Source: a virus
IMG/VR virus record: IMGVR_UViG_3300037341_000035
Coordinates: 1-29,624 of that record
Strand: one strand, 5' to 3'
DNA: 29,624 nucleotides
This document shows positions 1-29,624 of this stretch, in pieces; the stretch's first letter is position 1; every line of letters begins with the position of its first letter. A program made the position numbers and the translations under genes. The notes beneath the pieces were generated by a model. The model saw nothing but the letters and a program-made list of their open reading frames with translations. It searched no databases and was not told the DNA's origin.

Positions 1-306
1 CTGGTCGATGAACTTGTAGACCTTGTGCGCCACCACCCGCCCGGTGTCCTCGTCTTGCTCAAATAACCCCTGTTGGATGCAGTACCATATAATCTCCTCA
101 ACCCGCGTCGTCTCGATTGCGAAATCTTGGGCGATGTCAACGCTCGATTCTTCGAGATCCGGCGTTGGCGAGTCCGAGTTGAGCGTTTTGACAATCCGCT
201 CGATGATGTAGACGTAGACCGCATAGCCGTCAGAGCCGTAGCGCCGGATGAGACGCTTCACCTTGCGGTCCTCGCTCATGTCGGATAAATGCTTGAACCA
301 ATACAT
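1..306 (-). CDS. Phage replication protein, DUF4373 (Lin1244/Lin1753-like) N-terminal domain, partial
   Basis: The frame stays open from an ATG at 306 to the left edge, giving 102 codons with no stop, so the C-terminus is outside the window. The product begins MYWFKHLSDMSEDRKVKRLI and continues with a YGSDGYAVYVYIIERIV stretch and a helix ending in QQGLFEQD. This is the layout of the Lin1244/Lin1753 (DUF4373) N-terminal domain: a WFKH start, a YGxxGYxxY motif, then a winged-helix-like segment ending in GLFE. The domain is typical of phage replication-initiation proteins, where it is thought to bind DNA. An SD (AGAAAGG) lies about 6 nt upstream. It is downstream of ssb in the leftward early operon, which fits a replication role. 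The family call is by eye; the replication role is inferred. Confidence 0.7.
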   Translation of the reverse strand, partial: MYWFKHLSDMSEDRKVKRLIRRYGSDGYAVYVYIIERIVKTLNSDSPTPDLEESSVDIAQDFAIETTRVEEIIWYCIQQGLFEQDEDTGRVVAHKVYKFIDQ

Positions 307-325
307 AGGTGCCTTTCTATCTGTG

Positions 326-532
326 CTATATAACCCCATTCGCCACGAGAATGATGAGTCCGGTAACGGTTACCGACGCCGCGCAAAAGAACACCACTGC
401 GAGCACATTGTCGGTCGTCGGGCGCTCCCAAAGCTCCTGTATGGCCCCAACAATGAGTGCCACTAGCCCGGTTAAAGCAAAGGCTCCACAGATACCGGCT
501 CCAACGAGTGTCATAATCACGATTCCGTTCAT
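326..532 (-). CDS. Small two-helix membrane protein
   Basis: The product has 68 aa and two hydrophobic segments, roughly residues 4-30 and 43-66, separated by a short polar loop containing ELWERPTTDN. No signal peptide or catalytic motif is visible. The ATG at 532 has an AAAGGC SD, and the gene begins 8 nt after the ssb stop, so the two are probably co-translated. Small membrane proteins of this kind are common in phage early operons and often unassigned. I do not recognise the family, and a holin role is unlikely so far from the lysis genes. Confidence 0.55.
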   Translation of the reverse strand: MNGIVIMTLVGAGICGAFALTGLVALIVGAIQELWERPTTDNVLAVVFFCAASVTVTGLIILVANGVI

Positions 533-540
533 ATTGCCTT

Positions 541-966
541 TTAAAACGGCACGTCATCCTCAAACGACTCTTGTTCCTCGCCACCAAATACGGCCTTCGT
601 GTCTTGCACGGGGTCACCGCTCGACTCGGTTTTGGTCCCGCGCCCGAGCAATTCAATGTTGTCGATGATGATGTGTACGCGGCTCCGGTTTTGGCCCTCG
701 CTGTTCTGCCAGCGGTCCTGCCGGAGCTTTCCGGCTACCGCCACGGGCGTCCCTTTGGTCATATACTGCGCAAGTGCCTCCGCGCGGCGACCAAAGAGGG
801 TTAGGTCAAAGAAATTGGCTTCCTCTGTCCATTCCTCGCCCGATTTCTTCCGGTAGTTATTGGCGATGCTTCCGTTCAGTACCGCCGTGCCGCTTTGCGT
901 ATGCTTCAACTCCGCATCTCTCACCATGCGGCCTGTAAGTGCTACGCTGTTTATGCTCTCTGCCAT
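541..966 (-). CDS. ssb: Single-stranded DNA-binding protein
   Basis: The product is a 141-aa SSB. Residues 1-110 form an OB fold with the usual signatures: INSVALTGRMVRDAELK, a SIANNY strand, FFDLTLFGRRAEALAQYMTKG and a GKLRQDRWQ strand. A polar linker follows, ending in the acidic tip DDVPF, the variant of the canonical DDIPF peptide that recruits recombination and replication partners. Length is slightly below that of bacterial SSBs, as is usual for phage forms. The SD is AAGGAG, 8 nt before the ATG. It lies downstream of recT and the YqaJ-type exonuclease and upstream of the replication gene, so it probably coats ssDNA during phage replication and annealing. Confidence 0.93.
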   Translation of the reverse strand: MAESINSVALTGRMVRDAELKHTQSGTAVLNGSIANNYRKKSGEEWTEEANFFDLTLFGRRAEALAQYMTKGTPVAVAGKLRQDRWQNSEGQNRSRVHIIIDNIELLGRGTKTESSGDPVQDTKAVFGGEEQESFEDDVPF

Positions 967-978
967 TGTCTGTTCTCC

Positions 979-1140
979 TTACACAATCCGCGCCAGGACT
1001 CGCCGGATCTCCCGAAACGCCCGCTGCACAAGACCCGGAGGCGATCTCCACTCGATGTAAGTCACCTGTCCGTAGTCGGTCTGCTCTACCCATATGACGC
1101 GCACGTACCACGGCAGGCGTTGTCGTCCGCTGAATCTCAT
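979..1140 (-). CDS. Hypothetical 53-aa basic protein
   Basis: A 53-aa frame starts MRFSGRQRLPWYVRVIWVEQ and ends in an Arg-rich helix (VQRAFREIRRVLARIV). Its ATG overlaps the stop of the 51-aa gene upstream (ATGA), and ssb starts 12 nt after its stop, so it sits properly in the operon. It is basic and rich in Trp and Arg, which suggests nucleic-acid or protein contacts, but no family is recognised. Reading is supported mainly by the coupled start and by the absence of any other plausible coding frame between ssb and the gene before it. Confidence 0.55.
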   Translation of the reverse strand: MRFSGRQRLPWYVRVIWVEQTDYGQVTYIEWRSPPGLVQRAFREIRRVLARIV

Positions 1141-1292
1141 CGGTAGCCTAACTCCTTTTGCAGTTCGGAAATCTCACCCGCTATGCGCTCAATCTCTGCG
1201 GCATGCGGCCACTTGCCCTCCGGGGAGCAGTACAACTCGTGTAGCCGCTCCCGGAGATCTTCAATGCGTTCATGGATTTCGCGTTCGGTCAT
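1137..1292 (-). CDS. Hypothetical 51-aa charged helical protein
   Basis: A 51-aa frame starts MTEREIHERIEDLRERLHEL and continues through a short CSPEGKWPHA turn into a second amphipathic helix ending ELQKELGYR. Two helices with heptad-like spacing suggest a helical hairpin or coiled-coil dimer. It is coupled at both ends by ATGA overlaps, to recT upstream and to the 53-aa gene downstream. This coupling is the main reason for calling a frame this short. No function can be assigned; small helical proteins next to recT may be recombination accessories, but that is only positional. Confidence 0.55.
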   Translation of the reverse strand: MTEREIHERIEDLRERLHELYCSPEGKWPHAAEIERIAGEISELQKELGYR

Positions 1293-2131
1293 TGCTCCGC
1301 TGGCTCGGCTTTAAGCGAAAAATCCGCTTCCTCAGCCTCAACCGGCACCTCGGGATTCTCGGTGGCCCGCAGCGTGCGGTTGTCGCGCTCGATGAAGTCA
1401 GCAACCTCTACCGATTTCGGCGCATAGCGGAGTAGATCAATGAGGACCGTCTTTTTCGCCATCTGATCAAACGCCGTCGTCCAGGGCGAGTCGTCCTTGC
1501 CGTAGCTCTTGGAGTACTTGTGGGCGTGCTCTGCGACCTGCTCCCGCGACCACACGACGAACTCCCTGCCGCCGTTATCGAGCTCGTAGAGCGCGTAGTA
1601 CCACACCGTTTTGCCGGACGGCTGACGCGCAGGCTTGTGCTCCAGGCGCTCGTCCAAGCCGTATTCGAAGTCGAAGGTATCCGCTTCATCTACGGCTCTT
1701 GCGACAATACGGCGGTACTTGCCGCTTCGCTGTGCGAGATCGACAAGGCCCTTGTATCCGAGTTGGAAATTAGCCTCGTACTTGCTATCGCGCTTGTTGT
1801 AGTACGGGATGATGTAGGCGTGGCCCAATGGAGTGTTCGGCTCAAGCCCGAGTTGCGCGGCGGTGACAATTGAACCCATGAGCGTGTAGGGGTCGGCTTT
1901 CTGTAGCTTCTCGTTGTTGCGCAGGGCAGTCAGCGCCATCCGCGCCATGCGGTCGGGGGTCATGTGGGCCGGTAGCGCACGCTCGATTGATGGCTTGATG
2001 CGCTCGATAAGTTGGCCTACACTGTCACTCGGAGCTTTGTTCTGCGCCTTGGCCGGTGCTTTGCTTTGCTCCTGCGGGGTCGTGGCAGCGGCCCCGCCCT
2101 CTTTGTTCTGGTCGCTTCCGTCTTGTTTCAT
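1289..2131 (-). CDS. recT: RecT family single-strand annealing protein
   Basis: The product is a 280-aa RecT-type recombinase, near the usual family length (about 270). Residues 1-35 are a low-complexity Gln/Ala/Lys tail. The RecT core follows: PSIERALPAHMTPDRMARMA, NEKLQKADPYTLMGSIVTAA, QLGLEPNTPLGHAYIIPY, FQLGYKGLVDLAQRSG and a C-terminal WTTAFDQMAKKTVLIDLLRY block. RecT proteins anneal complementary ssDNA and work with a 5'-3' exonuclease, here the YqaJ-type protein encoded just upstream (its stop is 2 nt from this start). The ATG has an AAAGGA SD 8 nt away. Together with SSB this forms a RecE/RecT-like recombination set for phage replication and repair. Confidence 0.93.
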   Translation of the reverse strand: MKQDGSDQNKEGGAAATTPQEQSKAPAKAQNKAPSDSVGQLIERIKPSIERALPAHMTPDRMARMALTALRNNEKLQKADPYTLMGSIVTAAQLGLEPNTPLGHAYIIPYYNKRDSKYEANFQLGYKGLVDLAQRSGKYRRIVARAVDEADTFDFEYGLDERLEHKPARQPSGKTVWYYALYELDNGGREFVVWSREQVAEHAHKYSKSYGKDDSPWTTAFDQMAKKTVLIDLLRYAPKSVEVADFIERDNRTLRATENPEVPVEAEEADFSLKAEPAEQ

Positions 2132-2133
2132 TC

Positions 2134-3135
2134 CTACCGTCCTTTCACCGTGAGGCGGCCTGCCTCCTTGCTCGTCTCATACTGCCCCGCGATGTCGGGG
2201 TAGTCCTTTTTGAGTTGTTTCTTGTCAAACGATGTTGTCTCGTACCGGGTAAACGTCACGCGGTAGGTGTCCGTCTCCCCGTATTTTGCTTCGCCAAGCG
2301 TGGCGATGATGCGTTGCTTGATTTGTTCCCGATTCTCCTTCTTCGCTTTGATGTCCTCCCCAAGCTCGTAGTATGCATGTATCAAACCTGATACATCGGT
2401 CAGGTCCACAGCATCGTCAGTCTGCGGAGAGCCGAGTTGCATGAGCGCGTCCATGTCGGCCTCGGTGCCTGCGGGCATGGGGGCCTGCAGTGGGTCTCCG
2501 CTCTCTACGCGCTGCCAAAAGTCGGCCTCGGCTTCGGTTAGACGTTCAATGAAATCCTCATTACGTGGCACAATCCGCACAAGGCGACGATTTCCAATGA
2601 CACCAAAGATCCACCATTCATCGAGTCCGGTTACGGCCATGTAGTGCTGCACCTGTGCGTAGTAGGTATCAGGCACCTCGTCACCATCGACGCCGCCCCA
2701 ATGCCTGAGTTGGTAGGCGTTTCCGGTTTTGATTTCGAGGCCGTGCAGAAACCATCCAGAAGCACCACCTTTGGTTCGAAGAAATCCGTCAACGTTGGCC
2801 TGCATCCACGGGCGTGAGACGTTTCGGTACATGGCATCGGGGCGATGTACAAACACCTCTCTTGCGTAGCCGTTCTGTACGAGAAACGGCTTCACAAGCT
2901 CTCCCCGAATAAGCGGCTCTAACCACGTTCCCATCTCTGCGGCCTCGCCTGCCTCTGTAGGCTCACTGCGCCCGGTCTTGAGCATCCACAGCGATAGCGG
3001 GCTTTCGTATTTCGAATAGCCCATGATGATTCCTGCGTCTGAGCCACCGACTCCTTTCTTGCGAAGCTCATGCCAGCGTTCCTCGTTCATCGGGTACTCA
3101 GCGAGTACTTCTGCCTCGGGTAGTTCCGTACTCAT
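2134..3135 (-). CDS. YqaJ-type phage exonuclease/endonuclease (RecE/lambda-Exo partner of RecT)
   Basis: The product has 333 aa from the ATG at 3135. I chose this start, not the in-frame one 26 codons earlier, because it overlaps the stop of the upstream gene (ATGA) and begins the family's normal N-terminus. The YqaJ viral recombinase fold is clear: GGSDAG at residues 30-35, GTWLEP near 69-74 supplying a Glu, ANVDGFL with Asp116, LEIKT with Glu134 and Lys136, and a QVQHYM motif. These match the PD-(D/E)XK catalytic set that binds two metal ions. A helical C-terminal region (about 250-333) follows. It should resect double-strand ends to give ssDNA for RecT. Confidence 0.9.
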   Translation of the reverse strand: MSTELPEAEVLAEYPMNEERWHELRKKGVGGSDAGIIMGYSKYESPLSLWMLKTGRSEPTEAGEAAEMGTWLEPLIRGELVKPFLVQNGYAREVFVHRPDAMYRNVSRPWMQANVDGFLRTKGGASGWFLHGLEIKTGNAYQLRHWGGVDGDEVPDTYYAQVQHYMAVTGLDEWWIFGVIGNRRLVRIVPRNEDFIERLTEAEADFWQRVESGDPLQAPMPAGTEADMDALMQLGSPQTDDAVDLTDVSGLIHAYYELGEDIKAKKENREQIKQRIIATLGEAKYGETDTYRVTFTRYETTSFDKKQLKKDYPDIAGQYETSKEAGRLTVKGR

Positions 3136-3359
3136 GCCATCCCTGCCTTTCTGTATGCTTGCTTTCTCCGGTTCTTTCGCTCCACGCGAAGCGAATGCAC
3201 TTTGTCCATCCATCCTCTCATGTGACCGTTCTTATACCCCTCCAAGTATGCGTCATGAAACTGCTTGTCGCCTCCGATGTCGTATACCGTTACTACGAGC
3301 AGAAGACCAACAATCACCACAGCCGAGGCTGCCAAATACACGATTACTGCCACCGTCAT
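3132..3359 (-). CDS. Small single-pass membrane protein with basic cytoplasmic tail
   Basis: The product has 75 aa from the ATG at 3359. That start overlaps the stop of the VRR-NUC gene (TAATG), and its own stop overlaps the nuclease start downstream (ATGA). Residues 2-25 are strongly hydrophobic and form one membrane helix. The rest is polar and becomes basic (ERKNRRKQAYRKAG). A longer in-frame start exists upstream but would run through the nuclease gene. No family is recognised. The coupling to both neighbours supports it being a real gene. Confidence 0.6.
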   Translation of the reverse strand: MTVAVIVYLAASAVVIVGLLLVVTVYDIGGDKQFHDAYLEGYKNGHMRGWMDKVHSLRVERKNRRKQAYRKAGMA

Positions 3360-3655
3360 TACGCCACCTCCATAAGCGCGCGCTCCACAGACCGCACCAC
3401 AACCACGCGCTGTCCACGTTGCTCTAACTCCACGTGCATCTCGCGCTGCGCCTCGCGGATATGGCCCGAGGGTGTTTTGACCTCCATCCATACGGTTTGC
3501 CCGTGACGCGCGATCACGAACAGATCCGGGGTGCCTGCCGGGTGAAGATGTTGGTTGGCCTTGCCCTTGCCCGCGTTCATACGGAATACCAGTGCCCCGG
3601 CCAGCCGCAGGCTCTCTACAATCTCTCTCTGTATTTCAGTCTCCGATTGCCGCAT
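3359..3655 (-). CDS. VRR-NUC domain nuclease
   Basis: The product is a 98-aa stand-alone VRR-NUC domain, the length usual for phage versions. Motifs are an N-terminal SETEIQREIVESLR helix, MNAGKGKAN, GTPDLFVI with catalytic Asp44, and WMEVKTPSG with Glu58 and Lys60, which form the PD-(D/E)XK site. A Gln-containing REAQREMHVELEQRG helix and a VVVVRSVERAL strand-helix follow. I start at the ATG at 3655 because the family begins at this SETEIQ helix. VRR-NUC proteins cleave branched or structured DNA; a Holliday-junction or flap-processing role beside the recombination genes is likely but inferred. Confidence 0.85.
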   Translation of the reverse strand: MRQSETEIQREIVESLRLAGALVFRMNAGKGKANQHLHPAGTPDLFVIARHGQTVWMEVKTPSGHIREAQREMHVELEQRGQRVVVVRSVERALMEVA

Positions 3656-3845
3656 TGCGGTTAGCCCTCGCCTCGCACTGCAAACGTTCAAGCCTGCGTT
3701 CAAGCTCCCAAATACGGGTCTCAATCGCACGGTGCTCGCGCTTTCGCGCTTGCAACTCACTCCGCGCGTGCCTGATCTGCGCGTCTAACGCCTGAGAATC
3801 CGTAGACGGTGCCAGGTATGATGTGCCTGAGCGGGTCTGCCTCAT
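3636..3845 (-). CDS. Hypothetical coiled-coil protein (69 aa)
   Basis: A 69-aa frame has its second half in a strong heptad pattern (LDAQIRHARSELQARKR through ETRIWELERRLERLQ), predicting a dimeric coiled coil. The ATG at 3845 has GGAG 9 nt upstream. The 3' end overlaps the VRR-NUC start by 20 nt, and the 5' end overlaps the preceding gene by 89 nt. That long overlap is unusual; either the preceding frame is functional only in its first two thirds, or both are read. The coiled coil argues that this frame is translated. No family is recognised. Confidence 0.45.
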   Translation of the reverse strand: MRQTRSGTSYLAPSTDSQALDAQIRHARSELQARKREHRAIETRIWELERRLERLQCEARANRNAAIGD

Positions 3846-4053
3846 CTCCGCTTTCTCCGAGATAGAGAAGGTTCCCATTGTCGTCCTCCGCGATGTTGTG
3901 GGTATAGCTGAGATCGGTGATTGCGCTCTTGAACCGCTGTGCGTCGACGCCTGCGAGGAGCCTTACGTGCTCGGGGCTGATATGTACGCCCTGCCATTGC
4001 TCCAACACTCGTAGCACAGATTCTCTTGCACTACCTTTACGCAGCCGTCTCAT
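3757..4053 (-). CDS. Hypothetical 98-aa protein, possible winged-helix fold
   Basis: The ATG at 4053 overlaps the previous gene's stop (ATGA) and has AAGGG 9 nt upstream. The sequence starts with a basic helix, then SVLRVLEQWQGVHISPEHVR, LLAGVDAQRFKSAITDLS and a hydrophobic NLLYLGE strand. This order (helix, helix, helix, two-stranded wing) resembles a small winged-helix domain, but I cannot tie it to a named family. The last 30 residues overlap the coiled-coil gene in another frame and look less constrained. A DNA-binding accessory role is possible but unproven. Confidence 0.55.
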   Translation of the reverse strand: MRRLRKGSARESVLRVLEQWQGVHISPEHVRLLAGVDAQRFKSAITDLSYTHNIAEDDNGNLLYLGESGDEADPLRHIIPGTVYGFSGVRRADQARAE

Positions 4054-4289
4054 GTTGCGTAACCCTTCGCTCTCTGTGTCATGTGGTTGAAGGCGGCCTG
4101 AATCACCGCCTCCTGTGCGTCATTGTGGAGAAGCGGCCATATGTCGGTTGCGGTATTCGAAAGCACACAATCGTGCAACTCAATATCGCCGGGGTCATCG
4201 GCATCACGCCCGCGAAATGGCGGGGTGAAGCGGCCTGTGACCTCGAAATCATAGCCGTATGCGGTAACCAGGATGCTGAATGGCATCAT
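4050..4289 (-). CDS. Hypothetical 79-aa protein
   Basis: The product begins with two consecutive Met codons. The first (4289) has AAGGAGG 8 nt upstream and overlaps the stop of the HTH gene. It starts with strands (FSILVTAYGYDFEVTGRF), passes through an acidic DADDPGDIELHDC region and ends in a helix containing QEAVIQAAFNHM. Coupled starts at both ends place it in the operon. I do not recognise the family. Its mixed strand-helix composition suggests a small folded domain and not a membrane or disordered peptide. Confidence 0.55.
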   Translation of the reverse strand: MMPFSILVTAYGYDFEVTGRFTPPFRGRDADDPGDIELHDCVLSNTATDIWPLLHNDAQEAVIQAAFNHMTQRAKGYAT

Positions 4290-4648
4290 AGCCCCAACCT
4301 CCTTACGTCCTCTCTCACTTCCTCGCGGTCAAAGCGGATCTGACCGCGCTCTGTGAGCCGGTGTCCCCGGATTGTTCCGTTGCGGTAGAGATCGCGCAGG
4401 GTGCGTACCGAGATCTTTAGTTCACGCGCAAGCTCAGGCGTTGTCAGCCACGATGGACTGCGCGCCTCGGCTACAAGATCCTCGATGGCGAACTTCAACT
4501 CGCGCAACTCCTCAAGCTCCGCAACCATACGCTCCGCACGGCTCTGTATGCGCTGATGCTGTTCGGCTGAATCCCGAAGCGTCTCCGCACTCTCCTGCGT
4601 TTTCTCGTGGATGGCCTGTACCTGTCCGAGAAGCTTGTCTCTGTTCAT
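4286..4648 (-). CDS. Coiled-coil protein with C-terminal excisionase-type HTH domain
   Basis: The product has 120 aa from the ATG at 4648, chosen because GAGG lies 8 nt upstream; two in-frame earlier ATGs have no SD and lie across a GC hairpin. Residues 1-60 form a long charged helix likely to be a coiled coil (KLLGQVQAIHEKTQES and on). Residues 65-120 are a MerR/excisionase-type HTH_17 domain: WLTTPELARELKISVRTLR, then RNGTIRGHRLTERGQIRF and an EVREDVRR helix. Such proteins bind DNA as regulators or architectural factors. Here it follows the ParB-like gene and may regulate the operon or serve in replication; neither is shown by sequence. Confidence 0.7.
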   Translation of the reverse strand: MNRDKLLGQVQAIHEKTQESAETLRDSAEQHQRIQSRAERMVAELEELRELKFAIEDLVAEARSPSWLTTPELARELKISVRTLRDLYRNGTIRGHRLTERGQIRFDREEVREDVRRLGL

Positions 4649-4679
4649 GTCCGCATCCTCAGCCTGTCTGCGAGCCATA

Positions 4680-4700
4680 GGGCGGCCCGGATAGCCGCCC
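4680..4700. other. GC-rich hairpin in the largest gap of the early operon
   Basis: Perfect 7-bp arms (GGGCGGC / GCCGCCC) enclose a 7-nt loop. The hairpin lies in the 99-nt gap between the ParB-like gene (stop at 4748) and the HTH gene (start 4648), the only sizeable gap in this operon. There is no T-tract on either strand, so it is not a standard intrinsic terminator. It could set relative expression of the two halves of the operon or stabilise processed mRNA. Confidence 0.45.
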
Positions 4701-4747
4701 ATGATAATCTCTGTTTGGCTCGATCTTTCGCGGTGCTGTGGTATGAA

Positions 4748-5524
4748 TTAGCCGTCAAAGACACGGTTGTACTCAATACTCTTTTTCCTAAGATGCTTGA
4801 TTGTCTCATTCACCACGTAATGCTTATCTGTGAGATCGCTGAACTCCGAGAGAACATCCAAGATGTATTGCTGAATGTCCTCGATAGCTTCATCAGGGCG
4901 TGTATTGACCGGTGTCTCCACGTCCTCGTCAGCGTCCTCAAAATCAGGCTCCGGCCCTTCGCCAATATCCGGCTCGGAATCCTCTTCGGATTCCGGCTCC
5001 GGTTGCTTGCCTATGTTGCCGGTGTTCATCTGCGCCGTGGTGCCGTGCTTGGTGGTGTAGGTGCGGGGCTCGGGTTTCTCACTGGATAAATCGCCAGTGA
5101 GCTCCCGGCGCAGCTTTTCAACAGTGTTGTGATGCACCGCACACCGACGGGCGATTTCGCGGTCACTCCACTGTGACCACTCATCATCCCGCAGTAGCGT
5201 CATGACGGCTTGTCGTTTGTCGGCATTGGTGCGCCGAAGCCCGTGTGTAGCGTTGACTCCGACGCTGTGGAGTACGGCGTCTCTGCGCGTTCCTTGCCGA
5301 ACCTCAGCGCTTAGCTTTTGACGGCCCGCCCGTTTAGCTGCAGCTACACGATGGAAGCCGTCGGCAAGCCAGTAGGATTCACCGTCGTAGTAAACTGTTA
5401 CGGGCGGGAACTTCGAGCCCGACTCCATATCATCGGCATACTCTTGTATTGCCGATTCGATAAGCTTTGTTCGTGGTTGTGTGCCGCCGCCGGTGTTGAT
5501 GGCTCCGACTGGAATAAACGTCAT
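4748..5524 (-). CDS. ParB-like nuclease-domain protein with HTH
   Basis: The product has 258 aa. Residues 1-90 are a ParB/Srx-type N-terminal domain with PVTVYYDGESYWLADGFHRV and the GxHR-class motif GFHR at 56-59, which in ParB relatives binds a nucleotide (CTP in true ParB). Residues 100-145 form an HTH (DKRQAVMTLL, then WSDREIARRCAVHHNTVEKL). An acidic, low-complexity linker (EPESEEDSEPDIGEGPEPDF region) leads to a helical C-terminus. Phage proteins with this layout are DNA-binding regulators or modification-related factors, not partition proteins, because no ParA is present here. SD is GAGGAG; the start overlaps the upstream stop. Confidence 0.8.
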   Translation of the reverse strand: MTFIPVGAINTGGGTQPRTKLIESAIQEYADDMESGSKFPPVTVYYDGESYWLADGFHRVAAAKRAGRQKLSAEVRQGTRRDAVLHSVGVNATHGLRRTNADKRQAVMTLLRDDEWSQWSDREIARRCAVHHNTVEKLRRELTGDLSSEKPEPRTYTTKHGTTAQMNTGNIGKQPEPESEEDSEPDIGEGPEPDFEDADEDVETPVNTRPDEAIEDIQQYILDVLSEFSDLTDKHYVVNETIKHLRKKSIEYNRVFDG

Positions 5525-6204
5525 AGGTCAAGGCTCCTCTGATTACGACCCTGTGTAAGTTCGTCATGCATGTAATCAAGAAATCCTTGAAGTTGAGACA
5601 TCATCGTATCGAGCCAACCCGAGTGACGAAGCCACTGTGGAAAGGTTTGACCTTCAATCCGGTACACCTTGACTGCATTACGCTGTTCGAAAAGCTTTTG
5701 AAGCCATCTCCAGGTTTCACTGGCGTTGATGGCGTGTTCGAACACGAAAGAGTTGACTTTCTTGTGTAGTGGATCTACATCCTGGTCTCGCTTCTTTTTG
5801 GTTTGGTTACTTTCTAACTGCCCAACTGGGGAGCGCTCTTTTAACGCCCTCTCCACCTCCTTTTTAACGATGCGCTGAATGTCTCGATCCGTGTAACTTG
5901 GTTGCGCTTTCTTGCTTACCTCAGATTTCGTCTTTTTGGGGACAGGCGGCTTGTATGGTTTGGGCAAGCTACGACCTGTATTTGAAATCCATTGATCGAT
6001 GCGAGGGGCACCGTGTTTTTGGTGGTTGTCAATGGCATACGCAATGATGGTTTGGTGTTCTTCAAGTGAAAGCTTGTAAGACCTCTTAAGCGATGTGGTC
6101 TCACGAAGCCGTCGAACTTGCGTGTTAACCCACCCAGTAGAAATGTGCTTATTGGTTGCCTGTGAACAAGCCTGCGCTGTTTCGTTGTTTGTTTTGCCTT
6201 CCAT
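5521..6204 (-). CDS. Unknown 227-aa basic protein of lower GC than its neighbours
   Basis: The ATG at 6204 has AGGAGG 7 nt upstream; a TTG two codons earlier is too close to the SD. The protein is rich in Lys, Gln, Asn and Thr. Residues 1-60 may form a small helical DNA-binding domain (STGWVNTQVRRLRETTSLKR, LSLEEHQTIIAYAI). A Pro/Lys linker (PKPYKPPVPKKTK) then a charged helix (RDIQRIVKKEVERALKER) follow. A Trp-rich helical C-terminus comes last (ETWRWLQKLFEQ, TFPQWLRHSGWLDTMM). Codon use is visibly AT-richer than in adjacent genes, hinting at more recent acquisition. It is coupled (ATGA) to the ParB-like gene and may act with it. No family recognised. Confidence 0.65.
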   Translation of the reverse strand: MEGKTNNETAQACSQATNKHISTGWVNTQVRRLRETTSLKRSYKLSLEEHQTIIAYAIDNHQKHGAPRIDQWISNTGRSLPKPYKPPVPKKTKSEVSKKAQPSYTDRDIQRIVKKEVERALKERSPVGQLESNQTKKKRDQDVDPLHKKVNSFVFEHAINASETWRWLQKLFEQRNAVKVYRIEGQTFPQWLRHSGWLDTMMSQLQGFLDYMHDELTQGRNQRSLDL

Positions 6205-6220
6205 TGTCAATCCTCCTAAT

Positions 6221-6433
6221 TTAGTTGGTCTCCCAAATCGTCACCGCTCGTCCGCGTCGCTTGTCATAGACCACAACCCACCGCCCGGTAAAATAGCGAA
6301 CCGTGCCATCTGGCATACGGCGCGTGTCCGTGGCGTTGTTTATCGCGCGGGCTATCCAGCTTTGTTGCCTGCGCCGGGATTTGACCCCGACGCGTCCGGC
6401 AACTCGGCGAGAGCAGTGCCGTGTGAGTCGCAT
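6221..6433 (-). CDS. Hypothetical 70-aa Arg-rich protein
   Basis: The start overlaps the previous stop (TAATG), with GAGGAG 8 nt upstream. The product is strongly basic (MRLTRHCSRRVAGRVGVKSR) with a central helix (QQSWIARAINNATD) and a C-terminal beta hairpin (GTVRYFTGRWVVVYDKRRG). This composition suggests a small nucleic-acid-binding protein. The family is not recognised. Position, second gene of the leftward early operon, suits an early regulatory or host-takeover function, which is inference only. Confidence 0.55.
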   Translation of the reverse strand: MRLTRHCSRRVAGRVGVKSRRRQQSWIARAINNATDTRRMPDGTVRYFTGRWVVVYDKRRGRAVTIWETN

Positions 6434-6660
6434 TAGCCGGTCTCCTCTCGCTCCTGCAATCCGCGCAGCCCACGGCGTTCAACCAAATCGGGGTTAATCT
6501 GCGTCTTGTCTGAAACGATGTCGCCGGTGCGCCGTTCCCATTCCTCTATCTCCTCGATGAGCACGTCATGGACGTACCAGCCGGGCCGCACGCCCTTGCC
6601 CTCCACGAACGCCTCAAACCGTCGCCGCTCCTCGTCTGTCATTGGGATTTCGACTGTCAT
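6433..6660 (-). CDS. Small ribbon-helix-helix-like protein, first gene of the leftward operon
   Basis: The product has 75 aa from the ATG at 6660, which has a strong SD (AGGAGGT) 8 nt upstream; an earlier in-frame start has none. It begins with a short strand, MTVEIPMTDEERRRFEAFV, followed by helices (GWYVHDVLIEEIEEWER). Strand-helix-helix at the very N-terminus is the pattern of Arc/CopG-type DNA-binding proteins, although the second helix is less typical. As the first gene after the divergent control region it could be the Cro-like partner of the repressor encoded on the opposite strand. Confidence 0.55.
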   Translation of the reverse strand: MTVEIPMTDEERRRFEAFVEGKGVRPGWYVHDVLIEEIEEWERRTGDIVSDKTQINPDLVERRGLRGLQEREETG

Positions 6661-6695
6661 TCGGTTGTACCTCCTATCTGCATTTCTGTGGCGAG

Positions 6696-6724
6696 ACGTT
6701 ATCACGGTTGTGGGAACACGTCAA
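6696..6724 (-). promoter_or_regulatory. Leftward early promoter
   Basis: On the minus strand, TTGACG (6724-6719) and TAACGT (6701-6696) are separated by 17 nt, and a TG precedes the -10 by one base (extended -10). It points at the first early gene (start 6660). The TGTGGGAACAC operator-like site lies inside its spacer, so repression by occlusion is likely. Confidence 0.6.
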
Positions 6725-6757
6725 CACAAAAGCAAGACATTTTCTGTGGAAACACAG
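6709..6757. promoter_or_regulatory. Two related operator-like sites
   Basis: TGTGGGAACAC (6709-6719) and TGTGGAAACAC (6745-6755) differ at one position. The second is inside a 14-bp imperfect palindrome with perfect 5-bp arms, CTGTG-GAAA-CACAG (6744-6757). Centres are 36 bp apart. The first overlaps the leftward promoter and the second lies just upstream of the rightward -35. A third, weaker copy of the TTCTGTGG half occurs at 6685-6692. They are the best candidates for binding sites of the adjacent repressor-like protein. Confidence 0.55.
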
Positions 6758-6764
6758 AGGGGTC

Positions 6765-6792
6765 TTGCAAAAATGCAGACATTTGTTATACT
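6765..6792 (+). promoter_or_regulatory. Rightward promoter of the repressor-like gene
   Basis: TTGCAA (6765-6770) and TATACT (6787-6792) are separated by 16 nt. The gene start (6821) follows 28 nt later with an AAGGG SD. The palindromic operator at 6744-6757 ends 7 nt before the -35, a position suited to autoregulation. Confidence 0.6.
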
Positions 6793-6820
6793 GTTGTATG
6801 AAAGGGTGTGAAGGGATACT

Positions 6821-7186
6821 ATGAACCCAGTAATGAACGACTTTCTAACCCGTGTAGATGACCTGCTCACAAGAGATCGCAGGACGAAGCGGTGGCTTGC
6901 GGAGCAGATCAACCGCAGCGAGAACACCGTCTATAGCTGGTACTACAATGACCGGCAGATCAAATTGGACGACGCCGTTGCGGTTGCTCATGCGCTCGGC
7001 GTGAGTGTGTCCTATCTCGTCTATGGAGAGGACGTGTCCGCAGAGGAGCCGCAGAAAGACACGGTGCACCTCTCTATGGAGATGCCAAAAAGCGTGTACG
7101 AACAGGTGCGGGACAAAGCCGATGCCGAGGACCGCACCGTAGAGATGCAAATCATTCACAGCGTTAAACGCTGTCTAAAGGAATAG
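6821..7186 (+). CDS. Repressor-like protein: XRE HTH fused to a ribbon-helix-helix domain
   Basis: The product has 121 aa. Residues 5-65 form a Cro/CI-type (XRE) helix-turn-helix: FLTRVDDLLTRD, TKRWLAEQINRSENTVYSWY as the recognition unit, and KLDDAVAVAHALGVSVSYLV. Residues 80-121 look like an Arc/MetJ-type ribbon-helix-helix: a strand DTVHLSMEMPK, helix SVYEQVRDKADAE, turn, and helix TVEMQIIHSVKRCL. The start is fixed by AAGGG 5 nt upstream. It lacks the peptidase domain of LexA/CI repressors, so induction would not follow RecA-stimulated self-cleavage. It probably controls the divergent promoters; which domain binds which site cannot be told. Confidence 0.75.
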   Translation: MNPVMNDFLTRVDDLLTRDRRTKRWLAEQINRSENTVYSWYYNDRQIKLDDAVAVAHALGVSVSYLVYGEDVSAEEPQKDTVHLSMEMPKSVYEQVRDKADAEDRTVEMQIIHSVKRCLKE

Positions 7187-7198
7187 GAAGGAGGCGTT

Positions 7199-7675
7199 AT
7201 GCATAAGGTATTGAAAGTAGTCGGTTGGATGATAGGCGGCGCTGTCGCGCTGTTCCTGGCAATCGCGTTTTACGGAATCCTCTTTATGCCCGGCGATTCG
7301 GCTGAGGATGACAAGCAGGCGCAGGCCGAAAGCGGACAGGCCGAAGAAAAGGCGGCTGCCGAAGAAAGTGAGCCGGAGCCGAAAACGGAGAGCGAGAAGC
7401 TTGCAGCTCGTGTGGAGGATCAATTTATCCCCGGCACGAACCAGCACGAGAAGCTGACTAATGCGGTACTGGATCGCATGGAAAACCCGAACTCGTTTCA
7501 GCACGTCCAAACGAAGCTGTTTCCGCTTGGCGAGGACTGGCCCGATGGCACATACGGCCTACAAATGGAGTTTCGCGGAGAGAACAGCTTCGGCGCTACC
7601 GTGACCAATATGGCGCTTGGGGTCGCAAAGATCGAGTCGGGAGAGATTGTTCAGGTGAGCATCGAGTCTGATTGA
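7199..7675 (+). CDS. Membrane-anchored protein with soluble C-terminal domain, function unknown
   Basis: The product has 158 aa. Residues 5-29 form one hydrophobic helix (VVGWMIGGAVALFLAIAFYG). A long Glu/Ala/Lys/Gln-rich linker (about 31-70) follows, then a compact domain (about 75-158) with DQFIPGTNQHEKLTNAVLD, an FQHVQTKLFPLGEDWP segment and strands AKIESGEIVQVSIE. The topology is N-in with the domain outside the membrane. It is cotranscribed with the repressor-like gene (12-nt gap, AAGGAGG SD), so it is probably expressed in the lysogen. That expression pattern and topology would suit a superinfection-exclusion factor, but no family is recognised. Confidence 0.6.
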   Translation: MHKVLKVVGWMIGGAVALFLAIAFYGILFMPGDSAEDDKQAQAESGQAEEKAAAEESEPEPKTESEKLAARVEDQFIPGTNQHEKLTNAVLDRMENPNSFQHVQTKLFPLGEDWPDGTYGLQMEFRGENSFGATVTNMALGVAKIESGEIVQVSIESD

Positions 7676-7704
7676 CTCGGTGCCACCGATTTCCAAATCC
7701 CCTA

Positions 7705-7733
7705 TTGACAGAATGTACCGGACGTGGTACATT
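7705..7733 (+). promoter_or_regulatory. Promoter with embedded 22-bp palindromic operator
   Basis: TTGACA (7705-7710) and TACATT (7728-7733) are 17 nt apart. The spacer and -10 are covered by a palindrome with perfect 8-bp arms, AATGTACC-N6-GGTACATT (7712-7733). A further GTAC occurs just downstream (7737-7740). This is a tightly placed operator: a dimeric repressor there would block RNA polymerase. The arms differ from the TGTGG(A/G)AACAC sites, so a different regulator is implied. Confidence 0.7.
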
Positions 7734-7762
7734 AGAAGTACAACATTAGGGGAGGTTAAGAG

Positions 7763-7984
7763 ATGAAAACGGCAGAAAGAAAGATGAATAAAGGCGAAAG
7801 GGTTTTCGTGAAAGTCGCAAACCCGATGAATCTTACGGATGATGGACGATACACGTATGATACCGTTGAGTGCGAGATCACTCGCGTTTTTGCCACCGCA
7901 TATGAGGTTCAATCGGTTAATGGTGAGTTGGTGCTACCTAATCGCATTTCACGCAAGCCGAGCGCTTGGTGGTGGCCTGCATAA
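7763..7984 (+). CDS. Hypothetical 73-aa protein, separately regulated
   Basis: The ATG at 7763 has GGGGAGG 7 nt upstream and lies 29 nt after the -10 of a strong promoter with a palindromic operator. The product starts with a basic helix, then strands (RVFVKVANP, TVECEITRVFATAYEVQSV, ELVLPNRI) and ends SAWWWPA. The strand pattern suggests a small beta-barrel, similar in outline to a KOW/SH3-like fold, and the aromatic C-terminal tail is notable. No family is recognised. Having its own regulated promoter sets it apart from the surrounding operons. Confidence 0.6.
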   Translation: MKTAERKMNKGERVFVKVANPMNLTDDGRYTYDTVECEITRVFATAYEVQSVNGELVLPNRISRKPSAWWWPA

Positions 7985-7989
7985 TCGAA

Positions 7990-8012
7990 ACGCCGGGGCA
8001 TCGCCTCGGCGT
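7990..8012. other. Strong intergenic hairpin
   Basis: 10-bp arms (ACGCCGGGGC / GCCTCGGCGT, one G-U pair on the plus strand) enclose a 3-nt loop, 6 nt after the stop of the 73-aa gene. There is no T-tract afterwards. It may be an inefficient terminator or an mRNA-stabilising end separating that gene from the next one (start 8064). Confidence 0.5.
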
Positions 8013-8063
8013 CTGCGCGGGTTAGCCGCCGCGTACTGATGAGATAGGCTAAGGAGGCCCGTT

Positions 8064-8351
8064 ATGAGTTACATGGTAGCAAACAGTTTGGTAGACACGT
8101 TGGAAGATGCGGCACGGGTGCACATCGAGGAAAGCTACAACGACGATTTGCAAGAGCTTCTGAGTGAAGCGGCGACGAGCATTTATGACGCGTTGGTAGA
8201 TGCGTTCGGAGAGAAGCCGGTTGCCTGGATCGTCGGCCAGTACCGCGACGATGGAACACAGGATTACGTTGTCCTCGAGGTTGGCGATTTCGTCAATGCA
8301 ATGCTACAGATTCGAGAGCAGGCCATGGACGAAGCCGAGGCCCAGGAATGA
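8064..8351 (+). CDS. Hypothetical 95-aa acidic protein
   Basis: The ATG has AAGGAGG 6 nt upstream. The product is acidic and mostly helical: NSLVDTLEDAARVHIEESYN, LQELLSEAATSIYDALVDAF, a short strand pair (AWIVGQYRDD, DYVVLEVGD) and a final acidic helix. Its stop overlaps the start of the excisionase-like gene (ATGA), so the two are translationally coupled. No family is recognised. Small acidic early proteins sometimes mimic DNA or bind host factors, but nothing here proves that. Confidence 0.6.
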   Translation: MSYMVANSLVDTLEDAARVHIEESYNDDLQELLSEAATSIYDALVDAFGEKPVAWIVGQYRDDGTQDYVVLEVGDFVNAMLQIREQAMDEAEAQE

Positions 8352-8536
8352 ACTACACCACCACAGAGGCCGCCGCCAAGCTCGGCGTCAAGCGAGAGAC
8401 GGTAAGAGGCCACATCAAGCGCCACGGTCTCGGCACGCGCCGGGGCCGTGACGTGTTTCTCACAGAGGCAGAGATTGACTACATTCGCTCACGGCTTGGG
8501 CTTCGCGGCAGGCCAGGATGGATCACGAGTGAGTAG
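8348..8536 (+). CDS. Excisionase-like HTH protein
   Basis: The product is a 62-aa single-domain protein of the HTH_17/MerR-like class: MNYTTTEAAAKLGVKRETVR, then GHIKRHGLGTRRGRDVFLT forming the wing, and an EAEIDYIRSRLGLR helix. Size, fold and position directly upstream of the attachment site and integrase match recombination directionality factors (Xis), which bend DNA at attR to favour excision. The start overlaps the preceding stop. A transcriptional-regulator role cannot be excluded, because the fold is shared. Confidence 0.7.
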   Translation: MNYTTTEAAAKLGVKRETVRGHIKRHGLGTRRGRDVFLTEAEIDYIRSRLGLRGRPGWITSE

Positions 8537-8592
8537 GCGCGGTAACAATAGCTGTAATGAGGATGCACGTTGTGTGCGCGTGTTGGCCCCAT

Positions 8593-8637
8593 ATATAGCG
8601 GCTATTGCCGCGCCTTGCCTCCCATTGCACGCTATAT
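8593..8637. repeat. Inverted repeats left of the attachment core
   Basis: ATATAGCG (8593-8600) is repeated in inverse as CGCTATAT (8630-8637), and inside it GCGGC-TATT-GCCGC (8598-8611) forms a second small hairpin. There is no gene in 8537-8776. These may be integrase or excisionase arm sites beside the attP core; alternatively they may belong to the captured RNA-gene end. Confidence 0.35.
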
Positions 8638-8673
8638 GTAGTTTCGTTGCGGGTTCGATTCCCGCCACCTCCA
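8636..8673 (+). other. attP core: 3' end of a tRNA/tmRNA gene
   Basis: The segment ends with a complete T arm and 3' acceptor strand: stem GCGGG (8649-8653), loop TTCGATT, stem CCCGC (8661-8665), acceptor CACCTCC and discriminator A (8673), with no encoded CCA. The preceding ATGTAGTTTCG resembles the sequence before the T arm in tmRNA genes, and U at acceptor position 70 fits the G-U pair of tmRNA or tRNA-Ala. No 5' half is present upstream, so it is a captured fragment of the kind phages use to restore the target gene on integration. The excisionase-like gene precedes it and the integrase follows. Phage genes lie on both sides, so this is attP and not a prophage end. Confidence 0.75.
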
Positions 8674-8706
8674 ATTTCCGTTTAGTTGTACTGCAACGAT
8701 TTATCT

Positions 8707-8774
8707 GCTACCCTCCAACGTACCGGTGGCAATACCTGTAACGGATTGCACCGAGTATATGCACGGAGGGTAGC
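8707..8774 (+). promoter_or_regulatory. Long hairpin sequestering a Shine-Dalgarno sequence
   Basis: Perfect 10-bp arms GCTACCCTCC (8707-8716) and GGAGGGTAGC (8765-8774) enclose a second stem, TAC-CGGTG-CAAT (8721-8733) against ATTG-CACCG-GTA (8745-8757), with one bulged base on each side. The 3' outer arm contains the SD (GGAGGG) of the gene whose ATG is at 8777. In RNA, the SD would be paired and the start inaccessible. There is no U-tract, so it is not an ordinary terminator. Confidence 0.65.
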
Positions 8775-8776
8775 CA

Positions 8777-8938
8777 ATGAACATCCCCGGACACATCAAC
8801 TACGAGGTCGCACCGGAACTCTACGAAGCCCTGCGTCTGCTCTTGAATGACCTGCGCCCCGGAAGTGAGGTACAATACGAGCACATCCGTCGAGGGCTAC
8901 GAGCAATCGAGAAAGCGGAGGGTAAGAACGATGAGTGA
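8777..8938 (+). CDS. Hypothetical 53-aa protein, first gene of the integrase operon
   Basis: A 53-aa frame starts MNIPGHINYEVAPELYEALR and ends in a charged helix (YEHIRRGLRAIEKAEGKNDE). It has GGAGGG followed by six bases before its ATG; that SD is inside a stable hairpin. Its 3' end overlaps the DUF551 gene start by 8 nt, and that gene in turn overlaps the integrase, so translation of all three may be linked. No family is recognised; the sequence suggests two or three amphipathic helices. Confidence 0.6.
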   Translation: MNIPGHINYEVAPELYEALRLLLNDLRPGSEVQYEHIRRGLRAIEKAEGKNDE

Positions 8939-9335
8939 ATGGATCAGCGTAGATGATAGGCTGCCGGAAGAGGGGCGAGATGTTCTTGTGTATGCCAAAG
9001 GCGGTTGGATGGCCGTGAGGCACTATCGGGCACCACAAGGCAATTCCTTTTCGGGGTGGTATCCTAACGGCCTGCCGATTGAAAACACGACGCATTGGAT
9101 GCCACTTCCGGAACCTCCATCATTGGAAAACGAGCTTGCTAATGAACGTCAGGAAGGTATGCGATCGTTGGTAAGAGAACTTATTACGATTAGACCATCC
9201 ATACAGCATGATATAGCGGTTGTTTCGGGTGGCATTCGCATACGCCACTTGTTTGTTTCCTGGGATGTTGTAACCGATACAAGGTTGCACAAAAAATATG
9301 CGAAGTACATTGATGAAAGGTTGAAGTTTGTATGA
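8931..9335 (+). CDS. DUF551 family protein
   Basis: The product has 134 aa from the ATG at 8931, which has GGAGG 9 nt upstream. The N-terminal half carries the DUF551 hallmarks: MSEWISVDDRLPEEGRDVLV, a YAKGGWMAVRHY strand pair and the closing THWMPLPEPP. The family is widespread in phages and prophages of Gram-negative bacteria; its function is unknown. The second half (about 70-134) is extra sequence with a longer helix and a GGIRIRHLFVSWD strand; I do not recognise it. It overlaps the integrase start by 4 nt (ATGA). Confidence 0.85.
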   Translation: MSEWISVDDRLPEEGRDVLVYAKGGWMAVRHYRAPQGNSFSGWYPNGLPIENTTHWMPLPEPPSLENELANERQEGMRSLVRELITIRPSIQHDIAVVSGGIRIRHLFVSWDVVTDTRLHKKYAKYIDERLKFV

Positions 9336-10579
9336 GCCCACGTTACACGAAAAAGCCTTTCAGCATCGCCAAGCAACAATGGCCGTCCGGCTCTGTCGTG
9401 TTCTATTACTACTACTACGACGAGCGCGGAAAACGCCGCCGAAAGAGTACCGGCATCGGCTACACGCGAAAGCGAGACGCAACGAAGCAACGCAAGAGAG
9501 CCGAGGAATACTGTTGGAATCTATGGAGGGATGGCAGGCTCGGACACGGCAAGCAAACGCCCACGCTTTCCCAATGGGTAGAGCGGAAGGCGTTCTGGGA
9601 CTGGCGGCGCTCCGAATATGTGCGCGGGAAGCTCGCCCGAAGCAGCGCGGAGAGACCTGCAATCACTGAGACCTACGTCAAGAACGCGGCGCAGATTACG
9701 CGGGACTACATACTTCCGTACCACGGCTCGCGCTACATAGACGAGATCACCGCGAAGGACTGTGAGGAATTGCTATTTGAATGGGTAGGAAACGGAGCCT
9801 CGCACAAAACGGCGAACAATAGGCGTAGCGTCTACTCGACCATGATGGGAGAGGCAGAACGACTCGGAGAGATTGACCGCAACCCGTGGCGGCTTGTGCC
9901 GGAGCTATCCGCAGGCAAAAACCACTACGGAGCGTTAACGATCTCAGAGGTTGCCCGGATCATCGACCCGAGAGGCATCGATCTCGCGCAAGAGCGCCAC
10001 CGGATCTATTACTATGCTACACGGCTCGCGTTTCTCACAGGGCTGCGCAATGGCGAGGTGTGTGGGCTTCTTACAGACAACGTACATGATGTGACCGTGC
10101 ATATGGACGGTGGTACGGCGACCATCAGTTATATCGAGGTGGCGCGGCAGTACAATCCGAAAACGAAACGCAGAGAGCTTGCCAAGGACAAGGACCAGCG
10201 GAAGGTGCCGATAAGCCCCGAGCTTCGCCAAGAGCTTGAGCCGTTTCTTACCGGTCAGGGCCGCTATCTGTTCTCATTCCATCCTCGGCAGGAAACACCG
10301 ATCACGCCAAACCGGCTACGCGAATGGCTCTACGCGCGCATGGAGACGGCAGGCATCCCCGAGGCTGAGCGCAAGAGAAGGAACATCGCGTTCCACTCGA
10401 CGCGGAGGTTTTTCAACACATTGCTCCGGCATGAGCGCGTTGCGGATGATGTGATTCAAAGGTTCACCGGCCACGATAGCGCCGAGATGACCGATGCCTA
10501 CACCGACTATCTGCCGCAGGACCTACAGGCCATCTCGTCGGCTCAGCGGAAGCTCGTTGATGGGGAGATGAAAGAATAG
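9332..10579 (+). CDS. int: Tyrosine-family site-specific integrase
   Basis: The product has 415 aa. A basic N-terminus rich in Tyr and Arg (VVFYYYYYDERGKRRRKST) resembles the arm-binding domain, followed by a core-binding helical domain (about 90-170). The catalytic domain shows Arg239 in LTGLRNGEVCGL, a Lys-rich hairpin (KDKDQRKVPIS), His355 and Arg358 in FHSTRR, His381 in FTGHDS, and the nucleophile Tyr390 in DAYTDY, nine residues after His381 as usual. It should recombine attP (core at 8636-8673) with the matching tRNA/tmRNA gene end of the host. No clear sigma-70-like promoter is visible between the core and this operon. Confidence 0.95.
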   Translation: MSPRYTKKPFSIAKQQWPSGSVVFYYYYYDERGKRRRKSTGIGYTRKRDATKQRKRAEEYCWNLWRDGRLGHGKQTPTLSQWVERKAFWDWRRSEYVRGKLARSSAERPAITETYVKNAAQITRDYILPYHGSRYIDEITAKDCEELLFEWVGNGASHKTANNRRSVYSTMMGEAERLGEIDRNPWRLVPELSAGKNHYGALTISEVARIIDPRGIDLAQERHRIYYYATRLAFLTGLRNGEVCGLLTDNVHDVTVHMDGGTATISYIEVARQYNPKTKRRELAKDKDQRKVPISPELRQELEPFLTGQGRYLFSFHPRQETPITPNRLREWLYARMETAGIPEAERKRRNIAFHSTRRFFNTLLRHERVADDVIQRFTGHDSAEMTDAYTDYLPQDLQAISSAQRKLVDGEMKE

Positions 10580-10611
10580 AAGGCCGCGCGCCTCCACCCG
10601 GCCACGGCCAT

Positions 10612-10650
10612 GGGCAGAACCCTACGGTGGCGCACCGTGTTCTGCCGCCC
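10612..10650. terminator. Possible bidirectional terminator hairpin between convergent operons
   Basis: Three stacked stems form one hairpin: GGGC/GCCC (10612-10615 with 10647-10650), AGAAC/GTTCT (10616-10620 with 10639-10643) and CGGTG/CACCG (10625-10629 with 10633-10637). It lies 33 nt after the integrase stop, where rightward and leftward transcription meet. No T-tract is present on either strand, so termination may be Rho-assisted or the hairpin may be part of a larger structured RNA. Confidence 0.45.
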
Positions 10651-10809
10651 ACTACCCTTGCGGGGATTTGTAGTCCCCATTCGGGAGCTACCCGACGCGC
10701 GGGCCACGCGCCCTCCCTGTGGTCGGGAGCAACCGCGTTTGTGGGCGGGTGCACCCGAGGGCGTTCAGCGGATCGCCCGTAAGGTGTTTAGATAAAACCC
10801 GCCTACACT
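10651..10809. other. Highly structured GC-rich intergenic segment
   Basis: No convincing gene is visible. Inverted repeats are dense: GGGGA/TCCCC (10662-10678), CCCGAC/GTCGGG (10691-10696 with 10722-10727) enclosing GCGCG/CGCGC (10697-10711), a perfect 12-bp palindrome CGGGTGCACCCG (10746-10757), GGGCG/CGCCC (10759-10778), and GGGCGGGT (10743-10750) with ACCCGCCT (10797-10804). Nested pairing of this sort suggests a folded RNA or a multi-hairpin transcription barrier. The strand cannot be fixed from sequence. Confidence 0.5.
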
Positions 10810-10885
10810 TGGAGCCGCGGGGAGTTGAACCCCGCTCCGACGGGTGCGCTTCGGCCGTCCCCGCCGTCGAATCCACATCGGCCCC
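10810..10885 (-). ncRNA. tmRNA-like tRNA-like domain without an mRNA-like domain (76 nt)
   Basis: Read on the minus strand, the 5' end is GGGGCCG followed by the tmRNA signature GGATTCGACGG. The 3' end has the T arm CGGGG-TTCAACT-CCCCG, then acceptor CGGCTCC and discriminator A. The two acceptor strands pair over all 7 bp and include a G3-U70 wobble, the alanyl-tRNA synthetase determinant of tmRNA and tRNA-Ala. TCGGA before the T arm also matches tmRNA. Between the halves there are only about 30 nt, forming a short GACGG/CCGTC-type hairpin, where tmRNAs normally carry about 250-300 nt of tag frame and pseudoknots. It lacks the D arm and anticodon arm of tRNA-Ala. Its first base is the last base of the upstream gene's TAG stop. 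Confidence 0.7.
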
Positions 10886-11574
10886 TATTGGCAACTCTCA
10901 CAGGTCTCACCCTCGGCGCCCTCTTGGCGCTCGATGTCCACAAGGAAATCTTCGGCGCGCTCATGTACCGATTTCCGCTCGCTATGCACATGAGCATTTG
11001 GCGTCGTGCGGTCGTAGTCGAGCATGATGCGGTCAAACACATGACGCGCCTGTTCAACGAGGGCGTCTGTGGTGTCTGCAAGCACTGTGTAATCGCCGTG
11101 AATCTCGTGCCGCTCGCTTTCGTGGTTGCGCTCGTTTAGCGCCGAGTCGTTTTGAAGGCGCACGAGCACCACATCGGTGTCGGCGTTCTCGCGTAGATAC
11201 TCGATTTCATGCGGAAACCGCACATCGGGCACTACCCAATCATGGCGCGGGTCGTACACGTCCTCCAGAAATCGCCTTACCCACAGCGTGCGCCCGGTTG
11301 TCTTTCGAAACCCCGGATAGTTCGCCTCAAGCATGTACTGTGCGAATTCGGTGCCGAACGCCTGTAGTGCCTGCCGGGGAGAGATGCCCCAACGCGCATC
11401 TACCGCGTCTTTAAGGCAGCCGTCCATGTGCTCATCAAGCCACCCGAACGCCTCTTTGAGTGCGGCTTTCATCGGCTCGGCCAAGGCGTATTCCCGGAAG
11501 CCATGCTTGTGCTTGAGGATTGCCGCAGACGTGCTTTTCCCGGTGCGCTTTGTTCCGTGCAGTGCGATAATCAT
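10885..11574 (-). CDS. Deoxynucleoside monophosphate kinase
   Basis: The product has 229 aa from the ATG at 11574, which overlaps the previous stop (ATGA) and has GGGAG 8 nt upstream. The N-terminal MIIALHGTKRTGKST is a Walker A P-loop (GTKRTGKS, residues 7-14). The family-typical ALAEPMKAALKEAFGW, RQALQAFGTEFAQ, and WVVPDVRFPHEIEYLRE with an Asp-Arg pair follow, then VVLVRLQN and an NERNHESERHEI lid-like segment. T4 gp1-type dNMP kinases phosphorylate dNMPs to dNDPs to feed phage DNA synthesis. Being the last gene of the late operon is unusual for a metabolic enzyme. The C-terminal 40 residues are polar and may be disordered. Confidence 0.85.
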   Translation of the reverse strand: MIIALHGTKRTGKSTSAAILKHKHGFREYALAEPMKAALKEAFGWLDEHMDGCLKDAVDARWGISPRQALQAFGTEFAQYMLEANYPGFRKTTGRTLWVRRFLEDVYDPRHDWVVPDVRFPHEIEYLRENADTDVVLVRLQNDSALNERNHESERHEIHGDYTVLADTTDALVEQARHVFDRIMLDYDRTTPNAHVHSERKSVHERAEDFLVDIERQEGAEGETCESCQ

Positions 11575-12467
11575 GATGCGGCTCCCGCCCACAGTTTGGG
11601 CTTCTCGGTGATGTCAAAATCGACCTGCCTATCTGGGTCGATGCGAAGTGCTACGAACATGCCGCCCTGTGAGTTGGTGGCGTATCCGCGCTCTCCGAAA
11701 TGTACGTTATTTCCGTAGCTGTCAGGGTCGGTTTCCACGTATGGGGCATGGTAGGTGCCTGTCATGATACCCTGCACTGTGCGTTGCCGGAGTTTGCCAT
11801 ATGGCCCCATGTAGACCGGAGACCCCGCGTCTCTATCCTGAATCTTGTTGTGCTTGTGGCCGATCCAGTAGAGATCAACGCCCTCTGCAAGTTGGCGAAG
11901 CCGGTTGAAATCAATCATGCCTTTCGATACCGGTGCAGCACCGCCGCGCCCGTGGTGCCTGAATACCGTGAATTGCCGGGTCATACCCTCAGAGCCGCCG
12001 CCTGAGACGGTGAGCTTGTATCGCTGGAACCCACGGTAGTCACCCTGATGAATCGGCGGGAGTGAGGAATCGCGCTCACGGTTAAGCAGTGCCAACACCG
12101 AGCGGAGGATGTCGTAGTGGTAGTATTTGACCGTCGAATCCTCGTGGTTTCCCGGAGAGATGACATCAAACAGATCCGCGTATGGGCGCAGGCGTTCAAA
12201 GATCATCTCGGTGATCGCGTTTAGCACGCCGTCTCTCCCACTTGACTCAAACACGGCGGGGTGATAGCGTTTCATGTCACGCGGCAGGATTGCATCGGCC
12301 AAATCGCCATTTATAGAGATGCGCGCCCCCAAGCGCGCTGCGTCGTCGAAGTCCCTCTTGAATAGGCGTTCGTCGAAATCTGCCGCGTCCATATGCACAT
12401 CCGAGCACAGGAATAGGAATTGCGTCTGTCCGCCGGATGCGTCGAGTTGAATCGTGTGCTTGTCCAT
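11571..12467 (-). CDS. Metallophosphoesterase (calcineurin-like)
   Basis: The product has 298 aa with all signatures of the calcineurin-like superfamily: SDVH with Asp23 and His25, NGDLAD with Asp55, GNHE with Asn107 and His108, a later RHHGRGG and GHKH. These ligate a dinuclear metal centre. RBS is GAGGAGG and the start immediately follows the stop of the holin-like gene. Phage members of this family are predicted DNA/RNA phosphodiesterases or phosphatases; the exact substrate cannot be told. Pairing with a dNMP kinase suggests nucleotide or nucleic-acid processing. A SbcD-like partner ATPase is not seen. Confidence 0.85.
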   Translation of the reverse strand: MDKHTIQLDASGGQTQFLFLCSDVHMDAADFDERLFKRDFDDAARLGARISINGDLADAILPRDMKRYHPAVFESSGRDGVLNAITEMIFERLRPYADLFDVISPGNHEDSTVKYYHYDILRSVLALLNRERDSSLPPIHQGDYRGFQRYKLTVSGGGSEGMTRQFTVFRHHGRGGAAPVSKGMIDFNRLRQLAEGVDLYWIGHKHNKIQDRDAGSPVYMGPYGKLRQRTVQGIMTGTYHAPYVETDPDSYGNNVHFGERGYATNSQGGMFVALRIDPDRQVDFDITEKPKLWAGAAS

Positions 12468-12479
12468 TGCGCCTCCTCG

Positions 12480-12770
12480 TTACACCGATTGTGCAACGAT
12501 CTGCGCAATCAAACCACCAACGCCCGAGAGCGCGGCCACGCCGAGCACGATGTCACGGTACTTGTGGTGTCCCTTCTGTGACATGCGGTCCACAACGCTC
12601 TGCGCGGTGTCCGCACTCGCGCGCCCGATTAACTCTTTCACTCTCGCCTCAGTAACCATATTCCCCTCCAATTTTTGTATGCGCTGCTCTGCCCCGAGCG
12701 CGCCATTGCCGTCTCTCCACTGTTCGAGGCCCTGTATGCGACTCTCGTGTGATCTATCATGCTGTGCCAT
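12480..12770 (-). CDS. Coiled-coil protein with C-terminal membrane helix, holin-like
   Basis: The product has 96 aa. Residues 1-60 are a hydrophilic helix (RIQGLEQWRDGNGALGAEQR, KLEGNMVTEARVKELIG). Residues 72-94 form one hydrophobic helix (DIVLGVAALSGVGGLIAQIV) ending in SV. This is the layout of XhlA-type accessory holins, in which an N-terminal amphipathic segment precedes a C-terminal transmembrane helix. It is adjacent to spanin genes, supporting a lysis role. The SD is weak (GAGATAGG). A structural protein with a membrane anchor remains possible. Confidence 0.5.
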   Translation of the reverse strand: MAQHDRSHESRIQGLEQWRDGNGALGAEQRIQKLEGNMVTEARVKELIGRASADTAQSVVDRMSQKGHHKYRDIVLGVAALSGVGGLIAQIVAQSV

Positions 12771-12772
12771 GC

Positions 12773-13459
12773 CTATCTCTCAAAGCCGTAGCGGCGAAGC
12801 TTTTCTCTCGCGGCGTCTATGAACTCGCCTTCTATGTAGCGTTGTGTGCCGAAGCGCTTAACCGCATCGGTGAACCAATGCGTAGCAGGAACGTCAACTA
12901 CAGGTTCTTCCAAATAACGGATCATGCGGAGTTGTGTATTCCCGTTGTGCCTCTCATAGAGTCCAAGCGGCCTGTTCCCGCCTTTCGGCCTACCGATGAA
13001 AAACCGATTTTGCCCCGCCGAGTTTTGCTGCGAGCCGATGTCTCCGAGCCGGTCCATTCTGTAATCTTTTGCAATGCGCTTCTCTTTGTCCCGTCCACGC
13101 CTGGCATTGCGAAACGGAATCGGAACGCGCCTACCCTCTGCGTCTCGCGTGCCGCCCCGGTCCTGGATGCCGAGATAGGGAGAGAAGGAGCCTGCGCGTG
13201 AGAACATGCGGTCGATGTCGTGGCCCATTGCATGATTTAGGGCTTTTCGATCAAGGCGCTTGCTTCCAAGTGAATTGAGGGTGTACTTCGATCGAACAAT
13301 GAGGCGTGACTTTATGTTTTCGCGTGACTGAGCAGTTACGTTATTCGCCGTTTGGTTAAGCGCCTGCGCCACGGTCTCGGGAAGCGCGCGTTTGCCGAGC
13401 GCCTTCATGAGTCTTATGTATTTCTTCGTGTCTACGTTTGCGCTCCAACTACTCGCCAT
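12773..13459 (-). CDS. Virion protein, possibly minor tail protein gpZ-like
   Basis: The product has 228 aa from the ATG at 13459, which overlaps the outer-spanin stop and has AAGG 6 nt upstream. The N-terminal helices (YIRLMKALGKRALPETVAQA, LNQTANNVTAQSRENIKSRL) followed by a basic strand-rich region resemble lambda gpZ/tail-completion proteins, which have an ALPxxVAxALNxTA-like start. The middle is Arg/Gly-rich (GGTRDAEGRRVPIPFRNARR) and the end has a THWFTDAVKRFG helix. Assignment is weak. The gene sits between spanin and holin-like genes instead of among head-tail joining genes, which argues for caution. Confidence 0.4.
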   Translation of the reverse strand: MASSWSANVDTKKYIRLMKALGKRALPETVAQALNQTANNVTAQSRENIKSRLIVRSKYTLNSLGSKRLDRKALNHAMGHDIDRMFSRAGSFSPYLGIQDRGGTRDAEGRRVPIPFRNARRGRDKEKRIAKDYRMDRLGDIGSQQNSAGQNRFFIGRPKGGNRPLGLYERHNGNTQLRMIRYLEEPVVDVPATHWFTDAVKRFGTQRYIEGEFIDAAREKLRRYGFER

Positions 13460-13739
13460 GAATTGCCTTGTACTTTTCCTCTGTCTCGCGCACATCGATC
13501 ACGTAGTCTGTGATCGAAAGCCAATAGTCGAGCGGCATCGTGACCGTGTTCGCCTCCTCGTCGAGGGTGACCGCATCGCCCGGAGCGGGGAAGTCAGGAA
13601 ACGTTAGCTCTACCTGCGGCTCGGGCGGCTCAGTCGGGGGCGCTTCCGTCTGTGTCGTCTGACAGGATGCGCTTAGAAGCACGAAACTTATCACTATCGC
13701 TACCACTGCGGATCTCAGACTTCTGCTCGTCGGCCTCAT
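13449..13739 (-). CDS. Outer-membrane spanin-like lipoprotein (Rz1-type)
   Basis: The product has 96 aa with a basic n-region, a hydrophobic helix (VVAIVISFVLLSAS) and a lipobox-like LSASC giving Cys26 as the lipidated residue. The mature part is Pro-rich (TEAPPTEPPEPQ), then acidic with a final helix. The gene starts inside the inner-spanin gene in another frame (overlap 13630-13739) with its own strong SD, GGAGGAGG. The overlapping pair, one membrane-anchored coiled coil and one Pro-rich lipoprotein, is the Rz/Rz1 arrangement that spans the periplasm and fuses membranes at lysis. The lipobox -3 position is atypical (Ser). Confidence 0.7.
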   Translation of the reverse strand: MRPTSRSLRSAVVAIVISFVLLSASCQTTQTEAPPTEPPEPQVELTFPDFPAPGDAVTLDEEANTVTMPLDYWLSITDYVIDVRETEEKYKAIHGE

Positions 13740-13929
13740 CTGCGGCCTCCTCCATGCGCTTTATGATGTGGTCGCGCTCTTTCAACTCGGCTTTGTAGGC
13801 CCCTATGGCCTCGTTCTTCTCACGGATGGTACGAGCGAGACGGCCCGCGCGCTTGATCTGTGTGTAGGCAACGTAGCCCGCGCCCGCTGCGGCTGCGCCT
13901 AAGCCGAGGGTAATCCATAGCATTGTCAT
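13630..13929 (-). CDS. Inner-membrane spanin-like protein (Rz-type)
   Basis: The product has 99 aa from the ATG at 13929, chosen for its GGAGG 8 nt upstream and overlap with the lipase-like gene's stop. Residues 3-22 are a transmembrane helix (LWITLGLGAAAAGAGYVAY). Residues 26-75 form a charged coiled coil (IREKNEAIGAYKAELKERD, IIKRMEEAADEADEQK). The C-terminus is polar. N-in membrane anchor plus periplasmic coiled coil matches inner spanins. The 3' third of the gene also encodes the start of the outer spanin in another frame. Confidence 0.7.
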   Translation of the reverse strand: MTMLWITLGLGAAAAGAGYVAYTQIKRAGRLARTIREKNEAIGAYKAELKERDHIIKRMEEAADEADEQKSEIRSGSDSDKFRASKRILSDDTDGSAPD

Positions 13930-14405
13930 GTGTGCTTCCTCCATGCGTAGTCAGCGTGAGCAATCCACGGCCATCTCCATTTCCTCCGAGTCGTGTGCCT
14001 GACATTGGAGTACCACGGCGGGAGGAACGGCACAATGTCACCCCGATTGCGCTTGGCGGTCGTTCTATCGCACAGCCGCGTGAGGCCATTAACAAATTGA
14101 CTATCCCCGGTCCGCTTCGAGGCGTAGAGATAGAGCTTCACAAGATGGCCTTTCTGTACAAGCGCCGATGCAACGATCTGTGCAATTGCACCGCCTCGGG
14201 AGTAGCCGGAGACAATTACCTCATGCGGCAGGTTGCGGTTCTCGCGTAGCAGTTTGCGCGCCTCTTTTCGGTCGATGCGGTTTACGCGGCCCGTCCCGGC
14301 CCAACCACGCCTGAGCAGGTAAAACAGGTTGCGCCGCCAGTCCTCGTAGTCGTTTGAGCCGTGGATTCGGATCGCGCTATGGTCCCGCGTGTAATCCAGC
14401 GCCAT
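13926..14405 (-). CDS. Lipase class 3-like alpha/beta hydrolase in the lysis cassette
   Basis: The product has 159 aa from the ATG at 14405, which overlaps the upstream stop (TAATG). The nucleophile elbow VIVSGYSRGGAIAQIVAS has Ser69 in a G-x-S-x-G context. RGDIVPFLPPWY supplies Asp123 in the D-x-V-P-x-L-P-P pattern of lipase class 3 enzymes, and His150 in WIAHADY can complete the triad. The N-terminal IRIHGSNDYEDWRRN may supply the oxyanion region. Length is short for the family, so the lid region is minimal. It lies directly before the spanin genes and no classical endolysin is visible nearby. A role in envelope lipid or ester cleavage during lysis is inferred. Confidence 0.65.
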   Translation of the reverse strand: MALDYTRDHSAIRIHGSNDYEDWRRNLFYLLRRGWAGTGRVNRIDRKEARKLLRENRNLPHEVIVSGYSRGGAIAQIVASALVQKGHLVKLYLYASKRTGDSQFVNGLTRLCDRTTAKRNRGDIVPFLPPWYSNVRHTTRRKWRWPWIAHADYAWRKHT

Positions 14406-15073
14406 TACGGCACACCTCCACCGACGACCTGTAGCTGATCGTCCGGGGTATCCATGTTGTGCGACTCCACGGTTGCCTCGACGCGCCCGAGCATGTCCTG
14501 GTACTCGGCTTTGCTTGTCGTTACCCATTCCTCGCGGATGAGATCGGCGCTGTACTCTGTGATCCCCGCAGCGAATGTGTAGATGTGAAGGACTTCAGGT
14601 GTCCACGGAGGCTTGAGCACGGTGATTTCGGTTTGCGCGGTCGCCTCAGCCTCACCATCGTGGACGGTGACGCGCACGGTGTAGGTCTGCTCGGTGTCCG
14701 GCGCGCGGGAGAATGTCATCTCGGGGCCATAGGTGACGTGGCTTCCGTTTACCGCCCATGTATGGACATGCGCCGAGTCATCGGGGTCGGTCACGTTCGT
14801 TTCGAGCGTGGTGCTTTGGCCGTTTTCAAGCTCTGCCGGGGCCACAATCTCTACCGTTGGAGTCTCGTTCGGCTCCGGTTGCGGCTCGCTTTCTGTCGTC
14901 TCGTCGCTGTTGTCGGTATTGCGATCATCGCTCGTGTCCTCTGTGTCCTCTGCCGGTGCGGTCTGCGTTGTGGTCTCGGTGGGCTGAGAACAGCCCGATA
15001 GCCCGAGTGTGAGCCCCGAGGCGAGTAGCGTAATGATAGAGAGTATGATTATTGCTTTGCGTTCAGCTTCCAT
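14405..15073 (-). CDS. PKD-like domain lipoprotein
   Basis: The product has 222 aa from the ATG at 15073, preceded by an overlap of 11 nt with the upstream gene; the SD is weak. Residues 6-26 are hydrophobic and end in LSGC, a lipobox. A Thr/Asp/Glu-rich linker follows. A PKD/Ig-like domain comes next (about 70-155: TVEIVAPAELENGQSTTLE, DPDDSAHVHTWAVNGSHV, then YTVRVTVHDGEAEATAQTEI). The C-terminal region is helical. The protein would be anchored in a membrane with the domain exposed. In a phage genome this suits surface modification, superinfection exclusion or a lysis role; the sequence does not decide. The linker is strongly acidic. Confidence 0.65.
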   Translation of the reverse strand: MEAERKAIIILSIITLLASGLTLGLSGCSQPTETTTQTAPAEDTEDTSDDRNTDNSDETTESEPQPEPNETPTVEIVAPAELENGQSTTLETNVTDPDDSAHVHTWAVNGSHVTYGPEMTFSRAPDTEQTYTVRVTVHDGEAEATAQTEITVLKPPWTPEVLHIYTFAAGITEYSADLIREEWVTTSKAEYQDMLGRVEATVESHNMDTPDDQLQVVGGGVP

Positions 15074-15320
15074 CAGCTTGTGTCGCCTTATCTTCCTCGT
15101 AGACGCGATACTCGTCACCGCGATCATCGCTTTCAAGGCTCTCTTTGCTCGCAATCGCGCGGCTTCGGATGGCCTTGTATTCTTCGGGCGTGGTCGGCTT
15201 GTGCTCGCGTTTGATGTTTCCGCGCCGGATGATTTTGATTTTGGGCGGTGTGGTGCCCTCGGGGATTTCCGGTGTGCTGCGGTTTTCGGTTGTCAGTTCT
15301 TTCCATTGCGTCTTTGCCAT
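15063..15320 (-). CDS. Hypothetical 85-aa protein
   Basis: The start has AGGAGG 5 nt upstream. The product is highly charged with a Pro/Lys-rich first half (STPEIPEGTTPPKIKIIRRG) and a helical, acidic second half (PEEYKAIRSRAIASKESLES). No family is recognised. It lies immediately after the tail-fibre gene, where fibre-assembly chaperones are often encoded, but it shows no similarity by eye to known ones. Confidence 0.5.
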   Translation of the reverse strand: MAKTQWKELTTENRSTPEIPEGTTPPKIKIIRRGNIKREHKPTTPEEYKAIRSRAIASKESLESDDRGDEYRVYEEDKATQADGS

Positions 15321-15329
15321 TGTGTCCTC

Positions 15330-16403
15330 CTATGCGATGTAGCGCTTGGCCCACATGTAGACGTGTGCGCCGAGGGAGCGTGGGTCGGTGGTGGAGCCGG
15401 TGCGGGCGTTACTATTATTCGCCGACCCCGCACCCTGCGTTCTGACCGCAGCATTTGTGCCAGTGCCACCATCCCCTAAATCTGCCCCGATCGCTGACGG
15501 GTCCGTTCCTCTGATACCGACATAGAACCCTCCACCAAGAGAAGAATCCAAACGATGAAAATGTTCTTGCATCTGATCACGCCGCCGCAATCCACTCACA
15601 ACCTCGTCGGAGGCATCATTCGCGGACACAATCGAACGTCCCGAGACCTCAAACAGCCGTGCCTTCGTGCCTGCGCCGCTTAGACTGTCATCGAGCTTGT
15701 GCGGGGCGAACTCGACTACATACGAGCCGGTGCCTGAGTTATCGCCTGCGGTAAGCGAGAACTCGACCTCTCGGCTTGCGGTGTCTATGGCCTCGATTGC
15801 GTAGGTTCCCGCCGGGATGTCTCCGATTTGATTGGGGAGGGTGATCGTGCGCCAATCGCCGTAGGAGCCGTTCACTTTCTGATCTTCAAGGAGATCGTCA
15901 AGGATGGCTTGTTCTGCGGTTTGCGAGGCGAATGTGAGAATGGCGGTGTTCGAGGAGATTTGCCATCCGGTTACGTCGAATGACTTCTTTTCGCTTGACG
16001 TGCCTCGGCGGTAGTAAGTCCGCTTTGCGCGTAGGTATGGCCCGAGATCGGGGTAATTGGCGTCATCGATGTCCTCTTTTCCGTCGATGGCGTCAAGGCA
16101 CTTGGCCGGGAAAAACGTCTCCGGGTTATCCTTGTCGAACTCGACCGGCGCTTTGTAGTCGTCGAGGAAGAACAGTTCGCCCAATTGCTTCGATAGCTTT
16201 ATCGTAACTCCCTTGATCGCTGCGAGCACGTAGTAGTTCGTTCCTGCGGCCTCGCCAATGCCGAGATCGTTTTGTATCCCTATCAGTTCGTCCTGTACGT
16301 CATTACCCCAGTCGTCGGTTATGACGGTACCGGTTGGATTTGTTTGGGGGTCGTAGTCCTCAAACCTATTGTTATTGTGGCCTACCCCTGCGATTTTACG
16401 CAT
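15330..16403 (-). CDS. Tail fibre or receptor-binding protein
   Basis: The product has 357 aa. The N-terminus (GVGHNNNRFEDYDPQTNPTG, VITDDWGNDVQDELIGIQND) is the usual virion-attachment style. The middle is strand-rich with insertions. The C-terminal part has LRRRDQMQEHFHRLDSSLGG, then Gly/Ser/Asn-rich GDGGTGTNAAVRTQGAGSAN, and ends RSLGAHVYMWAKRYIA. That ending resembles the collar-domain tip of phage tail fibres, whose final strand contains a Trp-x-Lys-Arg-Tyr-Ile pattern. SD is AGGAGG. It follows the Mu gp48-like gene, exactly where fibre genes lie in Mu-like phages. It should bind the host surface. Confidence 0.8.
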   Translation of the reverse strand: MRKIAGVGHNNNRFEDYDPQTNPTGTVITDDWGNDVQDELIGIQNDLGIGEAAGTNYYVLAAIKGVTIKLSKQLGELFFLDDYKAPVEFDKDNPETFFPAKCLDAIDGKEDIDDANYPDLGPYLRAKRTYYRRGTSSEKKSFDVTGWQISSNTAILTFASQTAEQAILDDLLEDQKVNGSYGDWRTITLPNQIGDIPAGTYAIEAIDTASREVEFSLTAGDNSGTGSYVVEFAPHKLDDSLSGAGTKARLFEVSGRSIVSANDASDEVVSGLRRRDQMQEHFHRLDSSLGGGFYVGIRGTDPSAIGADLGDGGTGTNAAVRTQGAGSANNSNARTGSTTDPRSLGAHVYMWAKRYIA

Positions 16404-16411
16404 ACTGCCTC

Positions 16412-17053
16412 CTAATTGCTCTTGGTCCTTCCAACTTGCGCGAGTCCGACCATGCCGAGGCCGACCTCTGCGGTTGCCGATTGCTGTCTGATCGTTATAT
16501 CAAGCGTAACCTTGTGCGTTGCCGGTTCGATGCGCGAGAGGAGATTCGTAAGCCCTTGCAGGTCCGTGTTCGTATCGACCTCTCCCACGGCGCGGTAGTC
16601 GAATGAGGCGAAACTGCCATCGGTGGGAGTCGAGGAGAGCCACGCGGGGTAGCCGTCAGTGACCTGCATGCGGCCGACTTGCCCGAGTCCCACCATGTTC
16701 TGCGGGTTGTACTCAATCTCCTGTATCTCCACATCAGGATAGGCACGCTGTACCTGCCCCTCGATGTAGTCCTTGCTCTGTCCACCGAGTGCGGTCCACG
16801 CCTGCGATGCGCGGAGACGGCGAGCCTCCAATGTCTGCTTCGGGTCGTACTTGATACCGAGTTGCTCATACCACTGCGCAAGTGTTTCATCAGCCGTACC
16901 CGGCAGGCTCTCAGTAACGATGCCGCGCATGTAGCTATACAGTTTGTCGAGGACGTTCCCGAGCGCGGAGATAAGCGCACCGAACGCACCCTTGAGGCCC
17001 CATGGTGCCCCGCGCGGGAAACTCGACTGTAGTGCTCTCTTTGCTACACCCAT
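16412..17053 (-). CDS. Mu gp48-like tail protein (DUF2313/YmfQ)
   Basis: The product has 213 aa, the family's usual length. Features are a helical start, LPGTADETLAQWYEQLGI and YDPKQTLEARRLRASQAWTA, typical of YmfQ/DUF2313, then strands and repeated MVGLGQVGRMQ / MVGLAQVGR segments. In Mu-like phages this protein joins the baseplate wedge to the fibres. The start overlaps the gp47-like stop by 10 nt. Two near-identical Gly/Val repeats near residues 120 and 205 probably mark paired strands. Confidence 0.8.
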   Translation of the reverse strand: MGVAKRALQSSFPRGAPWGLKGAFGALISALGNVLDKLYSYMRGIVTESLPGTADETLAQWYEQLGIKYDPKQTLEARRLRASQAWTALGGQSKDYIEGQVQRAYPDVEIQEIEYNPQNMVGLGQVGRMQVTDGYPAWLSSTPTDGSFASFDYRAVGEVDTNTDLQGLTNLLSRIEPATHKVTLDITIRQQSATAEVGLGMVGLAQVGRTKSN

Positions 17054-18135
17054 GTCAGCGTCCTCAGTTTCGCCAATTCGCTATCTGCCAGTGTGTAACT
17101 CGTGATCTGAGAGCCGCCCGAGTTTTTGAGTGTGACCGTTGCCACGTCAGCGCCCGCGTCTATGGCGATTTTGGTAATCTGCGCCGCAGAGATAACGTTA
17201 TTGGGGTCCGGCTCGTCGTCGTACTGTGCGGGGCGGCGTGCGTAGAAATACGACTCTATCGCGTTCTCTATTGCGGTGCGCGTGTCGGCCGTGTCCGGGG
17301 AGAGATCCGCGATGTCAACGTCGAACTCTTGCTCGCTGAACGCCACAGCCGATACGGTTGCGTTTAATGGCCTGCGGCGGGTGTCTCCCACGTAGTTCTC
17401 GACCTCAGTCAATTTTGAGCTTGTCGGAATGCGGTTTGCCGGGTCGGAGTCGTCTGTGAGTGGATAGACGTTTACGAACCCCTTGGTGGGCTGAAACGCA
17501 TACGCCTCGCTGATTCCCGCAACCTCGGTGGCCCACAGCACATAGTCTGCGATTGCGCCACCTTGCGGCTGATTCTGTTGCCGCTGCAAGAGACGGGTTC
17601 GGAATTGCTCGATTGATTCCGCGTCCTCTCCTGCCTGTGTGGTGGATGCCCATGTGAGCTCGGAGTCAACGCCTGCAAGCGGGGAGGCAAGCTCAAACGT
17701 ATCGCCACTCGTGCGGTGTGGCCCTTCTCCGGCCTCCAATGCTTCGAGTGTGACCGTGGCGTTTCCGCCCGAAATGGTGACCGTGGTTTGCACTTCGTAG
17801 ACGTAATCGCCCGAGCGAACGCGGTGCCCAGCAGGAATGGTGGAGTCGTCTACCCCGGTAGCGGTTGCGGTGCCGCGCCACCTTTGCGCGGGCGTGCGGC
17901 TCATGTTGTATTCCTTGCCGCGCTCAATCAGGGCGTCCTCGTCTGCGGTTGTGGTGAATATCTGATCTCTGCCCCATCGCCCAAATCGGTAGGCGAGATG
18001 CACCACGACCGCTACGGCGAGAGCGAGGACGCGCCACGTCGCACGCGGCAAAAGCGGGGCCTGTTTCCCGGTCTCCGCTTCAATCTCTGAAAGGATGTCA
18101 TCGCGTATTTCTGCTATCGTGGGTATCTGTTTCAC
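17044..18135 (-). CDS. Baseplate wedge protein J-like (Mu gp47)
   Basis: The product has 363 aa and starts with GTG at 18135. Family features are IPTIAEIRDDILSEIEAETG, LALAVAVVVHLAYRFGRW and DADEDALIERGKEYN-like helices. Then come a GTATATGVDDSTIPAGHRV strand block, GEDAESIEQFRTRLLQRQQN, PQGGAIADYVLWATEV and an RRPLNATVSAVAF segment. These match baseplate J/gp47 (P2 gpJ) proteins, which form the wedge with gp46 and gp48. Its predecessor's stop abuts its start. Length is normal for the family. Confidence 0.9.
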   Translation of the reverse strand: MKQIPTIAEIRDDILSEIEAETGKQAPLLPRATWRVLALAVAVVVHLAYRFGRWGRDQIFTTTADEDALIERGKEYNMSRTPAQRWRGTATATGVDDSTIPAGHRVRSGDYVYEVQTTVTISGGNATVTLEALEAGEGPHRTSGDTFELASPLAGVDSELTWASTTQAGEDAESIEQFRTRLLQRQQNQPQGGAIADYVLWATEVAGISEAYAFQPTKGFVNVYPLTDDSDPANRIPTSSKLTEVENYVGDTRRRPLNATVSAVAFSEQEFDVDIADLSPDTADTRTAIENAIESYFYARRPAQYDDEPDPNNVISAAQITKIAIDAGADVATVTLKNSGGSQITSYTLADSELAKLRTLTWV

Positions 18136-18540
18136 CTATGCCCCCGTCGAATCCCAATTCACCGAGAACTCAAAGTCCGTTCCCGTATCTTTGTCCGGCT
18201 CGTACACGCGCACGGCCAAATCAAGCCGTCCGGCTGAGCGAATGTAGGCGTCTACCTCAATGCGTCGTGCTACGCCCTGCTCAGTCATCCACGCAAGCGC
18301 GTCCTCTGCGGCCTGGATTACATCGAGTCTCGTTTGGTTTGTAAGCGCGCGCTGTTTGAGATCCGGGATGCGGCTCGTGTAGCGTTCGTTTGCCTCGCTC
18401 ACTGCATTGCCCCACCACGGGGCGGTGAACAGGGAGAGATACACCGCGTTTTCGAGGCCTGATGTGCGCTTGAAGTCCCCGTTCGGCTGATACACGAGAT
18501 CGCCGCCGTCCGGGGTTGGCTCTAATAGCAGGTCACTCAT
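18136..18540 (-). CDS. Baseplate wedge component (Mu gp46, GP46 family)
   Basis: The product has 134 aa. It has the LEPTPDGGDLVYQPNGDFKR start, LENAVYLSLFTAPWWGN and a DVIQAAEDALAWMTEQGVAR helix, then strands that end WDSTGA. This fits the Mu gp46/GP46 family, a P2 gpW-like, T4 gp25-like component of the baseplate wedge. The gene order gp45-gp46-gp47-gp48 on both sides confirms it. The start overlaps the gp45 stop by 4 nt. Confidence 0.85.
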   Translation of the reverse strand: MSDLLLEPTPDGGDLVYQPNGDFKRTSGLENAVYLSLFTAPWWGNAVSEANERYTSRIPDLKQRALTNQTRLDVIQAAEDALAWMTEQGVARRIEVDAYIRSAGRLDLAVRVYEPDKDTGTDFEFSVNWDSTGA

Positions 18541-19106
18541 TTCGTCCTCACTGTCTTTGCTTCCGCGCTCGATATATCGAGGCTCGTCGGTGACGCCGGT
18601 GGGCCGCTTGCACTGTTGCCGGTCGTAACACCTGAGTGTGTGTGGCCGTTTATATAGGTAACGAGAGCCTGTAGCGCCGTATCCAATTCGGCGTGCGTAA
18701 CGAACGTGCGCGCGTCGCCGTTCAAATCAATATTGCCATCCGATTTGAGCACCACATGGCCGTTGTCGTTTTTGCTCTCGATGGTGCCGTCTTGCTTGAG
18801 ATGCGTCCGGGCCTGTTCGGTGTCCCCCGCCTCGTTTAGTGAGTATAGAATAAACTCACCTTCCTTCGGCTCGATTGCAACGCGGTAGTTTTTCGAGGCG
18901 ATGACAACGCGATAGCCGCCGCGTCCGATAGGCAATTCAATCACGCGGTCCTTTTTGGTCGGCCGCGCCGCGACGCCGGGCAGTTGCCAAAACTCGGTCT
19001 CGCGCTGTTGGTCAAACGCTGCTTCGGTCTGCACGACGATTGACTTCCCGGCAGCGCGCCCGAAAACCTTGAACAGTGTCTTAACTACCTTCGCTATACT
19101 TGCCAC
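18537..19106 (-). CDS. Baseplate spike protein (Mu gp45/P2 gpV-like)
   Basis: The product has 189 aa and starts with GTG at 19106, with GAGG 8 nt upstream. It has an OB-like N-terminal region (EFWQLPGVAARPTKKDRVIE, RGGYRVVIASKNYRVAIEPK) and a beta-helical stem (HVVLKSDGNIDLNGDA). The tip is NGHTHSGVTTG. His155 and His157 form the HxH motif that binds iron at the apex of P2 gpV and phi92 spikes. The protein trimerises and pierces the outer membrane, consistent with a Gram-negative host. Confidence 0.88.
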   Translation of the reverse strand: MASIAKVVKTLFKVFGRAAGKSIVVQTEAAFDQQRETEFWQLPGVAARPTKKDRVIELPIGRGGYRVVIASKNYRVAIEPKEGEFILYSLNEAGDTEQARTHLKQDGTIESKNDNGHVVLKSDGNIDLNGDARTFVTHAELDTALQALVTYINGHTHSGVTTGNSASGPPASPTSLDISSAEAKTVRTK

Positions 19107-20218
19107 GGTCTCTGCCTCACGGGTTTGTTGTCGTACACCTCGGGCAACGATAGATCGAGGCGCGTTTGCTTACCACCACGGCTGTCGAATTGCAGTGTCG
19201 CTCGCTGAATAATCATGCGCGTCGGGTTGTAGACCATCGCGCGCGGCGCATGGACGCGTACAATGTCTCCCGCGCTCCATATTCGGCCCGCGTGCTCCCA
19301 ACCGGTTACGGTTGCGCTTGCGGTGTAGCTGTCAATGAGGCTGCGGGATAGCATGTGTCTCGCGGCTCGGTCCAAATCGGATGATGCCTGCTGCGGCTGG
19401 TCCACGTTCCACCACCTGATCCACGGTTGCACGTCATCATCTTGCGCCTCTGCGAATGACGATTCTCCATCTTTTTCCTCGATGGCAATGTGCTTGGAGA
19501 ATCGCTTTGTCATGTCGTGCTTGGTGTCGAGTGTCTGTAGCGGAGCGACGCCTTCAATGAGATCTGCTACCGGGGCACGGGTGCTGTCGAGTTGTGTGAA
19601 CTCAAGAAAGCCCTCTCCCTTGGCGTTCACACGCGGGATGGCATAAAGTCCTTGTGCTGCAGCTAATCCAGAGAGGAAGTCAAAGATACTCTGCCCTGGC
19701 TCGGCTGACGACTCTGTTGGGATTGTCGGGTTCGGGTTTGCGGTGATCGTTACGAACCCACTCTCCGCTGTGATGTTGGGGTCTTTCGGCCCACGCGCAA
19801 CATCGTTGGCAATTGACTCAAACGAGCTATCTTTGCTGAACTGAAACGTGTGTACCGAGCTATCAACGAGCCTCGCGGTTGTGCTCCTGCCTTGGAGCTT
19901 CATTTTGCTGCGCCCGGATGCGTAGTTTACCGCATAGTCCTCTACGAAGGCGTCAATCACAGGCTCGTCACCAAGCCGCACTACAACGCGGTCGCCTCTG
20001 TACGGGACAAATACATCTTTCGCCTTCTGTCCTTCGCCTATGATGCGCTCAGGCTCCCACGGCATCGAGAAGGCAAAACCATTGGCCGCTTGGTCGATTC
20101 CGCGTGTGACCTGTAGACCCTGCCATCCGGTCAGTTTGATGTTCGGCGCACCCTCCACGCTCGGGTCAAACGTAATGGATACCTCGCGGTCGGTTACTGC
20201 GGTCGTCGTATCAGCCAT
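19094..20218 (-). CDS. Baseplate hub protein (Mu gp44/P2 gpD-like)
   Basis: The product has 374 aa. It starts with a strand-rich LTGWQGLQVTRGIDQAANGF domain and includes VDSSVHTFQFSKDSSFESIA, NPTIPTESSAEPGQSIFDFL and a hub-like C-terminus with DIVRVHAPRAMVYNPTRMI and QTRLDLSLP. This is the Mu gp44/P2 gpD hub pattern, a structural relative of T4 gp27, which holds the spike. The SD is GGAGG, and the start overlaps the preceding stop by 8 nt. It lies between gp43-like and gp45-like genes as in Mu. Confidence 0.85.
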   Translation of the reverse strand: MADTTTAVTDREVSITFDPSVEGAPNIKLTGWQGLQVTRGIDQAANGFAFSMPWEPERIIGEGQKAKDVFVPYRGDRVVVRLGDEPVIDAFVEDYAVNYASGRSKMKLQGRSTTARLVDSSVHTFQFSKDSSFESIANDVARGPKDPNITAESGFVTITANPNPTIPTESSAEPGQSIFDFLSGLAAAQGLYAIPRVNAKGEGFLEFTQLDSTRAPVADLIEGVAPLQTLDTKHDMTKRFSKHIAIEEKDGESSFAEAQDDDVQPWIRWWNVDQPQQASSDLDRAARHMLSRSLIDSYTASATVTGWEHAGRIWSAGDIVRVHAPRAMVYNPTRMIIQRATLQFDSRGGKQTRLDLSLPEVYDNKPVRQRPWQV

Positions 20219-21437
20219 ACCACCGCACCTCCCGGCCCGCAGGTATCAGCATAATCTCGTTTCCCTGGAACTCGTTGTATCGCATGAGCGTATCGAGTCG
20301 GGACAGGTCGCCGTCTATTTCCCATACCCATTGCACCGGAGTAATAGATCGGTCGAGTACTTCCACGCGCTCGGTGGGCAGGGATAGCGCCCGGTCAATG
20401 AGATTGCCGACCGCACCGGAGACGGCTCGGCTCGTTGCGGCTTGCACCTCGTAGGGAGATTGAAAGGCACCGATCACCTCTATGTCCTCGATAGAGGCGT
20501 GCAGGTCGTAGTCAAGGGTGGTGAGCATTTCGACCGCATTGATGGCACTTGTGCGCGTGTCGAGATCGCCGGATTGTGTAGCTTCGGCTGCCGCCCCGGA
20601 GAGTCCGGCCAATTGCGCGGCGTTCATGAGTCCAAGAGCCGAACCGTATTTGCGCGTGGTCTCTGCAAAGTCCTCGGCTAACCCGTTGTAGAGATTGCGG
20701 TATCCTTCGAGTTTCGTCGTGACCCGTGCGCCAACCTCGGCGGGGGTACGGTAGAGGCGTAATACAGAGGAAAACAGGCTCGCAGGCGACTTCACGAGCG
20801 TGTCAATCTCGCGGGTGATTTCGTTCACTTGCTCGTCAATGTCTGCGGTGAGGCCGTCCACCTCGTTTGCCGCGTTTCGGAAGGCATTGGAGATGTCTGA
20901 CATGGTGCCGAGCACTTGCTCTTTGAGTGTGGCTTGCTCGCGCACGTCGACAGTAATATCGCCCACGTTTGCGGCTACTGATTGCTCGATGGCATCTACA
21001 CTCGCGGTCGTCTCTGCCGAGGCGTCGGTGGTCGCTCTCGGGAATTCCACCTGTTCCTGGTTGATCTGCACGAACTCAACGCGGAACGATGCACGGCCCG
21101 TGTCTGAGACAAACTGTTCGGTCTGCTCGCGGCTGACAGGGATGACCGTGAGATTTCCCCATCGGGGATGTTCAAGTTCACCGTATCCGGGCTGAGCGAG
21201 CGCCTTCCAAAACCGGTCTGCCTCTCGGTCGTAGTCGGGGCCGGGGATGTAGCAGTCAACCGGAAACCGTGGCGTTTCCTCTCCCAAGTCCTGCACGATG
21301 GAGTCATCGCGTCCGGGGATCTCTGTGACCGGGGCCTTCTTCCCGCCGGAACGCGATAGCGAGTCAAATTGCAGGGTGAACGTTTGGCCGTCCGGAGCGG
21401 TGTAGCGGAGTTGTCGCAGGCGGTCGGTGTATGCCAT
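20211..21437 (-). CDS. DNA circularisation N-like tail protein (Mu gp43)
   Basis: The product has 408 aa. The N-terminal domain (YTAPDGQTFTLQFDSLSRSG, then TPRFPVDCYIPGPDYDREAD, FWKALAQPGYGELEHPRWGN) is diagnostic of DNA_circ_N, as in Mu gp43. The rest is helical (EVDGLTADIDEQVNEITREI) and ends with a strand-rich domain after VEVLDRSITPVQWVWEID. Despite its historical name, the protein is a tail/baseplate component. It follows the tape-measure gene with a one-base overlap. Confidence 0.9.
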   Translation of the reverse strand: MAYTDRLRQLRYTAPDGQTFTLQFDSLSRSGGKKAPVTEIPGRDDSIVQDLGEETPRFPVDCYIPGPDYDREADRFWKALAQPGYGELEHPRWGNLTVIPVSREQTEQFVSDTGRASFRVEFVQINQEQVEFPRATTDASAETTASVDAIEQSVAANVGDITVDVREQATLKEQVLGTMSDISNAFRNAANEVDGLTADIDEQVNEITREIDTLVKSPASLFSSVLRLYRTPAEVGARVTTKLEGYRNLYNGLAEDFAETTRKYGSALGLMNAAQLAGLSGAAAEATQSGDLDTRTSAINAVEMLTTLDYDLHASIEDIEVIGAFQSPYEVQAATSRAVSGAVGNLIDRALSLPTERVEVLDRSITPVQWVWEIDGDLSRLDTLMRYNEFQGNEIMLIPAGREVRWYG

Positions 21438-22963
21438 TAGCCGGTAGCCCTCACTGGCAGATCAAACGCCGGGGCCTCGTCGTCGTCCTGCTCGATCTCC
21501 GCGCGTCCGGTCTCGTCGCGGATCGTGACGCGCGCGTTGGTGGTGCGCTCAGTGCGCGTTGTCACGGTGCCCGAGTTGCGGCCCCGGAGCGGAACCTTGC
21601 CCTCCTGCCGTTCGCGTTGGTCTGCGAACTGGCCGCCCCCCTGTTTCTTGTTCGCTTTTTCGCTGAGTCCAAGAAAGTTCTTGAGACCGTCAACAAGATC
21701 CGTTATCCAGCCGACAATGCCGCTCAGAATTCCGCTAAACGTCTTTTCGAGCCATTCCCCAACTGTCGTTAGCAGATCAAAGAACGAGGACAGGGCGGCT
21801 TTCACCTTGTCCCAGTTCTTGATAAGTATGACGATCCCGGCTACAAGCCCTGCAATGGCAGTAATGATTGCCCCTATGGGGTTTGCCGCCATGACCGTGT
21901 TCAACACAGCCTGCACTGCCGCCCAACCCTTTTTAAGCCGGGTAATTTGCTTGATAACGCGGATGAACTGAAAGAACTTTTGGACGGCGAGTTTTGCGCG
22001 CAGGATGTTTAGCCATGTCACCTGTGCCAACGTCGCCAATTTCCATGCACCAAACGCGATCACAATGTCCTTTATGATCGGGAGAAGATTCTTTACGATA
22101 TCGTAGACCTCTTTGACGGCATTGCGAATCGCGTTGAACGTGCGGCTCACCTGTTGCTTGATAAGCTCTTTGTTATTGGCAATCCACTCTGAGAAACGCT
22201 TGATAAGCGGAGTGATCTGCTTGAGCAGAGGCGAGATAGCGGTGTTACGCAGCCCGCGCAGTGCGCCGCCAAGGTTTTTCTGCGCGCGGGCGAATCGCTG
22301 TGAGGCTTTGAGTGCCTTGTCGTCGAGGACGACGCCTAACTCTTGCGCGCGCTCGCGAAGTTGTTCTATCGACTGTTCGCCTTGGGCCATAAACTCGACT
22401 AACTGTTCACCGCCCTGGCCGCCGAATAGTTCATCGGCTATGCGTTGGCGCGCTGCAGTGTCATCCACTTGCTGCATCTTGCGCAGCATGGTGTTGAACA
22501 GTTCCTCGGTGTCGCCCTTCTGCGCGTTGATCTGTTCCTGCGTCAGCCCGAGACGTTCAAACGCTTCCGCTGCCGGGCCTGCGCCGGTTGTGGCGAACTC
22601 GTCAGCGCGCATCGTTAGCTCTTTGAGGCCATCGCGGAGTGCTTCCTGTTGCACATTGAACTGCTTGGCGGCGAACGATAGCTCTTGGAAGGACTGAGCT
22701 GAGATGCCGAGCCGTTCCGATGCCTCGACGATCTCTTGGCCCTGTTGTGCGACCTCGGAAAACTGTTGTGCGAGTTTACCGGTAGTGACAAGCGCGAAGC
22801 CTGCGGTAAGAGCAGCGCGAAGTTTGTTGACACTACTCCCGACACCGCCCATTGATCGCTGCGCACGTCTGCCGAACGTGGTAACATTCCGCTGCATACG
22901 CTCGATCTTGCCGGACACGCGGTCGCGGGCTTTGAACGTTGTACTAATTGTCGGTCGTGCCAT
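21437..22963 (-). CDS. Tail tape measure protein
   Basis: The product has 508 aa. It has an N-terminal coiled coil, FARAQKNLGGALRGLRNTAI, and the tape-measure signature VEASERLGISAQSFQELSFA with TAARQRIADELFGGQGGEQL. A hydrophobic mid-section (PIGAIITAIAGLVAGIVILI) may insert in the host membrane during DNA delivery. The C-terminus is basic, then acidic. At about 0.15 nm per residue the length implies a tail near 75 nm, an estimate only. Its start overlaps the frameshifted chaperone end by 20 nt. Confidence 0.9.
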   Translation of the reverse strand: MARPTISTTFKARDRVSGKIERMQRNVTTFGRRAQRSMGGVGSSVNKLRAALTAGFALVTTGKLAQQFSEVAQQGQEIVEASERLGISAQSFQELSFAAKQFNVQQEALRDGLKELTMRADEFATTGAGPAAEAFERLGLTQEQINAQKGDTEELFNTMLRKMQQVDDTAARQRIADELFGGQGGEQLVEFMAQGEQSIEQLRERAQELGVVLDDKALKASQRFARAQKNLGGALRGLRNTAISPLLKQITPLIKRFSEWIANNKELIKQQVSRTFNAIRNAVKEVYDIVKNLLPIIKDIVIAFGAWKLATLAQVTWLNILRAKLAVQKFFQFIRVIKQITRLKKGWAAVQAVLNTVMAANPIGAIITAIAGLVAGIVILIKNWDKVKAALSSFFDLLTTVGEWLEKTFSGILSGIVGWITDLVDGLKNFLGLSEKANKKQGGGQFADQRERQEGKVPLRGRNSGTVTTRTERTTNARVTIRDETGRAEIEQDDDEAPAFDLPVRATG

Positions 22964-23554
22964 TCGCTTCTCGCCGCTCCATGTCCGTCAGTTCAACTAC
23001 TGCCTCATACCACCATTTCAGGCGGCTGATCGGCATGCTTCTCAGCTCCCACTCGGGAAACTGAAAGCGGTCGGCAACCGAAACCATGTAGGCTCGCGCT
23101 GCCGACCGGTCTATCCGAAAAAACCGGTAAGCGCCTCCACAACCGCGTAATCACGACGCTTCATGCGGTTTGCAAGCCCTTCGGGGATGCCGGAGAGAAC
23201 CGATACGATGCGCTTCACCTGTTGCGTCTGCATCGCAGCGGTCATAACCGTTTCGCCCTGCGAGTTGGTTTTCACCTGGATGCCCTTGTTGATCTTCTCG
23301 ATCTGTTCAACGTTCGGCTCGGTGAATGTGAGAGACGTGACCGGCTGATCTTCGGCCTGTTCGATGGGCTTTTGCAGGGTATAGGTGAGGCTGCCTTCTG
23401 CGTCGTCCCATGTAATGAGGCCGCGCTGTGTGGCGTCGAGGACGAGCGCCCGACTTTCCCCGTCGAGCGCCCCAAATTCTTCCTCCATCTCGGCTACCGT
23501 CTGCTCGGCTACGTCTTCGCTCACCTTGTATGCGTTAGACTTTTTCGTGCTCAT
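22944..23554 (-). CDS. Tail assembly chaperone, -1 frameshift product (Mu gp41/gp42-like)
   Basis: A -1 shift on T_TTT_TTC (minus strand, 23123-23117), two codons before the zero-frame stop, continues translation for 57 codons to a TAG at 22946-22944. The fusion has about 203 aa. The extension reads RIDRSAARAYMVSVADRFQF, then PEWELRSMPISRLKWWYEAV and ends GTTDN. It is protein-like, with no stops, and ends just inside the tape-measure gene, as expected for the G/GT type of chaperone pair. An internal ATG could also start part of it independently. Confidence 0.75.
23111..23554 (-). CDS. Tail assembly chaperone (Mu gp41-like), zero-frame product
   Basis: The product has 147 aa and contains a helical start (VAEQTVAEMEEEFGALDGES), a strand region (SLTFTEPNVEQIEKINKGIQ) and AMQTQQVKRIVSVLSGIPEG. 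Position between tube and tape measure and the frameshift at its end identify it as the shorter member of the tail assembly chaperone pair, which keeps the tape measure unfolded until tube assembly. It ends GFFG at the slip site. Confidence 0.85.
   Translation of the reverse strand: MSTKKSNAYKVSEDVAEQTVAEMEEEFGALDGESRALVLDATQRGLITWDDAEGSLTYTLQKPIEQAEDQPVTSLTFTEPNVEQIEKINKGIQVKTNSQGETVMTAAMQTQQVKRIVSVLSGIPEGLANRMKRRDYAVVEALTGFFG
23117..23123 (-). promoter_or_regulatory. Programmed -1 ribosomal frameshift slippery heptamer
   Basis: T_TTT_TTC on the minus strand is a canonical X_XXY_YYZ heptamer in the correct register with the zero frame (GGT TTT TTC GGA TAG). The stop follows 3 nt after it. 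The -1 frame stays open for 57 codons. A downstream stimulatory structure is not obvious by eye. Confidence 0.75.
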
Positions 23555-23562
23555 TCAGCCTC

Positions 23563-23934
23563 CTACAGCGGTCGGAACTTTGCGCCCTTCACGTCGATCT
23601 CCAATTGTCCATTGGAGTTTGGCGTGGCCTCTCCCTGCGGTGTGAGTTGGCCGCCGAGGGCGGTGCCATCGTTTAGCGTGAGATAGCACGGCTTCGGCTC
23701 GCCTTCGTTGGCGAAATCCTGATACGCCTGTACGTCCTCGACCGATACAGAGAGAGTGCCGGAGAAGCCGCCTAGCTTTCGGGTGCGGTTTGTATGCACG
23801 TCACCGTTACCGGTTGGACTCGTTTCGTTTTGCCAGCCCGAGAGGATGTAGCTGAACTCGCTGTCGCTCGCGGGCGTGTAGAGGCGGTTATTGAGCATCA
23901 CTTCGCGGATGTCGCCGCCCTTGATCTTAGCCAT
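23563..23934 (-). CDS. Tail tube protein (Mu gp40-like)
   Basis: The product has 123 aa, the usual length for Mu-like tube proteins. It contains GDIREVMLNNRLYTPASDSE, YILSGWQNETSPTGNGDVH, a RTRKLGGFSGTLSVSVEDVQ strand pair and GQLEIDVKGAKFRPL at the end. The tube monomer forms hexameric rings through which DNA passes. It follows the sheath gene by 14 nt and precedes the chaperone gene, the standard contractile-tail order. Confidence 0.85.
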   Translation of the reverse strand: MAKIKGGDIREVMLNNRLYTPASDSEFSYILSGWQNETSPTGNGDVHTNRTRKLGGFSGTLSVSVEDVQAYQDFANEGEPKPCYLTLNDGTALGGQLTPQGEATPNSNGQLEIDVKGAKFRPL

Positions 23935-23948
23935 ATCCTGTTACCTCC

Positions 23949-25439
23949 TTAGACGACGAACGCCCACTCAAGTTTTGCCGCCAGGATGCGCAATCCTGCG
24001 CTCGGCGTGTCGGGAATGAGTAGGTTGATGCGTCCGGGGTTACTCCCGTCAATGTTCGCCTGGATGTTCTCTACAATCGTTTCGATCTCGGTAGAGATGC
24101 CAAGCTCGCCCCAATTCTCCACAAGCTGCACGGCCTGACTCTTGACCATATTCGGCGTAACACCGTAGGTCGGTCCCGGCGGGCCTCCATTTGCGAGCAC
24201 CACACCGCGTGCGAAGGGGTCTTGCAGATAGGTCTGCTCGACCTGATACCGCTTCACCTGCAAATTCGGGATGATGATGGTGAATCGCCATGCGTCGGTT
24301 GCAGCGCCGTTCGTGTCCTCGGTGCGCGTGGTGACGAGATCGCCAATTGCAACGCGCCCGCCTGCCGTGTCGTAGGTCCACGATCCGCCGTTACTTACGG
24401 TAGTGTTTCGCGTGGAGTAAAGCAGGTCGTTGGGGTTGCCTCCGGGCTGCACGCCTTCGAGCACCAAGTTCTTAACCGGTCGTCCGGGGTTGGACTGCTG
24501 TTTCGCGGCAAAAAGCCCTGCGGTTACTGCGGCAATCTCCATCGCGGGGGTGTTCGAGCCGTGTACCGGAACGAACGTAATCCACTGAGAATTGTGGTTG
24601 CCTAACTCGGTTTGGAAATTGCTGTTGGTGTCGGTGTAGCCGGTGAAGGCGTCGAACATCCGGTTTTCGATGGGGTCATTCCGGTTGTCGCCCTCGGAGA
24701 TGATGGCATCGATAGACGAACTATCGAGATACGGGTTTACCACATCGGTGTACCACGTATCACCGAGATTACCGAGCGCGGTAGACAAGTCCGGATTGTT
24801 CGTGCCTCCGGTCGAACTCCCGATATCGGTAAGGCTCAGGCTCACACCTGCGGGCAGTTCGTCGGTCGCGCGCGGATTCTGCACCATCGTGAGCTGATCG
24901 CCGGATTTGCCACCCCAGTCGACCGTGACCGTGACAACACCGCTCGAATTAGCGGCGGTTACAGGAAGATCCGCATTGGCGTTAATAGCGTCGGCAACGG
25001 CCTGTCCCACATCGTCTGCTGTGTCTCCGCTTGAGACAGAAGCGGTAATGCGCCGTCCGGCGATGCCAATGGCAATCGTGCCGTCCTCGCTCGGAGACGA
25101 GCCGGAGAAATCAAGCTCACCCTCTGCGGAGGTTGCGCTTCCATCGTCGTCAAGCGGGAGTGCGTAGACGGGGACCGTGCCGGAGCTTCGGAACACAGCC
25201 TCCAAGAGGAAGGCCAGCATCGAGCCGCGTCCGTATCGGCTCCATGCGTCGCTCTTGTTAAGTACCAACTGCGGCTGATTCACAGTCGGACTCTTTGAAC
25301 TGTCGTATTGCCCGAGCACGAGGATTTTTCGCGGAATGACCTCGGTTACCGGCCCCCGCGAAACGTTTTCTTCCTCGACGAAAACCTTAGAGGCTTCCGC
25401 GTTGCTCGGGACAGAGTTGAAGGTAATCACATCACTCAT
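23949..25439 (-). CDS. Tail sheath protein (Mu gp39/gpL-like)
   Basis: The product has 496 aa, normal for Mu-type sheath proteins. It begins with VITFNSVPSNAEASKVFVEE, then RKILVLGQYDSSKS and RYGRGSMLAFLLEAVFRS. A Thr/Ser/Gly-rich insertion domain follows (about 110-200). The conserved core is later (DPFARGVVLANGGPPGPTYG, NPGRINLLIPDTPSAGLRIL, AAKLEWAFVV). The sheath contracts to drive the tube into the cell, which defines a myovirus. The SD GGAGGG precedes both an ATG with a 4-codon minimal frame and the real start 4 nt later. Confidence 0.93.
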   Translation of the reverse strand: MSDVITFNSVPSNAEASKVFVEEENVSRGPVTEVIPRKILVLGQYDSSKSPTVNQPQLVLNKSDAWSRYGRGSMLAFLLEAVFRSSGTVPVYALPLDDDGSATSAEGELDFSGSSPSEDGTIAIGIAGRRITASVSSGDTADDVGQAVADAINANADLPVTAANSSGVVTVTVDWGGKSGDQLTMVQNPRATDELPAGVSLSLTDIGSSTGGTNNPDLSTALGNLGDTWYTDVVNPYLDSSSIDAIISEGDNRNDPIENRMFDAFTGYTDTNSNFQTELGNHNSQWITFVPVHGSNTPAMEIAAVTAGLFAAKQQSNPGRPVKNLVLEGVQPGGNPNDLLYSTRNTTVSNGGSWTYDTAGGRVAIGDLVTTRTEDTNGAATDAWRFTIIIPNLQVKRYQVEQTYLQDPFARGVVLANGGPPGPTYGVTPNMVKSQAVQLVENWGELGISTEIETIVENIQANIDGSNPGRINLLIPDTPSAGLRILAAKLEWAFVV

Positions 25440-25453
25440 TCATTGTCCCTCCA

Positions 25454-26047
25454 TTAGTAGTCAAGTAGCACCTCCCATCGGTCGGGGTCTGCGATGCTCA
25501 GTTTGTCGATGTCCGTTCCATCGGGTGTCTCGGGCAGGTATGCGAGATCAACGTCGAGGCTCACGCGGCTGCCTGCGTAGGAGAACTCGCCTATTTGTAG
25601 GTCGAAGGCGAACGGCTCTATGCGCGGGAAATCAATCGAGCGCACCGTGTATTGCGGTAGCCCGAGATCGCGGTCACGGCCCAAATCGAGTCCGTCTATG
25701 ACCTGTTTGGTGAGATACCGCGCACGGCTCGCTGCCGCTGAATCCGCTCTCTCGCCTCCGGTGCGGCGTTTGCTGCCCTTGTGTACGAGACAGTCAATCC
25801 AATACTGTGCTTGGTAGCCGTACTGTCCTCCGGTTGCCTCGCTTCCGTCCGTCTCTGCGGTGACAGGCCCGAGATAGACGAGCACGAGCGCGTGCCCCGA
25901 ATCCTCGGGCGGTATGTCACGGAACCAGTCGCCGTACACTGAAAACGCATACCTGGGGTCGATTTGCTCTTGATCGGTGGAATAGGCGTCGAGGCGCGAA
26001 ACGATGTTGTCAAGCAACACATCATAGCTCGCTCTGTGACTGCTCAT
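25454..26047 (-). CDS. Tail completion/terminator-like protein (Mu gp37-like position)
   Basis: The product has 197 aa, starts with helices (ASYDVLLDNIVSRLDAYSTD), and has strands HALVLVYLGPVTAE and QYGYQAQYWIDCLVHKGS. A helix SRARYLTKQVIDGLDLG and final strands DVDLAYLPE follow. Its place directly before the sheath gene and its strand-helix pattern fit tail terminator/completion proteins (lambda gpU, Mu gp37). Family similarity by eye is modest, so the call leans on gene order. Confidence 0.6.
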   Translation of the reverse strand: MSSHRASYDVLLDNIVSRLDAYSTDQEQIDPRYAFSVYGDWFRDIPPEDSGHALVLVYLGPVTAETDGSEATGGQYGYQAQYWIDCLVHKGSKRRTGGERADSAAASRARYLTKQVIDGLDLGRDRDLGLPQYTVRSIDFPRIEPFAFDLQIGEFSYAGSRVSLDVDLAYLPETPDGTDIDKLSIADPDRWEVLLDY

Positions 26048-26379
26048 TGGTCCACCTCAATTGTGAACACGACCACATCCCGCGTGCGGTCATAGCGTGG
26101 CGATACGACTGTTCCGGTGACGGTTGCACCGCTTGGATCATCGATAGAGCATTCCCACCCCTCGCGTGGGCGAGCACCGAGCGCCTTGACCGATACCGTG
26201 ACCTCGCTGAACGGCGAGTAGACGCGGGCGCGGCTGTCCGGCTCGTATTTCTCGTCAGCGCGGAAATAGAGCGCCTTGCCGCTGTAGGTCGTGCCCTGAT
26301 CGTCTGTAATCTCCACGTCCTCGCCGTGCAGGTCGATGAAACGCGCGGTATCGTCTCGGGCGTCGGTGAAAATGCTCAT
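26044..26379 (-). CDS. Head-tail joining protein-like
   Basis: The product has 111 aa and is almost entirely predicted strands: RFIDLHGEDVEITDDQGTTY, GKALYFRADEKYE, EVTVSVKALGARP, GATVTGTVVSPRYD, VVVFTIEVD. A small all-beta protein between capsid and tail-terminator genes suits lambda gpFII-type head-tail connectors. It is coupled on both sides by 4-nt overlaps. The exact family is not recognised. Confidence 0.55.
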   Translation of the reverse strand: MSIFTDARDDTARFIDLHGEDVEITDDQGTTYSGKALYFRADEKYEPDSRARVYSPFSEVTVSVKALGARPREGWECSIDDPSGATVTGTVVSPRYDRTRDVVVFTIEVDQ

Positions 26380-26573
26380 TCGCTGCTACCGGACTTTGTT
26401 GACCCCGAAGCCGAAACGCTTTTTTTGGTCTCGGACTTCAGAATCTTGACTTTTGCATGGGAATCGCTTGGCTTGGCCTCGTGCTGTTGCGCCAATGTCT
26501 CGCGCATCTGCACCCGAGGCTTTCCCTCACGATTCACAAACTGTACGGTTACGAACTTTTCATGGTCTGCCAT
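26376..26573 (-). CDS. Hypothetical 65-aa protein with disordered Lys/Ser tail
   Basis: The start has AGGAG 6 nt upstream. It opens with a strand (KFVTVQFVNREGKPRVQ), then a helix, and ends in a low-complexity tail (SVSASGSTKSGSSE). No family is recognised. Position after the capsid gene suggests a minor head protein. Its stop overlaps the next start. Confidence 0.5.
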   Translation of the reverse strand: MADHEKFVTVQFVNREGKPRVQMRETLAQQHEAKPSDSHAKVKILKSETKKSVSASGSTKSGSSE

Positions 26574-26589
26574 ATGCTACTCCTGCGGA

Positions 26590-26607
26590 GCCGGGCCGAA
26601 GCCCGGC
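26590..26607 (-). other. UUCG-tetraloop hairpin downstream of the capsid gene
   Basis: On the minus strand GCCGGGC-TTCG-GCCCGGC is a perfect 7-bp stem with an exceptionally stable C(UUCG)G loop, 10 nt after the major capsid stop and upstream of the next gene's SD. There is no U-tract. It probably protects the 3' end of capsid mRNA or partly reduces downstream transcription. Confidence 0.6.
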
Positions 26608-26617
26608 ATTATCCGCT

Positions 26618-27514
26618 TTAGCTGTTCGTCACCTTGATTGCCATCTGATAGAAGCCGTACCCGGCATTCCCGCGCATCTCCGCCGAGTAGTGGAGCTTGC
26701 GGTTCCGGGCGACCTCGGTATCATCGAGTACCGTATCAACGCCGCGACGATTCTGGAAAATGAACGGTCGAAGCGGGAAATCGGTAGCGAACATATACCA
26801 ATCGTTCGCGTCCTCAAGCTGCGGCATGGGAATTACCTGGATGCCAAAATCCGATACCGGGTTGTAGCCGATGCCGTCAGAGTTGACGTTGGTGGAGATA
26901 GTAGCCGAGCGCACGGCCTCAAGCGCGGCACGCTCAAGCTCAGGCGGTACCGCCATTACATTCGGCACGAGGCCCATGACGCGGCCCGTGTCCGAGACGA
27001 ACTTCATCATCCGGCTGCGTGCGGTGGTAATGTCGGTTGCGATGTTTGAGGCGCTTGAACCGCTGCCGGAGACCATGTTATCGTTGGTGGAGCGGTTGGC
27101 GAAAAACGAGGAGCCGTCATAGGCGAGGTTCGTTTCGCCGTTCTTGATAAGCTGCACCACCAAATCGGCGGGCCACTGCGCGACGCTCATAGCAAGCGCC
27201 TGTACGCGCGGACCGATGGCCGCAATCTGCTCGTCCTCAAGTTCGTTGCGGTCGATGCTAAAGCCATCGTACCAATCTTTGTTCTTGATGGTGTAGCTGT
27301 AGTCCTCAAGGCCGCCAAGACTCTTATCACCGATCCATTCCCGCACGCCGGGGATGTCACCGAGCCATGCGTAGGTCTCCTGACTCGCGTTCGACGGGGC
27401 CTCGGTGTAGAGCCTCCGCACAGCGCTCAGATAGGGGCGCTGAATCATCTCCTGCATCGAGCGTTCAAATTGCGCCCGAATGCCCTTTTCAAGCAGTTTC
27501 GTATTGTATACCAT
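26618..27514 (-). CDS. Major capsid protein (Mu gpT-like)
   Basis: The product has 298 aa, close to Mu gpT (about 305). Conserved features are an N-terminal helix (KLLEKGIRAQFERSMQ), YAWLGDIPGVREWIGDKSLG, the GGLEDYSYTIKNKDWYDGFS strand run and IDRNELEDEQIAAIGPRVQA. An SFFANRSTNDN loop, then VPNVMAVPPELERAALEAVR, and a C-terminal AGYGFYQMAIKVTNS follow. These match Mu-like gpT, an HK97-fold protein. Unlike HK97 it has no large N-terminal delta domain, consistent with the separate scaffold encoded upstream. The SD AAAGGAG lies 11 nt upstream. Confidence 0.9.
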   Translation of the reverse strand: MVYNTKLLEKGIRAQFERSMQEMIQRPYLSAVRRLYTEAPSNASQETYAWLGDIPGVREWIGDKSLGGLEDYSYTIKNKDWYDGFSIDRNELEDEQIAAIGPRVQALAMSVAQWPADLVVQLIKNGETNLAYDGSSFFANRSTNDNMVSGSGSSASNIATDITTARSRMMKFVSDTGRVMGLVPNVMAVPPELERAALEAVRSATISTNVNSDGIGYNPVSDFGIQVIPMPQLEDANDWYMFATDFPLRPFIFQNRRGVDTVLDDTEVARNRKLHYSAEMRGNAGYGFYQMAIKVTNS

Positions 27515-27530
27515 TGTCTATGCTACTCCT

Positions 27531-27953
27531 TTACGCCTTCATGGGATGGGCGAAGTCGATCAACAGGTAGCCATCCTTGTAGCCAACACAGAGCACCTGC
27601 CAATCCTTCGAGCCTGCGGTGGTGGTGAGGCTGTCGTCGTCGCCCAAATAGAACGGGGTGCCAACGTCGCTCTGAGATCCGCTTTGCGGAACCCACACGA
27701 GGCCCTGTTCCACTTCGATGTCGGGATTTTCGCCCGCGCCTACTTCCAAAACATCCTTCTCCGGCTCGATGCCGAAACCGGTGTAGACGCCTGCAGGCGG
27801 CAGACCGGCAGAATCGGCCGGGGTTGCGAGATAGCCCGAGCCGTCAAACACGAGCATTGCGCCGGGATAGTAGTTGTCGCTTGCCGCAGCCTTGCCCGGA
27901 ACACGCCGGGAGTGGCCGACGACCTCGTAGTTTACCTTGTCGCTGAGTGCCAT
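27531..27953 (-). CDS. Probable head decoration protein
   Basis: The product has 140 aa and is strand-rich, with NYEVVGHSRRVPGKAAASDN, YYPGAMLVFDGSGYLATPAD, LVWVPQSGSQSDVGTPFYLG and WQVLCVGYKDGYLLIDFAHP. It lies between protease/scaffold and major capsid genes, the place of lambda gpD-type decoration proteins, and the small beta-tulip-like strand pattern agrees. The family is not certain. It would stabilise the expanded capsid. Confidence 0.6.
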   Translation of the reverse strand: MALSDKVNYEVVGHSRRVPGKAAASDNYYPGAMLVFDGSGYLATPADSAGLPPAGVYTGFGIEPEKDVLEVGAGENPDIEVEQGLVWVPQSGSQSDVGTPFYLGDDDSLTTTAGSKDWQVLCVGYKDGYLLIDFAHPMKA

Positions 27954-28321
27954 TATTCGTTACCCTCCTTGCGCTTCTGGGCGAGATACTCTTCCTCGCT
28001 AATGCCGAGATTTGCGCAGATCGCCTTTTCCTCGGCGGAAAGGGTCTCCTGCTCCTCGTGAGAAGCATTGACCTCGGGCGGGTTCTCGCCGTCGAGCTTG
28101 CCGCCGTCACGGATTGCTACGTTGATGGCGGTCTGCATTTGCATGAGCGTAGAGCCATCGGCAATTGCCTGCTCCACTACCCGCTCCAACTGAGCGTTCT
28201 GCGGGTCGTACTGCTTCTGTCCTTGCAGTTCTGCGACCCTCGCGCGCTCCTGCTGCACTCCCGCCTTGATGATCTCCTCATATGCGGCGGGATGCTCCTT
28301 CTTGATCTGTTCCGCGTCCAT
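27953..28321 (-). CDS. Nested scaffold protein from an internal start (Nu3/Mu gpZ-like)
   Basis: An in-frame ATG at 28321, inside the protease gene, is preceded by a strong SD (AGGGAGG, 5 nt spacing). It would give a 122-aa protein comprising only the helical part: MDAEQIKKEHPAAYEEIIKA, VQQERARVAELQGQKQ, QLERVVEQAIADG, and EKAICANLGISEEEYLAQ. The same design (protease gene with internal scaffold start) is established for lambda C/Nu3 and Mu I/Z. Internal initiation is inferred from the SD; no protein evidence is available. Confidence 0.7.
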   Translation of the reverse strand: MDAEQIKKEHPAAYEEIIKAGVQQERARVAELQGQKQYDPQNAQLERVVEQAIADGSTLMQMQTAINVAIRDGGKLDGENPPEVNASHEEQETLSAEEKAICANLGISEEEYLAQKRKEGNE

Positions 28322-29164
28322 CGGAACCTCCCTTTGCTTGTCGCCCGCCTGTTCATGGCGGGAGTCCGTTTCGCTACGGCTAACAGCCGATCGTTGCGAT
28401 GCTTCGATATTGAGCATAGCGGCGGCCTGATCTACGTCCTCCGCTTGCTCCTTTTGAATGCGGTCCTTCATGTGCTCGAACTGCGTTCGTGCGACGGCAA
28501 CGGCGCTCTCTTTATCTTCCTCGCCGTCGCCTGCAGCCTCGATGTCGTCAGCGAAGCCCGCGTCTACGATTTCTTGGCCGAACATCCACGTTTCCTCGTC
28601 CATTTGAGACCGGATCTGATCTTTCTCTTGGCCGCTTTTGCGCGCGTAGGCATTGGCGAGGACGTTTGCCAGTCCTTCGAGTGTGCGCGCCGCTTTCTGT
28701 AGATCGTTCTGATCGCCAATTGCGAGCACGCGCGGGTTGTGGATCATCCATACCGCGTTATCCTCGACCGTGACCCGGTTGGCGGCGAGCGGAATGTAGG
28801 TGCTCATGCTTGCGGCGAGTCCGACCACGCGTGCGGTTACTTCATTGCCTGCGCGGGCGTAATCTCTGATCGCGTTGTAAATCGCCAAGCCCTCGTAGAC
28901 GACGCCGCCTGCGCTGTTGACGAGCAGTTCTACCGGCTCGCCGTTCGCTTCATTCAATTGGTCGCGTACATCGGAGGCCAACACGTCGAGGCCAACGATG
29001 CCATCTAACTGTATCTGTGCCATTTCGCCTCTCTCCCATTGGGTTTCGCACACGGCGCGGCGCTGCTCTTCGTCGTCGAAATCGCGCCGGATGTTCTCAT
29101 CTGCCATGCAGCGCTCGATGAAATCGTCTTTGCGCTCGTCTCTTTTCGGCTTCGGCAGTGGCAT
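27953..29164 (-). CDS. ClpP-type head maturation protease with C-terminal scaffold domain
   Basis: The product has 403 aa. Residues 1-45 are a small charged module with RDERKDDFIERCMADE and QRRAVCETQWER, seen at the start of some phage head proteins. Residues 50-215 form a ClpP/S14-like domain: VELLVNSAGGVVYEGLAIYN, the nucleophile Ser119 in VVGLAASMSTYIPLA, and His142 in WMIHNPRV. Residues 230-403 are acidic and helical, typical of a scaffold. The arrangement equals lambda C/Nu3 and Mu I/Z. The start overlaps the preceding stop (TAATG). Confidence 0.88.
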   Translation of the reverse strand: MPLPKPKRDERKDDFIERCMADENIRRDFDDEEQRRAVCETQWERGEMAQIQLDGIVGLDVLASDVRDQLNEANGEPVELLVNSAGGVVYEGLAIYNAIRDYARAGNEVTARVVGLAASMSTYIPLAANRVTVEDNAVWMIHNPRVLAIGDQNDLQKAARTLEGLANVLANAYARKSGQEKDQIRSQMDEETWMFGQEIVDAGFADDIEAAGDGEEDKESAVAVARTQFEHMKDRIQKEQAEDVDQAAAMLNIEASQRSAVSRSETDSRHEQAGDKQREVPMDAEQIKKEHPAAYEEIIKAGVQQERARVAELQGQKQYDPQNAQLERVVEQAIADGSTLMQMQTAINVAIRDGGKLDGENPPEVNASHEEQETLSAEEKAICANLGISEEEYLAQKRKEGNE

Positions 29165-29433
29165 TAGCGGCTCCGCGCCTTGGCAAACTTCTCACCGAGA
29201 CCCGAGCCAATGAGCGCGCCGCCTGTCATGACGAGCGCGTTCCCGGCCCTGATTGCGGTGTCGGGGTCTCCGATCTGCGTCTGTACTGACATAACGCCAA
29301 TGAATAGATGGAGAAGCGCCCCGGCCACGACGAGAAGCGTGCCGACAATGCGCTTAGAGCTTTTGTTCCCGTCGCCGTCGCGGAACATGCCCTCTTGTTT
29401 CTGCGCAGCCTGTTGCGTGCCCTGCTCGGTCAT
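29164..29433 (-). CDS. Small membrane protein in the head gene cluster
   Basis: The product has 89 aa. A polar start (TEQGTQQAAQKQEGMFRDGD) precedes two hydrophobic helices, about 29-50 (IVGTLLVVAGALLHLFIGVM) and 61-80 (GNALVMTGGALIGSGLGE), and it ends basic (KFAKARSR). The SD is GAGG, 7 nt before the ATG. Two-helix membrane proteins with a basic C-terminus often act as holins, but the lysis genes are 15 kb away, so the role is open. Confidence 0.55.
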   Translation of the reverse strand: MTEQGTQQAAQKQEGMFRDGDGNKSSKRIVGTLLVVAGALLHLFIGVMSVQTQIGDPDTAIRAGNALVMTGGALIGSGLGEKFAKARSR

Positions 29434-29474
29434 TCGATTACCTCATCCCAAATCAACTCGAAGTAATTGATTGC

Positions 29475-29624
29475 TCACAGCACTCCCTCATAAATGAGCG
29501 CGTAGCTCTGCACGTTATCGTTGAACTCTGCCTCGCTGAGCCTGCGGGCAAATCCCTCACCATCGGAGAACCGGCCCGGCCACGGATCGTGATACACAAG
29601 CGCATCCTGTGCCTGATCGTAGGC
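29475..29624 (-). CDS. C-terminal end of a head gene, possibly portal, partial
   Basis: The right edge cuts a minus-strand frame that ends with a TGA at 29477-29475; 49 residues are visible, including QDALVYHDPWPGRFSDGEGF, ARRLSEAEFNDNVQSYALIY. Gene order in Mu-like phages puts the portal before the protease, so a portal C-terminus is plausible, but the visible part is too short to identify. The 41 nt between it and the next start hold only that gene's SD. Confidence 0.5.
   Translation of the reverse strand, partial: AYDQAQDALVYHDPWPGRFSDGEGFARRLSEAEFNDNVQSYALIYEGVL

What the first reader, a model, noticed from the sequence alone, without database searches (positions are those of the whole stretch)
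10810..10885. Phage-encoded tmRNA tRNA-like domain lacking the mRNA-like domain
Seen: on the minus strand a 7-bp acceptor stem with G3-U70, A73, a canonical T arm, the GGATTCGACGG signature and TCGGA before the T arm, all within 76 nt. Known: tmRNA normally carries a tag-encoding region and pseudoknots between these halves, and G3-U70 makes it a substrate of alanyl-tRNA synthetase; MLD-less tmRNAs are known from some protist mitochondria, and full tmRNAs from some phages. Inference: this could be charged with alanine and bound by SmpB/EF-Tu without a tag, acting as a decoy or modulator of ribosome rescue, or as a novel tRNA-like 3' end for the late mRNA. It could also be a decayed remnant, but the exact pairing of the acceptor and T stems argues against decay.
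Basis: partly seen in the sequence, partly recalled or inferred. Interest (0 to 1): 0.85.

Follow-up and report, generated by a model that had tools for sequence, protein, structure and literature searches.

The report
Phage-encoded tag-less mini-tmRNA
This phage carries a complete 76-nucleotide gene for the tRNA-like part of tmRNA, the bacterial RNA that rescues stuck ribosomes, but without the part that tags proteins for destruction; more than a hundred other phage sequences turn out to carry the same stripped-down RNA, so phages probably use it to interfere with, or take over, ribosome rescue.

Summary
Window 10810-10885 (-) scores 63.4 bits against Rfam tmRNA (E 9e-23), end to end with the mRNA-like domain missing; ARAGORN misses it. 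It keeps a 7-bp acceptor stem with G3-U70, A73, the GGATTCGAC signature, a T arm and a capped P2 stem.

It is not a lone curiosity. All 84 aligned sequences keep 7/7 acceptor pairs, 5/5 T pairs, G3-U70 and A73. Their P2 and T stems covary strongly (0/500 shuffles). Unannotated copies sit in tRNA arrays of cultured Streptomyces phages, others just upstream of major capsid genes, and one in a Poribacteria clade that also has normal tmRNA and SmpB.

It is probably not an attachment-site scrap. The phage has a separate ssrA 3'-end sequence at 8649-8673, the better attP candidate, which differs from the mini-tmRNA at 8/25 positions. Only 7/50 records with the RNA carry a tyrosine integrase.

Most likely it is alanylated, uses host SmpB/EF-Tu and competes with host tmRNA without tagging. 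One phage precedent, DS6A, is published, so the kind is known; its breadth appears unreported. Function is inferred.

The parts
10810..10885 (-). mini-tmRNA: complete tRNA-like domain, no mRNA-like domain (76 nt, CCA not encoded)
   Evidence: Rfam RF00023 63.4 bits, E 9e-23; motif finder 7/7 acceptor, 5/5 T stem, G3-U70, A73
10879..10885 (-). acceptor stem 5' strand GGGGCCG
   Evidence: sequence
10866..10874 (-). tmRNA D-loop signature GGATTCGAC; in relatives GGNTTCGAC, every base but the third invariant
   Evidence: sequence; invariant columns of alignment A1
10838..10866 (-). P2 stem CGGCGGG / CCCGTCG (7 bp) closed by a 15-nt cap GACGGCCGAAGCGCA in place of the tag region and pseudoknots
   Evidence: fold; P2 covariation in relatives; cap shared with L117, L144, L084 as CCGAAGYGC
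10818..10834 (-). T arm CGGGG-TTCAACT-CCCCG
   Evidence: sequence
10811..10817 (-). acceptor stem 3' strand CGGCTCC with U70; discriminator A73 at 10810
   Evidence: sequence
10885..11592 (-). deoxynucleoside monophosphate kinase gene; its stop codon TAG overlaps the first base of the mini-tmRNA
   Evidence: PHROG 139 E 6e-42, Pfam DNMK E 2e-16
10574..10599 (-). terminator-like hairpin downstream of the mini-tmRNA on the late strand
   Evidence: consensus scan only
9332..10579 (+). tyrosine integrase gene, convergent with the mini-tmRNA
   Evidence: Pfam PF00589 E 9e-14, PHROG 1 E 1e-44
8649..8673 (+). exact 3' end of a bacterial ssrA gene (T arm plus acceptor 3' strand plus A73): likely attP core, separate from the mini-tmRNA
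   Evidence: Rfam partial match; identical to the 3' end of a full-length ssrA in Nonomuraea; 8 of 25 bases differ from the mini-tmRNA 3' half

Best explanation
It is a functional, late-expressed mini-tmRNA. Shown: a complete, selected tRNA-like domain of tmRNA whose tag-encoding region is replaced by a short capped P2 stem, on the late-gene strand of a temperate contractile-tailed phage. Inferred: RNase P and 3' processing release it from the late transcript, host CCA-adding enzyme completes it, host alanyl-tRNA synthetase charges it through G3-U70, and host SmpB and EF-Tu deliver it to ribosomes stalled on broken mRNA. It then competes with host tmRNA, and because it has no reading frame the nascent chain receives at most one alanine and no degradation tag. 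The net effect is to suppress host trans-translation, and possibly to free ribosomes without destroying phage proteins.
For: Full-length Rfam tmRNA match with only the MLD missing. G3-U70, A73, 7/7 acceptor and 5/5 T pairs in 84/84 distinct relatives; acceptor pairing 84/84 against a mean of 12 when 3' strands are shuffled. P2 and T stems: 444 double-change cells against 155 in shuffles, 0/500 reach it; covariation score 0.90 against 0.15 or less when slid. These are the parts needed for alanylation, EF-Tu and SmpB (established tmRNA biology), and no checked phage record carries smpB, so host factors are needed. No record checked holds a second, full tmRNA above cut-off. Expression context: end of the late operon here; same strand and 58-272 nt upstream of the major capsid gene in 24 of 24 loci where that gene was found; tRNA arrays of cultured phages. 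Precedent: the DS6A TLD-only molecule, or one like it, inhibits tmRNA in E. coli (PMC4131195, PMC11915505).
Against: No transcript, charging, binding or rescue assay. [quoted passage not shown] The host of this phage is unknown, so fit to its SmpB could not be checked. No close relative of this phage with the element in the same place was found. In the window CCA is not encoded.
Confidence: 0.55

Rival explanations
1. Tag-less rescue factor: the mini-tmRNA mainly works for the phage by freeing stalled ribosomes without tagging (the peptidyl-mini-tmRNA drops off and is hydrolysed), for example when host defences cleave mRNA or tRNA, rather than by blocking host tmRNA.
For: Perfect conservation of G3-U70 and A73 (84/84) suggests that charging, and so peptide transfer, matters; a pure SmpB sponge would not need it. 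CDS-less tmRNAs co-occur with SmpB in oomycete mitochondria and are thought to help there (PMC11915505). A Poribacteria clade keeps one beside normal tmRNA and SmpB.
Against: The only experiment, as reported in PMC4131195, showed inhibition of tmRNA. How a ribosome would be released after peptide transfer without a template is not shown. Charging could equally serve EF-Tu delivery of a decoy.
Confidence: 0.25
2. Integration relic or attP: a piece of host ssrA captured at the attachment site of a phage that integrates into ssrA, without a function as RNA.
For: The integrase gene ends 231 bp away; 12-nt direct repeats lie between them; ssrA is a common integration target (PMC11915505, PMC10865867).
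Against: An attachment core normally holds only the 3' half of a gene, but both halves are here, with paired stems. The phage has a separate exact ssrA 3' end at 8649-8673 that differs from the mini-tmRNA at 8 of 25 positions, with both varying T-stem pairs changed on both sides. Only 7 of 50 records with the RNA carry a tyrosine integrase, and BRock is described as virulent without lysogeny genes (PMC7453282 abstract).
Confidence: 0.06
3. RNA punctuation: the tRNA-like fold is a processing or stability element at the 3' end of the late mRNA, cut by RNase P and RNase Z, and the released RNA is a by-product.
For: The first base overlaps the stop codon of the last late gene and a terminator-like hairpin lies about 210 nt further on; elsewhere the RNA sits between protease and capsid genes.
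Against: Any tRNA would do for this; it does not explain the tmRNA-specific GGNTTCGAC, the missing anticodon arm, the conserved P2 cap or G3-U70. Many copies lie inside tRNA arrays.
Confidence: 0.08
4. Neutral decay product of a full phage or host tmRNA gene that lost its middle by deletion.
For: A decayed copy exists in Streptomyces phage Alone3 (T stem and D signature broken), so loss does happen.
Against: Intact stems with compensatory changes across very diverse sequences; shared cap motifs; 0 hits in shuffled DNA.
Confidence: 0.03

Closest known systems
Mycobacteriophage DS6A TLD-only tmRNA (Mao et al. 2009, described in PMC4131195 and PMC11915505)
   Same: Phage-encoded, little more than the tRNA-like domain of tmRNA; a molecule of this form inhibits host tmRNA in E. 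coli.
   Different: Described as a single case; its sequence was not found in the collections here, so cap and stems could not be compared. The window phage is a contractile-tailed phage of unknown host.
MLD-less or CDS-less tmRNAs of jakobid and oomycete mitochondria and Mallomonadaceae plastids
   Same: tRNA-like domain retained, tag reading frame lost.
   Different: Organellar, products of genome reduction; the phage RNA is an extra copy that would work beside a host tmRNA.
Full phage tmRNAs (Wildcat, Bxz1, GenevaB15; two-piece tmRNA of Melnitz, S-CRM01)
   Same: Phage-borne tmRNA gene, often in tRNA arrays; that of Wildcat is its most highly expressed lytic gene (PMC7474061).
   Different: They keep the tag reading frame; the window RNA has none, and no full tmRNA exists in the window record.
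ssrA fragments at phage and island attachment sites
   Same: tmRNA-derived sequence near an integrase gene.
   Different: Fragments hold one gene end only; here both halves are joined and paired, and a separate ssrA 3'-end fragment exists at 8649-8673.
tRNA-dependent lysogeny (PMC10865867)
   Same: Temperate phage with a phage-encoded RNA of the type whose host gene it targets.
   Different: There the phage tRNA replaces a host tRNA destroyed by integration; here the putative core spans the ssrA 3' end, so ssrA should be restored, and a tag-less RNA could not fully replace it.

Membership tests
tmRNA (Rfam RF00023), tRNA-like domain | Acceptor and T arms with GGNTTCGAC D-loop, no D stem, P2 in place of the anticodon stem | tested here: met
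   63.4 bits, E 9e-23, model 1-374
tmRNA (Rfam RF00023), tRNA-like domain | Alanine identity: G3-U70 and A73 | tested here: met
   Sequence; 84/84 relatives
Complete tmRNA | mRNA-like domain with resume codon, tag reading frame and pseudoknots | tested here: not met
   Only 31 nt lie between GGATTCGAC and the T stem; no second tmRNA in the record above cut-off
Two-piece (permuted) tmRNA | 3' half of the gene precedes the 5' half | tested here: not met
   Order is 5' half then 3' half; no RF04321, RF01850 or RF01851 match at this site
MLD-less phage tmRNA (DS6A type) | Phage-encoded, little more than the TLD | tested here: met
   Virus record, 76 nt
MLD-less phage tmRNA (DS6A type) | Inhibits host tmRNA when expressed | not testable with these tools
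   Needs an experiment
MLD-less phage tmRNA (DS6A type) | Sequence relation to DS6A | not tested
   DS6A not held under the two accession numbers tried
MLD-less tmRNA family defined here | Covarying P2 of several bp closed by a short cap | tested here: met
   Family; window P2 and cap:
ssrA attachment-site fragment | One end of the gene only, identical to host ssrA | tested here: not met
   Both ends present; 8 of 25 differences from the ssrA 3' end carried at 8649-8673. The host ssrA itself is unknown
Functional tmRNA-type molecule | Transcribed, processed, aminoacylated, SmpB-bound | not testable with these tools
   No RNA or protein data

The most novel reading that the evidence does not exclude
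Tag-less mini-tmRNAs are a large, overlooked class of phage RNAs that take over bacterial ribosome rescue: charged with alanine and carried by host SmpB/EF-Tu, expressed with late or capsid genes, they replace host tmRNA at stalled ribosomes so that phage proteins are not tagged, and at least one bacterial clade (Poribacteria) uses a chromosomal version as a built-in regulator beside normal tmRNA.
Probability: 0.45. Interest if true: 0.9.

Novelty: new member of a known kind. Interest (0 to 1): 0.74.

Why it matters
trans-Translation is nearly universal in bacteria, and only one phage TLD-only tmRNA is described in the papers I could read. Finding 109 distinct ones in viral contigs, plus several in cultured Streptomyces phages, turns a curiosity into what looks like a general phage strategy aimed at ribosome quality control. 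It also gives natural, minimal substrates for asking what SmpB, AlaRS and EF-Tu need, and what happens on a ribosome when tmRNA carries no message. Standard annotation misses them: ARAGORN does not report the ones tested, and the cultured-phage records leave them blank.

Tried and rejected
Close relatives of the window phage: integrase search gave none, DNA search of cultured phages gave none for the integrase-kinase region or for the RNA itself, and loci related through the neighbouring exonuclease or tail sheath (29-35% identity) hold no mini-tmRNA in the parts fetched. Attachment-site origin: tested through the integrase census and the separate ssrA 3' end, rejected for the family and unlikely for the window. 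Hidden two-piece or full tmRNA: not found. Phage-encoded SmpB: none. Conserved neighbourhood of the Poribacteria gene: only partial. MAFFT alignment A1 misplaces the acceptor 5' strand because the D region varies in length, so acceptor statistics were computed separately. T-arm-only BLAST hits in cultured phages were not counted; the two looked at (Pseudomonas PA_L9, cyanophage S-CRM01) are two-piece tmRNAs. The cap is not essential to the family: several members have only a loop of about 0-6 nt.

Full report
What is there. On the minus strand at 10885-10810 the window holds GGGGCCG-ATGT-GGATTCGAC-GGCGGGGACGGCCGAAGCGCACCCGTCGGAG-CGGGGTTCAACTCCCCG-CGGCTCC-A. Rfam's tmRNA model matches it from first to last position with the mRNA-like domain missing (63.4 bits, cut-off 47, E 9e-23). 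ARAGORN does not report it. The acceptor stem is fully paired with G3-U70, the discriminator is A, and P2 is a 7-bp stem closed by a 15-nt cap. CCA is not encoded.

Setting. The record is a virus record of 29,624 bases, probably a fragment, of a contractile-tailed temperate phage: tail sheath, baseplate hub, head protease and major head protein on the minus strand, integrase and a CI-like repressor on the plus strand, RecE/RecT and SSB. The mini-tmRNA is the last element of the late strand: its first base is the last base of the TAG stop of a dNMP kinase gene, and a terminator-like hairpin lies about 210 nt downstream. No sigma-70-like promoter was found next to it, so it is probably cut out of the late transcript (inference).

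It belongs to a large family. Patterns requiring only the D-loop signature and part of the T arm, not the acceptor stem, were run over IMG/VR. Among the first 105 matches with a GGNTTCGAC signature, 104 had 7/7 acceptor pairs, 5/5 T-stem pairs and G3-U70. The same finder gives none in 1.15 Mb of shuffled loci.

Selection on structure. Across 84 distinct sequences acceptor pairs 4-7 take four to six pair types each while all 84 remain fully paired (shuffling partners gives a mean of 12 of 84, maximum 23). The finder gave a small bonus to G-U at pair 3 when choosing the register, but did not require it; the 84 were chosen as fully paired, which sets aside one of 105 matches. P2 and T stems show 444 double-change cells against 155 in shuffles (0/500), and a covariation score of 0.90 against at most 0.15 when partners are slid. 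G1-C72, G2-C71, G3-U70, A73 and the D-loop signature apart from its third base are invariant. The acceptor 5' strand was not aligned well by MAFFT, hence the separate count. Many members share a P2 cap of the form AAAgCCGCAYGCGGA; the window's GGCCGAAGCGCA matches a second form, CCGAAGYGC, seen in L084, L117 and L144. Some members have only a minimal loop, so the cap is not essential.

Where relatives sit. 17 of 85 lie within 1 kb of tRNA genes. In 24 of 24 loci where a related HK97-type major capsid gene was found, the RNA is on the same strand, 58-272 nt upstream of it; in the three loci tested the gene before the RNA is the head protease. Other neighbours include DnaB-like helicase and, in L018, a dNMP kinase as in the window. 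Cultured Streptomyces phages LuckySocke, Shaeky, pSt2308 and BRock carry it unannotated in tRNA arrays; Alone3 has a decayed copy. None of the 23 viral records tested, the window's included, encodes SmpB, and none of the 22 relatives tested holds a second tmRNA above cut-off.

A bacterial counterpart. The one genome scan with the GGATTCGAC form found the RNA only in eight Poribacteria genomes. Six of these also have a full tmRNA next to smpB; the other two lack both, most likely because they are incomplete. 8 of 85 genomes of the phylum match the pattern. GGTTTCGAC forms in bacteria were not scanned.

Not an attachment remnant. The phage carries at 8649-8673 (+) the sequence GCGGGTTCGATTCCCGCCACCTCCA, identical to the 3' end of a full-length ssrA of Nonomuraea. 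About 660 bp ahead of the integrase gene, this is the better attP candidate; a tRNA origin is not fully excluded. It differs from the mini-tmRNA at 8 of 25 positions, so the mini-tmRNA is not that site and probably not a copy of the host gene, though the host is unknown. Only 7 of 50 records with the RNA carry a tyrosine integrase, and BRock is reported as virulent without lysogeny genes (PMC7453282 abstract).

How it probably works. Every element for AlaRS (G3-U70, A73), EF-Tu (acceptor and T arms) and SmpB (D loop and P2 junction; established tmRNA biology) is retained and only the message is gone. I infer an alanylated, SmpB-bound competitor of host tmRNA that leaves no tag. [quoted passage not shown] 2009, which I could not read). 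The perfect retention of G3-U70 in 84 sequences suggests that in nature charging matters, which favours a molecule that actually enters the ribosome over a pure sponge. Whether the ribosome is then freed (tag-less rescue) or blocked is open.

Novelty. MLD-less tmRNA is a known kind: mitochondria, plastids and one phage, DS6A. The 2025 tmRNA database paper names only DS6A among phages in the passages I read (PMC11915505), and my literature searches found no report of a wider phage family or of the Poribacteria gene. The library is open-access only, so absence there is weak evidence. The window element is a new member; the breadth, the capsid-gene position and the Poribacteria gene appear to be new.

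Noticed in passing
8649-8673 (+): Exact 3' end of a bacterial ssrA gene (T arm, acceptor 3' strand, A73) upstream of the integrase: probable attP core for integration into host ssrA. Its antisense gives the spurious VAGIEPAT-type ORF at 8489-8674.
   Followed up: yes
7983-8053 (+): Type II hammerhead ribozyme, 49.6 bits (cut-off 37), just upstream of a small ORF that starts at 8064.
   Followed up: no
L008, L046, L061, L062, L076, L081, L088, L089, L096, L123 and others: Mini-tmRNA directly upstream of the HK97-type major capsid gene, same strand, 58-272 nt, in 24 of 24 loci where that gene was found; the preceding gene is the head protease in the three loci tested.
   Followed up: partly
L025-L032 (Candidatus Poribacteria): Chromosomal 83-nt mini-tmRNA, one per genome, in 8 of 85 genomes of the phylum, beside a normal ssrA-smpB pair in 6 of 8.
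   Followed up: partly
L165:1496-1573, L166:1491-1569, L171:1501-1578, L164:1492-1572: Unannotated mini-tmRNAs in tRNA arrays of cultured Streptomyces phages LuckySocke, Shaeky, pSt2308 and BRock; Alone3 (L170) has a decayed copy.
   Followed up: partly
L169:1411-1547 (LR756511, 595-kb phage): tmRNA match of intermediate length (137 nt), longer than a mini-tmRNA but much shorter than a normal tmRNA.
   Followed up: no
L005:5916-6012 (-): Pistol ribozyme (50.7 bits) about 2.2 kb from the mini-tmRNA.
   Followed up: no
10681-10692 and 10723-10734: 12-nt direct repeats (11 of 12 identical) between the integrase gene and the mini-tmRNA; could be integrase arm-type sites or chance.
   Followed up: no
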